This document shows positions 1-64,000 of a stretch of DNA of 64,000 nt, piece by piece. Below the pieces are notes generated by a model that was not told the origin of the DNA, searched no databases, and saw only the letters and a program-made list of their open reading frames with translations. Origin of the DNA: Paenibacillus hexagrammi (GTDB lineage Bacteria > Bacillota > Bacilli > Paenibacillales > NBRC-103111); the NCBI RefSeq assembly GCF_021513275.1, contig NZ_CP090978.1, positions 2,852,001-2,916,000 of the forward strand. The letters are read 5' to 3'. The position numbers and the translations under genes were made by a program. The stretch's first letter is position 1. Every line of letters begins with the position of its first letter.

Positions 1-1
1 G

Positions 2-751
2 GTCTACTACCGCGAAGTTGCGGCCCGGGAACAGCTGCGAATCCAGTCCTATGAGGAAGCTACTTCCTTGCAAAAGACAGACCAGGGATTCTTAGTACAT
101 ACCAAGAACCGCTTTGGGAAGGAAGCGAGCTATCACACACGATTTGTTGTTGTGGCGACGGGGTACTTCGATGATCCGAACATGATCGGCATACCTGGGG
201 AAGAGCTCTCCAAAGTTTCCCATTACTATAAAGAGGCTCATCCATACACCGGAGCGAAAGTGGCTATCATCGGAGGAAACAACTCCGCGGTAGATGCTGC
301 CATGGATTTACTTCGAGTTGGAGCAGAGGTTACGGTCATTTATCGGGGCAGCAGCTTCTCCGCCAACATTAAACCTTGGGTACGCCCGCTGTTTGAGAGC
401 ATGGTCAATAAAGGCCGCATCTCGATGTGGTTCGACTCACAAGTCGAACGGATCGAGGAAGAACAGATTTTCGTCCGGCGCAGCGGTGAACTGGTTACCT
501 TACACAATCATTTCGTACTCGCTTTAACCGGGTTTAGACCGAACCGTCGGTTATTAACGGATATCAGCGTCGCCTTCCATGAAGAGACCGGAGCCCCCTT
601 GGTCCAGACCGAATCTATGGAAACGAACATCAAAGGGTTGTACGTTGCCGGCGTTGTCGCTTCTTCCAAATATGATGCTAATGAGATTTTTATCGAAACC
701 GGACGGATGCATGGGCTTGCGATTACAGAGCATATCCGGTCCGTCTTGTAA
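2..751 (+). CDS. ypdA: Bacillithiol disulfide reductase YpdA/Bdr (5' partial)
   Basis: C-terminal three quarters of a pyridine-nucleotide-disulfide oxidoreductase of the YpdA/Bdr family, which uses NADPH and FAD to reduce bacillithiol disulfide in the cytosol. The reading frame is open from the left edge, so the N-terminal FAD-binding glycine motif lies outside the window; about 249 residues are visible, against roughly 325 in the full protein. Visible features are the second dinucleotide-binding motif VAIIGGNNSAVDAA and the C-terminal FAD contact region near GLYVAGVVAS. The gene ends in TAA and is followed at once by a hairpin terminator. Assignment to YpdA rather than a thioredoxin reductase rests on the absence of a CxxC motif and on the GGNNSAVDAA form. 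ytxJ, also linked to bacillithiol, lies at the other end of the window. Confidence 0.85.
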   Translation, partial: VYYREVAAREQLRIQSYEEATSLQKTDQGFLVHTKNRFGKEASYHTRFVVVATGYFDDPNMIGIPGEELSKVSHYYKEAHPYTGAKVAIIGGNNSAVDAAMDLLRVGAEVTVIYRGSSFSANIKPWVRPLFESMVNKGRISMWFDSQVERIEEEQIFVRRSGELVTLHNHFVLALTGFRPNRRLLTDISVAFHEETGAPLVQTESMETNIKGLYVAGVVASSKYDANEIFIETGRMHGLAITEHIRSVL

Positions 752-764
752 CATATAGGCCAGC

Positions 765-816
765 AAAAAAGAACAGCTAGCGCGGAACCTCGACCAGGTT
801 ACGCCGGCTGTTCTTT
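765..816 (+). terminator. Intrinsic terminator after ypdA
   Basis: Inverted repeat AAAAGAACAGC / GCTGTTCTTTT (arms near 767-777 and 807-817) just downstream of the ypdA stop. The A-run on one side and T-run on the other allow it to act in both directions, so it may also end the small minus-strand gene at 825-923. Confidence 0.75.
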
Positions 817-824
817 TCTGCTTA

Positions 825-923
825 CTACTTGGATTTCTTTTTCGCAGCCGAATGCCCCAGCTTTTCTGTATGACCGGCTTGCGATTCGACTTCTTGTGAG
901 CCGTTTTCTTTTTTATTGGCCAT
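825..923 (-). CDS. Small basic hydrophilic protein, 32 aa
   Basis: A 32-codon gene from ATG at 923 to TAG at 825. The protein begins MANKKENGSQEVESQ and ends KLGHSAAKKKSK, so it is very hydrophilic with a lysine-rich tail and no membrane segment. The start is supported by a strong AGGAGGG Shine-Dalgarno site seven bases upstream. It resembles in style the tiny spore-core or DNA-associated proteins of spore formers, but I do not recognise the family and assign no function. It converges on ypdA and shares its terminator region. Confidence 0.55.
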   Translation of the reverse strand: MANKKENGSQEVESQAGHTEKLGHSAAKKKSK

Positions 924-1001
924 CGTCTTTCCCTCCTGTTCTCACTCAGGATCTTGTAACGATCATAGTATGAATAGTTGAAACAAAATTCATACAGCCC
1001 C

Positions 1002-1053
1002 TTCCATTACGAACAAACGTTTGGTATAATCAGGATATACAAACAAACGTTCT
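1002..1053 (+). promoter_or_regulatory. SigA-like promoter overlapped by two LexA-type boxes
   Basis: A perfect TATAAT -10 lies at 1025-1030, with a weak -35 around 1002-1007. Immediately upstream, 1010-1023 reads CGAACAAACGTTTG, which fits the Gram-positive LexA (Cheo box) pattern CGAAC-N4-GTTY. A second, weaker copy (CAAACAAACGTTCT, 1040-1053) sits just downstream of the -10, 30 bases further on. Two boxes flanking the -10 are well placed for repression, so the gene at 1078 is predicted to be SOS-controlled. LexA binding is inferred from the motif only. Confidence 0.7.
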
Positions 1054-1077
1054 ATTTGAGTGAAGGAGGTAGTTTAC

Positions 1078-1380
1078 ATGATGAATTCCAGTCACAATTT
1101 CCGGTTTATTGAGAGAGATTATTGGTACCATAAGGCATTGTGTAACTCCGACAGTCTTCTGCCTTCTCAGATTGACGAGCTGTTAGATGAAGATGACCAT
1201 CATTACTGCGATTACACATTCAAGTTTTATGACGATGGCTCTGTAACCATCATAGATAATGATACGAACACAAGAATTAAGCCTCGGGAACTAACCGGTG
1301 CCGTATATGATTTCTACATTCGCAAGCGAATACACCTTATAAAATCAAATCTGCAGGAGAAGCTGCTTCAGTATGCGTAA
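1078..1380 (+). CDS. Hypothetical protein, 100 aa, predicted SOS regulon member
   Basis: A 100-residue cytosolic protein starting MMNSSHNFRFIERDYWYH. The ATG at 1078 was chosen because GGAGG (1065-1069) lies eight bases before it; a GTG at 1060 overlaps that ribosome site. The protein is rich in acidic and aromatic residues (a run LLDEDDHHYCDY near residue 40) with a basic helical C-terminus, and has no signal peptide or membrane segment. I do not recognise the family. Its promoter carries LexA-type boxes and its convergent neighbour is the DNA repair gene tag, so a role in the DNA damage response is possible, but this is inference from context. Confidence 0.8.
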   Translation: MMNSSHNFRFIERDYWYHKALCNSDSLLPSQIDELLDEDDHHYCDYTFKFYDDGSVTIIDNDTNTRIKPRELTGAVYDFYIRKRIHLIKSNLQEKLLQYA

Positions 1381-1398
1381 TTCGCTCCTCTCATAATG

Positions 1399-1443
1399 AA
1401 AGGCACGCCCCCACCGACCTAGTCAGTGAAAAGCGTGCCTTTT
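1399..1443. terminator. Bidirectional terminator between convergent genes
   Basis: Inverted repeat AAAGGCACGC (1399-1408) / GCGTGCCTTT (1433-1442), flanked by T-rich sequence. It separates the SOS-type gene from the convergent tag gene and can end both. Confidence 0.8.
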
Positions 1444-1451
1444 TACATCAC

Positions 1452-2006
1452 TCACGATGAATATTTAAAGCAGCTCTTAATATGATCGTTCACCATTCCC
1501 GTTGCCTGCATAAACGCGTAGCAAATGGTGGATCCGACAAATTTAAAGCCGCGCTTCTTCAGGTCCTTACTCATCGCATCCGACTGCGGTGTGCTTGCAG
1601 GAACCATGCTCAGGCTCTCCCAATGATTGTGGATCGTTGCTCCGCCAACAAAGTTCCAGATATACTTGTCAAAGCTGCCAAACTCCTGCTGTACCTTCAG
1701 AAATGCCTTCGCATTAGTGACTACAGCTGCAATCTTGAGACGATTTCGCACAATCCCAGGATCTTGCAAGAGCTGTTCTAGCTTATGCTCATCGTACTCC
1801 GCTATCCGCTCGGCATCAAATTGATCGAATGCCGCCAAGTAATTCTCTCGCTTCTTGAGAATCGTGTACCAGCTCAACCCTGCTTGAGCCCCTTCAAGAT
1901 TCAGCATTTCGAACAGCTTACGATCGTCATGGACAGGCACACCCCATTCATGGTCGTGATAATCTACATATAAGGGATCTTCATTCACCCAACCGCATCT
2001 TTCCAT
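1452..2006 (-). CDS. tag: DNA-3-methyladenine glycosylase I
   Basis: Base-excision repair enzyme that removes 3-methyladenine from alkylated DNA. The 184-residue length matches the family. The four zinc ligands known from E. coli Tag are present at the same positions: Cys4 (MERCGW), His17 (YHDHEWG), His175 and Cys179 (DHIKSC). Glu38 of the active site is in LNLEGAQAGLSW. The ATG follows AGGAGAGATGGACG. The gene stands alone, converging on the LexA-box gene across a shared terminator; no LexA-type box was seen in its own upstream region. Confidence 0.96.
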   Translation of the reverse strand: MERCGWVNEDPLYVDYHDHEWGVPVHDDRKLFEMLNLEGAQAGLSWYTILKKRENYLAAFDQFDAERIAEYDEHKLEQLLQDPGIVRNRLKIAAVVTNAKAFLKVQQEFGSFDKYIWNFVGGATIHNHWESLSMVPASTPQSDAMSKDLKKRGFKFVGSTICYAFMQATGMVNDHIKSCFKYSS

Positions 2007-2122
2007 CGTCCATCTCTCCTGCTTCCCAATAAGGTATCGAACATACGTTCCTGTTCTATTATAATAGTTAAGCTGTCCGAAGTCTAGTTACTTCCTTCAA
2101 TCTATCCAGCACCATGGACATG

Positions 2123-2145
2123 AAAAAAGCCCCTCTCTCGGCTTC
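2123..2145 (-). terminator. Terminator of the patatin gene
   Basis: Read on the minus strand: AAGCC, an 8-base loop, GGCTT, then a T-run, about 70 bases past the patatin stop codon. Confidence 0.6.
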
Positions 2146-2215
2146 TGCTTGAACGGACACCAAGCATGAAAACCAGAGTAGGGAACTTCCTTATTTCGAA
2201 CGATTACAGGCTTAC

Positions 2216-3061
2216 TTAGACCCACGTCATGATGCTTTCATTCGCTCTCTTCGCATCTGCATATCCGAGATTAAACAGATCCTCCAGCTTCTGAGGGTTT
2301 TTCTCCATTCGCCCGACCTGAACTGTTGTGGAGGGACGTATCACAATTGCACTGCCCTCCTGCTCAAGCTGATCGATCGTTTCCAACGTGTGATTATAGA
2401 TTTCGCTTCTTCGAACGAGGACGTCAACAAGCCCTCCATACTGCGGATAAAAGCTTTTGGCCAGCCATCTTTGCTTGAAGGGACGCTTCCGATAGCCCTG
2501 CTCTTTCGTTAAGACGATGATATGCTTCCGGTTCCCGTCTGCCATTGATTTCTCGATCGGAATGGGGTCCACCAAGCCTCCGTCAAACAAGATTCTGCCG
2601 TCATAATGAATGGGCGTCGAGACGAACGGAAGACTGCTTGAAGCTTGAACGATCGGCAGCGTATGTTTGCCAAGCTCATCTTTGGTGTAGTAGACGGCTT
2701 CTCCTGAATGGGCATCCGTCGTACCGATGACAAATTGCTGCGAGGAGGTGTAAAATGTATCGTAATCGAAGGGCTCCAATCGTTCCGGCAGCTCTTTAAA
2801 TATAAAATCCATACCAAAAATACTCTTTTGACGGAACAAATTCCGGTAGCTGAGATACCGGGAATCACCGATATACCCAATCGTTACACGCTTGTTGCGC
2901 CCGGGTTGCCGGGAAATATAAGAAACAGCATTACAAGCGCCGGCAGAAACCCCCACAATATAAGGAAAATACCACTTCTGCTCCATGAAATATTCCAAGA
3001 CCCCTGCGGTGTATACGCCCCTCATACCTCCGCCTTCTAACACGAGTCCGATTCCTTCCAA
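2216..3061 (-). CDS. Patatin-like phospholipase family protein
   Basis: Predicted serine acyl hydrolase of the patatin/RssA/YjjU type, 281 residues, acting on phospholipid or other acyl esters. The N-terminus carries the oxyanion loop EGGGMRGVYTAG (from residue 9), the nucleophile elbow GVSAG with Ser39, and the catalytic Asp in the FDGG motif near residue 158, so the Ser-Asp dyad is complete. There is no signal peptide. The start is a TTG at 3061, preceded by AGAAGGTG; no ATG in frame fits better. It is a single-gene unit with its own terminator. The physiological substrate cannot be told from sequence. Confidence 0.9.
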   Translation of the reverse strand: MEGIGLVLEGGGMRGVYTAGVLEYFMEQKWYFPYIVGVSAGACNAVSYISRQPGRNKRVTIGYIGDSRYLSYRNLFRQKSIFGMDFIFKELPERLEPFDYDTFYTSSQQFVIGTTDAHSGEAVYYTKDELGKHTLPIVQASSSLPFVSTPIHYDGRILFDGGLVDPIPIEKSMADGNRKHIIVLTKEQGYRKRPFKQRWLAKSFYPQYGGLVDVLVRRSEIYNHTLETIDQLEQEGSAIVIRPSTTVQVGRMEKNPQKLEDLFNLGYADAKRANESIMTWV

Positions 3062-3129
3062 GGTGACACCTTCTTTCTATTACCTCTATAGCCCATTCTA
3101 GCATACAGGAAATGTAAACCAAAAGAAAC

Positions 3130-3162
3130 GCCTCCCGGTCTTCGCAAACAAGACCAAGAGGC
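3130..3162 (-). terminator. Likely terminator of the kinase/HD-GYP operon
   Basis: Long hairpin with arms GCCTC-GGTCTT and AAGACC-GAGGC about 80 bases past the HD-GYP gene, followed on the minus strand by a broken T-run. An adjacent 14-base perfect palindrome CAGTATGCATACTG lies at 3162-3175. Confidence 0.55.
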
Positions 3163-3243
3163 AGTATGCATACTGTATCTTCCTACAAATCGGATTGAAA
3201 GCCCGATACGCTTCGTTTTTGCCGAATTTCCTTGCAGCAGGAG

Positions 3244-4848
3244 CTAATCTCCTTGCCGAGCTTCCTGATATTGGTCTTTGATCGCCAGAAATTCATCCAG
3301 ACTGCCCAGGAACAGATCTACAATTTGAGGGTCAAAATGCCGCCCTCTTTCGCTTTGCAGCAGCTCCAGTACCCGGTCCAGCTCCCAAGCCTTCTTATAC
3401 ACGCGATCGCTGCACAGCGCATCAAAAACATCCGCCAACGCCGTAATGCGGCCATAGATATGAATCTCATTCCCCTTTAATCCTTGAGGGTAGCCCGAGC
3501 CGTCATATCGCTCATGATGCTGTCTGGCAATGATGGCAGCAGCAGTCAGTACCTGCTTATTTGAATGCTTCAGCATTTCATAGCCGAGTATCGAGTGTGT
3601 TTTCATTACGTCAAACTCTTCCTGTGTTAGCTTACCAGGCTTATTCAAGATGGCGTCGGGGATTCCCACCTTGCCCACATCATGCATAGGTGAGGCTAGT
3701 CGAATGACATCCGCCTCTTGCTCGGACAGCCCGTATTTCAGCGCGAGGAGATAGGAATATTCCGCGACTCTTTTAACATGGTGACCTGTTTCCTTCGAGC
3801 GGGTTTCCGTAATTTCACCCATCGTATAAATGATTTCCTTCTGCGTGCTTTCGAGCTCATCGCTCAGATACAGATTCTCAAAAGCCACCGAAACGTTAGC
3901 ACAATAGATATCAATTAAGTAATGCTCCCATTCACTTAGTTCATTAAAACCGTTCATATAGATGACATTTTCCATGCCCATCTTGCTTTGAAAATAGACG
4001 GCAAAATGGTCCAAGCCAAAGCTGCTTTTCTTGGTGTGAAAAGCTTGCTCAATCTGGTCCATCACGTCCGTGGGCACAACATCTCTGGCTTTCTTGTCGC
4101 TGCTTGAGGCGTAATCGCCGCTAGCTGCTAGCACATAAATATCCTCCACACCGCGTGTGACAGCAAAGCTGCAATGGATCGCATTCGGATGTAAATTGAC
4201 GATGGAGGTCATCTGGGTCAGTACACCTGAAGCAAACTTCTTCATCGATTGAAGCTCAAATAACGTTGCGGACGACTTGATGATTTCCTCCAAACCGGAG
4301 CGGCTCTTTTCAATCGTCTTGATGTCCCTGTAAGAACGAAGCGATGAGACAACCGTCGTGAACAGCTTTTGGGTGGTCAGCTCCGTTTTCTCCTTGTAAT
4401 CATTAATATCATAATCCATAATGACGGTCTTCTCGGGAGCTTGTCCCGGCTGTCCTGTACGGAGAATGATCCGGATCGATCTATTCTTTAATTCCTCGCG
4501 GATATATTTGACAACCTGTAAGCCCGCATCTTCTTGCTCCATGACCACATCGAGCAGGATCAAAGCGGCGTCAGGCTTACTCTGGAGCAGCTGGCGGGCT
4601 TCTATTCCCGAATATGCGCTATGAAATTCCAGCTTCCTGCCGTCGAGCTCGAAGTCCTGAAGGACCATTTTGGTCACTTGATGAATTTGCTTTTCATCAT
4701 CGGCGATGAGGACAATCCAAGGCTCACGTCCACTGTGCGGCAGGTCGATTGCATCTGTATCTTCATCAGCAAACAAGAGTAAATCGTCGTCTTGATCGCC
4801 CGCGAAGAGCAAGTCGTTTTTTCCAATTACATCATCGTTCATACTCAT
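3244..4848 (-). CDS. Response regulator with DUF3369-like middle and HD-GYP phosphodiesterase output
   Basis: About 534 residues. An N-terminal receiver domain (roughly residues 45-165) has the phospho-acceptor Asp in LILLDVVMEQ. A middle region resembles DUF3369, a GAF-like module typical of this architecture. The C-terminal HD-GYP domain (about 340-520) keeps the HDVGK metal site, THS, HHERYDGSGYP and DVFDAL, so it should hydrolyse cyclic di-GMP. The ATG at 4848 overlaps the kinase stop as ATGA and follows AGAGGAG, showing translational coupling; an upstream start at 4917 inside the kinase gene is unlikely. There is no DNA-binding domain, so output is second-messenger turnover. Confidence 0.9.
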   Translation of the reverse strand: MSMNDDVIGKNDLLFAGDQDDDLLLFADEDTDAIDLPHSGREPWIVLIADDEKQIHQVTKMVLQDFELDGRKLEFHSAYSGIEARQLLQSKPDAALILLDVVMEQEDAGLQVVKYIREELKNRSIRIILRTGQPGQAPEKTVIMDYDINDYKEKTELTTQKLFTTVVSSLRSYRDIKTIEKSRSGLEEIIKSSATLFELQSMKKFASGVLTQMTSIVNLHPNAIHCSFAVTRGVEDIYVLAASGDYASSSDKKARDVVPTDVMDQIEQAFHTKKSSFGLDHFAVYFQSKMGMENVIYMNGFNELSEWEHYLIDIYCANVSVAFENLYLSDELESTQKEIIYTMGEITETRSKETGHHVKRVAEYSYLLALKYGLSEQEADVIRLASPMHDVGKVGIPDAILNKPGKLTQEEFDVMKTHSILGYEMLKHSNKQVLTAAAIIARQHHERYDGSGYPQGLKGNEIHIYGRITALADVFDALCSDRVYKKAWELDRVLELLQSERGRHFDPQIVDLFLGSLDEFLAIKDQYQEARQGD

Positions 4849-6377
4849 CGTAGGGACTCCTCTTCTACCGGAATTTCTATATGAAACAAACTGCCTCGTC
4901 CAACCACGCTGCAGCATTCAATCGTCCCGCCCAAAGTTTGGGTCACGAGATTGTAGACAATATTCATGCCAAGACCCGTCCCGCCTTTACCGCGGCTTGT
5001 GGTGAAGAACGGATCGAATATTTTCTCCAAGACATCCGGCCGCATCCCTCTGCCGTCATCGGAATAAAACAGCTTCACTCTTCGGTCTTCGCTTTCAACA
5101 CGAATGGTAAGATTGCCTTCTTCCTCCGGTTCGAACGCATGGTTCAAGGAATTCATAACCAGATTGGTAATAATCTGTGAAATGGCGCCTGGAAAACTAT
5201 ACAGTTCCAGTTTGTCGCTGCATTCAATATGTACGCGAAGCCGTGTTTTTTTCAGCGTAGGCTTCAAGCTCACCACAATGCCCTCGAGATACTCCAGTAA
5301 ATGAAATGAACGCTTCTCTTCCACACTTTGATCCGAGGATATTTGCTTGAAGCTCCGGATCAGCGATGAAGCTCTCTCTAGGTTGCTTTGAACCATCGTA
5401 TTGGTTTCCAGCACGACGGAGAGAAATTGCTCCAGATCGGATTTTTTCATTTTGCCTGATTGGTAGAGATCCTGGAAGAATCTCGCCTTCTGATCCAAAT
5501 AAGAAACCGCGGTTACGCCGACACCGATCGGTGTATTGATCTCGTGAGAAACTCCTGCGACCAGACTCCCAAGCGCACTCATTTTTTCCGATTGGATTAA
5601 TTGATCCTGTGTTTTCTTGAGCGTATTGAGTGCTTGCTGCAGCTCCTCGTAGCGTTCCTCCAAATTCGTCACCATGTCGTTAAAAGCCTCCGACACAACC
5701 TCAATTTCCGGTGAAGCATAGAACTCCAGTTTCTCCAGCTTGCCGCCGCGCATCACATGCAGTGCTGCTTCACGAAGCTTCGTCAGCGGGATGATTACGA
5801 TTCTGCGAAGAATCAGCCATAATAGAGCGGAAAGCAGCACAGCAACCGTAATTCCCACTGCAAAAATTATTTTTGTGCGATTGTTCAGCAGGGCCGTCTC
5901 TTCCGTAGAATCGAGGATGACCTCTACCGCTCCAACGACTTGACCGTCCACTTGCATCGGAGCGGTAAGCCGAACAACCGGCTTATCATTCTCTTCCATC
6001 GGCAAGCGGTCCACGACCGGCTTATCCTGGGGAAGCTTCATCTTAAGACCCGGGAGCTTCGTGCCGATTTCATCACGCCTTGATGAAGCCAGGATTTCAC
6101 CTTGTTCATTGTACATCTTCAATTCAAGAACTTTATCATTTTTATATTTAATATAGTCAAATATTTGCTGGACATCGCTTATGGAACGCGACTCCTCGTA
6201 TCTCCCGTTGATGGCAATCGTCATACCGCTGATTTGGCTCACATACGCCTGACGAATCGATTTATTCAAGCTCACCGAATCCACGGCCATCATGACGGAA
6301 AGCATCAGCACCGTAACCCCGGTAATCATGATAACAATTCGTTTCTGCAAGCTGACTCGATTCTGAATCTTGGACAT
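4845..6377 (-). CDS. Membrane sensor histidine kinase
   Basis: 510 residues. TM1 is near residues 14-33, followed by an extracytoplasmic sensor region of about 135 residues. TM2 (IIFAVGITVAVLLSALLWLI) lies near 170-190, then a HAMP linker and coiled coil. The dimerisation/phospho-acceptor helix has His in AGVSHEINTPIG near residue 280. The ATPase domain has the N-box NLVMNSLNHAFE, the G1 box DDGRGM and the G2 box GKGGTGLGMNIV. GGAG precedes the ATG. It is 12 bases behind the lipoprotein gene and overlaps its cognate HD-GYP regulator by four bases, so the three form one operon. The extracytoplasmic signal is unknown; the co-encoded lipoprotein is a candidate accessory sensor. Confidence 0.92.
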   Translation of the reverse strand: MSKIQNRVSLQKRIVIMITGVTVLMLSVMMAVDSVSLNKSIRQAYVSQISGMTIAINGRYEESRSISDVQQIFDYIKYKNDKVLELKMYNEQGEILASSRRDEIGTKLPGLKMKLPQDKPVVDRLPMEENDKPVVRLTAPMQVDGQVVGAVEVILDSTEETALLNNRTKIIFAVGITVAVLLSALLWLILRRIVIIPLTKLREAALHVMRGGKLEKLEFYASPEIEVVSEAFNDMVTNLEERYEELQQALNTLKKTQDQLIQSEKMSALGSLVAGVSHEINTPIGVGVTAVSYLDQKARFFQDLYQSGKMKKSDLEQFLSVVLETNTMVQSNLERASSLIRSFKQISSDQSVEEKRSFHLLEYLEGIVVSLKPTLKKTRLRVHIECSDKLELYSFPGAISQIITNLVMNSLNHAFEPEEEGNLTIRVESEDRRVKLFYSDDGRGMRPDVLEKIFDPFFTTSRGKGGTGLGMNIVYNLVTQTLGGTIECCSVVGRGSLFHIEIPVEEESLR

Positions 6378-6389
6378 GTATCTAGTCTC

Positions 6390-6770
6390 CTATTTCACTT
6401 CAATGTCGAGCGATTTGCTCACATTGTATGGAGTATGGTCATTATTGTGCAGGGAGACTTTGATATTATGGGGGCCCTTGCTAAGAGGCTGCAGAACCGT
6501 AGAGCTGTCTGTAATGATTTGATTTTCTCCATTATCCAAAGAAAGATGGATATGCCCTTCCCCTTCTTTGCGCTCCTTGTTGTAATGCTCTTTAGAAATG
6601 ATCATGTTTGTTTTGAACTGCAGCGTCGCAGCATCACCCGCTACGGCGACATCAACGTCCAAAGTAGGTGTGAATGCAGCCTTTGGCGTGGATTCGACGC
6701 TCTTTGCAGCACAGCCGGTCAAAGCTGTCGCCAGGATGATTGCGATGCTGATCTGCTTGAGAAACTTCAT
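6390..6770 (-). CDS. Lipoprotein with a YtkA/FixH-like domain
   Basis: A 126-residue exported lipoprotein. The signal peptide starts MKFLKQISIAIILATALTG and ends in a lipobox LTGC, so it should be anchored to the outer face of the membrane. The mature part has the spacing of YtkA-like domains, with GHIHLSLDNGE in the middle and PHNIKVSLHNNDHTPYN near the end. The ATG at 6770 was chosen because it puts the signal peptide at the N-terminus; the longer frame to 6836 adds residues ahead of it. It is first in the operon with the histidine kinase, suggesting it presents a ligand, perhaps a metal, to the sensor. That role is inferred. Confidence 0.75.
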   Translation of the reverse strand: MKFLKQISIAIILATALTGCAAKSVESTPKAAFTPTLDVDVAVAGDAATLQFKTNMIISKEHYNKERKEGEGHIHLSLDNGENQIITDSSTVLQPLSKGPHNIKVSLHNNDHTPYNVSKSLDIEVK

Positions 6771-7110
6771 ATGATTTTCAGCCCCTATGTATGCGTAAAA
6801 TTGGTTTCCGCAGCTAGATAGACACGGATATCTCAAGCTTATAAAACTAGCTGGGTACTTGTCTACTTTTATTTTAACACGTGTTTTTCATAGACTTCGA
6901 ATCCTGTGTGTTTTCTTAGACACTGCCAATTCGGAATTTTCAGACAAATGTTGTCGAAAAAGCTGATGTCCTATCGTTTTTTGCGCTTGCCCAGGAAATA
7001 AAAACATTTCCCCCGGCACAGGAATGATTTCCCCTGCTTTGGAGCAATGTAGTAATGGGCAAGAAGCCGAACCCAGTGTCGCTAACAACTCTATTAGGAG
7101 GTTCATTCTT
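6771..7110. other. Divergent intergenic region, about 340 bp
   Basis: Holds the control region of the lipoprotein/kinase operon and of the coiled-coil gene at 7111. No confident promoter was found. One element stands out: GGAAAT-N7-ATTTCC (6993-7011), followed 15 bases later by a related GGAATGATTTCC, a possible operator pair. Confidence 0.4.
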
Positions 7111-7428
7111 ATGGTTGATACAAGACAGCATCAAGAGCCGATCCGACATGCGAAAGAAGCGGCTGAACAAGCCATCATGGTTGCGCAGAAAGCAGAGCAT
7201 AATCTGCAAACTGCCATGACCAAAGCTGATCCGCAGGCTATTCAGTCCGCTCAAGCTGCACTTGAGCAAGCAAAGCATCAGGTTGCTGAGGCCTGTGAGC
7301 AATTGGAGACTTTCAATAATGAACAGTATGGTCCGCAAATCCGCCAAACCCTGGAGCAACTGCACCAAGCATCCCAGGATGTAGAAGCCAATCAAAACAA
7401 GTTTCACACGCCAAAGCAAATCCGATAA
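7111..7428 (+). CDS. Ala/Gln-rich coiled-coil protein, unknown function
   Basis: A 105-residue soluble protein starting MVDTRQHQEPIRHAKEAAEQ, almost wholly helical and rich in Ala, Gln and Glu with heptad character. There is no signal peptide, membrane segment or catalytic motif. The ATG at 7111 follows AGGAGG by nine bases; the open frame continues upstream to 7024 without a ribosome site. The composition recalls stress- or spore-associated hydrophilic proteins of Paenibacillus, but I do not recognise the family. It is a single gene with its own terminator. Confidence 0.75.
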   Translation: MVDTRQHQEPIRHAKEAAEQAIMVAQKAEHNLQTAMTKADPQAIQSAQAALEQAKHQVAEACEQLETFNNEQYGPQIRQTLEQLHQASQDVEANQNKFHTPKQIR

Positions 7429-7447
7429 TTCCTTGAAATAGTCCGGG

Positions 7448-7476
7448 CAAAGCGATCGTTATAGCGGTCGCTTTCT
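7448..7476 (+). terminator. Terminator after the coiled-coil gene
   Basis: Inverted repeat AAAGCGA / TCGCTTT (near 7449-7455 and 7468-7474) followed by a T/C-rich stretch, 20 bases past the stop. Confidence 0.7.
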
Positions 7477-7589
7477 TCCTATTATTTCCTAGCTATTCGA
7501 CTTCTTTGGAACTTCTTTTTCAAACGGCATTCATTGTGTTACACTATGGGATGAATAAGCTTACGTCACTTGGGGAGGCACTACATTTC

Positions 7590-8215
7590 ATGCTTGTTAT
7601 TGGTATTGCCGGAGGCAGGGATCCGGAAAAACGACAGTCGCCCGTTCCATTATGAATAAATTAGGCGGTGCGAACGTCACACTCATCTCGCAGGACAATT
7701 ATTATCTTCATCATAGCGGACTATCATTTGCCGAGCGGGAACGAATCAATTACGATCATCCGAATGCCTTTGATAACCGGCTGCTGCTTCAGCAACTGGA
7801 TGAACTAAGAAACGGCCAAGCCGTAGATATACCGATATATGACTTTGCTACCCACTCTAGAAGCACGCAAACCCTTCGCATTGAGGTCAAGCCCATCGTT
7901 CTGCTGGAAGGCATTCATGTCTTAACCGATGCCGATCTAAGAGCTGCACTTGATATCAAGGTATTTGTAGACACGGATCCGGATGTACGTATCCTAAGGA
8001 GACTGTCGCGCGATATTAATGAAAGAGGACGAACGCTCGAATCCGTCTTTGATCAATATTTGACAACCGTTAAACCCATGCACGACGCCTTTATCGAGCC
8101 TGCCAAGAAATATGCGGATATCATTATTCCTGAAGGCGGAGAAAACGAGATTGGCATTCACATGTTGACCATTCTTACAGAACGTTACATGACCGATCAT
8201 GCAGCAAACGTGTAA
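7590..8215 (+). pseudogene. udk: Uridine kinase, frameshifted in the P-loop
   Basis: Uridine/cytidine kinase of pyrimidine salvage, making UMP or CMP from the nucleoside and ATP/GTP. The ATG at 7590, behind GGGGAGG, encodes MLVIGIAGG. After GGAGGCAG at 7611-7618 the frame breaks: restoring one base gives the expected Walker A GGSGSGKTTVARS and joins the rest of the protein (SQDNYYLHHSGLSF, YDFATHS, LLEGIHVL). The restored length of 208 residues matches Udk. The downstream frame has a Met at 7652, but a protein starting there would lack the P-loop and be inactive. The lesion is one base and the rest is intact, so a sequencing error is at least as likely as true inactivation. Confidence 0.85.
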
Positions 8216-8239
8216 GAGCTTCTTTACTAGACGTTAATG

Positions 8240-8286
8240 AAAAAGACACTCATGCCGTTCCGAGGAACAGGCGGAGTGTCTTTTTA
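8240..8286 (+). terminator. Terminator after udk
   Basis: AAAAGACACTC / GAGTGTCTTTTT inverted repeat with a T-run, 25 bases past the udk stop. It runs directly into the 20-bp tandem repeats. Confidence 0.8.
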
Positions 8287-8364
8287 CGATGCATTCAAAA
8301 AGTTTGCGATACATTCGAAAAGTTTACGATGCATTCGTGACGCTTGCGATGCACCCTAGAAGCT
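8285..8364. repeat. Four tandem copies of a 20-bp repeat
   Basis: Four adjacent 20-base units start at 8285, 8305, 8325 and 8345. The first is TACGATGCATTCAAAAAGTT; consensus TRCGATGCATTCnnnAnGYT, with the first three most alike and the fourth the most diverged. The array begins in the T-run of the udk terminator and ends in the stop codon of the minus-strand gene at 8363, so it fills the whole space between two convergent genes. Confidence 0.85.
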
Positions 8365-8916
8365 AATCTTCTAGAATAGAAGCATGCTGAAAATCCACTA
8401 CTTCCAAACGGTCCTGATACGCAGCGATTTTGTCATTCAATGGGACGTGGTATCTGCTCATAATCACAAGTCTAAGTTTCTTGATCCACTGGTCGAAGGA
8501 GGAGTAGGTCACAAACAAATTAGCATACCGATCACTGATGCACAAGAAGTAAGGGCCGTGGTATTTATCGGTAAGAAAGTTTAGCGATGTATCCATGGGG
8601 GTATACTTCTTCCTCTTCCCTTCCCAGCTGTCAATATGAAGCGGTACCTCCCAAGCCGATTGCTTTGCAAGCTCTTCCAGGTGCTTCATTCTTGCGTGAT
8701 AGGGAGCTTCACTGCTAATACTCATTCTGCGCAGTGTCTCTTCGTGCTGAGGGTAAAGAACCACACGGGCAAAATTACGCTGATTCGCCCAATTCATCAG
8801 AGCAGCCATATCCTCCTCATTCCAGTCCTCAAAGGTTTCCATGATAAACAGTGTGCCTCTTCGTGACTGAGCTGGAGGCTCATAGCCGTAAGGAACCTTG
8901 ATTTGACTTTTGCCAT
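8363..8916 (-). CDS. Conserved-looking unknown protein, ~184 aa, probable N-terminal frameshift
   Basis: A soluble protein of about 184 residues with no family I recognise. It has alternating hydrophobic strands (GTLFIMETFEDW, FARVVLYPQHEE, GPYFLCISDRYANLFVTY) suggesting an alpha/beta fold. The best ribosome site, GGAGGAGG, lies nine bases before an ATG at 8916 that reads into the main frame only if one base is added to the A4 run at 8908-8911, giving MAKSQIKVPYGYEPP. As written, the open frame instead begins at 8944 and translates through the Shine-Dalgarno site as EGGGFQYG, with a poor ribosome site. I favour the 8916 start with a one-base homopolymer error. Confidence 0.6.
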
Positions 8917-9067
8917 ACTGAAATCCTCCTCCCTCTTTCGCCATTTCTCTTGTAGCATATCCGTATTACGGCTCACGAATGCTTGACTCCACGTATATTC
9001 GCATCCCCATTAGGAATAAGCTATACTTTGATAGTACCAATACTTGCAAAAGGGAGCACCTTTTATT

Positions 9068-10186
9068 ATGAGAGATCCAAGACTTCTAATCTTCGCACGC
9101 AATATTATTCGATATTCGGTAAATCTTCAACCCGGCGAGAACCTACTTATTGAAATGATCGGAGTCAAGGACCCCGAGCTGGCCAAGTGTCTGATTGAGG
9201 AAGCCCGCGCAGCGGGAGGCAACCCGTTCATCGAGCTCAGGGACCCGGCAATTACTCGCAGTATGCAGCTGCACGCCACACAAGAACAAATGACGATGTG
9301 GTCTGAGTTCGAGCTCGTGCGAATGAAAAAGATGGATGCTTACGTTGCTGTTCGCAGCGGGGATAACATTACGGAATCCTCCGATGTGCCGGACGATCAA
9401 ATGAAGCTGTATTTGACCTATTTTCAAAGGCCTATCTTTAATGAAAGAATTAATCATACGAAATGGTGTGTCATGCGCTATCCGAACCCTTCCATGGCCC
9501 AGCTTGCCAGTATGAGCACGGAAGCATTTGAAGATTTCTATTTCAATGTATGCAATTTGGATTACAGCAAAATGGCGAAGGCCATGGAGTCCTTAGTCAA
9601 TCTCATGAACAGGACGGACCGTGTCCGCATCGTTTCGCCTGGAACGGATCTCAGCTTTTCCATTAAAGGCATTGGCGCCGTCCCTTGCTCTGGACGAAGA
9701 AATATACCGGATGGCGAGGTCTATACCGCTCCTGTCAAAGATTCCGTGAACGGTGTAATCAGCTACAATACCCCGACGATCTATTCAGGTTCATCCTTCG
9801 AAAACATCGTACTCCGCTTTGAAAAAGGTAAAATCGTGGAAGCGAACAGCAACAACACGAAAAAACTGAATGATATTTTGGACACGGATGAAGGTGCGCG
9901 GTATATCGGTGAATTCGCTATAGGCGTAAATCCGTATATCCAGCATCCGATGAAAGATATTTTGTTTGACGAGAAAATCGACGGCAGTATTCACTTCACG
10001 CCCGGTCAAGCCTATGAACAAGCCGATAATACGAACCGCTCCTCTGTCCACTGGGATTTGGTGCTTATTCAGCGCCCTGAATACGGCGGCGGTGAAATCT
10101 ACTTTGACGATGTGCTGATTCGCAAAGACGGCAGATTCGTAGTAGCCGAGCTGGAACAGTTGAATCCGGAGCACTTAAAAGCTTAA
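9068..10186 (+). CDS. Aminopeptidase, M29 family (AmpS/PepS-type)
   Basis: A 372-residue cytosolic metallo-aminopeptidase releasing N-terminal residues from peptides. Family M29 metal-binding positions can be followed in the C-terminal half: Glu in IPDGEVYTAPV, Glu in ARYIGEFAIGVNP, His in SSVHWDLV and Asp near EIYFDDVLIRKDGRF. Length and N-terminal motif (RNIIRYSVNLQPGENLLIE) are typical. The ATG at 9068 is preferred over TTG at 9044, because AAAGGGAG lies between them and could only serve the later start. A possible promoter (TTCGCA, 18 bases, TATACT) lies at 8998-9027. Monocistronic. Confidence 0.92.
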   Translation: MRDPRLLIFARNIIRYSVNLQPGENLLIEMIGVKDPELAKCLIEEARAAGGNPFIELRDPAITRSMQLHATQEQMTMWSEFELVRMKKMDAYVAVRSGDNITESSDVPDDQMKLYLTYFQRPIFNERINHTKWCVMRYPNPSMAQLASMSTEAFEDFYFNVCNLDYSKMAKAMESLVNLMNRTDRVRIVSPGTDLSFSIKGIGAVPCSGRRNIPDGEVYTAPVKDSVNGVISYNTPTIYSGSSFENIVLRFEKGKIVEANSNNTKKLNDILDTDEGARYIGEFAIGVNPYIQHPMKDILFDEKIDGSIHFTPGQAYEQADNTNRSSVHWDLVLIQRPEYGGGEIYFDDVLIRKDGRFVVAELEQLNPEHLKA

Positions 10187-10288
10187 CACGTTAAGAGTAC
10201 CCAACATACTGGAGCCTCTACTTCGAAGCTAGTACAGGAACTTTACGGGAGCCTTCCCCGTTTGTTATTAATTCTGAAAAGAAAGCAA

Positions 10289-10329
10289 ATAGCCGCAAGC
10301 ACCCGTTTGTACACGGAGCCTGCGGCTTT
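10289..10329. terminator. Bidirectional terminator
   Basis: AGCCGCA (10291-10297) / TGCGGCT (10321-10327), flanked by A- and T-rich sequence between the convergent aminopeptidase and CMD-family genes. Confidence 0.75.
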
Positions 10330-10347
10330 CGATTTTATTTAACAGAA

Positions 10348-10785
10348 TTAATCAGGAATCATTCCGGTAGCAACAGCGAGACGGTTCCAGCAATTAATGG
10401 CATTAATCGCCATCAGTAAAGCTGTTAACTCCTTGCCGTTAAAGTGATAAGCGGCTTCGTCATAGATCTCCTGAGGCACTCCTCCCTCAGCAATACGCGT
10501 AACCGCCTCTGTCAAAGCAAGCGCTGCTCTTTCGGAAGGCGAATAGATCGGAGCCTCTCTCCAGGCGTTAAGCAGATAGATCCGCTGTTCGGTCTCCCCG
10601 TATTTCCTGGCATCCCTCGCATGCATGTTCAAGCAAAACGCACAGCCGTTGATTTGGGAAGCTCTCAGCTTGACAAGTTCAAGTAGCGTCGTGCTTAGCC
10701 CGCTTTGTTTGACGAACTGCTCCAGACCCAACATGGCTTGATAAGCTTCTGGATATTCCTGCGCATAATTCATTCTTTGTTTCAT
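10348..10785 (-). CDS. Carboxymuconolactone decarboxylase (AhpD-like) family protein
   Basis: A 145-residue all-helical protein of the AhpD/CMD family. The redox motif CAFCLNMHARDA (C-x2-C-x3-H) near residue 50 is the active-site signature of AhpD-type alkylhydroperoxidases, which reduce or relay electrons to peroxides. The CMD fold spans most of the protein, ending NCWNRLAVATGMIPD. The ATG at 10785 is placed by GGGAGG eight bases upstream; the frame extends to 10866 without a ribosome site. It may serve thiol-dependent peroxide defence, like other redox genes in the window; its true substrate is unknown. Confidence 0.9.
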   Translation of the reverse strand: MKQRMNYAQEYPEAYQAMLGLEQFVKQSGLSTTLLELVKLRASQINGCAFCLNMHARDARKYGETEQRIYLLNAWREAPIYSPSERAALALTEAVTRIAEGGVPQEIYDEAAYHFNGKELTALLMAINAINCWNRLAVATGMIPD

Positions 10786-10879
10786 ATTCATTTCCTCCCA
10801 TAGGTTTGTTAGTTGCACACCTACAGGACGAAACACGAAACGATGTTGTGACAAAGCAGCGCCCAATTCTGCAAAGAAT

Positions 10880-12363
10880 TTAGCCTAGCCAGTGAAAAAC
10901 GGTATGCACCGGTGTTTCGTCAAGCTGCGGCAGCGTGTTCGGCAGCAACTGCTGAAGATTCACTGTTTGACTTTCTGGGCTTCCCTGTGAAGAATTCGCT
11001 GCAATATGAACCTTGGTTCCTTTCGGTACAAAATTATAGAGCTGTCTCACATCCTCATTGGACATGCGAATACATCCCTTGGAGAGATCTACTCCTATCG
11101 AAGAAGGGTCATTCGTTCCATGAATGGCAAAGCTGCCTAATCCAAGCCCTGCAGAGCCGTACACTCCAGGTTTACTGCCTAACGGATCGAGTACGCGCTC
11201 TTTGACTATAAAGTCGCCTTCGGGCGTACTGCCTTCCTTCCCTAATCCTACAGCTTTGTCCCACATTATTTCAGAGCCGTTCATCAGCATGAGCCGGTGA
11301 GTGGATTTGCTGATTTCCACATATAGCGGCTCGAAGGGCTCGTTCTGACCTCCAGGCACATTGGCATAAAAAGCAGCGTTCAGCATCTCTGCGGCAGAAT
11401 TGTAAACCCACCCCCTGTACCATCATAAATAGGAGATATGTCGGCACTGCCGGATACGGCTTCTAACGGGATGAAGCTGATGTAATTATCGGGATAGCTC
11501 TGAAAGAGCTCTTCCAAGCTACTGGGCAAATAGCCATGGTCGGAGCGGTAGCTCTCTAATGCCGTGCGAACAAAATTAGCACCAAGCGCGCTTTGCGGCT
11601 GGTGCTGGCTGTATTGCGGGTTTAAAAAGCGGATTTTGACCGTGCTGTCCGTAGCAGGATGATACTCAGCAATAACAAAAGCGCTTTTCATCATTTCATC
11701 ATTTGTGAGTAGCACCGTTTTCCCGATATCGCCGCGGCTTGTGGCTGCAAGTCCATAAATCATGATATTCTGATCCGGCAGATCATCTGACAGCTCCAGC
11801 GCCTTTTTATGAAGGGTTGACTCCAAATCGGATTTCGCTGTATCCGGGGATATGTACATGATGTATGGCACATCTACCGTCTCATACGTGACAGAACTCC
11901 CTGTGCCCCACTTCATCAATCTCGATACGGTGGTACCAATGGCTTTATCTCCAAAAAACAAAGTCAGCAGCATCAAGTTGACAATGAACAGTACGATCAG
12001 AAGCGTTTTCATAAAAGGAGGCAGGATTGGTTTCCTAGCATGTCCCGCTTCAGCTGCTGCAGCTGTTTCCATCAAAGCTGTATGGGAATTCTCCAGCTCA
12101 TAAATGGCTCGATTCGCAGCAGAATAAAACGGAGACGGGTAGGTCTTCAATACCTGCTTATAATGGAAAATCGCTCTCTTGCGGTTTCCGCTAGCCTGAT
12201 ACCGCTGCCCAAGCTTGTAATGCGCTTCGGGGGAATTCGGGTCGACATAACGGATCACCTTGTCATAGTACATGGGATCAGACGGACTGATATACAAATT
12301 CTTGTGCAGATGAACCAGATGGTCATCGAGATGGTTGCGAAATCGTTGTCCTGGGCGAATCAT
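10880..12363 (-). pseudogene. L,D-transpeptidase with TPR and membrane segment, split by a one-base frameshift
   Basis: One gene read in two frames. The 5' part encodes a TPR-like region (SPEAHYKLGQRYQASGNRKRA), a membrane segment (TLLIVLFIVNLMLLTLFFG) and an extracytoplasmic region with a GspG-like stretch. The 3' part is the catalytic YkuD domain with FAIHGTNDP and SKGCIRM, the Cys nucleophile motif that cross-links peptidoglycan peptides 3-3. Adding one G to the G5 run (11411-11415 on the plus strand) gives DGTGGWVYNSAAEMLNAAF and a continuous 494-residue protein. As written, the first part stops at LPQRC and the second would need an internal ATG at 11386. The start at 12363 follows GGGGAGGAGAGGA. 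A GATAC-type operator pair lies just upstream. Confidence 0.85.
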
Positions 12364-12385
12364 TCCTCTCCTCCCCAATCAAGAT

Positions 12386-12417
12386 GATACAATACGTATC
12401 TGATACATAATGTATCA
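12386..12417. promoter_or_regulatory. Tandem GATAC palindromes upstream of the L,D-transpeptidase gene
   Basis: Two adjacent inverted repeats: GATAC-N5-GTATC (12386-12400) and a perfect 17-base palindrome TGATACAT-A-ATGTATCA (12401-12417). The same 17-base palindrome, differing only in the central base, recurs at 24984-25000. The position about 20-50 bases before the start suggests an operator for a dimeric repressor; the regulator is unknown. Confidence 0.6.
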
Positions 12418-12508
12418 TGTTCCGTAGGAAATTGACAATAGTTTTTATCGAGTCCTGCGCATGTTTCTATCCGCAATTGCAAATCCTGTATCTCTGGAGG
12501 TGATAAAC

Positions 12509-12628
12509 ATGAGTGGCAGAAACAATAAACCAAAGAACAATGGTCCGGCTAGCAGTCCTTCCCGTCTGGATCAATATGGAGACCGTGCAGTCCAACAAGA
12601 AAAACAGGAATCCAAGCAGCGCCAATAG
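12509..12628 (+). CDS. Small hydrophilic protein, 39 aa
   Basis: ATG at 12509 to TAG at 12628, preceded by an excellent TGGAGGTGATAAAC ribosome site. The protein starts MSGRNNKPKNNGPASSPSRL and ends QQEKQESKQRQ: no hydrophobic segment, rich in Asn, Gln, Lys and Ser, as in small spore-associated or disordered proteins. No family recognised. It lies divergently from the L,D-transpeptidase gene and is followed by a hairpin. Confidence 0.6.
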   Translation: MSGRNNKPKNNGPASSPSRLDQYGDRAVQQEKQESKQRQ

Positions 12629-12659
12629 CCATAATCGTTTTAGAAAATTGGCAAACAAA

Positions 12660-12694
12660 GAGTCTAGATAGGAATACTATCCTGTCTAGACTCC
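12660..12694. terminator. Hairpin terminator shared by the small gene and rocF
   Basis: GAGTCTAGA / TCTAGACTC arms with a further AGGA/TCCT pairing inside. T-rich sequence follows on both strands, so it can end both the 39-aa gene and, less directly, the roc operon. Confidence 0.6.
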
Positions 12695-12770
12695 ATTTGT
12701 CGATCAAGTAGGGTCCATTACAAGTTTTCGCAGCTTTTCTCCAATTGCTGATGACTAATCAGGTCCACCC

Positions 12771-13697
12771 CTACAGAATTCTTTCCCCAAACAACGAAGC
12801 AATTAACGATACAGCCAGCTTCGCGGTTTGATTCCGATGGTCCAGGATCGGATTGATCTCGACGAATTCCGCACTGACCAGCACACCCGCATCGGAGAGC
12901 ATCTCCATGGCGAGGAAGCTCTCGCGAGCCGTCAGGCCCCCAGGAACGGGAGTTCCAACACCCGGTGCATATCCAGGATCCAGTCCGTCCAGATCCAGGC
13001 TTAGATGAACGCCTGACGTTCCGCGAGATACCTGCTCGATGGCCTGCTCCATCACTCTGGACATGCCTAGACGGTCAATTTCGTGCATCGTAAATACAAG
13101 TATGCCCCTCTGTTTTAAATATGCCTTCTCTCCAGGATCCAGCGACCTTGCCCCCACAATCGCCACATGCTCGGGCTTCACCTTGGGAAAATCCCCTCCG
13201 ATGGCCGTCAGCTTGGGATCCCCATGACCTAAGGCAACCGCAAGAGACATACCATGAATATTGCCTGACGGTGAAGTAGATGCCGTATTCACATCTCCAT
13301 GTGAATCAAACCAGATGACTCCGACTTCCTCGTGATGCTGTCTAACGCCCGACAGGGAACCGATAGCGATACTGTGATCGCCACCAAGTACTAACGGGAA
13401 CATACCTTGCTGCATCGCATGATCGACCGCGACGCTAAGCTCACCGTTCACGCGTGCGATTTCATCTAAATACTTCAGACTGCCGACTCCTTGCGGAGAA
13501 GGACAGCTAGCAGTCGCTGCATGCCTTCGTACAACTAGATCTCCTTGGTCAAAGAGCTGATAGCCAAGATTCAGCAGGCTTTTCTCAAGTCCTGCGCAAC
13601 GGATGGCGCTCGGCCCCATATCGACCCCTCTGCGATCCGCCCCCAAATCCATAGGGACGCCAATGATAGCCACATTCGGATAGAGTCCGGGATTCAT
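12771..13697 (-). CDS. rocF: Arginase
   Basis: A 308-residue manganese enzyme hydrolysing arginine to ornithine and urea. The ureohydrolase metal signatures are all present: GGDHSIAIG, the D-x-H-x-D motif in [11 protein letters not shown], and [15 protein letters not shown]-terminal [21 protein letters not shown] is characteristic of Bacillus-type arginase. The ATG at 13697 follows GGGGAGG by nine bases; the frame extends further upstream but overlaps the preceding gene. Last gene of the operon rocD-rocA-PRODH-rocF, supplying ornithine to RocD. Confidence 0.96.
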
Positions 13698-13713
13698 GTT
13701 TGCAGCACCTCCC

Positions 13714-14642
13714 CTATTTGGCGAACAGTCCTTTGGCAACGAACCACAGGTTCGCCGGTCTTTCGGCGATGCGTCTAGTAAAGTACGGGTACCACTGATC
13801 TCCGAACGGGGTGTAGACTCGCACTTTATATCCCTCACTAGCAAGCTGACGCTGCAGAGCAGGACGGATCCCATACAACATCTGAAATTCAAACTGTTCT
13901 CTGTCAATGTCCTCAGCTTCAGCGAACATGTTCAGCAGGGCAATCATCTGCTCGTCATGTGTAGCAATTGCGGTATAACATCCTGAAGCAAGCAAGCTTT
14001 GCGCCAAATGCAAGTAATTGTAATCCACGTCCTTCTTACGGGGAAAAGCCAGTTCAGGAGGCTCGTGGTACGCTCCCTTCACAATCCGAACATTAGCCCC
14101 CATTTTGACAAGTTCAGCGATATCCTCTTCCGAACGGTACAAGTATGCTTGAATCACGATTCCGATCGTTTCATGGCCAAATTCAGCAGCGAGCTGGCGA
14201 TACAGCTCTAGCGTCGTCTGAGTTAAGCTGGAATCTTCCATGTCGATCCGGATGAAAATGCCCAATTGAGCGGCGCATGCACAGATACGCCTCATCTGCT
14301 CCAGACAAAAGGCTGGGTCGAAGCATACGCCCAATTGGGACAATTTCACGGAAACATGAGAATTCAGCTTGTGCCCCGCAATAGCTTCAAGCGTCATTAG
14401 AATACCGCTTGCAGCCTTCTCCGCCATCTCTCTGTCCGAGACGCTTTCCCCGAGCAGATCGAGTGTCACATGGAGACCTTCCTTGTTCAGAGCCCTCACG
14501 GCTTCAATCGCGGCGTCTAATGATTCCCTGCTACAAACCGGCTGACACCGGAGGCTAACCCATATTTACGAAACCAAGAATGGATCACCCGGTTATTGGC
14601 AATGCCCAGGATACTTTGGCGAAGGAATGCATTCATACCCAT
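13714..14642 (-). pseudogene. putB: Proline dehydrogenase, frameshifted near the N-terminus
   Basis: FAD-dependent PRODH oxidising proline to 1-pyrroline-5-carboxylate. The body of the protein is intact: HVTLDLLGESVSD, HVSVKLSQLG, DMEDSS, IGIVIQAYLYRSEED and VRIVKGAYHEP carry the beta/alpha-barrel flavin and substrate contacts. The N-terminal 39 residues (MGMNAFLRQSILG..., start 14642 behind AAAGGAG) are in another frame. Adding one G to GGG at 14526-14528 joins them as RFVAGESLDAAIEAVRALN and gives 309 residues, the family length. As written, translation stops at VAGNH. It sits between rocA and rocF in one operon, and the lesion is a single homopolymer base, so a sequencing error is likely. 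Confidence 0.88.
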
Positions 14643-14667
14643 GCGCTCCCGCTCCTTTCCCCTTCTG

Positions 14668-16218
14668 TTAGAGCAGCTCAGACACGAGTTTCAGCTGTGT
14701 GAATAACATCAGATAATCCGGACCGCCCGCCTTGGAATCCGTTCCAGACATATTGAAGCCCCCGAAGGGATGCACCCCTACTGTAGCCCCCGTACACTTG
14801 CGATTGATATATAGATTACCGACATGGAATTGTGCTTTCGCTTGTTCAATAGCAGCTCTGCTCTTGGCATAGATGCTGCCGGTAAGACCAAATTCTGTTT
14901 GGTTGGCGATGCGCAGCGCTTCGTCCCAGTTCTCCGCTTTGGCAAATGCAAGCACGGGACCGAATATTTCCTCCTGCATGAGACGGGCATCCGGCTGCAC
15001 GTCGGCAACGATCGTAGGCTCAATAAAGAATCCGTCTGCCGATATCGCCGAGCCTCCGGTTAGCACGTTGCCTTCCTGCTTAGCAATCTCCAGGTACTGG
15101 ATGATTTTGCGCTGGCTTCTTTCATCGATCACAGGTCCTGTGAAGTTCGCGGCATCACGTACATCACCGATTTTCAGCTTTTGAGTAAGCTTGACGCATT
15201 TGTCCAACACTTGGTCATATACATCTTTATGGACAATCGCCCGCGAGCATGCGGAGCACTTTTGACCCGAATAACCGAATGCAGAACTCACGATTCCAGC
15301 CGCAGCAAGATCGAGGTCCGCATCATGATTAACGATAATGCCATCTTTGCCGCCCATCTCAGCCACGTATCTTTTGATCCATTTCTGACCAGGGGATACT
15401 TTAGCCGCGAGCTCGGATATATGTAGACCGACATCCTTTGAGCCTGTAAAGGAAATAAACCGAACACGGGGGTGCTGTACCAAGTAATCGCCGATTTCTT
15501 CTCCACTTCCCGGCATATAATTGACAACACCTGCAGGTATCCCTGCATCTTCAAGCAGCTCAACGAACTTATAAGCGATGATCGGGGTCTGGCTGGAGGG
15601 CTTCACCACTACGGTATTGCCTACGGCAATGGCAGCCGTTGTCATCCCTGCGAGTATAGCCAGTGGGAAGTTCCAAGGGGATACTATCACTCCTACGCCC
15701 AAGGGAAGATACGTCAAACGGTTAATTTCTCCGCTAGCACCAAATAACTCTGAAGAAGCCCGTGCCGACAATTTGCCGACCTGTCTGGCGTAATACTCCA
15801 TAAAATCGATGGCCTCCGCTGTATCCGCATCGGCTTCTACCCTGCTTTTGCCGGCCTCCAGCACCAGCCATGCCGAGAATTCATGCTTACGGCGCTTAAG
15901 TAAAGCAGCCGCTTTTAACAGCAGATCAGCGCGGCTTTCCGGCGTTTCCCGCGACCAGTGCACATAAGCCTTCTCAGCGGCATCTACAGCAGCACCCGCT
16001 AACAGCTCATCAGCTTGCGAGGCCAAGCCTACCGTTTCGTTACGGTTGGAAGGGTTAAGAGAGCGAATATGGCGGGTGGTATTCACTCGTTTCCCTCCGA
16101 TCACGAGAGGAACCTCCAGACCAGCTTGGCGTGAAACCTCGTCTAACGCCGACTGAAACGCTTTGGCAACAGCTTCATCCCCAAAGTTCGACAATGGCTC
16201 CGGAGCATAGGGAATCAT
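14668..16218 (-). CDS. rocA: L-glutamate gamma-semialdehyde (P5C) dehydrogenase
   Basis: 516-residue NAD-dependent aldehyde dehydrogenase that oxidises glutamate semialdehyde/P5C to glutamate, the common end of arginine and proline breakdown. Catalytic Cys is in [10 protein letters not shown], the general-base Glu in [10 protein letters not shown], and the cofactor site follows SPWNFPLAI and FTGSKDVG. Length and the C-terminal [20 protein letters not shown] are typical of the RocA/PruA group. Its ATG overlaps the rocD stop by four bases, so the two are translationally coupled; PRODH follows 25 bases later. Confidence 0.96.
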
Positions 16219-17444
16219 GGTTCAACCACCTCCTGTTGGGCATCATCAGTTTGATTCAAAACCTTCACAACCCTCTCTATCGCCCAATCAAGCTCACTCT
16301 GATCAATAATTAACGGCGGCGCTAATCGAACCGTGTGAATATGGGTATCCTTTGCTAAGATACCGGCTTTCAGAAGCCTTTCGCAGTAAAGTCTGGCAGC
16401 CTCAGTGAGCTCAATGCCAACAAATAGACCTCTGCCGCGTATGTCCTTAACACGCGGATGTGTCAGCCGCTGCCGAAGCTGTTCAATCAGATAGTCACCT
16501 AGCTCCAAAGAGCGGTCAGGCAGTTGTTCCTCTACGATGACATTCATCGCTGCGATCGATACTGCACAGGCAAGCGGGTTGCCTCCAAATGTGGAACCAT
16601 GAGAGCCGGGTTCCAGAACATCCATGACCTCGCTGTCAGCGCACACGGCGGAAATGGGCAGAATACCTCCACCTAGTGCTTTTCCGAACGTATATATATC
16701 CGGATTTACTTGTTCCCACTGACAGGCAAACAGCTTGCCGGTGCGGCCGAATCCGGTCTGTATTTCATCGGCGATAAGCAGAACCCGCTGCTGCTTACAC
16801 AGCTCCGCGGCATTGCTCAGATAGCCGTCAGGCGGAATACGTATGCCAGCCTCCCCTTGAATAGGCTCCACGAGAAAAGCAGCTGTGTTTGCTGTGATAG
16901 CTTCAGACAGTGCATCGAGATCACCGTAAGGAACCACGCGAAAACCGGGTGTAAAAGGCCCAAACCCTCGGGTATATTCCGCGTTCGTCGAGAAGGAAGT
17001 GACCGACAGCGTCCTGCCATGAAAATTCCCTTCGCAAACAATGATTTCCGCATGGTCATCAGGGACTCCCTTGACATCGTATGCCCATCTTCGGGCAATT
17101 TTCAAAGCCGTCTCTACCGCTTCAGCGCCTGTGTTCATCGGCAGCACCCGTTCCTTGCCTGACAGAGCAGACAGACGCTCCATCCAGTCTCCCAGCACTT
17201 CGCTATGGAAGGCTCTGGACGTCAGCGTGACCTTGTCAGCCTGTTCCTTCAGCGCTTGAATGACGGCCGGATGGCGGTGACCTTGATTGTGAGCGGAATA
17301 CGCGCTGAGCATATCCATATATTTGTTTCCAGAAGCATCTTCTACCCAGACACCTTCCGCAGCTGTAATCACTACAGGAAGCGGCCCGTAATTACGAGCA
17401 CCGTAACGTTCCGACTGCCGGATCATCTCTTCGAAATGCTTCAT
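16215..17444 (-). CDS. rocD: Ornithine aminotransferase
   Basis: 409-residue class III PLP aminotransferase converting ornithine and 2-oxoglutarate to glutamate semialdehyde and glutamate. PLP Lys is in [13 protein letters not shown]. The Asp that pairs with the pyridine nitrogen is in [23 protein letters not shown] and [11 protein letters not shown] are family motifs. GGAGGTGA lies just before the ATG. First gene of the operon; the 138-base gap to the divergent ligase gene must hold its promoter, but no clear SigL (-24/-12) element was found there. Confidence 0.96.
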
Positions 17445-17582
17445 GACAGAATCACCTCCGCTGATATATATCTACGACCGGGTTCTATCATCTATGTACG
17501 TTCCTTCAATTTTCCCCGCTTCCCTCCAACTTCCATTACACAAACAGCCCGTTCGGGTGTACGATGGATAAGGGTGAGGCAT

Positions 17583-18445
17583 ATGTTTATATCTCCGATG
17601 CTCGTGCAGTCCGATTCTACCGGACTTGAATTAAGTCAAGAAACGTTTACAAGTAAACAGCATGTAGCAGAGCTACTGCTTGACGGAATACGCTGTATTG
17701 TTTCATTCACAGACCACAAGCTGCACATCTACACGAAGGATGGGCGGAATATTACGCACAGGTTCCCTGAATTACATAATTGTCCGTTTCCTGAGGGAAC
17801 AATCGTAGACGGCGAGTTGATTGTGAAAGATTCGCAAGGCAGAGCCGACTACGAAGCTGTCGCCGCTCGGATTCAATCGAATAAATCATTGCTTCCAGCA
17901 ACCTTTTGCGCATTTGATTTGATTCATTACAAAGGGATTGACGTGTCTGCACTCTCGCTTGCCAAGCGCAAAGAGATGCTGAAAGAAGCCTTCGAGGATA
18001 CCGAATCCTTTCAAAAAGTACCCTATAAAGTCGGTAAAGCTGAGGAGCTGTTTGAACAGGCTCGCGCTGAAAATTTGGAAGGAATCATCATAAAATCAAA
18101 GCGTGCTAAATATTTAGCGGGAAAAAAGACGAGGACTTGGATCAAAAAGATAAATTGGACTTATACCGAGGTGTATATTACGGGCTATCGAAACCAGGAT
18201 TATGGTTTGCTTGCTTCGATCGATCACACGGATGGTTATTCTGTTCCTGTCGGTTTGATTGACCAAGGAGTAACGGAAGCGCACAAAAATTGGCTTAAAC
18301 GGATCCCCAAGAGGTTCATCCGCAAGGAAGACCGACATTTTACGTATCTAAGCCCCAGTTTACACGCAAGCATTAGAAGCCGCGGCTGGACAAGAAACGG
18401 GAAGCTGCGCTCCCTGAGCTCTTGGAATTTGTCTATGCAAAATAA
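17583..18445 (+). CDS. ATP-dependent DNA ligase-like protein lacking the motif I lysine; C-terminal frameshift
   Basis: Adenylation and OB domains of a single-polypeptide ATP-dependent DNA ligase, start MFISPMLVQ at 17583 behind AGGGTGAGG. Motif III (FCAFDLIHYKG), motif IV (LEGIIIKSKRAKY) and motif V (WIKKIN) are present. Motif I, normally E-x-K-x-D-G, reads ELLLDG near residue 38: the lysine that takes up AMP is a leucine. The last residues are in another frame; adding one C to CCC at 18412-18414 gives RSPELLEFVYAK with TAA at 18443-18445, just before the terminator (287 residues). As written, the frame reads through the terminator hairpin to 18482. Ligase activity is doubtful; a binding or degenerate role is possible. 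Confidence 0.8.
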
Positions 18446-18496
18446 AAAAGACTGCGATCACCTTAAGGAGGAAGAAAGGTGATCCAGTCTTTTTGC
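18446..18496. terminator. Strong bidirectional terminator after the ligase
   Basis: AAAAAGACTG-GATCACCTT / AAGGTGATC-CAGTCTTTTT, a stem of about 20 pairs. It begins right after the frame-corrected ligase stop, supporting that correction, and also serves the convergent spore protein gene. Confidence 0.85.
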
Positions 18497-18519
18497 TATG
18501 CTAGGAAGCGTTGTGATGC

Positions 18520-18738
18520 TTATCGTTTAAAACCAGTCAACTGCTGTTCGGCGATTTGCACCAGTTTGCGAGTGATATGACCGCCGATTGCGCCTGTATC
18601 ACGAGTTGCCATGTATCCGTAATACCCGTCTTGCGGGATTTGAATACCAAGCTCCTGCGCGACTTCATACTTCATTTGCTCAAGTGCTGCTTTTGCTTGT
18701 TGGACGACTAGTGTGTTGCTGTTGTTTCTGTTTGCCAT
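18520..18738 (-). CDS. Alpha/beta-type small acid-soluble spore protein
   Basis: 72-residue SASP that coats and protects spore DNA and is degraded at germination. Both family blocks are present: the N-terminal helix with ALEQMKYEVAQELGI, which holds the GPR protease-type Glu-rich site, and the C-terminal GGHITRKLVQIAEQQL DNA-contact helix. AAGGAGTG precedes the ATG. Single gene with shared terminator. It shows that the host makes endospores. A forespore (SigG) promoter is expected upstream, but no convincing match was seen. Confidence 0.95.
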   Translation of the reverse strand: MANRNNSNTLVVQQAKAALEQMKYEVAQELGIQIPQDGYYGYMATRDTGAIGGHITRKLVQIAEQQLTGFKR

Positions 18739-18825
18739 ATAGAATCACTCCTTCTCGGTGAATATCTTTAATGTTCCGTGGAAGTGGGATCTTTATACAT
18801 GGAAGCGTTAAATAAATTGAATTGT

Positions 18826-18868
18826 ACAAAAACATGCTGCCGACACTTATGTGCCGGCAGCATGTTTG
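18826..18868 (-). terminator. Terminator of the qox operon
   Basis: Sixteen-pair stem AACATGCTGCCGACAC / GTGCCGGCAGCATGTT with one mismatch and a TTAT loop (18831-18866). On the minus strand a T-run follows. Confidence 0.85.
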
Positions 18869-18872
18869 TTTC

Positions 18873-19199
18873 TTAATGGACAACTTGGTTGTAGGTCATG
18901 ATCCAGATCGAACCCGCGACGATCGTAAGGAGAATGACCAGCCCGAAGATCAAGGCCATCACATTCCACCGCGCATTCTCGCCTTCACGAATATGCATGA
19001 AGAAGAAAAGCTGAACAACAAACTGCAGAACAGCCATGACAAGGATAAGGAACACGGTTCCCGTCTTGGTCAGCATGTGATTCATAACCACAACAAGCGG
19101 GATGATCGTCAGAACAATCGATAGGACGAAGCCTATCACATAGGATTTCATCGAACCGTGAGATTCGTGATGATGTGAACCTGATTGCGATTGAGCCAT
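18873..19199 (-). CDS. qoxD: Menaquinol oxidase aa3 subunit IV
   Basis: 108-residue integral membrane subunit of the aa3-type quinol oxidase, CyoD/QoxD family. Three transmembrane helices (about residues 20-42, 48-70 and 80-102) with the family motif VLQFVVQLFFFMHIREGE. The N-terminus MAQSQSGSHHHESHG is His-rich. It follows qoxC by one base and ends just before the operon terminator. Probably supports assembly of subunit I. Confidence 0.92.
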   Translation of the reverse strand: MAQSQSGSHHHESHGSMKSYVIGFVLSIVLTIIPLVVVMNHMLTKTGTVFLILVMAVLQFVVQLFFFMHIREGENARWNVMALIFGLVILLTIVAGSIWIMTYNQVVH

Positions 19200-19200
19200 C

Positions 19201-19818
19201 CTACATCACCCCCATCAAATAAACAACTGTGAATACGAAAATCCATACTACGTCAAGAAAATGCCAGTATAAGCTGATGACATTCACTTTTCGTTTCGTT
19301 ACTGTTGTAATGCCCCGTTTGTTCAGTTGGAACATCAATCCGATCATCCATACCAGACCTACTGAAACGTGCAAGCCGTGTGTAGAAACTAATACAAAGA
19401 ATCCAGACAGGAACGCACTCGTGTGAATCGTTGCACCCTCATGAACCATCTTAACAAACTCGTTTAATTCAAGCCCTACGAACGCCGCTCCCAGCAGCGC
19501 TGTAATCCCAAGCCAAGTTATAAGCTGCTTCTTATTCCCTTTATTCATAGCTAATACAGCGATCCCGCTTGTAAAGCTGCTCGTAAGGAGAATGAACGTC
19601 TCCGCGATAATCCCCGGCATTTCAAAAAGCTCTTTCGCCGTAGGACCTCCATTGGTGTTCGCATGCAGCACGACATATGTCGCAAACAAGGTGCCGAACA
19701 AGAGACAGTCCGTAATTAGAAAGATCCAAAATCCGAACGTCTTCAGAGACTCATGATCATGTTCATGATCATGAGCGTGATCGTGATGATGTCCGACATG
19801 AGCTGTTGATTGAGCCAT
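19201..19818 (-). CDS. qoxC: Menaquinol oxidase aa3 subunit III
   Basis: 205-residue subunit III with five membrane helices, as in QoxC/CyoC, starting at FGFWIFLITDCLLFGTLFATY. It stabilises the catalytic subunit. The N-terminus is a striking His/Asp run (residues 7-24, HVGHHHDHAHDHEHDHES). The ATG shares a base with the qoxB stop (TAATG), so translation is coupled, with GAAGGGATA as ribosome site. Confidence 0.94.
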   Translation of the reverse strand: MAQSTAHVGHHHDHAHDHEHDHESLKTFGFWIFLITDCLLFGTLFATYVVLHANTNGGPTAKELFEMPGIIAETFILLTSSFTSGIAVLAMNKGNKKQLITWLGITALLGAAFVGLELNEFVKMVHEGATIHTSAFLSGFFVLVSTHGLHVSVGLVWMIGLMFQLNKRGITTVTKRKVNVISLYWHFLDVVWIFVFTVVYLMGVM

Positions 19819-21790
19819 TATCCCTTCACTCCCTTCAACGCCGCTTCCGTCCGTTTAATTTCATCAACCGGAATGTAGTAATCCGTATCGTAAGAGAAGG
19901 AACGTGCGAGCATGCATATTGCTATTCCAGCCATTGCCGGAATCGTGAGCCACATCCAATCCCAGACAAATCCGAAGCCTGCGAAGAACCACAGCGCAGA
20001 TTTGATGAAAGGGATGGCGGAATTTTTCGGCATATGAATCGGTTCGTAATGCACAGCGGCTTGCGTCTTCTTGCTGCTTGCCATTTGCTCCTTGCGCACT
20101 GCCCACCCATCAACAGATTGAACCTCAGGAACTACAGCAAAGTTGTAGATCGGAGCTGGAGATGGAATCGACCATTCCAATGTACGTCCTCCCCATGGGT
20201 CTCCTGTCGTATCGCGCTCTTGGAACTTGATACTGTGAGCGATTTGCCAAACCTGGAATAGGAAGCCTACTCCCATTAAGAAGCCGCCAATCGTTGAAAT
20301 CATGTTAAGCGGTCCCCAGCCCATATCGAAATCGTACGTATACGTGCGTCGTGTCATACCGTCAAGACCTAGGAAGTACTGCGGCATAAAGCACACATAG
20401 AAACCGATGTTCCATAACCAGAATGCCCATTTGCCCAGATGCTCGTTCAGCTTGAAGCCGAACATCTTCGGCCACCAGTAGTACAATCCTGCGAAGTATC
20501 CGAAAGCAACCCCGCCGATCAAGACTTGGTGGAAGTGAGCGATCAAGAAGTAACTGTTATGGAACTGGAAGTCTGCAGGTGCTACGGATAGCAAGACCCC
20601 TGTCATACCGCCGACAACGAAGCATGGGATGAACGCGATCGTCCACATCATTGGTGTCGTAAAGCGAATCCTGCCGCGGAACATCGTAAACAGCCAGTTA
20701 AAATTTTCACACCCGTTGGAATGGCAATGGCCATCGTCGTAACTGCGAAGAAAGCATTGACATCCGCGCCGGAACCCATGGTGAAGAAGTGATGCGCCCA
20801 AGTAAAGAAGGACATCAAGCTAATGCCGATCATCGCCAGAACCATGGAGGTGTACCCAAACAATTTTTTCTTCGAGAACGTTGCAACCACTTCGGAGAAA
20901 ATACCGAACGCAGGTAGCACGACAATGTATACTTCAGGATGACCCCACATCCAGATGAGGTTCAAGTACATCATTGGATTACCGCCGCCGTCAATCGTGA
21001 AGAAATGAGCGCCTAGGAAGCGGTCTAAGAACAATAGCGCCAAGGTAACCGTCAAAATCGGAAACGCGAAAATAATGATGATACAGCTTGAGAATACGGA
21101 CCAGGTGAACATCGGCATTTTCATAAGTTTCATACCTGGTGCACGCATTTTAATGATCGTTACAATAAAGTTAATACCTGTCGCCAAGCTTCCGATACCG
21201 GAGATTTGAATACCCCAGATATAGAAGTTCTCGCCAACGCCAGGACTGTGGGACATTTCCGAAAGCGGAGGATATGACAGCCAACCGGCATCCGGAGAAC
21301 CCCCGATCACGAACGATACGTTGAACAGCATCGCTCCCCAGAAGAATAACCAGAAGCTGAGTGAGTTCAGGAATGGATACGCAACGTCTCGGGCTCCGAT
21401 TTGCAAAGGAACCACGATATTGAATAACCCGAACATCAGCGGCATCGCCATAAACAAAATCATGATGACGCCGTGCGTGGTAAAGATTTGATTATAATGC
21501 TCAGGATGCAAGAATTCATTATTCGGCATCGCGAGCTGAAGTCTCATCAGCAGTGCGTCGACACCGCCGCGGAACAACATAATGATGGAGCAGATGATGT
21601 ACATGATGCCGATTCGCTTATGATCGACGCTTGTCAGCCACTCCGTCCACAGCCATCCCCATTTTCTAAAGTAAGTGAGCACGAAGACGATCGCAACCAT
21701 GGCGAGTGCGATACTCACCTGGGCGCCTAAAATTAATGGATCGCCGGTCACGAAAAACTCGGATGCAAACTGTTTGATAGTATCCAGCAT
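19818..21790 (-). pseudogene. qoxB: Menaquinol oxidase aa3 subunit I, one-base frameshift
   Basis: Catalytic haem-copper oxidase subunit that reduces O2 and pumps protons. CuB/Tyr site: [17 protein letters not shown]; CuB histidines: [10 protein letters not shown]; low-spin haem His region: THGVIMILF; later HFHQVLIGG. The 5' frame (start 21790) ends at [13 protein letters not shown], while the 3' frame carries [20 protein letters not shown]. Adding one base to the T4 run of the coding strand (20700-20703 on plus) joins them as [12 protein letters not shown] and gives 657 residues, the usual QoxB length. An otherwise perfect terminal-oxidase gene in an intact operon makes a sequencing error the likely cause. 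Confidence 0.93.
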
Positions 21791-21814
21791 GTGCAGACTT
21801 CCTTTCTCCCCTAA

Positions 21815-22825
21815 TTAATGACCCGTATGACCCTTATGCTCAGACTGGTCGTTATGAATCTCATAATCCGCTTCCTGCGGCTTTGTCACATCTTCAACAG
21901 CCTTTTCCTGCTTGGACATGTCCATTTGCTCAGAATTCATGTTCATATGTCCACTGTGTGCGCTTTGACCGTTTGGTGAGTATTTGGTCACAATATATTG
22001 AAACAATCCGCTTGGGAAGGAAGAATAGAACTGCTCCTTCGAGCTTGCCGGCTTCGCTAAAGTCTCATACTGCTCCATGGAAAGAGCCGGATTGGTCTTC
22101 TTCACTTCAGCAACCCAAGTATCGAACTCCTGCTCAGAAGTAGCATTCACGTCGAAAGTCATATCGGCAAAATGCTCTCCGCTGAAATTCGCTCCCGTTC
22201 CAAAGTAATGCCCCGGTTCGTCCGCTTGCAAATAAAGCGTCATGGCCATACCTGACATCGTATAGATTTGACCACCCAATTGCGGCACCCAAAATGAGTT
22301 CATCGGCGCATCAGACGTTAATTCGAATTTAACCGGTGTATCTTCGGGAATTTGTAAATAGTTCACTGTAGCAATTCCTTGCTCAGGATATAGGAACAAC
22401 CACTTCCAATCCAGTGAAGTCACTTGCACAGTTATTGGCTTCTTGCTCGATGCAATCGGCTTAGAAGGTTCTAGTGCGTAGGTGTATTTCACTGTAACAA
22501 CACCGAGAGCTACGATTATAATAATCGGTATCGCCCACCATATGGTCTCAAGCAATGTGTTGTGAGACCAATTTGGCTGATAGGGAGCCTTGTTGTTTGA
22601 AGAATCGCGGTAACGCCATACGATCCATGCGGTCAGCGCCAATACGGGGACGAGAATGACTGCACAGAATATAGAAGAGATATAAATCAAGTCCTTCTGA
22701 CTCTCTCCGATCGGCCCCTTCGGATCCAGGACCATTGCTTGATGACTGCAGCCCGTCAGAATAACAAGCATAAGTATCGTAAGCAGAGGCAATGCTCTTG
22801 TTATCCATTTCTTTGATTTGTTCAT
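21815..22825 (-). CDS. qoxA: Menaquinol oxidase aa3 subunit II
   Basis: 336-residue lipoprotein-type subunit II: signal peptide with lipobox LTGC, two membrane helices (about 45-68 and 88-110), then the external cupredoxin domain. The CuA ligands of cytochrome c oxidases (a CxxxC pair) are missing; the region reads GEHFADMTFDV, so this is a quinol oxidase subunit (QoxA), not CtaC. An unusual C-terminal tail of about 50 residues is rich in His, Met and Glu (HSGHMNMNSEQMDM, then HKGHTGH). First gene of qoxABCD, 24 bases before qoxB. Confidence 0.94.
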   Translation of the reverse strand: MNKSKKWITRALPLLTILMLVILTGCSHQAMVLDPKGPIGESQKDLIYISSIFCAVILVPVLALTAWIVWRYRDSSNNKAPYQPNWSHNTLLETIWWAIPIIIIVALGVVTVKYTYALEPSKPIASSKKPITVQVTSLDWKWLFLYPEQGIATVNYLQIPEDTPVKFELTSDAPMNSFWVPQLGGQIYTMSGMAMTLYLQADEPGHYFGTGANFSGEHFADMTFDVNATSEQEFDTWVAEVKKTNPALSMEQYETLAKPASSKEQFYSSFPSGLFQYIVTKYSPNGQSAHSGHMNMNSEQMDMSKQEKAVEDVTKPQEADYEIHNDQSEHKGHTGH

Positions 22826-22879
22826 ACCTTAATCCTCCCTAAGCGCTTTTCATAATCTCACCTTAACAGATTGTGAATA

Positions 22880-22933
22880 AAAGTACATCCTACTTAACAA
22901 ATACGTCAAATGATCGCCGTTTTACTGTAAAAC
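22880..22933 (-). promoter_or_regulatory. Candidate qox promoter and upstream palindrome
   Basis: On the minus strand TTGACG (22904-22909), an 18-base spacer and TACTTT (22880-22885) resemble a SigA promoter. Ten bases upstream lies a perfect palindrome GTTTTAC-T-GTAAAAC (22919-22933), a plausible activator or repressor site. A TTGTGAA half-site, like half of a Rex box, is near 22871-22877. Confidence 0.4.
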
Positions 22934-22985
22934 AAATGTCACAGAACGTTTGTTGACTTGTGAAAACAATGATGAAAACGCAAAA

Positions 22986-23016
22986 AAGCTCTCTAAGCTT
23001 CCGGCTTAGAGAGCTG
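22986..23016 (-). terminator. Terminator of the 87-aa membrane protein gene
   Basis: AGCTCTCTAAG / CTTAGAGAGCT with a 7-base loop and a T6 run on the minus strand, 20 bases past the stop at 23035. Confidence 0.85.
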
Positions 23017-23034
23017 GCTGTTGAAGGCTAGGTG

Positions 23035-23298
23035 TTAGGAATTGGAAGGCGTCTGTGTGCTCATACGGGAATGCACCAGATGAATGGCAGTGCGAATGAC
23101 ATATACGAATACGCTACCCACCATAAAACCAATGCCTACCATAAGTACCGTATTGCGGTCGCTAAAATGGTTAATCGTAAGCAGACTTAACGTTATTCCA
23201 ATACCCAGCAACAACCATGCCGCTACAGTCATCATCTTTACAAGACGCGCTACATCTCTACCGTTCTGTTCAATACCCGTTAAAGTTCTTGTTGTCAT
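23035..23298 (-). CDS. Small membrane protein, unknown function (87 aa)
   Basis: Two predicted membrane helices (AAWLLLGIGITLSLLTI near 26-43 and TVLMVGIGFMVGSVFVYVI near 50-69), with a polar N-terminus and a Ser/Thr-rich tail. GGAGTGATAATATA precedes the ATG. It lies upstream of qoxA on the same strand but is separated by its own terminator, so it is not part of the qox operon. No family recognised. Confidence 0.75.
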   Translation of the reverse strand: MTTRTLTGIEQNGRDVARLVKMMTVAAWLLLGIGITLSLLTINHFSDRNTVLMVGIGFMVGSVFVYVIRTAIHLVHSRMSTQTPSNS

Positions 23299-23442
23299 TA
23301 TATTATCACTCCAAACAAGGTTGTTTTATACATGTAGTATACCACACTTTCTTTTTTTGTTCATTATTTATTCACATATTGATCAAAAAAAAGACAAGTT
23401 TTTTCTCTTTTTGGACAAATAGTTAGAAAGGGACCCGTTCTC

Positions 23443-23479
23443 AAAAAAAATCCCGGACTGCAGCATGCAGTACCGGGAC
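23443..23479 (-). terminator. Terminator of the DUF4870 gene
   Basis: TCCCGG-ACTGCA / TGCAGT-ACCGGGA stem (23451-23478), followed on the minus strand by a T8 run: a textbook intrinsic terminator. Confidence 0.88.
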
Positions 23480-23501
23480 AGCTTTTGGGATACGATTTTA
23501 A

Positions 23502-23810
23502 CTATTTTAATAAAGTAAAGGAACCAATGATTGGCAGCGGCTTCGCTTGACCTTGAGCGGCAGCTACGATACCGAGTATCGCTAGTACAAAAATAATGAG
23601 ATTCGCGATTGGTAGTAAGATCCACCCAATAATCGGGATTATGCCTAGTATGAAATTAGCAGCAACGCATACGATAAACAAGGTAAGTCCTTGATTAGCA
23701 TGATACATGGCAAATTTGGATTCTCTCGCTGCCAACAAAGGCACAAAAAACAGAATGTAAGCTACAATTGCCATTACTTTATTATTTTGAATATCTGAAG
23801 TCTCGTGCAT
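23502..23810 (-). CDS. DUF4870 (Tic20-like) membrane protein
   Basis: 102 residues, three to four membrane helices. The family pattern is clear: NNKVMAIVAYILFFVPLL, FAMYHANQGLTLFI and IPIIGWILLPIANLIIFVL. The ATG at 23810 follows AGAGGTGAGG; the open frame extends to 23870 without a better site. Function of the family is unknown. Ends at a strong terminator. Confidence 0.85.
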   Translation of the reverse strand: MHETSDIQNNKVMAIVAYILFFVPLLAARESKFAMYHANQGLTLFIVCVAANFILGIIPIIGWILLPIANLIIFVLAILGIVAAAQGQAKPLPIIGSFTLLK

Positions 23811-23909
23811 TCGGAGCCTCACCTCTTTCATAGGATTGGGTATGATTCCATTATATTCAAAGAACGCCATACATTCTGTTTGTTTTCATACAATTTTATC
23901 AAATCTGCG

Positions 23910-24257
23910 CTACACAAATGCCGCATAGACAGCTCCCGAGGTAAGCCCGTCAAAATTTCTGCAGTCAATGGCGGTATCCTGCTGTCGGAGCCTCACACTT
24001 CTCCCCCAAGCTCCCGTTTCAATTCTCTCCATAAATTCGATCATGCTGACCTCATTGTCTTGAATGAAGCGTTGATCTTTGAGCGGCAGTGTGTGCAGCA
24101 AAGCCGTAAAATATTGCAGTGAGATAGACCAACAAGACTTTCCTTCCTCCGCGTATTCCCGAATAACCTGATTGTAGTACACATTTGATTTGTGATTCAT
24201 GCACTTGCCGCTATAAAAAAACTCACAGGTACGGCAGTTCAAACGCAGTTGTGACAT
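23910..24257 (-). CDS. Cys-rich N-terminus protein, unknown function (115 aa)
   Basis: Begins MSQLRLNCRTCEFFYSGKCM: a C-x2-C-x7-C cluster that could bind zinc or an Fe-S centre, with a further Cys near residue 42 (GKSCWSI). The rest is helical and soluble (FTALLHTLPLKDQRF). GGAGAG lies before the ATG. No family recognised; monocistronic as far as seen. Confidence 0.7.
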   Translation of the reverse strand: MSQLRLNCRTCEFFYSGKCMNHKSNVYYNQVIREYAEEGKSCWSISLQYFTALLHTLPLKDQRFIQDNEVSMIEFMERIETGAWGRSVRLRQQDTAIDCRNFDGLTSGAVYAAFV

Positions 24258-24397
24258 CTGATTTCATCTCTCCATCCATTATGATCGTTACTGATTATAC
24301 AAAATGGCTCAGCAAAATACTGTGGAGAATAGCACAAAAGTCACAATTTCTTGTGACTTTTGTCTTTAAGTCGGATAACAAATCCACTGCATTGGAA

Positions 24398-24634
24398 CTA
24401 CGTAAGCTCAGGAACGGGAACAGGAACAGGAATTAATTCGTACAGATCATTCACAGAGCATCCCAACGTATCGGCAATGCTGATCGCAGTTTTTAATGGC
24501 ATCACTCGTGTATTGTCAATGAAATCCTGAATTCGTTCCCGTTTATATGCCAATTGAGAAGCAAGGTACTCAAGACTAACGTTGTTCTTATCGAGCAGAT
24601 CCTGGAGCCGACAAGGCCCCAAATTCATTTTCAT
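24398..24634 (-). CDS. XRE-type helix-turn-helix protein (78 aa)
   Basis: A minimal Cro/C1-type DNA-binding protein. The HTH spans about residues 10-65: RLQDLLDKNNVSLEYLASQL as helices 1-2, YKRERIQDFIDNTRVMPLK as recognition region, and AISIADTLGCSVNDLYELI as the closing helices. The C-terminus is an odd Pro-Val repeat (IPVPVPVPELT). The ATG at 24634 follows GGGAGG. It lies 150 bases downstream of a 51-aa gene whose upstream region has the palindrome at 24984, so it is a candidate for the unknown regulator. Confidence 0.85.
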   Translation of the reverse strand: MKMNLGPCRLQDLLDKNNVSLEYLASQLAYKRERIQDFIDNTRVMPLKTAISIADTLGCSVNDLYELIPVPVPVPELT

Positions 24635-24700
24635 AGCATTCTCCCTCCCCCTATACGCTGTACCAAATATCTTCTCTCCCCAATAGCATGACCAAAAAAT

Positions 24701-24734
24701 AAAAACTCCCATCACCTAATCGTGTGAGGGAGCT
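24701..24734 (-). terminator. Terminator of the 51-aa gene
   Basis: CTCCC-TCAC / GTGTGA-GGGAG hairpin (24706-24732) with T-rich sequence after it on the minus strand. Confidence 0.65.
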
Positions 24735-24783
24735 TCAACTGGAATTGATCCTTTTCAATCCGTTAAGAGGCTGATCGTGCGTA

Positions 24784-24939
24784 TTATTGGTTTGCAGCGG
24801 CCGCTTCCTCCTTCACTTCCACAATTTCCAGATTGGAAAAAGAACGGCTCCACTTCAGTAACATATCAGATGCTTCCAGCTTAGATATCGGAGCACTCAG
24901 CGGTTTACCTTTGTAGCACACAATGTACAACAAATTCAT
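24784..24939 (-). CDS. Small protein, 51 aa, unknown function
   Basis: ATG at 24939 to TAA at 24784, with AAAAGGGTGA directly before the start. The sequence MNLLYIVCYKGKPLSAPISK continues KLEASDMLLKWSRSFSNLEI and ends KEEAAAANQ: a soluble mix of short strands and one helix. It is followed by its own terminator and preceded by palindromic sites at 24984-25000. No family recognised. Confidence 0.6.
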   Translation of the reverse strand: MNLLYIVCYKGKPLSAPISKLEASDMLLKWSRSFSNLEIVEVKEEAAAANQ

Positions 24940-24983
24940 TCACCCTTTTCTTATATTTTTCTACAAAAACCGATGCCGTTTAT

Positions 24984-25000
24984 TGATACATTATGTATCA
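24984..25000. promoter_or_regulatory. 17-bp palindromic operator candidate
   Basis: Perfect palindrome TGATACAT-T-ATGTATCA, the same as the site at 12401-12417 upstream of the L,D-transpeptidase gene except for the central base. Two further GATAC half-sites occur near 25034 and 25053, inside a pair of inverted TGCAAC/GTTGCA arms (25021-25026, 25072-25077). Confidence 0.6.
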
Positions 25001-25222
25001 TAAATGATTTTTAAAAAATTTGCAACAAAAAAAGATACGTACAGTCACAAAACGATACATAATCCGAAAAAGTTGCAGGACCATTCGCCTATAAATAAAT
25101 GGTAGTTTCTTCCTATGAATTAGGTTTCATTTTATTCATTATTCTGAATATATTTAACCATAGACAATTTGTAAGGGCTTACATACTATATAGGAAAGAG
25201 CTTTTTGAAGGGTGATGATAAA

Positions 25223-25330
25223 ATGAACGATTATCCGAATACAGCATGGGGTTTGATTAACGGTTTTATGATCAGTTCATTTTTATGGCTAGCCATGTTT
25301 ACTCTCAGTTGGTTTTTCTACTGCTTATAG
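25223..25330 (+). CDS. Small membrane peptide, 35 aa
   Basis: ATG at 25223 (GAAGGGTGATG upstream) to TAG at 25330. MNDYPNTAWGLINGF is followed by a single hydrophobic helix (MISSFLWLAMFTLSWFFYC). It runs divergently from the 51-aa gene and ends just before a terminator. No family recognised; toxin-like or membrane-regulatory peptides have this shape, but there is no direct evidence. Confidence 0.5.
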   Translation: MNDYPNTAWGLINGFMISSFLWLAMFTLSWFFYCL

Positions 25331-25348
25331 ATATGCAACCATATACAA

Positions 25349-25377
25349 AAGGACTGCCGCGACGGCAGTCCTTCTTT
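25349..25377. terminator. Bidirectional terminator
   Basis: AAAGGACTGCC-GCGAC-GGCAGTCCTT between the 35-aa gene and the convergent kinase gene, with A- and T-rich flanks. Confidence 0.85.
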
Positions 25378-25381
25378 CTGC

Positions 25382-26038
25382 TTATAGGACTCCAAGCTCC
25401 TGAAGCTTATTCTTGACATCGTTTACCAATGTCATCGCATCTTCTGGACGCTGCACGATATCCATACGATCCATATCCACAATCAGCACATCGGAAGCAT
25501 GATAGTGATTCATCACCCACTCATCATAGCCAGACCACAAGTGCCGATAATAGTCGACTAACGACTGGTCCTGCTCGAAGCTCCTGCCACGCAGCCCAAT
25601 TCGATGAATGACGGTTTCAAAGGATGCCTTGAGATACACCATGAGGTCCGGCGCTTTCTTAGGCAGTTCGGCCAGTTCCATCATCATATTGTCGGCGAGT
25701 CCCTCATAAATCTCGAATTCAAGCTGACTGATCCTGTTCAACTGACGGTTTACCTTAGCGAAATACCAGTCCTCATATATACTTCGATCCAGCACATTTT
25801 GGTTATGTACCAGGGCAGCTTTAATAGCTCGAAAACGAGTATTCAGAAAATGGAGCTGCAGGAGAAACGGATATCGTTTCTTCTCAATCTCCTCCGGCGA
25901 AGCCGTATAAAATAACGGCAATATCGGGTTATCATCCACACTCTCAAAAAAAACGTCCGATTGCAATTCCTGGCCCAGAAGCGTGGCTACCGATGTCTTA
26001 CCGAGACCGATCATTCCCCCAACCACAATCACTGACAT
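25382..26038 (-). CDS. Deoxynucleoside kinase (dGK/dCK family)
   Basis: 218-residue salvage kinase phosphorylating deoxynucleosides. P-loop GGMIGLGKTS at residues 7-16; catalytic E/DRS motif in LDRSIYEDWYFA; lid arginines in HRIGLRGRSFEQ. Length matches Bacillus Dgk/Dck, but which base is preferred cannot be decided from this sequence. AGGAGAAAGGGG precedes the ATG. Single gene. Confidence 0.92.
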   Translation of the reverse strand: MSVIVVGGMIGLGKTSVATLLGQELQSDVFFESVDDNPILPLFYTASPEEIEKKRYPFLLQLHFLNTRFRAIKAALVHNQNVLDRSIYEDWYFAKVNRQLNRISQLEFEIYEGLADNMMMELAELPKKAPDLMVYLKASFETVIHRIGLRGRSFEQDQSLVDYYRHLWSGYDEWVMNHYHASDVLIVDMDRMDIVQRPEDAMTLVNDVKNKLQELGVL

Positions 26039-26088
26039 TGTCCCCTTTCTCCTTCTGCTAATCCATTATTTTACCGATAGTCAATTAA

Positions 26089-26279
26089 TTAGAGCTTTTC
26101 CATTATAGCAGGCAGGACGAATGCTGTGAACAGTGAATATCTGGCGTAAAGCTCAGCTTGCTCTATAAATTTTTTTAGCATCGATTGGTCATATTCTAGA
26201 AATTTTAGGAAATCCTCAAAGTATGGGGGCTTAAAAAAAGATTTTTTTGTCGAGGCGTGATAACTGTCAGTTTCATGCT
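26089..26279 (-). CDS. Small unknown protein (~63 aa), probable one-base frameshift
   Basis: An ATG at 26279 with AGGAG five bases upstream encodes MKLTVITPRQK and then leaves frame. Adding one base to the A7 run (T7 at 26245-26251 on plus) continues into KSFFKPPYFEDFLKFLEYDQ and ends LFTAFVLPAIMEKL at 26089, about 63 residues. As written, neither frame has both a ribosome site and the helical C-terminus. The reconstruction is tentative; an alternative is that the region is non-coding. Confidence 0.4.
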
Positions 26280-26331
26280 GTCTCCTATGTTGTATCCATC
26301 CTTCATAAAATAAACGACAGAGGTGCGTTAG

Positions 26332-26562
26332 ATGATTTACGGAACGAAGCTTATTGAAACGGATAGCGAACTTTTTGCGGCAGCATTGGCTCAATCGCCT
26401 GTACTTGTATGGTCTTTCGATCATATGGGTGTCTACTTCCAGGTCGATTCTGGCACCATCGTGAAATACACTTCCGAGCAAATCGTCATTCGCAGCGAAG
26501 CCCTGCCGCATCAAATGAAATGTTACTCCAGAGAAACAAGCGAAGTCAGCCTTCGCCCATAA
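26332..26562 (+). CDS. Hypothetical protein, 76 aa
   Basis: Begins MIYGTKLIETDSELFAAALA, soluble, with beta-rich middle VLVWSFDHMGVYFQVDSGTI. AGAGGTG lies six bases before the ATG, and a good terminator follows the stop, so it is a complete single-gene unit. The overlapping minus-strand frame in the same place has no ribosome site. No family recognised. Confidence 0.65.
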   Translation: MIYGTKLIETDSELFAAALAQSPVLVWSFDHMGVYFQVDSGTIVKYTSEQIVIRSEALPHQMKCYSRETSEVSLRP

Positions 26563-26569
26563 AACATAG

Positions 26570-26617
26570 AAAACCGTCGAATCCCGCTTCTTACCGAAAC
26601 AGGATCGACGGTTTTCT
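26570..26617. terminator. Bidirectional terminator
   Basis: AAAACCGTCGA / TCGACGGTTTT (26570-26580, 26605-26615) between the 76-aa gene and the convergent PAS kinase. Confidence 0.85.
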
Positions 26618-26631
26618 TCTTATTTCTTACT

Positions 26632-28875
26632 TCATTCATGCTGAAGCATTCTCTCTGAGTGGATCGGCAGAATGACATCGATGGTCGTCCCTTCGCCAAT
26701 CGTGCTTTTCACATGCATCGTCCCTTTATGCGCTTCCACGATTTTAAAGCACATCATGAGTCCCAGCCCCGTTCCCTTCTCCTTAGTCGTATAAAATGGC
26801 TCACCTAGCTTTTTCAATCTAGCTTCAGGTATACCGCAGCCATTATCCTCCGTTCGAATACAAATACGGTCAGTACCCAGAAGTGAAGCGGTAATTCGAA
26901 TACGCCCTTCTTTAGGAATCGCTTCAATCGCATTTTTAACGAGATTAATAAATAATTGCTTCAAATGCATCTCTGAACATATAATTTCAGGCAGCTCCGA
27001 TTCCAGCTCCAGCTCCAGCTCGACATTATTTAGCAATGCCTGAGTGTCGAGCAGCGCCTGTACCCGAAGCAATATCTCCTTCAAATCCCCCCGTTTATAT
27101 TGGATCGCTTCCGGCTTGGCGATGACCAGGAATTCGCTCACAATAAAATTGATTCGGTCTAGCTCTGACAGCATAATGTCAAAGTAATGCTGTTTGCTTT
27201 TCATGTCACTCTGCAGCAGCTGCAAGAATCCGCGTAAAGAAGTAAGAGGATTACGAATCTCATGAGCTAACCCTGCAGCCAGCTGTCCGGCTACCGAAAG
27301 CTTATCCGACTTACGCAGCAACTCCTCCGTTCGTTTGCGTTCCGAGATATCTCTTGTAATCCCTGCAAATCCGATAATATGCCCATGCTCGTTCTTGATC
27401 GGCGTCTTGGTCACACTGACGTGCACCAATTGACCGTCTTTTCGTTTTCGCACCGTTTCCAAACCGGATATTTGCTTGCCAGCCTTTAACATTTCATAAA
27501 TTTCCTGCCGCTGTTCTTCCAGATCATCCGGGTAAATAGGAAGAACCTTGCCCTTAAGCTCATCTTGCTCCCAGCCAAAAATGTGCTCATAGGCCTTATT
27601 GACAGAAAGAACTCTAGCTCGCGGGTCCAAGACGCATATGGCATCCGTTGTATTATTAATGAACGACTCCAACAGCTCTTTCGTTTCTCTTAATTTGGTT
27701 TCCATCACTTTACGCTCGGTAATATCCACGGAAGAACCAATCACTTCCACTACTTTACCGCTTTCAACTATCGGTCTTAGAGAGGTGAGATACGTGATTC
27801 CACGAAATGTCGCTTCATAGATAACATTTTCTTCGCCTTCCCAAGCCCGCTTATAGTACGCTTCCAAATTTTTAGCCACATAAGCCGGCCAGATTTCATA
27901 AAGTCCATTCCCAATAATATGCGATGGTTTATAGCCAAGCCGGTACAAAAGCTCGCCATCACAAAGCGTATGGATGAACCGATCTCTCATATAACGGAAT
28001 TTCATCGTCATTCCCTGCTGTCTCCGCACGGTTTCGTGTAAATCCTGCTGAGCCAGCCGCAGCGATTCGCGGTCTTTGTTGTGCTGGGTAATGTCCCTGG
28101 CAATCAGATACATCCCTTCCATCGCTTCATTCACGATAATGGGAACGTTTTTGACCCCTAATTCAATGGTTTCACCGTTTTTATGCTTGACGGACAACGT
28201 ATAATTATCAGACTCTTGAAATATCAAGCCGGGTGAAAATATATGTTTTTTTTCCCTGCCCCCGAAGAAACGCGAGATCGGTTGACCGATCATTTCGAGC
28301 TCCAGATACCCCATGATTCGTTCCATAGCCGGATTCACGCTTCTAATCGCACCTGATAGATCACAGGTCAAAATGCCGGCTACATTGTGCTCGATTAAGG
28401 ATCGATATCGTTGCTCACTTTGCGCAAGCTTGTGCTCTATTTCCGATCTGCTCGTAATATCGCGAATTTGAGCAACATAATACATCGGCTCTCCCTTCGA
28501 AGTACGCACAATCGACAAGGTGTACTCTACGGAAACGAGTCCACCGTATTTATGCTTCAGCTTCCGGTCGATCTGAAAGGAAGATAAGTGTCCTTGCAGC
28601 AGATTGCTCATAACCGTATGCTGGTGTTGTACATCCTGGGGAAGCAGCACTGCATCCCACTTTAACCCGTGTAAATCTTCAAGTGAATACCCGATAATCC
28701 CACTAAAGCATCGATTGATTTTAACCCAGTGTCCATTCATCGAAATAAGTGCCAGTCCGATGGCCGCATTTTCGAATATGGTGCCAAATACAGGTTCATG
28801 TCCGCCTAGTATCTCTTGAACATTGTCTGGATCTACGCCTTTACTCATTTCCAGCGGCTTATTCATCATTTGCAC
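26632..28875 (-). CDS. Multi-PAS sensor histidine kinase (sporulation-kinase type)
   Basis: About 747 residues, no membrane helices. Four PAS domains follow one another (about 25-140, 155-275, 285-395 and 400-520), including FGTIFENAAIGLALISMNG and YRSLIEHNVAGILTCDLSG, with PAC-type ends (YYVAQIRDITSR, GFAGITRDISERKR). The kinase core has phospho-acceptor His in AAGLAHEIRNPLTSLRG, N-box NLVKNAIEAIPKEG, DNGCGI and TKEKGTGLGLMMC. This layout matches cytosolic KinA/KinE-like kinases feeding Spo0A in Bacillus, but the partner is not encoded here. GTG at 28875 follows AGGAG by five bases; an ATG at 28869 is the alternative. Confidence 0.92.
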   Translation of the reverse strand: MQMMNKPLEMSKGVDPDNVQEILGGHEPVFGTIFENAAIGLALISMNGHWVKINRCFSGIIGYSLEDLHGLKWDAVLLPQDVQHQHTVMSNLLQGHLSSFQIDRKLKHKYGGLVSVEYTLSIVRTSKGEPMYYVAQIRDITSRSEIEHKLAQSEQRYRSLIEHNVAGILTCDLSGAIRSVNPAMERIMGYLELEMIGQPISRFFGGREKKHIFSPGLIFQESDNYTLSVKHKNGETIELGVKNVPIIVNEAMEGMYLIARDITQHNKDRESLRLAQQDLHETVRRQQGMTMKFRYMRDRFIHTLCDGELLYRLGYKPSHIIGNGLYEIWPAYVAKNLEAYYKRAWEGEENVIYEATFRGITYLTSLRPIVESGKVVEVIGSSVDITERKVMETKLRETKELLESFINNTTDAICVLDPRARVLSVNKAYEHIFGWEQDELKGKVLPIYPDDLEEQRQEIYEMLKAGKQISGLETVRKRKDGQLVHVSVTKTPIKNEHGHIIGFAGITRDISERKRTEELLRKSDKLSVAGQLAAGLAHEIRNPLTSLRGFLQLLQSDMKSKQHYFDIMLSELDRINFIVSEFLVIAKPEAIQYKRGDLKEILLRVQALLDTQALLNNVELELELESELPEIICSEMHLKQLFINLVKNAIEAIPKEGRIRITASLLGTDRICIRTEDNGCGIPEARLKKLGEPFYTTKEKGTGLGLMMCFKIVEAHKGTMHVKSTIGEGTTIDVILPIHSERMLQHE

Positions 28876-29066
28876 TCTATCTCCTATCTTTGACATCCCA
28901 CGCAATTTTTCGCTCTATCTTGTTTAATTCGACAATTTGAAAATTATTCCTGCTTAGGAAGCTTTCTCAGTGCAAATTATGCTCGAAATGTGCCCTTCCG
29001 TTCACCGTTATGCTAGAATATGAATGATATGGGCATCTCATTATTGATGAAGGAGGCGGTCGCCCC

Positions 29067-29999
29067 GTGCCTAACATATGGACGCATCTTATCTTCGGTC
29101 AAGAGCTGATGAAGCAGCTCGGTCACAGTTCCCCGATGAACGATAAACAGTTAAGGCATATCTTTTCACTTGGCTGCCAAGGTCCCGATTTCTTGTTCTA
29201 TCATAACTTCCTGCCCTGGAAAAAAGAGAAAACGATGAATCGGCTTGGGAGTGAAATGCATCAATCGTCCTGCGGTCCATTCATCATTGACCTGCTGAGG
29301 CAGGTGCAAGGAAGAGGCATTTACAATCCCGCTGTTTTATATGTGCTTGGCTTTATTACCCATCATGTATTGGACCGGAACATGCACCCTTATGTTTTTT
29401 ATAAATCGGGTTTCAAGAAATGGCACCATCAAAGATTTGAAATTATTATGGATACGATTGTGGCCAAGCGGATGCTGGGGATTGAAACCTGGAAAACGCC
29501 GGTCTGGAAAGAAATTGATGTAGGCAAAGCATTTCCGCTAGGTGTCGTGTCGGCTTTGTCTGCAGCCGCGGTACAGCATTACCCCGAGCTTGCCGGGAAA
29601 TTAACGGAGCAGGATTGGAATGATGCCTACCGGGATATGATTCGAGCGCAGAAGCTGTTTCACGATCCGACCGGCTTCAAACGTGTGGCAACATTCGGTC
29701 AAATCAGCCCGCTTGTATACGGCAAGAATCCGCGTCCGTTGGACTATATGAACGACGAGCACGCCGTCTGGAATTGCCCTACCTCTCTGCAGGACACTTA
29801 TACGTTAAGTGCCTGGGATCTTTGGGAGCAAGCGATGGAGGACGGGTTAACCGTACTGCCAGCGGCTTTTCAAGTGCTGAACAGTCATTCAGAGGAAGCA
29901 TGGTTGGCACTTACAGCAGTGCTTGGTAACCGTTCCTACGAAACCGGCAAATCTTGTGACAGCGGATTAAAGATCGTTCATGTCAATCCGATCATCTAG
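29067..29999 (+). CDS. Zinc-dependent phospholipase C family protein
   Basis: 310 residues of the Zn_dep_PLPC group. Metal-binding His/Asp residues recur as in the family: MPNIWTHLIFG at the N-terminus, SLGCQGPDFLFYH, LGFITHHVLDRNMHPY and KKWHHQRFEIIMDT. There is no signal peptide, so it probably acts inside the cell, unlike secreted phospholipase C. Start GTG at 29067 follows GGAGG by ten bases. Single gene with terminator. Substrate unknown. Confidence 0.88.
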   Translation: MPNIWTHLIFGQELMKQLGHSSPMNDKQLRHIFSLGCQGPDFLFYHNFLPWKKEKTMNRLGSEMHQSSCGPFIIDLLRQVQGRGIYNPAVLYVLGFITHHVLDRNMHPYVFYKSGFKKWHHQRFEIIMDTIVAKRMLGIETWKTPVWKEIDVGKAFPLGVVSALSAAAVQHYPELAGKLTEQDWNDAYRDMIRAQKLFHDPTGFKRVATFGQISPLVYGKNPRPLDYMNDEHAVWNCPTSLQDTYTLSAWDLWEQAMEDGLTVLPAAFQVLNSHSEEAWLALTAVLGNRSYETGKSCDSGLKIVHVNPII

Positions 30000-30069
30000 G
30001 AGTTACCCTAAGATGGATCGGGCTTCATTGCAGCTTGAGGCTCCTCATATGTCATTGTTCGAAAACATA

Positions 30070-30120
30070 AAGACCCGTTATTCGCGCTAGCAATTCTTGT
30101 GTGCGCTTAACGGGTCTTTC
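30070..30120. terminator. Bidirectional terminator
   Basis: AAGACCCGTTA / TAACGGGTCTT, with GCGC pairing inside, between the phospholipase-like gene and convergent ung. Confidence 0.85.
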
Positions 30121-30138
30121 TTATTAGTGCAGCTTTGC

Positions 30139-30822
30139 TTATATAGCTCCAAGATTCGGGATCTGCCAATCAATCTCTTCTCGTCCAAGTTCCCGCAAAT
30201 GTGCATTTGCTTTGGAAAACGGCTTGCTGCCAAAGAAACCTCGGTATGCGGACAAGGGACTTGGATGTACCGATTTCATAATGCGATGCTTAGAAGCATC
30301 GATCCATTTCTGCTTGGCTTGAGCATGGCTGCCCCAGAGCACGAATACGACAGGCTCCTCCCTATCATTCAAGCAGCGAATCACTTGATCGGTGAAGGTT
30401 TCCCAGCCCTGACCCTTATGCGAGTTAGCTGCGTCTGCTCGAACAGTCAGCACGGTGTTGAGCAGCAGCACGCCTTGCTCCGCCCACTTGACCAGATAGC
30501 CGTTATCAGGAATATTGCAGCCCAGATCGGATTGCAGCTCCTTATACATATTTAGAAGAGACGGCGGAGTTGCAACACCTGGCTTTACGGAAAAGCTCAG
30601 CCCATGCGCTTGTCCTGCGCCATGATAGGGGTCCTGTCCCAGAATGACGACCTTCACCGCCGAATACCCCGTTAGTTGCAGGGCATTAAACACATCGTGC
30701 TTGTCCGGATAAATGATCTGGGAATGATACTCCTGAACTAAAAATTGGCGCAGTTCTTGAAAGTAGGGCTTTTCAAACTCTTCTGCAAGCTGCTCCGACC
30801 AATCGTTTGTTAACACAACCAT
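30139..30822 (-). CDS. ung: Uracil-DNA glycosylase
   Basis: 227-residue family 1 UDG removing uracil from DNA. Active-site motifs are complete: water-activating Asp in [16 protein letters not shown], uracil pocket [11 protein letters not shown], and the leucine-loop motif [10 protein letters not shown] near the C-terminus. Length is standard. It follows topB on the same strand after 29 bases, so the two may be co-transcribed. Confidence 0.97.
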
Positions 30823-30851
30823 TCCTTCCGCTTCCTCCTACAATCTCTCCA

Positions 30852-33140
30852 TTATAGATCAACTCCAAGCTCCCCAGTGCTCGGATCCTTTAGTATAATC
30901 CGCCCTTCAGCTGCTTGGCCGTCCGGAAGTGTCAGCTTCAGCTTCGTCGTCTTGCCTTTCTGAACCAGTGCTTGAATTTGCCCTTCCGTCAGACTTCGGC
31001 CGAAGCTGTCTTTCCAAATGACAAATTTGCACCCTTCCTTATAGTGCGAGCAGCCGTATCCTTTGCGGCCCATGAACAGCGAGCCGCCGCAGCCCTCTCT
31101 AGGGCAAGCGGCGATCATAGCCGGCGGACCGCCAGGCTGTGCGTCAACCGCTGCCTTACTTCGGGCAGCAGGTTTTTTAGCCGCGGCGCCCTCTGTGCTG
31201 CCGGCTTCTTTCTTCGTACGCGAGCCTGAAGAAGTACCGGAACCAGCTGCGCTTCGCTTGCTCTTGGACGCAGCTGCCGGAGCCTCCCCTTCGAAGGCAG
31301 ATCTGGATGCTCTAGCCTGCCTGCGAACCTTATCGACGATCAGCGTTGCGAATTTTTTCACGTTGTGCATGAACTGCTCGTCAGAGGCCGTACCGCGGGA
31401 GATTTCATTCAGTCTTCGCTCCCACTGACCGGTCATCTCCGGCGAAGTCAGCAGTTCGATCCCCGCGCCGCGAATAAGCTCGACAGCCATGCGGCCTTTT
31501 TGCGTAATGACAATCTTCTTGCCCTGCATGTCCACATAGCCGACTTTCTTCAGACGTTCGATCGTCGCGGCCCTTGTGGCAGGGGTTCCAAGTCCAGAGT
31601 CCTTCATCGCATCGCGAAGCTCCTCGTCCTCGATCTGCTTCCCGGCGCTTTCCATCGCTTTCAGCAGGGTCCCTTCCGTGAAAGCCTTAGGAGGCTGCGT
31701 ATCTTTTTCCTTCACAATCGCATCACTGCACGTCACGCCTTCTTGCGGCTGGATGGAGAAAGGCTCGTTCACTTCAACTTCCTCGTCTTCCTCCTCTTCC
31801 TTGTCCTTTCCTTTACTGGATTTCGACTTCTCTTTCTTCTGGTCGGCATATATGACCTTCCAACCTAAATGAAGAAGCTCCTTCACAGTCGTCTTGAACA
31901 TCTCTTGCTCCACTTCCGTCAGAACCGTATGGACCTTATACTCGGCCGCTGGATAGAAATGAGAAAGGAATCGCCTTACAATCAAGTCGTACAGCTTCTG
32001 TTCATCCGGATTCAATCCGCTTGCCCGCTTATTCGTCGGAAGAATCGCATGATGATCCTCTACCTTGGCAGGGTTGCAGATGAATTTATTATTCTTGTGC
32101 ACCAGATTGCGATTTGCCCCTTGTACTAGCTCCTGATAGGCTGTGCCCTGAAGCGCGGTTAACGCTTTGTGCATTTCGGGAATATTCTGCTCGGTCACAT
32201 AGTTCGAGTTCGTCCTAGGGTAAGAGATCACTTTATGCTTCTCGTACAAAGCTTGCGCGGTGTCGAGCGTTTTCTTAGCGGAAAATCCGAACTTCCCGTT
32301 CGCCTCCCGCTGCAGGAGCGTCAAATCATACAGCTTAAACGGATACTCCTTCGTTTCCTTCACTTCATAGGAGGCAATCCTCGCAGGCTTCCCTTTCACC
32401 TTTGCAGCTAGTGCATCGGCTTTGTCCTTATCGGTCATGCGATCGCCCTGCCACATTCCTTTGAACTGGGTATCTCCTTGCGTGAATTGTCCCTCTAGCT
32501 CATAAAATTTTAACGAAGAGAACGCTTCGATCTGCTTCTGCCGATCATAAATAAGAGCAAGCACCGGAGTCTGAACACGTCCAACGGACAACAGCACATT
32601 ATGCTTAGTCGTAAATGCGCGGGAACCGTTCATGCCGATGAGCCAATCAGCCTCACTGCGGGATCTTGCCGCTCTCGTCAAGTTCTCGTATTCGCTTCCG
32701 TCCTTTAACGTCTCAAAGCCCCTGCGGATTGTCTCCGATGTTAAGTCTGAGATCCACAGCCTTTTTACAGGATGGTGAAGACCCAAGTGACGTTGGATCA
32801 GGGAGAAAATATGCTGCCCTTCCCTCCCGGCGTCGCAGGCGTTCACGAGTAAGTTGCATTTTTTCGCGAGCTCCGCAATGACCTTTAATTGATCGTACGT
32901 TCGCGGATTCGGAATCAGCTTGAACTGCTCCGGAATGATCGGAAGATGGTCAATACTCCACTTTTTGTATTTGTCATCATATTGGTCAGGCTCCGCCAAT
33001 TCAATCAAATGGCCGATCGCCCAAGTAATAATGTACGATTCGCCTTCCAGGTAAGAACGTTTGTTCATCGCCTTCGGCTCGATGGCAGACGCAATGTTGC
33101 GACCCATGTCAGGCTTTTCGGCTATAATCAAAGTTTTCAC
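30852..33140 (-). CDS. topB: DNA topoisomerase III
   Basis: 762-residue type IA topoisomerase. TOPRIM domain: IAEKPDMGRNIA with the catalytic Glu and VNACDAGREGQHIF with the metal-binding Asp pair. Active-site Tyr is in VISYPRTNSNYVTE. A charged low-complexity linker (KSSKGKDKEEEEDEEVEV, around 450) interrupts the core. A Lys/Ala/Ser-rich stretch precedes a C-terminal zinc ribbon (CPREGCGGSLFMG and CSHYKEGCKFV). It decatenates DNA and resolves recombination intermediates. GTG start behind AGAGGT. The acidic insert and basic tail are longer than in many homologues. Confidence 0.95.
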   Translation of the reverse strand: MKTLIIAEKPDMGRNIASAIEPKAMNKRSYLEGESYIITWAIGHLIELAEPDQYDDKYKKWSIDHLPIIPEQFKLIPNPRTYDQLKVIAELAKKCNLLVNACDAGREGQHIFSLIQRHLGLHHPVKRLWISDLTSETIRRGFETLKDGSEYENLTRAARSRSEADWLIGMNGSRAFTTKHNVLLSVGRVQTPVLALIYDRQKQIEAFSSLKFYELEGQFTQGDTQFKGMWQGDRMTDKDKADALAAKVKGKPARIASYEVKETKEYPFKLYDLTLLQREANGKFGFSAKKTLDTAQALYEKHKVISYPRTNSNYVTEQNIPEMHKALTALQGTAYQELVQGANRNLVHKNNKFICNPAKVEDHHAILPTNKRASGLNPDEQKLYDLIVRRFLSHFYPAAEYKVHTVLTEVEQEMFKTTVKELLHLGWKVIYADQKKEKSKSSKGKDKEEEEDEEVEVNEPFSIQPQEGVTCSDAIVKEKDTQPPKAFTEGTLLKAMESAGKQIEDEELRDAMKDSGLGTPATRAATIERLKKVGYVDMQGKKIVITQKGRMAVELIRGAGIELLTSPEMTGQWERRLNEISRGTASDEQFMHNVKKFATLIVDKVRRQARASRSAFEGEAPAAASKSKRSAAGSGTSSGSRTKKEAGSTEGAAAKKPAARSKAAVDAQPGGPPAMIAACPREGCGGSLFMGRKGYGCSHYKEGCKFVIWKDSFGRSLTEGQIQALVQKGKTTKLKLTLPDGQAAEGRIILKDPSTGELGVDL

Positions 33141-33220
33141 ACCACATACCTCTTGTCGATTATTGCTGTCGATCTTTCAGCAGCTAACCTATATTCGTCC
33201 TCAAGTCTGCAAATTCCTTC

Positions 33221-33718
33221 TTACGATTTATCGTCGTAATAATAAAGCCTGGCATCTATGCCGTCTAGCAGCTCAATAATGCCATAAGAATACCGCGGCT
33301 GGCGGCGTTTGTCCGTAGGCGATCCCGGATTAAACATCAGAACTCCATCCATGATCTGTGAAAAAGGGATATGTGAGTGACCGAAGACGACGATATCCGG
33401 TTTTTCTTCCAGAAAAGCTTCTCTTGACCGTTCCTCCGTCGTTTTTCGAAATCCATCTCCATGAATAAGTCCGATCGTATACCCCTCTATAGTCAGCAGT
33501 TTCTTACGTCCGAAACGTTCGATAATGTCCATACCGTCATTATTACCTGCAACCGATTCACAAGGAGCGATTTGTTCGACTAGCTCAATCGTCCTCGGAC
33601 TCACCCAATCTCCGGCATGAAGAATCAGCTCCACACCTTGCAGGCCTTGAATGAGCCTATCAGGCAGCTTCTCAACCCGATCGGACAAATGCGTATCCGC
33701 AATAACGCCAATTCTCAT
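33221..33718 (-). CDS. Metallophosphoesterase, YfcE/MJ0936 type
   Basis: 165-residue calcineurin-like phosphoesterase. All metal motifs are present: IADTHLSD, LHAGDW, VAGNNDGMD, GLIHGDGF and VFGHSHIPF, ending in the typical FNPGSPTDKRR. It is a two-metal phosphodiesterase; the substrate is not known. ATG at 33718 was chosen over two in-frame starts further upstream because GGAGAG is then correctly spaced. Confidence 0.93.
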   Translation of the reverse strand: MRIGVIADTHLSDRVEKLPDRLIQGLQGVELILHAGDWVSPRTIELVEQIAPCESVAGNNDGMDIIERFGRKKLLTIEGYTIGLIHGDGFRKTTEERSREAFLEEKPDIVVFGHSHIPFSQIMDGVLMFNPGSPTDKRRQPRYSYGIIELLDGIDARLYYYDDKS

Positions 33719-33953
33719 GATCATCTCTCCATTCCCCAATGCTTATTGCTGATATTCTATCAGGAAACGCTTACATTTGCACGTATATGCACGAATCACA
33801 TGAACAGGTTGCCCCATTTATTTGGATTTAAGTCCACTTGTGGAAACTCGAAGTTTGTGCAGCAGTTTGCTACAATAATAACCATACTTGAAACTAAAGG
33901 AGGGTCATGCGCTTTTCGGTGGAAACGTGCAAGCTCCGGGAGACGCAATACAT

Positions 33954-35255
33954 ATGAAGCAACCAATTGCCATTCAAAATATTTGCAAGGAAGCCATGAG
34001 TCATCTGGAAAAAAGATTCATGGAGCGTGAAGAATTGATACGACTCCTGCTTCTGGCTGTCATGAGCGGTGAGCACATGCTGCTTGTCGGGCCTCCTGGA
34101 TCAGCCAAATCCCAGCTGGCCCGAGCAATAGCAGGACTCTTCGGCAGCGACCAAGGCTTTGATTATCTCCTGACCAAGTTTACGACCCCTGACGAGCTGT
34201 TCGGACCTGTCTCACTGCAAAAGCTGAAGCAGGACGAGTACATGAGACTTACTGAGGGCTATTTACCCGGCGCAAGGTTTGCGTTTCTCGATGAAATTTT
34301 CAAAGCGAATAGCGCGATTCTGAATTCACTTTTATCTATATTAAACGAACGGATATTTTTTAACGGACGCGACAAGCAGCAGGTCCCTCTTCACTTCCTA
34401 ATGGCTGCCTCCAATGAGCTGCCGGAGGATAACGAACAGCTGGCTGCGCTTTATGACCGCTTCCTCTTCCGTTTCGAAGTGGAATATGTCAAGCAAATAT
34501 CCAGCTTTGAGCTGATGTTCACAGCGCCTTCTACACCGGTTCCAGCTATTCTTACAACGGATCTCGTCCGTCAGATTCAAGCTGCAGCCCAGGATATCTC
34601 ACTCCCCGAGCCGATCATCTATATGCTATTTCAGCTGAAGACGGCTATGGAGGAAAAAGAATACGTCATCTCCGACCGCCGCTGGCATAAGATCGGCCGT
34701 GTTTGGAAAATTTCTGCCGCGATTCATGGCCGGAGCTCGGTGAACGTATGGGATACGGTCTTAACTCCCCATATGCTGTGGGATTTTCCCGAGGACTTAA
34801 GTGAACTCAAAGAAATCTTCGATAAAGTGTTCCAGGAGATGCTGAAAAAAGAGATGGAACAGGAGCTCCCTCTCCAGCAATATAACCAAACTGTCCGAAA
34901 ATGGCTCGACCGGGAAGATGAGCTGCATTCCTTCCAATTTAAAAAGGAAGTGGGCGGTTCCTTATCCAAAGATGCCGCTGAACGGCTGAAAGCCGCGACG
35001 GAGGAGTGCCGCTCCGAACTGGAGGAAACGGCAAGAAGTCTGCGCGGCCGCCTCATGAGCTGGCAGGAGAAAGAGAAGAATCTGACGGAATGGATCGCTT
35101 CTCAATCGATTTTCCTGCTTCACCCTGATCAGTATGCGGTCAAATTTACCCATCTTCGTATTCAAGGCGAGCGCATCCTGCAATCCGTACAAGGCTTATA
35201 CCGTACGCTGTTTGACAAGGAAATTCCGGGAATTGTGTATGACTATACGCTGTAA
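33954..35255 (+). CDS. ravA: MoxR-family AAA+ ATPase (RavA-like)
   Basis: 433 residues. Walker A GPPGSAKSQLARAIAG, Walker B FAFLDEIFKAN and sensor 1 MAASNELPEDN sit in the first 180 residues. The C-terminal half is a helical extension with charged coiled coil, as in RavA. In E. coli RavA is a hexameric chaperone-like ATPase that works with ViaA; the VWA protein follows here after 15 bases. ATG at 33954 follows GGGAG; longer frames to 33888 are possible. A 16-codon frame (ATG near 33907, strong GGAGG) ends in a TGA overlapping this ATG as ATGA and may act as a translational leader. Confidence 0.88.
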   Translation: MKQPIAIQNICKEAMSHLEKRFMEREELIRLLLLAVMSGEHMLLVGPPGSAKSQLARAIAGLFGSDQGFDYLLTKFTTPDELFGPVSLQKLKQDEYMRLTEGYLPGARFAFLDEIFKANSAILNSLLSILNERIFFNGRDKQQVPLHFLMAASNELPEDNEQLAALYDRFLFRFEVEYVKQISSFELMFTAPSTPVPAILTTDLVRQIQAAAQDISLPEPIIYMLFQLKTAMEEKEYVISDRRWHKIGRVWKISAAIHGRSSVNVWDTVLTPHMLWDFPEDLSELKEIFDKVFQEMLKKEMEQELPLQQYNQTVRKWLDREDELHSFQFKKEVGGSLSKDAAERLKAATEECRSELEETARSLRGRLMSWQEKEKNLTEWIASQSIFLLHPDQYAVKFTHLRIQGERILQSVQGLYRTLFDKEIPGIVYDYTL

Positions 35256-35270
35256 ACGAGGTTCCTACCT

Positions 35271-37013
35271 ATGATCATACGTTGTACGAGAGTTGACCGA
35301 TATGTCTTTGACGGATATGTCCACTCTTCCCGGTCCGCCCGGGAGTGGATGCGCGAAGCGATGCGGCAAGCACCATGGTTCGATGTGGAGCTGTTCGCGG
35401 ATTTCTTCATGTGCTTCTACTTGGCGAAGCCGGAGCCGGACGGCACGGTTGAAGCTTCTCCTTTTCACAGGTGGTTGGTGCTCACACTGCAGAAGCAGTA
35501 TTTCTACATGTCCATCCATCCCAGAACGACGGGACATGTACCCGCTTCTTTCAAAACAGCCCTCAAATCGCTGATGTGGCTCACCGAATCCTACGAGAAG
35601 GAAGTCAAGCGCCGACAGAAGGAACAGCAGCAGCTTGGCGTCGGTATCGACAAGAAGCAGCAGCAGATCGGCCAGGAAGAAGCCAAGGTCAGCGAACGGC
35701 TGAGCGAGAAGCAGATTGAGAAGCTGCGGCTTGTCGGCTATACGCTGCAGCAGGGCAAGCGTACCGTAGAGGAGAAGCAAGCCTCAGCCGATACCAAGCC
35801 GCTTGTGGCCGAAGAGATTAGGGCGCTGCGACAGCGCATTGCGGAACTGAAGGAAGCGATGCGAACCGACTTTATGAAGCGCGATAAGCTCAAGGCTAAG
35901 CTCCGCAAAAGCGAAGAAGAGCTCGATAAGCGTGAGAAGCAAATGAGCCGCATGACGGCACGCGATGCCGCGGCGATGAAAGAGATCGAGGATGAGCTCG
36001 GAGAATGGCTGAACCGGGCGCTCAAGGATACCCTGTCGTTGGAGAATGATGACAGCTTCAATATCCACGAGCTGATGCAAGCGAGCCAGAGATTGGCCAA
36101 TCGCCGCTGGGGCAGTGAGCTGGGCAAGCTTCGCCGCCAAGCTTTCGAGCAGTACAACCAGTGGATCGAGAAGTTAAAGCGTAATAAGGATCTAATTCAG
36201 TTCCTTCAGGAGGTTGGAAGAAACATCCATCATCTAAAGGTAGAGCGCAAAAAACAGCGTGCTGCCTACGTCCCTGAGGCGTATGATGATCTGCGCTTCT
36301 CAGGCAGCATCTCTCACATCCTTCCCAGCGAAGCATCGCTGCTGGCTGATGAAGAATTCGAGCCTTACTTTCTCGTCAAATGGATGGAACAGAAGCTAAT
36401 GACGTACCATTATTCCGGCTCGCTTGAAGTACCGCAAAAAGGTCCCGTCATCTGCATGCTCGACACCTCACACTCCATGCGGGGAGCGAAGCTGAAGTTG
36501 GCCCAGCTGTTTACAGCTACCTTCGCCTCCTTCGCCCTGCTGGAGCGCAGAGATTTCATGCTGCTGCTGTTCGGCTCCAAAGGAGAGCTTATCGAGCATA
36601 CGCTGTATCACAAGCGCCCGGACTGGGACCGCTTCTATGGACTCTCGCAGCTTGCCTTCGGCGGAGGGACCAACTTCGACGCTCCGCTTCAAAGAGGAAT
36701 GGATGTCGTATCCAGCAATCCCTACTTCCATTCCGCGGATTTCGTTATGGTCACGGATGGCGTGGGACAGCTCTCTAAACCAACGCTGCAGAAGCTTGGC
36801 GCTCTGGGACAGAAGAAACAGCTGCGCCTCCACTCTCTGATCATTGGTTCGGCCAGGCAGCATCTTCATCAATCGTATGAGATACTTGGCGTTTCTCACC
36901 AGATCCGTTTTGCCACCACTTGGGACATGCAGGACGCTGTCAAGGATGAGCTGCTTTTGGATGTTTTCGCTAAACAGCCTGCTGATACTGGAAGGAAACG
37001 ACGAACACCGTGA
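35271..37013 (+). CDS. viaA: VWA-domain protein (ViaA-like)
   Basis: 580 residues. The N-terminal half is long charged coiled coil (about 110-320; KEQQQLGVGIDKKQQQIG, LRKSEEELDKREKQMS). The C-terminal third is a von Willebrand A domain with MIDAS motif MLDTSHSMRGAKL, the later Thr in GGGTNFDAPL and Asp in MVTDGVGQ. It pairs with the RavA-like ATPase directly upstream, as MoxR/VWA pairs do in metal-centre or complex maturation. Ends at a terminator. Confidence 0.88.
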   Translation: MIIRCTRVDRYVFDGYVHSSRSAREWMREAMRQAPWFDVELFADFFMCFYLAKPEPDGTVEASPFHRWLVLTLQKQYFYMSIHPRTTGHVPASFKTALKSLMWLTESYEKEVKRRQKEQQQLGVGIDKKQQQIGQEEAKVSERLSEKQIEKLRLVGYTLQQGKRTVEEKQASADTKPLVAEEIRALRQRIAELKEAMRTDFMKRDKLKAKLRKSEEELDKREKQMSRMTARDAAAMKEIEDELGEWLNRALKDTLSLENDDSFNIHELMQASQRLANRRWGSELGKLRRQAFEQYNQWIEKLKRNKDLIQFLQEVGRNIHHLKVERKKQRAAYVPEAYDDLRFSGSISHILPSEASLLADEEFEPYFLVKWMEQKLMTYHYSGSLEVPQKGPVICMLDTSHSMRGAKLKLAQLFTATFASFALLERRDFMLLLFGSKGELIEHTLYHKRPDWDRFYGLSQLAFGGGTNFDAPLQRGMDVVSSNPYFHSADFVMVTDGVGQLSKPTLQKLGALGQKKQLRLHSLIIGSARQHLHQSYEILGVSHQIRFATTWDMQDAVKDELLLDVFAKQPADTGRKRRTP

Positions 37014-37039
37014 GACATGGATAGGATGTACAAATTGAA

Positions 37040-37075
37040 TAAAGGACCTGCGCCAATTCCGGCTGCAGGTCCTTT
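37040..37075. terminator. Bidirectional terminator after ravA-viaA
   Basis: AAAGGACCTGC / GCAGGTCCTTT, also placed to end the convergent chemoreceptor gene. Confidence 0.88.
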
Positions 37076-37091
37076 GCTTGTCACGATGTTC

Positions 37092-38583
37092 TTAATTACT
37101 CGATTCGGCCAAATTCTTAAGCTCCTGGATTAACTGCTCGAGTTCCTGGAAGCTCTTTAGCATTTGCTCAACGGTAGCTTTCTGTTCTTCCACATGGGCT
37201 GTAATTTCCTGCGCCGCTGCACCTGATTGTTCGGTAACACTTGAAATGGAGGTGACTTCAAATACAATGCTGTCCGACGATTTTTTAATCGTGTTCGTCT
37301 TTTCTTCCACCTCTGAGGCTTGCTGTACCACTTGCTGCGTGATTGAAGTGATCTGTCCAAGCACTTGCTCCGACTCTTGAACCGCATGCTTGCTATCCTG
37401 AATTGCCGCTTTACCTCGTTTGACCTGTTCCGTCAAGCCATCCGTAGACTGCTGAATCAGATGAAGAATCTCCGAGATCTCTTCTACAGAGCGGCCTGAG
37501 TGCTCCGCCAGCTTTCTGACCTCACTGGAAACTACAGCAAAGCCTTTACCATGCTCTCCCGCGCGAGCTGCTTCAATGGCTGCATTCAGCGCCAGCAGGT
37601 TGGTCTGATTGGAAATATCCGTAATCGTCGTTAAGATAGCGCTGATTTCCTGATTTTGGTCATTGAGCTGCTGCATACTTGCTACTATGCTCTCTACAAT
37701 GCCTTCTACGACTTCAATTCTTTGCTTGACATCCACGATTTGGTTATTACCTTTTTGCGAGATGGCAGCTGTTTCGTGGCTAAGCTCCTTCATGACTTGA
37801 GAGTGGTGATTCACAACTGAAATATCTTCGTGGGATTGCTGCAACAGCTCCGTGATATCGCCAACACTAACTGCCTGCGTCTCTACCCCTTTGCTAACCT
37901 CGGAAAAACCGACAGCCACCTCATTCGTGATTAATCCGGTTTTACTAACCTTGCGCTGAAGAAGCTCGTGGCTCTCACTTAAAGCTGCAATGGCATGCTT
38001 GACCTTGTTAAACATTTCTTCAGTCTGCTGCTTAGCGATTAACGCTTCTCTTTGCCGCTCTTGAATACGATTGAGCAGCTTGTACCCCATAACACTAGAC
38101 ATGCAAAGGACAGTCATTCCTACAACAAGTCCTATATTAGCAGGAAGAAAAGCAGACGTTCCTTCCGCATTTCCCGCAGGTACTCCTTGGATCAATAGAA
38201 GATTTGTTTCAGCTTATAGCAATAACTGCATAAGCCAAAATTGCCCGATAGGACGGAAAAATAGAAACAAATATACCCAGAACAATCGTAAGATCCAAGC
38301 TCAGACCCTTGGAGTTAATGACAAAATTCAAAAAGCCCAGACAGACCACCAAGATATATGGCGCTGCCCGCAGTCCTTTTCTTCTTCTTACAATGAACAA
38401 TAAGGACAGGCTGGCAATTAAAAATATGGATGCGAAAGGTAAAATCTTAAGATCTCTCATCACGGCAAGCATAATAAAATCAAGTAAAGAGACAGCTCCG
38501 ATCAAGACCGCGATGAGTTTGCTGCGTGACAAGTAAATGTGTTCAATTTCACTAAGCTGTGTTGATTTTTCAAACAAGGACAT
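37092..38583 (-). CDS. Methyl-accepting chemotaxis protein with multi-helix membrane sensor; probably split by a one-base insertion
   Basis: The 5' part (38583-38209) encodes four to five membrane helices ([34 protein letters not shown] and others) and stops at YAVIAIS. The 3' part adds a last helix ([20 protein letters not shown]) and a full signalling domain with hairpin tip [20 protein letters not shown], the CheA/CheW contact. The second part has no ribosome site at its apparent start (38195). Removing one base of AA (TT at 38214-38215 on plus) fuses them as [14 protein letters not shown], a six-helix receptor of 496 residues. Two separate genes cannot be excluded, but the layout fits one membrane-sensing receptor. 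Confidence 0.75.
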
Positions 38584-38687
38584 CCTTCAATACCTCCTGT
38601 AGACATGCTGAGATGAATAGTTCTGGTATTGGAGGATTCGTCTCGTAGCATCTATTTCCCTTTCGAAAACGTTCTCTTCCACTTCCT

Positions 38688-38885
38688 TCAAATAAGCTCC
38701 TTAATTGTCCGCAGGGAAACTCCGGTTCTTTGAACTACTTCCATAATGGTCGCTCTGGGGTTTGTACGCATGAAGTCCTTTACTTTTCTCGAATCGGCTA
38801 ATAAAAGCTGTTTGCATGAGTGGCATCGATTCTCGAACCCTGCGACCATCAATCTCCCGCATGCGATGCAATTGCACATCGTCAT
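38688..38885 (-). CDS. Zinc-ribbon/HTH protein similar to the flagellar operon protein YvyF
   Basis: 65 residues: an N-terminal C-x2-C ... C-x2-C zinc ribbon (MCNCIACGRLMVAGFENRCHSCKQ is split as CNCIACG and RCHSC) followed by an alpha-helical HTH (ATIMEVVQRTGVSLRTIKEL). This two-part layout matches YvyF-like proteins of flagellar operons in Bacilli. ATG at 38885 follows GGGGAG; the frame upstream to 38954 lacks a ribosome site. It lies near a chemoreceptor but no flagellar operon is in the window. Confidence 0.75.
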   Translation of the reverse strand: MTMCNCIACGRLMVAGFENRCHSCKQLLLADSRKVKDFMRTNPRATIMEVVQRTGVSLRTIKELI

Positions 38886-38968
38886 TTCATTCACTCCCCA
38901 GACATTCGTTTGTACACAGTATTCGACAAACTTTTTTAAATTTCTGGGTGTCACTTCTCATAAATATG

Positions 38969-39012
38969 AAAAAACTGCCGCATGGAGCAATTAAGCTTCA
39001 AACGGCAGAACG
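38969..39012 (-). terminator. Terminator of the MOSC gene
   Basis: CTGCCG / CGGCAG arms with a long loop and T6 run on the minus strand. Confidence 0.6.
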
Positions 39013-39015
39013 TTA

Positions 39016-39549
39016 TTAAACCAGCTTTATTTCATCCCCGGCCTTCACGTCTCCAGGGCGTTCCACATATGCGACAATCCCTCGCAGCTGCTGGGCTTCC
39101 TTAACAAAACGGTGCGTTAGGCTGTTATCGCCATAATAATTGGCAATTTGTTTACCCGGCCCCGTGCAAGGCTCATTCTCCCCTTCACAAACTAGACCGG
39201 CACCGCTGGGCAGCAGCATTCGGAGCCCTATGGGAAGCTTCGACAATTCAGGCAACCCGCTCACGACCAAATTGGCTCCCAGCCACTCTGGTTTGATCTC
39301 CTCCACACCCAGTCGGTTGGCTACCTCGCGGAGCTCTTCTACAGAAACCAAGCTCAGCTGTCTTCGGTTCATGATCTCTGTGCCTCTAGGATACATCGGC
39401 TGTCTAACATCTGCTTTAGCAGTGATTCCGAAGTGACGATCCCCGTGGATGCCCCCGAAAATCAGCTCAGCCCGGTCCATCAACCTGGTTACAAAAGTGC
39501 CCGGTGTATCTGCAATCAGTACTGCTTCTATTTTTGGATATTGTGTCAT
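39016..39549 (-). CDS. MOSC-domain protein
   Basis: 177 residues of the MOSC (molybdenum cofactor sulfurase C-terminal) superfamily, which binds Moco and moves sulfur or reduces N-hydroxylated compounds. The family pattern is seen in FGGIHGDRHFG, LGANLVVSGLP and the Cys of ENEPCTGPGKQI. ATG at 39549 follows GGCAGG; a GTG three codons earlier is possible. Single gene. Confidence 0.85.
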   Translation of the reverse strand: MTQYPKIEAVLIADTPGTFVTRLMDRAELIFGGIHGDRHFGITAKADVRQPMYPRGTEIMNRRQLSLVSVEELREVANRLGVEEIKPEWLGANLVVSGLPELSKLPIGLRMLLPSGAGLVCEGENEPCTGPGKQIANYYGDNSLTHRFVKEAQQLRGIVAYVERPGDVKAGDEIKLV

Positions 39550-39624
39550 TGTACTCACCTGCCTTCAAAGGACATTATACAGCGGATTGTCCCTCGTCAG
39601 CCAGTTTCATATGCCTGTGTTTCG

Positions 39625-40457
39625 TTATTTTGTCAACGAATCTACATCAATGAAAGGTGTCGCTCCGCCGGTAACTGTTGGCAGACGACCGTCCCATTTT
39701 TCCAAAGCCTTCTCCTGTACTTCAATTTGTTTCAGCTGTACGAGCTCAGGTGTAACCTCCTGCTTCTTCAATTTAAGCGACTCCGCTTCCGCTTGAGCCT
39801 GCGCTACCTTCTGCTGCGCTTCGATCTGCACTCTCTTCAGATCATTCTCTGCCTTGAGCGCCTGCTGCTGTGCGACCTGCTTTGCCTCAATCGATTGGTT
39901 AAACGCGTCGGAGAACTTGAAGTTCACAATGTTGATGTCATTCACATTCAAGTTATAGCGTGCTAATCTTTTGGTCAACAAGTCCTGAATCTCCATAGCT
40001 ACTAAATCTCGCTTTGCAATTAGATCCTCCGCCGCATATTTGGCGGTTACTTCCTTCACGATTTCCTGAATCGCAGGTGCGATGATGATATTGTCATAGG
40101 CTCCTCCGATATTGTTCATCAGATTGTATGCTGATGCTTTATCGATCGAATAGTTGACGGCCACATGCGTAGAAACGGGCTGCAGGTCCTTGGAGGATGC
40201 TGATGTATCCGATTCAGCTTTGGCAACCTGCGTGTTCACTTGGATAATGGTTTGGATGAATGGTACACGCAAATGTACACCTGGCTCAAGAACTTTGTCA
40301 CTTAACTTACCGAAAGTTTTGTATAACCCCACATTCCCGTATTGAACAGTCGAAAAGCTGTTCAGCAGAACAATAAGTGCAGCAAGCAATATCAACGACG
40401 TGCTGATGATCCATTTCATATTCACATTACGTTTTTTGGATTCAAATTCGCTTCCAT
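39625..40457 (-). CDS. Prohibitin/SPFH-family membrane protein, probable N-terminal frameshift
   Basis: About 277 residues: one N-terminal membrane anchor (WIISTSLILLAALIVLLNSF), then the SPFH domain (GNVGLYKTFGKLSDKVLEPG, AVNYSIDKASAYNL) and a C-terminal coiled coil (ALKAENDLKRVQIEAQQK). Such proteins form membrane-bound ring scaffolds. The strongest ribosome site, GGGAGG, precedes an ATG at 40457. Reading from it needs one extra base in the A6 run (T6 at 40432-40437 on plus), giving MEANLNPKKRNVNMKWII. Without it, translation would start at a GTG at 40425 with no good site. Confidence 0.85.
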
Positions 40458-40815
40458 GTGTTTCGCCTCCCTATTTCGGTAACATCTTTCTATATGTACG
40501 ATCAAGGGATGCAGCAGTTTCACTTTCCCGAACTTTTCAGCTTCGAATCTATGACTCCATAACCCGGAATGCATAATTCTGTACTGCTGCAAGGTGGGTT
40601 TGATTCAAATTAAAGGCTGTCTGTCAAATGCTTGTCGGAGAATATAAAAAACGCGCCGGACCTCTGGTCCCGCGCGAGTCGTGTTCAGTATGCCGGATCA
40701 ATCGAACAGCGTTAGCTCTCCCTGATCAGCTACAAGTGTGTGCTATCGATAGTTATCATGATGAAAAATCATAAATGATAACAGCTGGTTCCCTGCAATG
40801 TTTGCATGCTACGCA
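40458..40815. other. Intergenic region, ~358 bp
   Basis: Contains the terminator of the glutathione peroxidase gene (40645-40677) and an inverted repeat GTTATCAT-N15-ATGATAAC (40752-40782). No further gene was found: short open frames here lack ribosome sites. Confidence 0.6.
40645..40677 (-). terminator. Terminator of the glutathione peroxidase gene
   Basis: CGCGC-C-GGACC / GGTCC-C-GCGCG stem with T6 on the minus strand, 140 bases past the stop codon. Confidence 0.75.
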
Positions 40816-41295
40816 TCAAGCGAGCAGCTTCTCAATATCGGAAGCAATGTCAGCCGGCTCTGTCCGTGCACTGTATTGTTTTACCACTTGGCCGTCGGCA
40901 TCTACCAAAAACTTAACAAAGTTCCACTCAATGTCCCCTGTGTGATAAGGTTCAGTCGCATTCGATACTAAATAAGTGAATAACGGATGGGCATGTTCAC
41001 CTTTCACATCTACCTTTGCAAACATGGGAAAAGAGACCTGGTAATTTAGCTCGCAGAACTGTGCGATCTCTTCATTTGTTCCCGGCTCTTGGCTAGCGAA
41101 TTGATTACAAGGGAAGCCTAACACTGTAAAATTACGGTCCTTGAACTGCTCATATAGCGCTTGCAACCCTTTATAGTGTGGAGTCAACCCGCATGCGCTG
41201 GCTGTATTCACGATCAGCAGCACTTTTCCTTTGTAAGCCGCTAAGGATTGCTCTTCTCCCTGAATGGTTTGGACCTGGATATCATAGATCGACAT
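40816..41295 (-). CDS. bsaA: Glutathione peroxidase-family thiol peroxidase
   Basis: 159-residue peroxidase reducing hydroperoxides. The catalytic tetrad is present: Cys in NTASACGLTPHYKG (Cys rather than selenocysteine), Gln in NQFASQEPG, and Trp-Asn in DIEWNFVKFLVD. In Bacilli such enzymes usually use thioredoxin as reductant. ATG at 41295 follows AAAGGAG; the upstream frame to 41337 is dismissed. Single gene. Confidence 0.93.
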   Translation of the reverse strand: MSIYDIQVQTIQGEEQSLAAYKGKVLLIVNTASACGLTPHYKGLQALYEQFKDRNFTVLGFPCNQFASQEPGTNEEIAQFCELNYQVSFPMFAKVDVKGEHAHPLFTYLVSNATEPYHTGDIEWNFVKFLVDADGQVVKQYSARTEPADIASDIEKLLA

Positions 41296-41443
41296 GAGTA
41301 AACTCTCCTTTATAGAACGTATTTGAACTTCCCTCATTATAGCATTGCATTCCCGTTCATTTCCAAAGTTGCCTGCTTCCCGCTCATATGCTATAGTTGA
41401 TCTCTGTTTTTATTTTCCATATACGCTTAGGAGGTAACTGATC

Positions 41444-43606
41444 TTGGACACAAAGACTCAAAGTGCCTATCAAGACGAATTGCAGCAGCTTGAAGCTACC
41501 AGCCAAGAAATCGACCGGCAGCTTGCCCTATTACACGCTACTCCGGTTTATTACGGACCCGATGTAACCGAGCAAGCCCTGGAAGGCATTCGCGAGCAGG
41601 CGAGGCATAACTTGTCCAAAGCCGTGGAAGAGCCTTATTTTGGACGAATGGATTTTCAGGAAAACGGCACTGAGCAGGCCGCTCCCCTCTACATCGGCAA
41701 AGCCGGTGTAGAAGACCCGCAAACAGGCAAGCTGCTCGTCATTGATTGGCGCGCTCCCGTTGCGAGCTTGTTTTATTCGTTTACCGGCGGTCTGGATCCG
41801 GCTTCCTACGAATCTCCCGACGGAATCATCGAAGGGCTTGTTTATTTAAAAAGAAACCTTGTGATTCGCAAGCAAATTCTGCAGCGGGTTGTAGATACTT
41901 ATGACCGCAGCCAAGATTCACTTGCTGTAGGAGACGAATTTTTGCTATACCGTCTTGGTGAAAACAAAGACAGTAAGCTTCGAGATATTGTATCTACAAT
42001 TCAAGCGGAGCAAGACCGGATTATTCGTGCGGCTAAGAATACAGCGCTCATCATTCAAGGAGTTGCAGGCAGCGGGAAAACAACGGTAGCGCTCCATCGC
42101 CTCGCCTTCCTGTTGTATCAATACCGCGAACAGATTCGCGCGGAACGAATGATTATTTTTGCACCCAACAGTATGTTTCTCGATTACATCTCGGGCGTAT
42201 TGCCGGAACTTGGAGTCGGCAGCATCCAACAAAGCACGTTTACGGATTGGGTACTCGACATTTTGGATCAGGAAGTCAAAGTAGTCGATCCGTCCCTCGC
42301 TTTGCAAACCTGGTTTGCTACCAGCGGCAAGCGGCCTGTGATCGATGAACACACCCCTGGACGATACAAAGGGTCGATCCGCTTTCAGCAGTATTTGGAT
42401 GATTGTCTCACCCGCTTTGAGACGACATACGTTCCCGCTTCGGATTTCATCCCTTGGGAAGGCGCCAAGCTGCCAATCGCCAAAATCCGCGAATGGTTCT
42501 TTGTAGAGAATAAACATTATCCTCTTGTCAAGCGCCGCGAACGTGTTGTCGCCAGAATCAAACGATGGATGGACATGCAGCTGGAGAGAATTTGGGAAAC
42601 AAGCCGCAAGAAAGAATTAAAGAAAAAGGGAGCTCAGAAGCTCCGCAGCTACTTGACCGCATGGCCCGAGCATACTGCCTTTTCGCTCTATAAACTTCTC
42701 TACTCTGAGACAGGTAGACCGGAGAGCTTGCCGATCGAACTTTTACATCAGCTTCCCGAGACTTTGGTTGCGCAGGCAGCCAAGCAGTTCAAAAAGAAAG
42801 AAGTGCAGCACGAAGATTTGGCTCCGCTCTTGTACATCCACTCCCGTCTGCACGGTATCCCTTCGGACCGCATGTTCGATCATGTCGTCATTGATGAGGC
42901 GCAGGATTTCTCGCCGTTTCAAGTGGCGGTCCTGAACTCCTATACACGTAACCGGTCGTTCACGATCCTGGGAGACCTGTCACAAGGAATTCATGCGTAT
43001 CAGGGAATCATGGATTGGAAGGAATTCTCGGATTTATTTGAGGATAACGAAACGGGCTATTTCGAACTGGAGCGAAGCTACCGTTCTACGATGGAAATCA
43101 TCCATTTTGCCAACCAGGTGCTCACACGCGGTGTCGAGAATCCCTTACTGGCCGTACCCGTATTCCGCAGCGGAGATAAAGTTCGGGTTCTACAGACGAA
43201 AGCATCGGAACGTCTGCCGCTTATGGTCCAGTCGGTTCGCCACCTTCAGCAAGGCTCCGCGGCAACCATTGCAGTTGTGGCACGGACCGAGAAACAGGCG
43301 TTACAACTGCATGAAGCACTTACAGAAGCCGGAGTTGAAGCCAACCTCATTACTGCCAAGCAGCGGGAGTACCGTGGTGGCATCTCTGTAGTACCGATCT
43401 ATCTGACCAAAGGGCTAGAGTTTGATGCGGTACTGTTGATGGACGTCACAGCCTCCCATTACGAGGTAAATCTGACGGACGCCAAGCTGCTCTATGTCGG
43501 GTGTACACGCGCACTTCATGAGCTTTGGCTGCTGGCTGCGGGAGATCTGTCTCCGCTTGTGCTCACCGATGACAGCGAGATTGTTTCTACGGAATCACCG
43601 TTTTAG
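41444..43606 (+). CDS. helD: RNA polymerase recycling motor ATPase HelD
   Basis: 720-residue UvrD/Rep-like superfamily 1 protein. The long charged N-terminal arm (YQDELQQLEATSQEIDRQLA) is the part that reaches into RNA polymerase. Walker A IQGVAGSGKTTVALHRLAF, Walker B VVIDEAQDFSPFQ and the later helicase motifs LGDLSQGIHAY and YVGCTRALHELWL are intact. HelD releases stalled or post-termination RNA polymerase from DNA. Start TTG at 41444 after AGGAGGT, eight bases apart. Single gene with terminator. Confidence 0.95.
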   Translation: MDTKTQSAYQDELQQLEATSQEIDRQLALLHATPVYYGPDVTEQALEGIREQARHNLSKAVEEPYFGRMDFQENGTEQAAPLYIGKAGVEDPQTGKLLVIDWRAPVASLFYSFTGGLDPASYESPDGIIEGLVYLKRNLVIRKQILQRVVDTYDRSQDSLAVGDEFLLYRLGENKDSKLRDIVSTIQAEQDRIIRAAKNTALIIQGVAGSGKTTVALHRLAFLLYQYREQIRAERMIIFAPNSMFLDYISGVLPELGVGSIQQSTFTDWVLDILDQEVKVVDPSLALQTWFATSGKRPVIDEHTPGRYKGSIRFQQYLDDCLTRFETTYVPASDFIPWEGAKLPIAKIREWFFVENKHYPLVKRRERVVARIKRWMDMQLERIWETSRKKELKKKGAQKLRSYLTAWPEHTAFSLYKLLYSETGRPESLPIELLHQLPETLVAQAAKQFKKKEVQHEDLAPLLYIHSRLHGIPSDRMFDHVVIDEAQDFSPFQVAVLNSYTRNRSFTILGDLSQGIHAYQGIMDWKEFSDLFEDNETGYFELERSYRSTMEIIHFANQVLTRGVENPLLAVPVFRSGDKVRVLQTKASERLPLMVQSVRHLQQGSAATIAVVARTEKQALQLHEALTEAGVEANLITAKQREYRGGISVVPIYLTKGLEFDAVLLMDVTASHYEVNLTDAKLLYVGCTRALHELWLLAAGDLSPLVLTDDSEIVSTESPF

Positions 43607-43630
43607 CGAGTATAGAATGCATACAAAAAT

Positions 43631-43684
43631 AAACAGCGGCGGAACTTATCTTGGTAAAAGATTAGGTTCGTCGCTGTTCACTTT
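43631..43684 (+). terminator. Terminator after helD
   Basis: AACAGCGGCGGAAC / GTTCGTCGCTGTT imperfect stem followed by a T-run, 26 bases past the stop. Confidence 0.75.
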
Positions 43685-43860
43685 TGTAATGTTACTAGAA
43701 CCTTTTTTTAATAAATTTGCTATATTACATCCACGAAGTCCCACAGAGTTAATGCAGCTTGCTGTCGATCGGATATGGTTAGTCAGTGCGGATGTGTCAT
43801 GGCAATTACTTGCTTGTTCCTTGTTTCCGGGACCGAGGGTCGCACAGACCCGAAACGTGC

Positions 43861-44313
43861 TTATTTACTGCCGAGTTGTTCCGCCAAACCGATTAAAAGT
43901 CCTTCATTTCCACGAATGTAGCAGAGTCGATACGAGTCCCCGTACTGAACTACTTCTCCAACGAGCTGAGCGCCAAACTTAGTAAGTCTGGCTACCAATT
44001 CGTCAATGTTTTCAACCGTGAACATGACGCGTAGATATCCGAGGGCATTTACAGGAGCCATTCGGTGATCGGATATAGTAGGTGGGTTGAGAAATCGCGA
44101 AAGTTCAAGTCGGCTGTGGCCATCTGGGGTAACCATCATAGCAATTTCTACACTCTGTGAACCCAGCCCGGTTACTCGACCAGCCCATTCGCCTTCAACA
44201 GTAGCTCGTCCTTCGAGCTTCAAGCCAATCTCTTCGAAGAAAGATATTGCGTCATCAAGGGATTCTACAACGATCCCAACATTGTCCATTCTCAGTAATT
44301 TGTTATTGGCCAT
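43861..44313 (-). CDS. VOC (glyoxalase/bleomycin resistance) family protein
   Basis: 150 residues with the paired beta-alpha-beta-beta-beta VOC units: LRMDNVGIVVESLDDAISFF in the first, YLRVMFTVENIDELVARL in the second. Metal-site residues could be Glu in SVEIAMMV and Glu in GNEGLLIGLAE, but activity cannot be named. AAGGAGATAAAACT precedes the ATG. Common as stand-alone enzymes in soil Firmicutes. Confidence 0.88.
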   Translation of the reverse strand: MANNKLLRMDNVGIVVESLDDAISFFEEIGLKLEGRATVEGEWAGRVTGLGSQSVEIAMMVTPDGHSRLELSRFLNPPTISDHRMAPVNALGYLRVMFTVENIDELVARLTKFGAQLVGEVVQYGDSYRLCYIRGNEGLLIGLAEQLGSK

Positions 44314-44353
44314 AGTTTTATCTCCTTATATGTTCGTTCCATTCCATTTAACA

Positions 44354-44854
44354 CTAGTCAAGTTCATACTTTGCAAAAGACAATTTCCATACGGTATCAA
44401 TAAAGTCCTCCTCTATATTACTTAAGATTTCACTCTCAATAATTTGCATGATAATGGTTTCTCCCCACTCATCTATTGCTTTTATGCCTTTTGATAGTAG
44501 ATAGTTGTGTCCTGCTGCAATACCTAAAACTTCCCTTTTTAACCCGCCCTTTTTTATAAAACCGAAATGATAATCTCTGAAGACCAATGATTCCGAAATA
44601 TAAAACGCTTTCACTTTAAATTTCTTGGATAATTCCAATGCGATCTGCTGGTTGCTTATGAACCGTGCATGTACATCAAAAATCAAAGTCCACGGCTCTA
44701 AATATCCGACACCTAGTGCATTGTCCATGGTAATGGAAGTAACGTCTTCAAAATGCAGTCCTTCTTTTGATTTATAGAATACGTCTAAAAAAGAATGCTT
44801 TTCAACTTCAGCAAGCTCGGCTTTCACACAAAGCAAACCAACACTCCAGGCCAC
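44354..44854 (-). CDS. Hypothetical protein, 166 aa
   Basis: Begins at GTG 44854 (VAWSVGLLCVKAELAEVEKH) behind GAGGTGATAACT; the frame upstream to 44938 has no ribosome site. Soluble, with alternating strands and helices (WTLIFDVHARFISNQQIALE, FKVKAFYISESLVFRDYHFG) and an acidic C-terminus. The style is that of immunity-type or SMI-like proteins, but no family is recognised. It borders the insertion region on the left. Confidence 0.65.
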   Translation of the reverse strand: MAWSVGLLCVKAELAEVEKHSFLDVFYKSKEGLHFEDVTSITMDNALGVGYLEPWTLIFDVHARFISNQQIALELSKKFKVKAFYISESLVFRDYHFGFIKKGGLKREVLGIAAGHNYLLSKGIKAIDEWGETIIMQIIESEILSNIEEDFIDTVWKLSFAKYELD

Positions 44855-45081
44855 AGTTATCACCTCAATTTTCCACCAATTTATTATGAATTGAACAGCT
44901 TTCTGTAACTTTCCCCCATTGTACCACGTCCAAAACATGTAAAGGAGCTGACGGAACCATGCAAAGTAAATGGGTAGGTTATACAGCTATTATCACATTA
45001 AGCCTGAGCCTAATTGCGCCTGGAGCCCACAGCCAAGCTGCTGAGGTAAATGTGCGAGTTACGTTACCGGATTTTCAAGTT

Positions 45082-45097
45082 ACTCAACTTTCTCACC
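45082..45097. repeat. Left terminal inverted repeat of the IS
   Basis: ACTCAACTTTCTCACC, the exact reverse complement of 48568-48583. Confidence 0.88.
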
Positions 45098-48000
45098 CTG
45101 AAATACCCAATAGGCCCTTATAAAACCTGGGTAAACTGGCAGTGAATTTATCAAAGATCTCCTGGAACTGCTGTTCAGTAAGGAGAAGGACCTCTTGAAT
45201 TGCTTGTTTTAACAAATCAATCAACAACAGCATAGCAGTTGCAAGCTTAATATCTTCAAGTTCATCACAACAAAAGTAAAACAAATTCCCTAACGTTCGC
45301 GGATCTTTGTTTTCTCTGGACTCCATTGCGAGAAAGAGATACCGAGTAAATACAAGGCTCGTATGAGCAAACATCATATCGTAAGAACGTCCTTGGAATT
45401 CCTTGGCTAGACGCAAATAAGATTTACTCATTTTGAAAAACACTTGTCGGGTAAAGAATTGGCGCGGTGTCGTTTGCGACCCGTTTCCAGCCCCTCCCCA
45501 TAAGAACTGCTCGTGAGGTTTTCCCTCAAGCAGCTCACCCAGTAAACTTCTTCAAAAGGGTTATGAGACCTATCAAATGGCGATCACTTTCATCGGTATC
45601 CTTCTACGTTCTTGAGGGGATGGACTTTCCAATCCCAATATAGTCCCAATACACCGTAGAGGTACTCATTACTCCATCTTCGCCATCCGACACTACGCTT
45701 TCTTCTCCGTTTTCTTCTCGTCAGCAAGGTTCGTATTTTCATCTCCGTGTAGTCACGCACCTCGCTAAATGCATCACTCGAATTGCCAACCCGAAAATAA
45801 TTCACCCATCCAGCTAATACGGCATTGATCCGTTTCACCATGTCTTTTGCCGGGGTTGCCCCGCCATTTTGGATTAGCTCGCGGATTCGCGCCTTGACTG
45901 CAATGCGTGCTTTCTTCTTCGGTGTCATGAGGATGAAGTATCCAGTTCCACTACGGTTTGGTACTCGCCTTAAGTCAAATCCAAGGAAAGCAAATGCCTC
46001 GCCTTTCAGGACGTTAACCATCCGAGTTTTCTCCAGATTTAGTTCTACACCCAACGGTTTCAGCTGTTCCTGAAGTCTTTTAAGAGCTAGTTCAGCCCAC
46101 CCTTGTTTGCTGGAGTGTCCGCTTACGGTGATCACCATATCATCGGCAAATCGATGGTAATTGACCGCTTCGTAACTGCCTTCTGCCGTTTTACGCCGAA
46201 TGGCATCAAATGCCCAGTCTACCTCATTCAGGTAGATATTCGAAGCTAATGGAGAAAACGGCCCACCTTGGGGTACGCCGATCTTTCCCGCCGCTTTTAT
46301 CACCTGTTTGATCAGGTGCATCACTTGTGGGTCTTGGATGCGCTTCGACATCTTCTCCAGTAGAATCGAGTGCCGGATTGTATCAAAGTATCGGGATAAA
46401 TCGACATCGATTACATTGGTCATGCGTCGCAGTACACTTCGTCTCACTTCGGCTAATGCTTGGTGAGGTGAGCGCTTCGGTCGAAATCCATACGAATTTG
46501 GGCAGAAGTCAGCTTCAAAGATCGCTTCGAGAATCAATTTTAGAGCACCTTGTACAACGCGATCCCGGATTACGGGAATTTGTAAAGTTCGCATTTTGCC
46601 GTTCGCCTTCGGTATATCTACCTTCCGGTTGGCTTGAGGTTGGTACGTTCCCGTTTGGAGTTCTTCTTGGATGCCTTCGAGAAACGGGATAACACCCTCT
46701 TTTTCCACGTCTGCGAAGCTTTGTCCGTCTATGCCTGCGGCACCGCCGTTTTTCTTCGCATGTCGGTACGCTTCATGGAGAGTCGTTATGCTGGTTATGT
46801 GGGTAAATAGACCCCAGAACCGATGCGTAGGTTCAGACTTCGCCTTTTGATATATCCGTTGCCTCAGTTCCTGCAGACTGATGGGTGTTTTTGTCATTTT
46901 CACCCTTGCCTCCTTTGGTTATACGGATTTGTTTACCGGTCCGGACCCTTCCCTCCCCGCGCGTTTTGCTGCACGCGGATCTAAAGTACTACGGTCCGAT
47001 CCGCCACCCTGACATCTGCATGTCCCATTTCCCGATCACGGTTATAGGGAATGCCTCCTCGGTGAGCTTTCTTCACCGGATGCCGAGGGCTTCTCCAGTT
47101 TCCATAACATCTTTCACTCCATGTCGCCGCTGATACCCCGCCGGTGAGAACTGCCGTTTCAGACTCTTTCGGTCAGTTCTTGCTGCTTTCGCGCGTTATC
47201 GACCGTCTCAGCCACCGGAATTGCGTGTAACGAGGCTACGTCTGCGTTCACTGTACGTTACAACCTGGAATTTTGCCCATGCTCCTTTTGAGCGTGATGT
47301 CAGAGGGCTTCACCGTCTCGCTTTCGCTCCACGGCGCCTCTCAGGCTACGGGAGTCTAGTCTTTTCTCCCGGTCGGACTTTCACCGACTAGATGTTGTGT
47401 CCTTAACTGGACACGCCAATGTCCCAGCGTTTGCCGTAAATTCGAACGATCTCTTCTTCAGTCAGTTCGAGGTCGGTAGTGAGCAGAGCTAGCCAACGCC
47501 TGGAACGATTTCGATCTCGAACAAATACGATTCTTGCCTGTATCTCCATCTCTTGCTCGGCGGCTCCAAGTGTCACGATAACGGAAGCTAGCATTTTCGC
47601 CTTTCCTCGCTTTTTGCGGACTGCAGCGTACAATTGAGATAAATTCAACTTACTTCCGTTGTAGGTGTAGAACACTTTGGGCATTGCTTTAAGCATGCAA
47701 ATGACGTGGATGCCTTCCTTAACGATGCTCATGATCGTAGATGGAAAGCTGAACCAACTGTCAAAAAGAAGATAGGAAGCTTGAACTCCAGCAGAAAGAG
47801 CCTGCTGGAGCAGTTCCAACAAGGCTTTTGAAGATTTCAGCATACTCTCCTGACGACGTTTGTAGCCGACCGTTCGCTTGTCGATGTTACCATTCATTTC
47901 AACAAATCGGTTCTTTGAATTAGGAGAGCTGAGCAGTGAAAAGCAAAGTGGAACAAAGGTATTACCGTCCGACCAGCCTAATGTCAGCATGCGAAAACCA

Positions 48001-48446
48001 CGGACAAACTTGCCGCTCGTGTGGTCATGAACATTAGCCAGGAGTTCAACAGCTTTACTACGGGCACGTGAGAAGAGTGAGTCATCGAGAATGAGCACCT
48101 TCACACATTCCTTGGATGACAAGGGCTCAAGCTTGGATTGGATAAGTCCGCAGCTTAAGAGGAGCAGAAATTTACGCCAGTTAAAGCGACTCGAATTCAG
48201 AAAACGATAAACAGTATCTTTTCCAGGGCGATCTGCATCATCTTCTTTTTGTAGAGTTTGATACAGATTTTTGCTGCTAAAGACCAACAAGAAAATGAAT
48301 TTGAAAAGCTCAAAGCAAGTAAATCCGCATTCCTTTATGAAATTGGATTGCTTGAGCAATTTGCTGATTCGATGCTGCGAAAGAAAATGATCTACTTTTG
48401 AAGTTAACTGCTGTTCAGAAGCCGAGGGATTTGATACGATAGACAT
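45093..48446 (-). CDS. IS4-family transposase, two exons split by a group II intron
   Basis: Exon 1 runs 48446-47417, exon 2 45445-45093. Unspliced, exon 1 reads into the intron and stops at 47403 (DIGVSS). DDE residues: Asp in VLILDDSLFSRARSK, Asp in LLFDSWFSFPS, and Glu in the IS4 signature Y-2-R-3-E-6-K, here YGKRWDIEVFFKMSK. The intron lies inside the Glu codon (G|AA), so the last catalytic residue exists only after splicing. Joining the exons gives an exact frame of 460 residues. The start at 48446 (MSIVSNPSAS) follows GGAAGG by nine bases. Confidence 0.9.
45504..45536 (-). ncRNA. Group II intron domain V
   Basis: On the minus strand, GAGCTGCTTGAGGG, loop AAAA, CCTCACGAGCAGTTC: the 33-34 nt domain V hairpin with the AGC triad near its base and the internal bulge. 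It lies 58 bases before the inferred 3' splice site, leaving room for domain VI. Confidence 0.88.
45590..46903 (-). CDS. ltrA: Group II intron reverse transcriptase/maturase
   Basis: 437 residues. RT blocks: PKANGKMRTLQIPVIRDRVV, YGFRPKRSPHQALAEVRR, DVDLSRYFDTIRHS, GVPQGGPFSPLASNIYLNE; the catalytic box reads HRFADDMV (FADD rather than YADD). After it come LGFDLRRVP and the maturase X region with GWVNYFRVGN and a basic stretch RRKRRRKRS. No HNH endonuclease domain follows, as in several bacterial intron lineages that use replication-fork priming. It should assist splicing and, by reverse splicing, mobility. GTG start at 46903, with AGGAGG upstream. Confidence 0.95.
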   Translation of the reverse strand: MKMTKTPISLQELRQRIYQKAKSEPTHRFWGLFTHITSITTLHEAYRHAKKNGGAAGIDGQSFADVEKEGVIPFLEGIQEELQTGTYQPQANRKVDIPKANGKMRTLQIPVIRDRVVQGALKLILEAIFEADFCPNSYGFRPKRSPHQALAEVRRSVLRRMTNVIDVDLSRYFDTIRHSILLEKMSKRIQDPQVMHLIKQVIKAAGKIGVPQGGPFSPLASNIYLNEVDWAFDAIRRKTAEGSYEAVNYHRFADDMVITVSGHSSKQGWAELALKRLQEQLKPLGVELNLEKTRMVNVLKGEAFAFLGFDLRRVPNRSGTGYFILMTPKKKARIAVKARIRELIQNGGATPAKDMVKRINAVLAGWVNYFRVGNSSDAFSEVRDYTEMKIRTLLTRRKRRRKRSVGWRRWSNEYLYGVLGLYWDWKVHPLKNVEGYR

Positions 48447-48567
48447 GAGAAACATCCTTCCTTGGTGGATTTTGTGTGGTAGCTTAATTTTACCAAAGGA
48501 TAGGGTGTTTTTCTGTTCTTTTTCGTGGCAATACCTCGTCAGATCAAGGGTTTATTGCAGTCTTTAA

Positions 48568-48583
48568 GGTGAGAAAGTTGAGT
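48568..48583. repeat. Right terminal inverted repeat of the IS
   Basis: GGTGAGAAAGTTGAGT, the exact reverse complement of 45082-45097. It lies upstream of the transposase start, so it may also overlap its promoter. Confidence 0.88.
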
Positions 48584-50046
48584 TAGTTTAAACGGCCACA
48601 AGGTTGAGAATCAAAATCGAGAGTACCCACTGTTGGTTTATCATGATATTACCTATGTTCCGATGACATGGTACGACTCCAGATTACTCGGTTTGGAAGC
48701 GACTTGGTCGGCTGAACATGGCTTAGACATTAAACAAAACCAAGTGGCCTCCTCGTATATGCACTATCAATTTGAACATCATAACGGCAACACATATACA
48801 GCCGAGGTTCCTGCTTCAGAAGTGACCATTAACGGCAAAGTGATAGATAACACGAAAGAAGAATACCCGTTGTTAAGCTTCCGTGATGTCACCTACTTCC
48901 CTCTCACATGGCGCTTTGCGCATGATGAATTCGGATGGGACTATGAGTGGGACCACACAAACGGTTTAAGTATTTCATCCAACAATACGCAGGTTCAATC
49001 CGTTGATCTCCCTTCTTATGCCTCAGAGAATGATGTGGCACTTTATAAGGGCTACTACTATTTCGTGGAAACCATAGACACAACGAACCACGTATATCGA
49101 GCACCTGTACAGCATCCTTCCGATAAGGAAGAGATTTATTCCTATAACGCTCATACCTATGAAGGGCTTCAGAAGCAGATAACCTTCCAAATCCGTGATA
49201 ACGCGTTATGGTTCACCTATCACCTTGGCGGAAATATTATGGGACACGATGAGTATGTAAAAATCAGCGATGACGGCAAGGCTGAGCTCCTGCATCAAGG
49301 ATATCTGGATTTCCGGGATACTCCGTATGGAACTTTGTACATAAATTTAGGAGCTTCCGCATTTGAAGGCGGCAACCTGTATTTGTCAAATGATTCTGAT
49401 GGAACGAACCGCAAAACAATAGGTGAACAAAAACTGATGTATGGAGTTGTAAATGGCGGAGCCGCACGAGATGCAGCTTCTTCCCTTGCGGTAGTCGGTG
49501 ACGATGTCTATGTTATTGCAACTGGCATGAACAGTTCAGGTTCTGCGGCAAGTGAGATCTATAGAATAAATCTGAAAACAAATAAAACCGAGAAGATCGT
49601 CAACTCGAGTGTCACCCAGTTTCAGATCATAGGTCAGAAATTATACTTCGTCAAATACGATGATGACTTGTTATATGAATCCGCTTTGGACGGATCTGGA
49701 GAAGTAAAAGTGTCCGACTTTGCCGTGTCATGGTTTGGCGGCTTAGGCGGCCAAATTTTTTACACAACGAAGAAAGAAGCCAATCAATTCGAGCTGTATC
49801 AAGCCGATACCACAGGAAAGGATTCACTTGTATGGAAGACACCAGTCAGAGAAGTGAAAGTGCTACAAGATAAACTTGTCTGTCGACTCAGCGAAAATGA
49901 TGATTACGGTGCCGTATTCTTAGACGATTCTGGCAAACTTCTTTTAAAAGTAGCGGATCCTGTATCGCAGCTCCTTACTTCGGATGATGGGATTCTACTC
50001 ACGTCCTCCAAAGACTCCTCGATGAAGCTCATACGCTGAACAGTTA

Positions 50047-50071
50047 AGGGCTGCCTAATGGCAGCCCCTAG
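50047..50071 (+). terminator. Terminator after the interrupted secreted-protein gene
   Basis: GGGCTGCC-TAAT-GGCAGCCC followed by a TTAATTTT stretch, eight bases past the stop. Confidence 0.85.
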
Positions 50072-50164
50072 TTAATTTTAACCCAAATCTCCGTCAGATC
50101 TCACTTAGCCAGCAATTCCCCTTATCAATCAGCCTTAGTGCATGTTCAAGCCAGTGTTTAGTCA

Positions 50165-50491
50165 TTATTTATAAAGTACGAAAGTTACTACCATGAGCAT
50201 CAACGAAATCATAAGGAGTATATACGTTGTTGTAGGTTGCAGCTTTTTATTCTTCGGAGATGCATACCATCCCTTGAATTGCAGATGATTTCGATACAAA
50301 ATAAATCCTAATATAAAATTTGAAACATTCATGTACCACGTTCCATGAAATTGCTCACCTAAGAGATGACCAAACATGTAAGTTTCAATGGTTCCAATTA
50401 TGTAAACAAAGATTAATAGAAGCAAGATGAATCGAATGAATTCCATCATGAAGGATATTACTTTCCACATATACATCACCATTCCAGGCAT
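50165..50491 (-). CDS. Membrane protein, unknown function (108 aa)
   Basis: Three predicted membrane helices (FIRFILLLLIFVYIIGTI, WYMNVSNFILGFILY and TTYILLMISLMLMVVTFVLY). ATG at 50491 follows GGAG nine bases upstream and comes five bases after the stop of the LRR gene, so the two are probably co-translated. No family recognised. Confidence 0.7.
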   Translation of the reverse strand: MPGMVMYMWKVISFMMEFIRFILLLLIFVYIIGTIETYMFGHLLGEQFHGTWYMNVSNFILGFILYRNHLQFKGWYASPKNKKLQPTTTYILLMISLMLMVVTFVLYK

Positions 50492-50496
50492 TCGTT

Positions 50497-51540
50497 TTAC
50501 TCCGTTTCATATTCCCCCTGTGATACATTCACATAGCCAAGCTGCTTCATCTGTTTCAGAAAACCAGGCTTCTGCTTAATCATACACATGCTTATATTCA
50601 AAATTCGCAAATTCTTCAACTTTAAAAGCTCAAGCGGCAGTTCATGAATGGAGTTGTATTGAATGGTGAGCAGCTGCAGATTCTGCAGTTCGCCAATTTC
50701 CGGCGGGATGTAGTTTAGGCTAATCTCTTCTTTTGGTTTAACTCGCCACCCGGGGGTCGGTCGATCCGAGCTGCCGCAATGGACGCTAAGTTCCCTTAAG
50801 TTACTCAATCTAGATATGGAAGCTGGAATACTCTCCAAATCAGCTGTCAAGATTTTCAAGCATTCGAGTTTGCTTAATTCAAATAGGACCTCTGGTAAAC
50901 GATACAGATCCTGCTCGAAAATCTCCAATTCACGCAGTTCCGTTAGTTCCCGTATTCGTTCAGGGAGTTCCGTTAGCCCATGACGGCTAATATACAACCA
51001 ATCAGTTCGATGCCTAATGGCATCATCCAACAGACGATCAAAGTCTTGATGGACTTTTAAGTCTAAAAATAGACCACTAATGGCGCTCGACAGTTCAGTC
51101 GCTTCCTCTTCGGTGATTTCCATTCCATACATGTGTTCATGCACAACCGAATATAGAAAATCTCCCCCGCCTTGTTTTAAGAAGCACAAATCTTCCGGAA
51201 GATGGGGAAAGGCCCAATCGGACAAGCGGTTTGCCAGCTGTTGGAGTATACGTCCACTCTCTGCGCTGCATCTGTACAAATAATGCGTTCCCGCGGTATA
51301 AAAGGCTCGGCTGCGATAGGCCTTCTTCACGTGCATAATCTCATCAATGCTCTCCCCATGGATCACGACCGTTTTCTCAAGATACGGCTCCAAGGCTTCT
51401 AAAGCTTCTAGATGAGATCTTCGTTTCGGCTCAGCTGCATTTGCTAATTTTTCACTCAGCACAAAATATTCCGATTTCCGTATAGCAATATCGATAATCT
51501 GCTGGTAAGCTTCACCCCTAGGGTCTGTATGCAGTCTCAT
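50497..51540 (-). CDS. Leucine-rich repeat protein
   Basis: 347 residues. The C-terminal half has about six LRR units (LPERIRELTELRELEI, LPEVLFELSKLECLKI, IPASISRLSNLRELSV, IPPEIGELQNLQLLTI, LPLELLKLKNLRILNI), forming a curved protein-binding surface. The N-terminal 170 residues are helical and unrecognised. No signal peptide. ATG at 51540 (MRLHTDPRGEAYQQ) follows GGGAGG by eight bases. Probably an operon with the downstream membrane protein; its partner is unknown. Confidence 0.82.
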   Translation of the reverse strand: MRLHTDPRGEAYQQIIDIAIRKSEYFVLSEKLANAAEPKRRSHLEALEALEPYLEKTVVIHGESIDEIMHVKKAYRSRAFYTAGTHYLYRCSAESGRILQQLANRLSDWAFPHLPEDLCFLKQGGGDFLYSVVHEHMYGMEITEEEATELSSAISGLFLDLKVHQDFDRLLDDAIRHRTDWLYISRHGLTELPERIRELTELRELEIFEQDLYRLPEVLFELSKLECLKILTADLESIPASISRLSNLRELSVHCGSSDRPTPGWRVKPKEEISLNYIPPEIGELQNLQLLTIQYNSIHELPLELLKLKNLRILNISMCMIKQKPGFLKQMKQLGYVNVSQGEYETE

Positions 51541-51588
51541 CCCTACGATCCTCCCTGTCGATTTCAAGCACGAATTTTCGACTTCCTA

Positions 51589-52368
51589 TTATTGCAACGC
51601 ATTCGTAGCCCTATTCGCTTTCACATGTTTGAGCTGGGCAACTATGATGACACTAATGATCACTAATAGGAACCAGGAACTAATCTTTCCTAAACTTACG
51701 AGATGCCAGCTTTGGCTCTGATTCGGGTATTTCCATGCATTAAAGAACGTTGCTATATTTTCAGCTAGCCAGATAAAAAAGCCTACAATAATGAACGCAA
51801 GTGTTAAGGGCATTCGATACGTTGTCGTCCGTACCCGATATATAATCCATGTTTTCCAGAACACAATAAAGACTAGCACCGTCAGCCACCACCGAAAATC
51901 AGGAATGTAATGATGGGTGAAGAAGTTGAGATAAATAGACCCTCCGAGTAATCCTGATGAAAGTAGCCCGGGCCAACCAGTCATATCCATGCGTAATCTT
52001 CGCCATATTTGACACATGAAGCTTGCGACACTTGCATACATAAATCCGCTGTAGAGCGGGACTCCGAAAAACTTCGTATAACCGGGCTCGGGATACGCCC
52101 ATGATCCCATCTTTACCTTATATAATTCCAGCAGTAAACCAATGAAGTGGAACACACAGATCACTTTGATCTCATCAAGTGTCTCTAATCCGCTGCGGTA
52201 CATCAGGTATTGCACCACAATCAATATCAACAGGACCGTATCATATCGATGTAGAATAGGAATATGAATGAAGCCGGATAGCGCTAAGGTTCCAAAGATT
52301 GCAACTGGAAAGATGCAGCTCATCGCCTGATGATAGCCAAAATGAAGCAATTGGATCATTGGTTTCAA
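51589..52368 (-). CDS. DUF817 membrane protein
   Basis: About 259 residues, seven to eight membrane helices. The DUF817 signature is clear: KMGSWAYPEPGYTKFFGVPL followed by YSGFMYASVASFMCQIWRR and THHYIPDFRWWL. Family function is unknown. A TTG at 52368, ten bases past GGGGGG, gives the start LKPMIQLLHFGYHQAM expected for the family; a longer frame to 52428 would run into the preceding fragment. Confidence 0.85.
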   Translation of the reverse strand: MKPMIQLLHFGYHQAMSCIFPVAIFGTLALSGFIHIPILHRYDTVLLILIVVQYLMYRSGLETLDEIKVICVFHFIGLLLELYKVKMGSWAYPEPGYTKFFGVPLYSGFMYASVASFMCQIWRRLRMDMTGWPGLLSSGLLGGSIYLNFFTHHYIPDFRWWLTVLVFIVFWKTWIIYRVRTTTYRMPLTLAFIIVGFFIWLAENIATFFNAWKYPNQSQSWHLVSLGKISSWFLLVIISVIIVAQLKHVKANRATNALQ

Positions 52369-52393
52369 TATGATTGATCCCCCCAATATCGCT

Positions 52394-52798
52394 CTATGTA
52401 TCGAACAATTCAACATTGTAACACCCATTTATCATGATTGTATATATTTGGCATGGGTGTGTAGTTGATAACCAAAATAAAACCACCCTTTGAAAAAGGC
52501 GTTCCAAATTCTTCACTTCTTCAATCCAAGATTGATATTCATTACTTTCCTTCCACAGAACTTTTAACTCGGAGTTCTTTCTTACTGAAAGAGTGGCACG
52601 CAGTGCATCGTTCACTATACTTTTAGATAAATTAATATGATTCTTAGATGCCCAATCCTTCAATTCATCAGGTAAATCCTTAGCAGGCTCTCCAAGGAGT
52701 AAGGAAATAATTTCTCCTGCCACAAACACTGCTGCAGCTTCGGGTTCTTCAAGTTCAGGGCTTTTACTGGCGCTGAAGCGGATCGTTTTCTGGAGAAA
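52394..52798 (-). pseudogene. DUF4259-like gene fragment lacking its N-terminus
   Basis: The open frame carries PEAAAVFVAGEIISLLLGEP, LPDELKDWASKN and ELKVLWKESNEYQSWIEEVK, typical of the C-terminal half of DUF4259 proteins. The family's start (MGAWGxGxF...) is absent: upstream the frame runs to a TAA at 52799-52801 with no initiator. The C-terminal 30 residues after LERLFQRVV look foreign, and one base less would give a different ending. Interpreted as a decayed remnant. Confidence 0.5.
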
Positions 52799-52858
52799 TT
52801 AGCTGATCAAGGCGGTATAGAACGATTTATTTGTTATCGCTGTAGGGCCTACAACAAA

Positions 52859-52906
52859 CAAAGACACACTATCCTCCGCTTATTAGCGGAAAATCGTGTG
52901 TCTTTT
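52859..52906 (-). terminator. Terminator of the FMN-binding protein gene
   Basis: AAAGACACAC / GTGTGTCTTT with an inner TCCGC/GCGGA stem, just past the stop at 52911. Confidence 0.82.
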
Positions 52907-52910
52907 CTCT

Positions 52911-53555
52911 TCAATACAATCTCTGTGTATAGCTTTCTTCAAGGGAACGGTCAATATCTTCCGCTGTGACAACCTCGTTCTCCAGCTTTACATGATCAGC
53001 GAGGATTTTGGATACGGTAGGCAATTCACTCTTCTCAAGCCATGATGCTGGATCCCAAAGTTTGGAACGCAAGAGCGCTTTCGCACAATGAATGTAGCAC
53101 TCTTCTACTTGAACCCCGATTCCAAGCAGCGGTACTTTACCGTGAGCGGACATCGATTCTAGAATGGAAGCGTCGCGAATAATGAATCCTCTTCCGTTCA
53201 CCCTGAGTGTTTCCCCGAGCCCAGGAATAAGAAAAATGAGTCCGATCTTGGGGCTGGATAACAGATTGAGCATAGAATCCATCTTGCGATTACCTGGTCG
53301 CTCAGGTATGACTAAGTGCTGATCATCAAGTACACTTACAAAACCAGGCGCATCCCCTCGAGGTGACGCATCGCAATTCCCATCGGAATCCGCTGTTGAA
53401 ACGACAACAAAGGGAGATTGCGCAATAAAGTCTCTGCAATGTTGATCGAGATGCCGAATGATTTTGTTTCCGGCAAGCTTGCCTGGGTAGCCTAGTAATT
53501 CCCTTAACTCTTGTTCAGACTGTACCAGATGCCCAAAAGGTAAGGATTCCTTCAA
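52911..53555 (-). CDS. Pyridoxamine 5'-phosphate oxidase-like FMN-binding protein
   Basis: 214 residues with a split-barrel flavin fold: SPFVVVSTADSDGNCDASPR, HLVIPERPGNRKMDSMLNLL and IGLIFLIPGLGETLRVNGRG are the standard core of the MSMEG_1061-type branch. It probably uses FMN or F420-like cofactors in redox chemistry; the substrate is unknown. Start TTG at 53555, nine bases after GGGGAGA. Confidence 0.88.
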   Translation of the reverse strand: MKESLPFGHLVQSEQELRELLGYPGKLAGNKIIRHLDQHCRDFIAQSPFVVVSTADSDGNCDASPRGDAPGFVSVLDDQHLVIPERPGNRKMDSMLNLLSSPKIGLIFLIPGLGETLRVNGRGFIIRDASILESMSAHGKVPLLGIGVQVEECYIHCAKALLRSKLWDPASWLEKSELPTVSKILADHVKLENEVVTAEDIDRSLEESYTQRLY

Positions 53556-53616
53556 TTCATATCTCTCCCCTCATTCAATCTGCTATCTGTACTCTGCCAC
53601 ATCTATCTAGCGAAAG

Positions 53617-54465
53617 TTACTTCTTAGCAAATACAATGCCGACCGTATGCGGTCCGCAATGGCTGGAAACGACGCAGCCCGTATCCGTTACCATGACTTC
53701 CTTAACAGTAGTGTGCTGCTCGATCTGGCGCTTAACGTAATTCGCTTCTTCCTCTGCCATCGCATGGGTAACAAAAAGGACTTGCTCGTCCATCTGTTCC
53801 TTCTGTGCCAAGGCATTGGCAAGAAGCTGCTCAAGCGCTTTTTCTCGTTTGCCTCTGACCTTATCAGTTAAGATCATAGCCCCGTTCACCACTTTGACAA
53901 TCGGGCGGATTTTCAGCAGACTGCCAATGAAAGCCTGTAGACTGGTGCAGCGGCCGCCTTTGTGCAAATAATCGAGCGTATCAATGATAAACTCGACCTC
54001 AATCTTCGAAGTCATTCCTTCTATTAATTCTTTAATCTCTTGCACACTACTGCCCGCTTCCGCCGCATGGGCTGCTTTCAAAACGAGCAGCCCGATCCCC
54101 GTCGATAAATTGCGCGAGTCAATCACCGTGACCTGACCTTCCTCAAATTGCGAGGCAGCTAAGGACGCATTTTGTATCGTTGACGACAGCTCCGCTGACA
54201 GACCGATATATACGACTTGCTCTCCTCTTGCAACGTGCGGAGCAAACGCTTCGTAAAAATCGTTCGGAGAAGGAGCGGCCGTCTTAGGCAATTTACCGGA
54301 GCTTGCAACGATATCGAAGAGACGGGCGGGCTTCATTGTTACGCCGTCTTTGTAGGTATCCTCACCAAAATTGACATACAGCGGAACCATTCCGATTTGA
54401 TAGCGCTGAGTAAGCTCAAGGGACAGATCGCACGTGCTGTCCGTAAAAATTTGTATGCGTGACAT
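53617..54465 (-). CDS. DegV family fatty-acid-binding protein
   Basis: 282 residues. Family motifs: IQIFTDSTCDLS, PKTAAPSPNDFYEAF, YIGLSAELSSTIQNA, VIDSRNLSTGIGLLV, DTLDYLHKGGRCTSLQA and GCVVSSHCGPHTVGIVF. Homologues bind fatty acids and deliver them to fatty-acid kinase (FakB). ATG at 54465 (MSRIQIF) follows AAGGTGG; two in-frame starts within 15 bases are possible. Confidence 0.93.
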   Translation of the reverse strand: MSRIQIFTDSTCDLSLELTQRYQIGMVPLYVNFGEDTYKDGVTMKPARLFDIVASSGKLPKTAAPSPNDFYEAFAPHVARGEQVVYIGLSAELSSTIQNASLAASQFEEGQVTVIDSRNLSTGIGLLVLKAAHAAEAGSSVQEIKELIEGMTSKIEVEFIIDTLDYLHKGGRCTSLQAFIGSLLKIRPIVKVVNGAMILTDKVRGKREKALEQLLANALAQKEQMDEQVLFVTHAMAEEEANYVKRQIEQHTTVKEVMVTDTGCVVSSHCGPHTVGIVFAKK

Positions 54466-54735
54466 AGGAATCATGACCACCTTATGAACAGATATAGCTA
54501 ATAATGATGAAATCTAGCACGATTTCATAGAATTGAATTTAGTATAAAGCATCCATAAATAATGCTCAATCCACGGAACAAGAGCTAGTAGCCTGAGGTT
54601 ATCGATAAAGCCAGGTCATCGTGAGCTTCAGAAGCTTTGCTCCGAGTCTCTCATAGGCACCCGCTACGATTCTCCGAAAACTACTGAGCTCTACATTTCC
54701 GCTTGTCAACATCTAAGGGTTAGCTGTAGTCCTTG

Positions 54736-55506
54736 TCAGAACCCGTAAATGGTCATGCCTCCATCGACGAATAGCGTCTGTCCCGTTACATAGTTGGCCG
54801 CATCCGATACCAAGAACACCGCGGGTCCAACCAGTTCTTCCAGCTCCCCCACTCTACCGAGCGGCGTTCTTGCCACAATCTCACCCAGATATACCGGGTC
54901 GGCCAACAGCTTTTCAGTTAGAGGAGTCTTAAAGTACCATGGACCGATTCCATTCACATTGATCCCGTACTTTCCCCATTCAAGAGCCAGTACCTTGGTC
55001 ATCTGAATCATAGCTGCTTTCGTAGCCGCGTAGACAACCCCGGTACGCAGGGCAACTTGTCCGGCAACCGAAGCGATATTGACGATTCTGCCGTAGCCTT
55101 GCTCTTTCATCTGTCTGCCCGCAACTTGCGCGAAAAGAAATGCAGACTTCAGGTTCGTTTGCATAATTTGATCCCATTCTTCGTCCGTCACAGCCAGCGC
55201 CTGGCTGCGGATATTCATGCCAGCGTTATTAATCAGAATATCGACCCGCCCCGCTGACTCCACCACTTGACGCACAGCTCCCTCTACTTGTTCCCGTACG
55301 GTTACGTCAGCCACAATCGGGTAGGCTTGCCGGCCTAAAGCACGAATTTCCTTTGCGACCTGCTCAAGATCATTCTGCGTTCTTGCAATCAGCGCAACGT
55401 CTGCCCCTGCTTCGGCTAAGCCAATCGCTGGGGCTTTGCCAATTCCTCTCCCCGCTCCGGTTACTAAGGCAACTTTTTGTCCAAGCTGAAATGAAGGTAG
55501 ATACAT
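54736..55506 (-). CDS. Short-chain dehydrogenase/reductase
   Basis: 256 residues, classical SDR. Cofactor motif TGAGRGIGKAP (usually KAIA; the Pro is unusual), then NNAGMN, the Ser of NIASVAGQ and the catalytic pair YAATK. DVALIART lacks an acidic residue after the second strand, so NADP(H) is likely. The C-terminus (VTGQTLFVDGG) is typical of gluconate 5-dehydrogenase or FabG-like enzymes; the substrate is unclear. The start at 55506 (MYLPSFQLGQK) has only a weak ribosome site. Confidence 0.88.
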   Translation of the reverse strand: MYLPSFQLGQKVALVTGAGRGIGKAPAIGLAEAGADVALIARTQNDLEQVAKEIRALGRQAYPIVADVTVREQVEGAVRQVVESAGRVDILINNAGMNIRSQALAVTDEEWDQIMQTNLKSAFLFAQVAGRQMKEQGYGRIVNIASVAGQVALRTGVVYAATKAAMIQMTKVLALEWGKYGINVNGIGPWYFKTPLTEKLLADPVYLGEIVARTPLGRVGELEELVGPAVFLVSDAANYVTGQTLFVDGGMTIYGF

Positions 55507-55560
55507 GTTTTCATCGTCCAATCTATGTGTAGTGTCATTTAGAAAGTAGGGATCTCCAGA

Positions 55561-56183
55561 ATGAACGATTCCATTCGAGAAGAAATCGCCAATGCCATCA
55601 CTCATGGCATCGGCATCCTCCTAAGTCTTGCCGCACTGCTCCTGCTGACCTTGCAAGCCTTGAAGCACGGAGACATTTGGCAGCTCGTCAGCTTTACCGT
55701 GTTTGGCATCAGCCTTGTCATCCTGTATACATGCTCCACTTTACTTCACAGTATACAGAAGCCCAAGCTAAAGGATCTCTTCGAAATCCTGGATCATGCT
55801 GCAATCTATGTGCTGATAGCCGGTACCTATACACCTTTCCTGCTGGTGACGCTGCGCGGCCTCTCGGTTGGACCTATTTCAGCGTCATATGGAGTCTTGC
55901 CCTCATCGGGATCGTATTAAAAATTTTCTTTGTGAAACGATTTATCCTGTTGTCCACCATCTGCTATATCATCATGGGCTGGTTAATCGTGCTTGCATTC
56001 AAGCCTCTATATACTCAATTGCCGCTAGAAGGCATGGTCTGGCTCATTGCCGGAGGACTGCTGTATACGTTCGGCAGCATCTTTTATGTATGGCGTGGAG
56101 TACGTTACCACCACGCGATTTGGCACGTTTTTGTACTGGGTGGCAGCGTGTGCCATTTTGTATCGATCTTCGGTTATGTGTAA
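55561..56183 (+). pseudogene. trhA: Hemolysin III family (TrhA/YqfA) membrane protein, one-base frameshift
   Basis: Seven-helix PAQR-family membrane protein. The 5' frame has EEIANAITHGIGILLSLAAL and LFEILDHAAIYVLIAGTYTPF with metal-site Ser/His/Asp, then drifts at LRGLSVGPIS. The 3' frame continues LGWTYFSVIWSLALIGIVLK to HHAIWHVFVLGGSVCHF, with the last His ligands. One added C at CC 55860-55861 joins them as LLVTLRGPLGWTYF and gives 207 residues, the family length. All functional residues are intact, so a base-calling error is likely. TrhA modulates membrane energetics/lipid homeostasis in Bacilli. Confidence 0.88.
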
Positions 56184-56188
56184 ATGCA

Positions 56189-56842
56189 TCAATCGATTAA
56201 GTGTCGAAGCTGCTTGGTCGTGATCGTACGCTCAAGAGCAGCCGCAATTAGCTCATAGCCCAGCGCATTCGGATGCACATGATCATCGGATAAATGGCTG
56301 GAGACTTTGCCCTCAAAGGCGTCATACACATGTACCAAACAAATATGCGGCTTCACAAGCTTACGCAAAAATAGATTGAAGCGCTTTATCCAATAAGCGG
56401 AATCGGGAACCAGCGGCAGTGGATTATATAATCCAACAAGTGCAATGAGATAGGGCTGAACCACACCTTGCTTAAGCTGCTCAATATCAGCAATAATTCT
56501 CCTGTAATTGGCCTCATACCGCTGCAGAGCTGATTTTAACAAATTAGAATCGCCTTGCTCAAAATAAGGAATGGCGGCCTGGATCAGGTCGTTGCCTCCA
56601 GCTGTAATGGTGATCAGATTCGCATGCTGGACATGCTGCTGCAGCTCAAACTCTGTTTCCAAGGTGGCAAGCAATTGTGCCGTAGTAGCACCGCTTGTGC
56701 CTGAGTGGCTCAGATGCACTGTGACTCCCGAGAGATTCTCGGCAGCTGCCCGAAACAAAGGCACAAAGCCATGTCCTTCCGGAGCTCCTACTCCAACAGT
56801 TAGAGAATCACCGAATGCCAGATAACGGATTGTCTTATCCAT
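56189..56842 (-). CDS. SGNH/GDSL-type esterase
   Basis: 217 residues. Block I LAFGDSLTVGVGA (Ser nucleophile), block II with Gly of HSGTSGATTAQLL, block III ITAGGNDLI and block V DDHVHPNALGYEL (Asp/His) are all present, so it should be an active lipase/esterase or acyl hydrolase. No signal peptide. ATG at 56842 is nine bases past GGGGAG. Substrate unknown. Converges on trhA with only five bases between. Confidence 0.92.
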   Translation of the reverse strand: MDKTIRYLAFGDSLTVGVGAPEGHGFVPLFRAAAENLSGVTVHLSHSGTSGATTAQLLATLETEFELQQHVQHANLITITAGGNDLIQAAIPYFEQGDSNLLKSALQRYEANYRRIIADIEQLKQGVVQPYLIALVGLYNPLPLVPDSAYWIKRFNLFLRKLVKPHICLVHVYDAFEGKVSSHLSDDHVHPNALGYELIAAALERTITTKQLRHLID

Positions 56843-56929
56843 CACAATCATCTCCCCAAGTCCCGACATATTACCAGTGTATGCGGCTGTGCCTATTTTG
56901 GCTGCAAATTTCGTCCTGCTTGGGAAGTT

Positions 56930-57235
56930 TTATTTACTTAGCTGGGCTAAGCGGTCTTGACATTGCTCCTGCACAAAGGCCTCGATACGGGACTTCTCAT
57001 ACAAGGTCAACTGATATTCACAATCACAGCCCTCATCCTGCATAATCACCTGTACAATGTGTCCCGCTCGATTACAAATCACAAGGATGCTCGGATCCGC
57101 CAGATCCTCCGGCAGCTCGCTTCCTGGTTCTGCTTGTAGATCCAAGTATAGATCCAACCATTGTCCACGCGGTTCAAGCTCCTTAAAGGTTAGCAAAAAA
57201 CGATGCTCGCACGGCTCGTCTCCATATTTCATCAT
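56930..57235 (-). CDS. Hypothetical protein, 101 aa
   Basis: Soluble protein MMKYGDEPCEHRFLLTFKEL with an acidic central region (LQAEPGSELPEDLADPS) and a strand VIMQDEGCDCEYQLTLYEK. Two Cys (GCDC) sit close together. GGTGGAGAGG lies before the ATG. No family recognised. It lies between the esterase and the divergent peptidase. Confidence 0.68.
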   Translation of the reverse strand: MMKYGDEPCEHRFLLTFKELEPRGQWLDLYLDLQAEPGSELPEDLADPSILVICNRAGHIVQVIMQDEGCDCEYQLTLYEKSRIEAFVQEQCQDRLAQLSK

Positions 57236-57357
57236 ATAGCCTCTCCACCTCTCGAATTGATTATTTTCATATTGTAACCTGTCTCTTCTGCAAGTGGTAG
57301 TTCCCCTGTAAATATACTACAATACATAATATCTGTTCGTATGAAGGAGATTTATCT

Positions 57358-58527
57358 ATGAAAACAGTGATCGCTCAAACCATTGACCGCCACGCCGGCA
57401 AATTTAAAGAAATATCCAGCTTTATCGGCGCTAATCCCGAGCTTGGACATGAAGAATTTCAAGCCGCCGCCAAGCTTATCGAACAGCTTGAACATCACGG
57501 CTTTCAGGTGGAACGCGGCGTCTTGGATATTCCTACTGCATTCATTGCTACTTACGACTCCGCCAAGCCAGGACCGATTGTGGCATTTCTGGCTGAATAT
57601 GACGCCCTTCCGGAGCTGGGTCATGCATGTGGGCATCATCTCATCTGTATGATGAGCATTGGCGCAGCTGTTGGCTTGCAGGCTGTCATTCAGGAAACAG
57701 GCGGAATCATTCGTGTCTATGGAACACCGGCCGAAGAAACCAAAGGAGCCAAAGTGCCGATGGCCGAAGCGGGTCTGTTCGACGACGTCGATCTAGCGCT
57801 CATGGCACACCCTTACTACACTTACGAAAAATCCGGCGAATCCCTGGCCATGGATGCGATACAATTCGAATATTTTGGCCGTTCCGCACATGCGGCAGCT
57901 CATCCCTATGAAGGCGTCAACGCCCTCGACGCTGTCCTGCAGCTGTTCAATTCTATTAACGCGCTGCGCCAGCAGCTTAAGACTGATGCTCGCATTCACG
58001 GCATCATTAATGACGGCGGTAAAGCTCCGAATATTATCCCGGACTACGCGTCCGCTCAGTTCTATGTTCGGTCCGCATCCCGGACCTATACCAATGAGCT
58101 TGTGCAAAAGGTGCTTCGCTGCGCTGAAGGCGCCGCGCTTCAAACCGGATGCAGGCTGCAAACGTCCAATTACGAGTTTTCTTACGATGAGCTTCGTACC
58201 AATGAAGCCTTATCGAAGGTTTTCACGCAAAATCTGCTTGAAATGGGCATCCGCGAGGATGAAATTGAAGTCGGTAAGGATCATGGTTCGCTCGATTTGG
58301 GAAATGTATCCACACATTGTCCGACAATCCATCCATTTGTGAAAGTTGTAGATGAAAAGCACCTGCTGCACACGAAGGAATTCCGAGACCTCGCTATGCA
58401 GGACCGCGCGCTGGACGGCATGATATTTACGGCAAAAGCGCTTGCTTTCACAGCCTATGATGTAATCTCCAATCCTGCACAGCTCGCTGCCATCAAGCAA
58501 GAATTCGCCGCCACCACTCAGAGCTGA
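57358..58527 (+). CDS. M20-family metallopeptidase/amidohydrolase
   Basis: 389 residues, two-domain M20D-type hydrolase related to AbgB and N-acyl amino acid hydrolases. Metal residues: HACGHHLICMM (His-x-Cys-x2-His-His), GTPAEETKG (Glu pair), ALMAHPYY and the C-terminal HLLHTKEF. The dimerisation domain starts at FEYFGRSAHAAAHPYEGVNA. It likely removes acyl or aminobenzoyl groups from amino acids or peptides. AAGGAG precedes the ATG at 57358 by ten bases; terminator follows. Confidence 0.9.
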   Translation: MKTVIAQTIDRHAGKFKEISSFIGANPELGHEEFQAAAKLIEQLEHHGFQVERGVLDIPTAFIATYDSAKPGPIVAFLAEYDALPELGHACGHHLICMMSIGAAVGLQAVIQETGGIIRVYGTPAEETKGAKVPMAEAGLFDDVDLALMAHPYYTYEKSGESLAMDAIQFEYFGRSAHAAAHPYEGVNALDAVLQLFNSINALRQQLKTDARIHGIINDGGKAPNIIPDYASAQFYVRSASRTYTNELVQKVLRCAEGAALQTGCRLQTSNYEFSYDELRTNEALSKVFTQNLLEMGIREDEIEVGKDHGSLDLGNVSTHCPTIHPFVKVVDEKHLLHTKEFRDLAMQDRALDGMIFTAKALAFTAYDVISNPAQLAAIKQEFAATTQS

Positions 58528-58545
58528 CTATTGCTTCGATGTTCA

Positions 58546-58595
58546 AAGAGAACCTCCTCATGCGCTTGTAGCCGCAGTAGGAGGTTCTCTTCTTG
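58546..58595. terminator. Bidirectional terminator
   Basis: AAGAGAACCTCC / GGAGGTTCTCTT with an inner GCG/CGC pairing, between the M20 peptidase and the convergent MFS gene. Confidence 0.88.
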
Positions 58596-58596
58596 T

Positions 58597-59907
58597 TTAT
58601 GCAGAAGCCACAACGGATTGAGACGCGGGCTTCATCGCCAACTCCTTGCGGCTGTCCAGCTTTGCAAGAATCGAGTAAAACAGGAGAATGCCACTGACAC
58701 CGCACAGTCCAATCAGCGCGGCCATTAGCCAGGAAGGCAGAAAGCCTCCGAGGACTACGGCGCCGCCTGCCAGCAGCATCGCGCCTTTATAAACTAACCC
58801 GCTAATCGCCATATACGAGCTTCGGGCATGCTCAGGCGCAATGTCCCCGAGATAAGCTTGATTCACCGGCACATACATCAGCTCTCCCCAAGTTGCAATA
58901 AGCATAGACAGCAGAAGCATCCAAGGGTGACTGCTGTATGCGATATAAGTATAGCCTGCTACATACAGGGTATAGCCTAGAAGCAGTACTTTTTTATCGG
59001 AGAACCGCCCGATGACATACCGAATCGTCATAGAAAGCAGGACGATCAGCACAGTGTTTTCCGTTCTAAGAAAACCTAGCATTTGAAGTCCGTCAACCTG
59101 CATCGACCATTCCTTCCAAGAAAGAAACGGAACATTCAGCATCTCCTTTTCCATACGAACACCGACGTAGCTGCCCAGATGGAACTCGACAGACACTAAC
59201 AGCATGCAGGCCAACGAGTAGATGATAAAGGTCGAATCCTTCAGCACTTCTCTGTAATTCGTCCACATGGATAGCTGTGACCTCTGACGTAAGGCTTCCC
59301 CTGTTCCCCTTGCAATAGTGCCCTCAGTTCCCGGTTTGTAAACCTCCTCAATAAAGAAGTGCGTTACCGCAAATGTAACAACCCCGATGATGGTTAGTCC
59401 GAGGAACAATTCAAACAAATACGATTTGAACAAAAAAGCTCCTGCAATCCCTGATACAGCAAACGAAAGGTTGTTCAGCCAATACTTCACCGCATACATG
59501 AATTTCCTCGCCTCGGGAGGCGTTACGTCCAGCAGCATCGCATCCTGGGCAGGACCGTGTAATCCCCAGAACATACTGACGATGATCATCATGATCAATG
59601 TAGCAGCAGGAGACTCCAGCCATGGGGAATTCGCAACAGCCATCACAGCAAACGCTGCCGTATATCCTGCCTCCGCCAGCAGCATCAATTTCTTCCGCCC
59701 AATCCGGTCTGAATAATAACCTCCGCATATGCCCGCGGCAACACCGGCAACAATACCGAGAATAACGGCAAGCCCCGCACTGGTATCCCCCAGCTTACCC
59801 GAAAAGTAAATCGACATAAATGGCAAAACCATATTGTTCGCCGTGCCGGATAAAAAATTCATATAAATTCGCAATTTGACATTGCGGTGAAAATCCCTAA
59901 ATCTCAT
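58597..59907 (-). CDS. MFS transporter
   Basis: 436 residues, twelve predicted membrane helices. Motif A between TM2 and TM3 reads GGYYSDRIGRKKLMLLAE, and the mirrored copy after TM8 is RYVIGRFSDKKVLLLGY. A broad extracellular or cytosolic loop (EEVYKPGTEGTIARGTG...) lies mid-protein. It belongs to the drug/unknown-substrate exporter group; the substrate cannot be told. GAGGTGACGC precedes the ATG. Confidence 0.92.
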   Translation of the reverse strand: MRFRDFHRNVKLRIYMNFLSGTANNMVLPFMSIYFSGKLGDTSAGLAVILGIVAGVAAGICGGYYSDRIGRKKLMLLAEAGYTAAFAVMAVANSPWLESPAATLIMMIIVSMFWGLHGPAQDAMLLDVTPPEARKFMYAVKYWLNNLSFAVSGIAGAFLFKSYLFELFLGLTIIGVVTFAVTHFFIEEVYKPGTEGTIARGTGEALRQRSQLSMWTNYREVLKDSTFIIYSLACMLLVSVEFHLGSYVGVRMEKEMLNVPFLSWKEWSMQVDGLQMLGFLRTENTVLIVLLSMTIRYVIGRFSDKKVLLLGYTLYVAGYTYIAYSSHPWMLLLSMLIATWGELMYVPVNQAYLGDIAPEHARSSYMAISGLVYKGAMLLAGGAVVLGGFLPSWLMAALIGLCGVSGILLFYSILAKLDSRKELAMKPASQSVVASA

Positions 59908-59993
59908 GCGTCACCTCGCTTCCTCCATATAAGTTGTTGAACCTATTGAACCCGTTCTTTTTCAACCAACGTTCAATTAAACCCCAAAAAAAT

Positions 59994-60881
59994 TTACCCT
60001 TTTACTTCATTGTTACGCAAAAACATCGCTACACCGATTAGCAACAGACACCCCGCCAATAGCTGCAATCCTGTAATGGCCTCATTGAGCAAAAAGTAAG
60101 CCAACAATGACGCGCCTAACGGCTCTCCAAGGACTGTCATGGAAACGGATGCGGCCTTCATGTACTTAAGAAGCCAATTGAACACATAATGCCCGAATAC
60201 CGTAGGAACGATGGCTAGAAGCAAGAACACGCCCCAATCCTGAAGAGGATAAGCCGTGAACGATTCATCTACCACGACATTGTATAAGGCTAGCACCGCA
60301 CCAGCACTAAGAAATACGAAGAAGCTGTAGACGAAAGCGGAAATATGCTCTCTTAAGCTTTTCCCGAGAAGCATGTGTACGGCCACCGCTGCTGTTCCAA
60401 GCAATGACAAGAAATCTCCCTTGAGCCCTGTTCCGGAGAAACGAAAATCTCCCCAGCCAATGCTAATCGCACCTACAATAGCAATTACCATACTGATCAA
60501 GGCAGGCCTGCTTGTCCGATGTCCAAAAATAAGGAACGAACCCGCCATTACGAAAATCGGCTCCAACGTCAGAATGGCTGGTGAGCTGGCAACAGTGGTA
60601 AATCGCAAGGAATCCATCCAAAACAAGAAGTGCAGTCCCAGTCCCGCACCGGATGCCAAGATGCGCAGCCAGCTCTTCCAGGATACTCTCACAATCTCCG
60701 CCCCATATTTCCATAGGAAGGGCAGCATTAGAACATTGGTCAATAACAATCGATACATAGCCGTTACCGAGGCCGATGCAGTAGACCATTTGACGAAAAT
60801 TGATGAAAAAGATATCGCGATTATACCAATTATCACAAAAAAACGAAGAGGAATTCTAGTTGTTTGATTCGGTGTTTGCAT
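59994..60881 (-). CDS. DMT-family (EamA) transporter
   Basis: 295 residues, ten membrane helices made of two EamA repeats: the first from FVIIGIIAISFSSIFVKW, the second from LLGTAAVAVHMLLGKSL with the family end GEPLGASLLAYFLLNEAIT. Probably an exporter of amino acids or metabolites. ATG at 60881 follows AGGGAG by six bases and a clear SigA-like promoter lies upstream. Confidence 0.92.
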   Translation of the reverse strand: MQTPNQTTRIPLRFFVIIGIIAISFSSIFVKWSTASASVTAMYRLLLTNVLMLPFLWKYGAEIVRVSWKSWLRILASGAGLGLHFLFWMDSLRFTTVASSPAILTLEPIFVMAGSFLIFGHRTSRPALISMVIAIVGAISIGWGDFRFSGTGLKGDFLSLLGTAAVAVHMLLGKSLREHISAFVYSFFVFLSAGAVLALYNVVVDESFTAYPLQDWGVFLLLAIVPTVFGHYVFNWLLKYMKAASVSMTVLGEPLGASLLAYFLLNEAITGLQLLAGCLLLIGVAMFLRNNEVKG

Positions 60882-60924
60882 AATTAACTCCCTGCTGTCT
60901 ATAACTGGCGCTAGTTGCCGTACT

Positions 60925-60953
60925 AGTATATAGGAGGAATGAGAAAATGCCAA
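60925..60953 (-). promoter_or_regulatory. SigA-type promoter of the EamA transporter gene
   Basis: On the minus strand TTGGCA (60948-60953), a 17-base spacer and TATACT (60925-60930): five of six matches in each hexamer. It would give a leader of about 35-40 bases. Confidence 0.7.
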
Positions 60954-61079
60954 TCTCTAATTTTGTTCAAATACCGATTTTTTTGTCAGTTTTTCACAGA
61001 AAACAGTGCCCATCCTTCCCATTTTCTATATACTTGAATTTAGACGCTTTCTAATAGATTCCATCGGAGGTAGCGAGAC

Positions 61080-63164
61080 TTGAAGACTTCCTACACCATA
61101 GAACAAATCAATAAGCTGGAGAAGGACTTGCACTACATTCAAGAAGTAGTCGACGCATTACTGGATCATGCCGCGGTTGCCTTTGTCGTATGCGATCTAC
61201 AACATCGCGTCCAATATATGAATCAAATTTTTGAGCAAATGTTTGGGTGGAGCAAGGAAGAATTGATGGGTCAACCATTGCCTAACATGACCCCCTCTGA
61301 ACTCACTACCTACAGCAAGCTTATGGCAGCTAACAATTGGGAATATGACCGTATGGATTTTCAAAGGAGACACAAGAACGGCCTGATCATCCAGGTGCGT
61401 GAAACAATAACGCCAATTCAGGACCAACAAGGCAGTATCGTCGCTTACGCCAGTATCCTCTGGAATATTGAGGATCAGATCAAAAGTGAGCGAAGCTTGA
61501 AAGAAAGCAGACAACAGTTCCAATCTTTGTTCGATAACAACCCCGACGCTGTCATTGCTTTGGATCTGAAGGGTAACTTGATCAACGTCAATCCTGCCAC
61601 ACAAAAACTGACTGGCTATACGAAAGAAGAATTCTCAAAATTAACGTTAACCAGCCTGTGCGTGCCGGAGCACCTGGACAGAATTATCCAACGTCTGGAG
61701 CGAACCATGTTAGGAAGGCCGCAGAATTTTGAAGCGGCTATCTTTCATAAGAACGGTACCCGCATTGAATTGAACCTGATTCTCGTCCCCATCTCCATTG
61801 ACGGCGAAATCAGCGGAGTCTATTTTATCGCTAAGAATATTACACAGCGTAAAGAAGCCGAGGACTTGATTCAATATATGGCTTACTACGACGCACTTAC
61901 CGACCTGCCTAACCGTAGAATGTTTGAGCGCAAGGTGACGGCGTTTCTGAATGAAGCCGACGTCCATAGAAGTAAAATCGCGATCCTATACCTGGACCTG
62001 GACGGTTTTAAATTTATTAACGATTCACTTGGTCATGGATACGGCGACCAGGTGTTGAAGGAGGTTGCTGAGCGCCTCAAACGGTGCCTCCGGGAGCATG
62101 ATACCGTCGGACGGATGGGCGGAGATGAATTTACCATTTGTCTGCCCTATATGAATCAGTATGAAGACGCCGATCCTGTCTCCAACCGAATTCTCAACGA
62201 AATTAGAAAACCCTTTCAATTACAAGGGCAGGATTACTACTTATCAGCCAGTATCGGAATTGCCTTTTATCCTGAGCACGGAACCCACGCCGAGGATCTG
62301 ATTCATAATGCGGATACGGCATTGTATAAAGTCAAAGAACATGGCAAGAACAACGTCAAAATGTATTCCAAATCTATGAATGAAGAAGCAGTACAGCGGC
62401 GCAGGCTTGAGAATGAACTGCACAAGGCGCTGCAGCTTGACGAATTTATCCTTCACTATCAGCCACAGATCGACGTTAAGACGAATTCCATTATCGGGAT
62501 GGAGGCCCTCATTCGTTGGGAACATCCGACCCGTAACCTGTTGTATCCCAACGATTTCATTGCATTGGCCGAAGAATCAGGTCTGATTGTGCCTATCGGG
62601 CAAAAGGTTCTTGAGCTCGCTTGTAAGCAGTGCAAGGATTGGCAGGAAATGGGACATACCGATCTGCGCATAGGTGTGAATTTATCACAAATTCAACTTA
62701 GACAGCCGGATTTGGTCGAGTCCGTCAGACGAGTCTTGGAGATGACCGGGCTGGAGCCTTCTTTCTTGGAGCTGGAAATCACCGAGAGCATCGCTATGCA
62801 TAACACGGACCTTGTTATCGAACAACTGAACGGCTTAGTCGCCTTAGGCGTGCAAATATCTATTGATGATTTCGGAACCGGCTTTTCTTCACTCAGCTAT
62901 TTAAGCAAATTTCCCATTCATCGTTTGAAAATTGATCGCTCCTTCATCACGAATATCACCAATAAATCGGAATCTGCAATAGTATCCTCCATCGTCGGAC
63001 TTGCACAAAACCTTAATCTCGGCGTGATTGTTGAAGGCGTCGAAACCGAATTACAAAGAATCACACTCCCTGCTTTAGGCTGTCATGAGATGCAGGGGTA
63101 CTTGTTCAGCAGACCTATGCCTGCCATTCAATTCGGATCGATATTGGAAAGCAGAATTGGTTAA
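61080..63164 (+). CDS. PAS-PAS-GGDEF-EAL cyclic di-GMP protein
   Basis: 694 residues, cytosolic. Two PAS domains (about 20-140, 145-260) each end in a PAC-like segment (YFIAKNITQRKEAED). The GGDEF domain (about 275-430) keeps the active GGDEF motif and an inhibitory RxxD site five residues before it (REHDTVGRMGGDEF). The EAL domain (about 445-690) has MEALIRWEHP, ELEITES and DDFGTGFSSLSYL, so catalytic Glu and Asp are intact. It may both make and degrade c-di-GMP under PAS control. TTG at 61080 follows GGAGGT by eight bases. It complements the HD-GYP protein at 3.2 kb. Confidence 0.94.
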   Translation: MKTSYTIEQINKLEKDLHYIQEVVDALLDHAAVAFVVCDLQHRVQYMNQIFEQMFGWSKEELMGQPLPNMTPSELTTYSKLMAANNWEYDRMDFQRRHKNGLIIQVRETITPIQDQQGSIVAYASILWNIEDQIKSERSLKESRQQFQSLFDNNPDAVIALDLKGNLINVNPATQKLTGYTKEEFSKLTLTSLCVPEHLDRIIQRLERTMLGRPQNFEAAIFHKNGTRIELNLILVPISIDGEISGVYFIAKNITQRKEAEDLIQYMAYYDALTDLPNRRMFERKVTAFLNEADVHRSKIAILYLDLDGFKFINDSLGHGYGDQVLKEVAERLKRCLREHDTVGRMGGDEFTICLPYMNQYEDADPVSNRILNEIRKPFQLQGQDYYLSASIGIAFYPEHGTHAEDLIHNADTALYKVKEHGKNNVKMYSKSMNEEAVQRRRLENELHKALQLDEFILHYQPQIDVKTNSIIGMEALIRWEHPTRNLLYPNDFIALAEESGLIVPIGQKVLELACKQCKDWQEMGHTDLRIGVNLSQIQLRQPDLVESVRRVLEMTGLEPSFLELEITESIAMHNTDLVIEQLNGLVALGVQISIDDFGTGFSSLSYLSKFPIHRLKIDRSFITNITNKSESAIVSSIVGLAQNLNLGVIVEGVETELQRITLPALGCHEMQGYLFSRPMPAIQFGSILESRIG

Positions 63165-63198
63165 TAAATGTTTTGATTCGAATAGGTGTTGCCCATTG

Positions 63199-63236
63199 AA
63201 AAAGGCCTTCGGGATGATGTCCCAAAGGCCTTTTGT
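63199..63236. terminator. Bidirectional terminator
   Basis: AAAAGGCCTT-CGGGA / TCCC-AAAGGCCTTTT between the GGDEF-EAL gene and the convergent ytxJ gene. Confidence 0.88.
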
Positions 63237-63238
63237 TA

Positions 63239-63580
63239 TTAATCAAGAACGGCTTTGATATGCTTCGTTGTAACTGACCAGTGCGAGGTGTTCCAGATCG
63301 ATTCCTTATTCTTGAAATACAGAATTTGCGGAGATGCATGCTTAATCTGCAAATCTTCCGCGATTTGATTGGACACAGGACGAGACTCAATCACTTTGAC
63401 CAAATAATAATCCACTTCACTATTCGGACCCTCAGCCAAGTACTCGTCGTATTCCTCAAGAGCACTTGCACTCACCGGGCACGCTGTACTGTGCTTCAAA
63501 ACAACGGTAGGCTTCTCCGAAGACCGATCTAATACTTCCTGCCATTCTTCTAGTGTCGTAAGCTCTTTCCAAACCGCCAT
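63239..63580 (-). CDS. ytxJ: Bacillithiol system redox-active protein YtxJ
   Basis: 113-residue thioredoxin-fold protein. The monothiol active site is in VLKHSTACPVSASALEEY; the cis-Pro loop reads HASPQILYF. This is the YtxJ (bacilliredoxin-like) family found in bacillithiol makers. ATG at 63580 (MAVWKELTT) was preferred over 63604 because GGAGGGAG then precedes it. It complements the YpdA/Bdr reductase at the left edge, though the two are 63 kb apart. Confidence 0.9.
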   Translation of the reverse strand: MAVWKELTTLEEWQEVLDRSSEKPTVVLKHSTACPVSASALEEYDEYLAEGPNSEVDYYLVKVIESRPVSNQIAEDLQIKHASPQILYFKNKESIWNTSHWSVTTKHIKAVLD

Positions 63581-63683
63581 CTCCAACATCTCCCTCCAAT
63601 TCATACATAAGAATGATTATAATTTAAGCATGTAGCAGATGCAAATGAGCCTTCAGTCAGAGGGGCATTCAGATTTCCAATAA

Positions 63684-64000
63684 TTAATAGATACTAGGCA
63701 ACCGCCCTAGTAGCCGTTCAATGGAACGATTCGCTTCCCGCAGCACAACCGGTTTATCGATCGTACGAACAACCCCGTCCTTCATGACGATTCTGCCATC
63801 GATCATCGTCATCTCCACATCTGCTCGCGTTGCAGAATATACTAATCTGCCATATACATCCACTTCCGAGGAAGGATATGTATGAAAGTCGTTAAGGTCT
63901 ACAAGCACGAGGTCCGCTTTCTTCCCTTGCTCAATGCTGCCAATCTCATCCTCCATGCCCATTACACGCGCTCCGCCCATGGTGGCCATGCGAAATACCG
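63684..64000 (-). CDS. Amidohydrolase, C-terminal end (partial)
   Basis: The frame is open to the right edge, so only about 105 C-terminal residues are seen. The pattern MATMGGARVMGMEDEIGSIE then GKKADLVLVDLNDFHTYPSS is the typical end of cytosine/S-adenosylhomocysteine/methylthioadenosine deaminase-type amidohydrolases, where the barrel ends and the small beta domain closes. The metal-binding residues lie outside the window, so the substrate cannot be named. Confidence 0.85.
   Translation of the reverse strand, partial: VFRMATMGGARVMGMEDEIGSIEQGKKADLVLVDLNDFHTYPSSEVDVYGRLVYSATRADVEMTMIDGRIVMKDGVVRTIDKPVVLREANRSIERLLGRLPSIY

Follow-up and report, generated by a model that had tools for sequence, protein, structure and literature searches.

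A group II intron of Paenibacillus hexagrammi splits the predicted catalytic Glu codon of an IS4-type transposase, and introns with related maturases occupy the same codon in transposases of several families. We consider it highly probable that this endonuclease-less intron retrohomed to the Glu codon through EBS pairing, and that spliced RNA alone would yield the transposase. The window, the whole stretch of DNA that was analysed, spans 64,000 nt of the P. hexagrammi genome, and the coordinates of the intron and its host element are collected in Table 1. Throughout the text, a slash within a sequence marks the insertion point.

Table 1 Features of the group II intron and its host insertion sequence, in window coordinates
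Feature	Position	Strand	Description or basis
Terminal inverted repeat, downstream end of IS	45073..45119	.	47 nt, 74% complementary to the other arm
3' exon of transposase	45093..45445	-	AA of Glu codon, 116 codons, stop; NF049925 from profile position 331
Group II intron, 1971 nt	45446..47416	-	Begins GCGUG, finishes CCGAC
Domains V and VI	45446..45538	-	Rfam RF00029, 41.9 bits (cut-off 40, barely exceeded)
Predicted bulged branch A	45452	-	Base 7 counted from intron 3' end
Intron-encoded reverse transcriptase/maturase, 437 aa	45590..46903	-	RVT_1 and GIIM
Predicted EBS1 (CGAU)	47198..47201	-	Intron alignment, pairing counts
U preceding EBS1	47202	-	Could pair with +1 A of 3' exon
Predicted EBS2 (ACG)	47224..47226	-	Pairs with target -12 and -13; scan of 104 position pairs
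Ribozyme core, domains 1-4	47253..47390	-	Rfam RF02003, 115 bits
5' exon of IS4-type transposase	47417..48455	-	346 codons and G of Glu codon; NF049925, 447.7 bits (cut-off 250)
Terminal inverted repeat, upstream end of IS	48546..48592	.	Partner arm of 45073..45119

A group II intron within a predicted catalytic codon

The window element is a group II intron, with ribozyme domains at both ends and a reverse transcriptase/maturase inside. The RF02003 and RF00029 matches lie at the two intron ends on the correct strand, and do so likewise in the three other copies of the genome (L002-L004). Group II introns usually begin with GUGYG, end in AY and carry a bulged branch A in domain VI. The 5' end found here, GCGUG, is a variant of that form common to relatives (GUGUG occurs in Cupriavidus, L079 and L077), the 3' end is AC, and the bulged A is present in the predicted domain VI; the domain V/VI fold has a z of -3.54 with the branch A unpaired. 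The maturase matches TIGR04416 at 356.6 bits (cut-off 300) and has an FADD motif at residue 252. A domain search of this protein found RVT_1 and GIIM alone and no endonuclease domain.

Two lines of evidence fix the intron boundaries independently of the reading frame. In the tandem copy L045, one intron abuts the next as CCGAC/GTGTGTCC, and the intron-free alleles L122, L127 and L128 match the flanks exactly. The sequence-only reading had placed the intron at 45441-47424, which locates the element and takes in a few exon bases too many on each side. A 5' boundary two bases downstream (GUGUC) was rejected, as it breaks the frame and conflicts with both the tandem copy and the intron-free alleles.

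The 5' exon finishes ...TGG GAC ATT G and the 3' exon opens AA GTG TTT TTC, so the G/AA split of the Glu codon in YGKRWDI-E, and its phase, are borne out as first read from the sequence. The pattern Y-2-R-3-E-6-K, the IS4 transposase signature, fits across the junction as YGKRWDI-E-VFFKMSK; the Glu interrupted in this IS4-type transposase is predicted to be catalytic. The unspliced frame reads ...WDI-GVSS-stop, with the stop at the fifth codon, just where it had been announced. With 48455 as the start codon, the joined exons encode 346 + 1 + 116 = 463 aa; starting at another ATG, three codons downstream, gives the 460 residues originally counted. Homologues that are intact have 460-463 aa (P0124, P0125).

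For the host element, the only candidate target-site duplication found was a 6-base match, and none is claimed because one of its copies falls inside the inverted repeat. The IS apparently interrupts a plus-strand gene (window 44959-45123 and 48633-50039), which consists of a 54-aa start with a signal-like N-terminus followed by a 468-aa open frame (MVYHDITYVPMTWYDSRLL...).

Near-identical introns in divergent hosts

Searched at the DNA level, the 6.64 Mb assembly yielded four full intron copies (L001, the window copy, and L002-L004) with 0-2 differences in 1971 nt. The same codon is split in all four, as YGKRWDI/E, YRERWAI/E, YAKRWRI/E and YNMRWGI/E. Their host 5' exons align just locally, with residue identities from 19/60 to 43/211, and NCBIfam assigns the window host to IS4_4, the L002 and L004 hosts to IS4_1 and the L003 host, below cut-offs, to an IS701-like family. 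The L002 element has one intron-free copy (L122), with exact flanks of 1007 nt upstream and 425 nt downstream. Two intron-free copies of the L003 element (L127 and L128) have exact upstream flanks of 1291 and 1294 nt and a downstream flank of 386 nt. In these alleles the junction shows no gain or loss of bases, and the reading frame continues across the Glu codon without a stop. No second copy of the L001 or L004 host element was found in the genome.

The near-identical copies and the intron-free alleles together point to mobility of the intron, and the simplest reading would be that it entered one copy once the L002 and L003 elements had already multiplied. Every identified host is an IS4/IS701-like transposase with a homologous site, which could also be expected if the intron had entered a single ancestral transposase and both had since been passed on as a unit. 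Such co-descent is very improbable, however, with intron copies that differ by 0-2 bases in hosts that barely align, and with intron-free alleles whose flanks are exact. We reject it for P. hexagrammi on these grounds. It is contradicted in Cupriavidus necator A5-1 as well, where identical introns occupy IS4_3- and IS4_1-type hosts and an antisense copy in another gene has one difference.

The Glu codon as a shared insertion site

A maturase scan of reference genomes returned 68 loci, which were picked by maturase and hence independently of insertion site. With the four P. hexagrammi copies and the plasmid locus L119, 73 loci were examined; a 5' end was readable in 41, a 3' end in 49 and neither in 18. 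The latter are mostly relatives at 35-49% (L080-L089, L092-L094, L098), and the remaining unread loci are cut or broken (L095, L097, L102, L103). Of the 41 introns whose 5' end could be read, 38 follow R-W-x-[IV]/E in frame, which amounts to 29 of 32 distinct peptides; 24 of the 32 have the Y of the signature as well. L047, an antisense insertion in a non-transposase gene, is one of the 38. The three exceptions are L059, at an unrelated site, L063 (stop-W-T-V), which is perhaps a decayed transposase, and L079 (R-W-G-T). The 3' exons begin with AA or AG in 45 of 45 distinct cases, with K at E+7 in 33. Aligning the targets of related introns, as had been suggested from the sequence alone, returns the same R-W-x-[IV]/E site in 38 of 41 and makes the YREK region a shared site. 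The proposal of a homing site shared across IS4 relatives stands for these and for all four genome copies, but the site is not strictly a transposase one, as L047 illustrates.

As judged from record titles, sites of the RWxIE type occur in Bacillota, Pseudomonadota, Acidobacteriota, Bacteroidota, Planctomycetota and Desulfobacterota, several of them on MAG contigs for which single assignments are uncertain. Four genomes pass the limit in a Bacillota sample of 398, P. hexagrammi included, and the other three do so at 49-51%. In phage records the relatives are at 36% only (4 records at the limit used). Besides the window's own, at least 119 homologous clusters are listed, of 7993 proteins that passed.

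When 31 upstream exons (the window and 30 others) were scanned, 26 matched a transposase family, some below its cut-off. The scanned exons of L041, L047, L058, L068 and L069 had no transposase family match, and L069 gave SEC-C-type matches alone. Transposase support thus extends to 30 of the 41 introns once four copies are included that have a host end identical to one of those scanned; six further short host ends (L059, L061, L063, L074, L077, L119) lay outside the family scan. Profile matches that reach the junction end at one position per family: 290 for IS4_1, 281 for IS4_3 (Tn5-like) and 328 for IS4_4, and those of Pfam DDE_Tnp_1 (PF01609) end at 163 (profile ends uniform, 6 of 6 in one scan). 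Two matches deviate: that of L079 ends at 288, and that of the window copy, where the query continues into the intron, at 330. Some L003 and L039 matches end within the exon.

Target recognition by predicted EBS pairing

In an alignment of 25 introns, a CGAU loop, the predicted EBS1, can pair with the final four exon bases, AUYG. Over 36 distinct targets, EBS1 pairs at 137 of 144 positions and 29 targets pair in full, whereas shuffling gives means of 127.6 positions and 21.8 full targets (100,000 shuffles, in which relatedness is not kept; 0.0002 and 0.00085, respectively). The second EBS1 base is associated with target position -2 (Fisher p 0.006), and introns at GTGG or ATAG (L049, L052, L057, L077) have the EBS1 CUAU. 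The sole retargeted intron, L059, has the EBS1 CCGC at the target GCGG, and its EBS2 has also changed to match (UGGG vs CCCG).

Seven of the 36 targets have one EBS1 mismatch (L050, L055, L060, L061, L063, L065, L079). For L050, an exchange with another intron copy may be the source of the mismatch, because its 3' flank equals that of L049 while its 5' flank differs. Four identical intact IS4_4-type elements in which ATAG/AA is empty (L105-L108; C1:3344749, 3501306, 4518327 and 5118591) agree with the pairing rule; L060, an ATAG site occupied by a CGAU intron, is a counterexample.

An ACG loop, the predicted EBS2, pairs with positions -13 and -12, where most Arg codons have their CG, in 34 and 36 of the 36 targets. 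It is the best of 104 scanned position pairs, a signal that is weak alone and rests mainly on L059, and the fold of the EBS region is no better than that of shuffles (z 0.96). Between the EBS1 and EBS2 targets lies TGG, which is absent in L059 and is kept in L047 though no protein requires it there; its retention hints that the intron reads the TGG too. The predicted EBS1 and EBS2 pairings would explain the site.

In the mechanism that we propose, the intron would have reached the Glu codon by retrohoming, that is, by reverse splicing into DNA, with EBS1 and EBS2 guiding it by base pairing to the DNA that encodes Arg-Trp-x-Ile-Glu. IS4 and IS701-like transposases have this stretch in conserved form, presumably because their activity requires it, and its codons vary little, Trp having one codon and Ile and Glu few. 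One intron RNA could therefore enter many different insertion sequences. Splicing of the transcript would then rejoin G/AA, and the transposase would be made from the spliced RNA alone.

Transposases as carriers of the target motif

The genome holds 15 free matches to CGNTGGNNNATYGAR, as compared to one for the reversed control pattern. Eight lie at transposase Glu codons and seven elsewhere, the latter as judged from the reading frame. All four occupied sites are in transposases, for which the hypergeometric probability is 0.128. Within the genome, this comparison did not show that transposases are preferred over and above the DNA motif; since the value is not significant against the free matches, the DNA motif alone would suffice, with transposases mattering as its multicopy carriers. 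Five additional good-match sites are free (L129-L133), so the genome is not saturated.

The same counts suit a plainer account in which the intron has no tie to transposases and inserts at any CGNTGGNNNATYG/AR, hitting transposases as multicopy carriers of the motif. We give this account close to an even chance. The antisense insertion of L047 outside a transposase adds to it; set against it are the 30 of 41 relatives' introns that sit in exons with transposase support, L047 alone being shown elsewhere with this motif. The question is one of recognition, and the account is compatible with retrohoming to the Glu codon as the best explanation.

Proposed splicing and gating of the host element

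Given the early stop in the intron, a working transposase would require RNA splicing, and we infer that splicing takes place and gates IS movement. On the sequence-only reading, IS activity might further depend on an active intron RNP. A precedent is RmInt1 in ISRm2011-2, for which the available text of PMC4238363 reports correct splicing in vivo for <1% of exons and that poor splicing is thought to restrain the IS. In light of that figure, the statement in the sequence-only reading that splicing restores the codon may refer to what the RNA is able to do more than to what it commonly does.

Homing could have proceeded as proposed and yet be followed by poor splicing, in which case the intron would mostly silence its host and form no gate, being a near-dead-end in a disposable gene. 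We regard this as somewhat short of an even prospect. Besides the RmInt1 precedent, it is in line with the finding that none of the four host elements of this genome carries the intron in two copies, while the L002 and L003 elements do have copies free of it. The reverse transcriptase frame, domains V and VI and the branch A look intact, however, and C. necator A5-1 has the same element with the same intron twice for two elements (L044/L046, L048/L066), an arrangement that repeated homing would also explain.

Relation to known introns

Introns at fixed positions in transposases are already known, as the accessible portions of the reports on E.c.I4 and RmInt1 make clear. E.c.I4 occurs as near-identical copies at specific transposase positions in IS629, IS911, ISEc16 and ISEc31 (PMC3522654) and resembles the present case in that one intron occupies fixed positions in the transposases of several ISs. 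It differs in its IS3-like hosts and, in the text available, no catalytic codon is named, whereas the present hosts are spread over several IS4/IS701-like families and are split at a Glu predicted to be catalytic. RmInt1 is likewise a group II intron with stops inside a transposase gene, and IS movement needs its splicing; it is a class D/IIB3 intron with a single named host IS, as opposed to an FADD-type lineage in many host ISs (PMC4238363, as available).

By motif and domain content, the window maturase fits group g2, the endonuclease-less introns in which FADD replaces YADD and which have RT and maturase domains (PMC3552965). The likeness consists in FADD, RVT_1 and GIIM and in no endonuclease domain having been found; target sites for g2 introns are not given in the available part of that paper. 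Class C (IIC) introns insert after a terminator hairpin, according to the portion of PMC4424553 at hand, and this type of insertion was rejected for the window copy and its relatives, which sit in coding sequence at RWxI/E. The open-access literature, as far as its available text goes, yielded no account of group II introns that home to the catalytic codon in IS4-type transposases. Nor did a homing site on the catalytic Glu codon common to several transposase families and phyla turn up in print there.

Sister introns

Sister introns (L110-L114, L116, L120) share about 46-51% maturase identity with the window intron. RF02003 was found in each scanned locus (L110, L113, L116, L117, L120); the scanned sisters belong to the same ribozyme family as the window intron and the targets are different. 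Flanks were read for the seven sister introns. Three (L110, L116, L120) lie directly after a domain V-like sequence of another intron and are nested, L112 lies behind another intron copy, and L111, L113 and L114 lie behind another hairpin.

A tentative extension, which we hold to be rather doubtful, is that the lineage homes into the catalytic cores of other mobile elements, this clade into transposase Glu codons and some sisters behind domain V. A host IS could then not mutate away from the intron, because a change in a catalytic part costs activity, and would come under splicing control.

If true, these proposals would mean that a retroelement RNA stays mobile in changing hosts by targeting a motif fixed by enzyme chemistry, and fixed also by the low codon degeneracy of Trp, Ile and Glu, common to several transposase families. 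They would provide a natural, directly testable case of splicing that lets one mobile element gate another, and a set of natural EBS-target pairs, the retargeted intron included, for studies of group II intron specificity.

Additional arrangements in Cupriavidus necator

Three further arrangements were observed in C. necator. The L047 intron of strain A5-1 runs antisense to the chromosomal gene of a large ATPase/TPR-like protein, and its target is the common DNA motif, CGATGGAATATCG/AA, outside transposase genes. The L045 locus of the same strain holds two full introns head to tail with zero bases between them. On plasmid pplas2 of strain UYPR2.512, the 5' flank of L049 equals that of L051 (862 nt) and its 3' flank equals that of L050 (355 nt), a pattern that recombination between intron copies, with a swap of exons, could have left.
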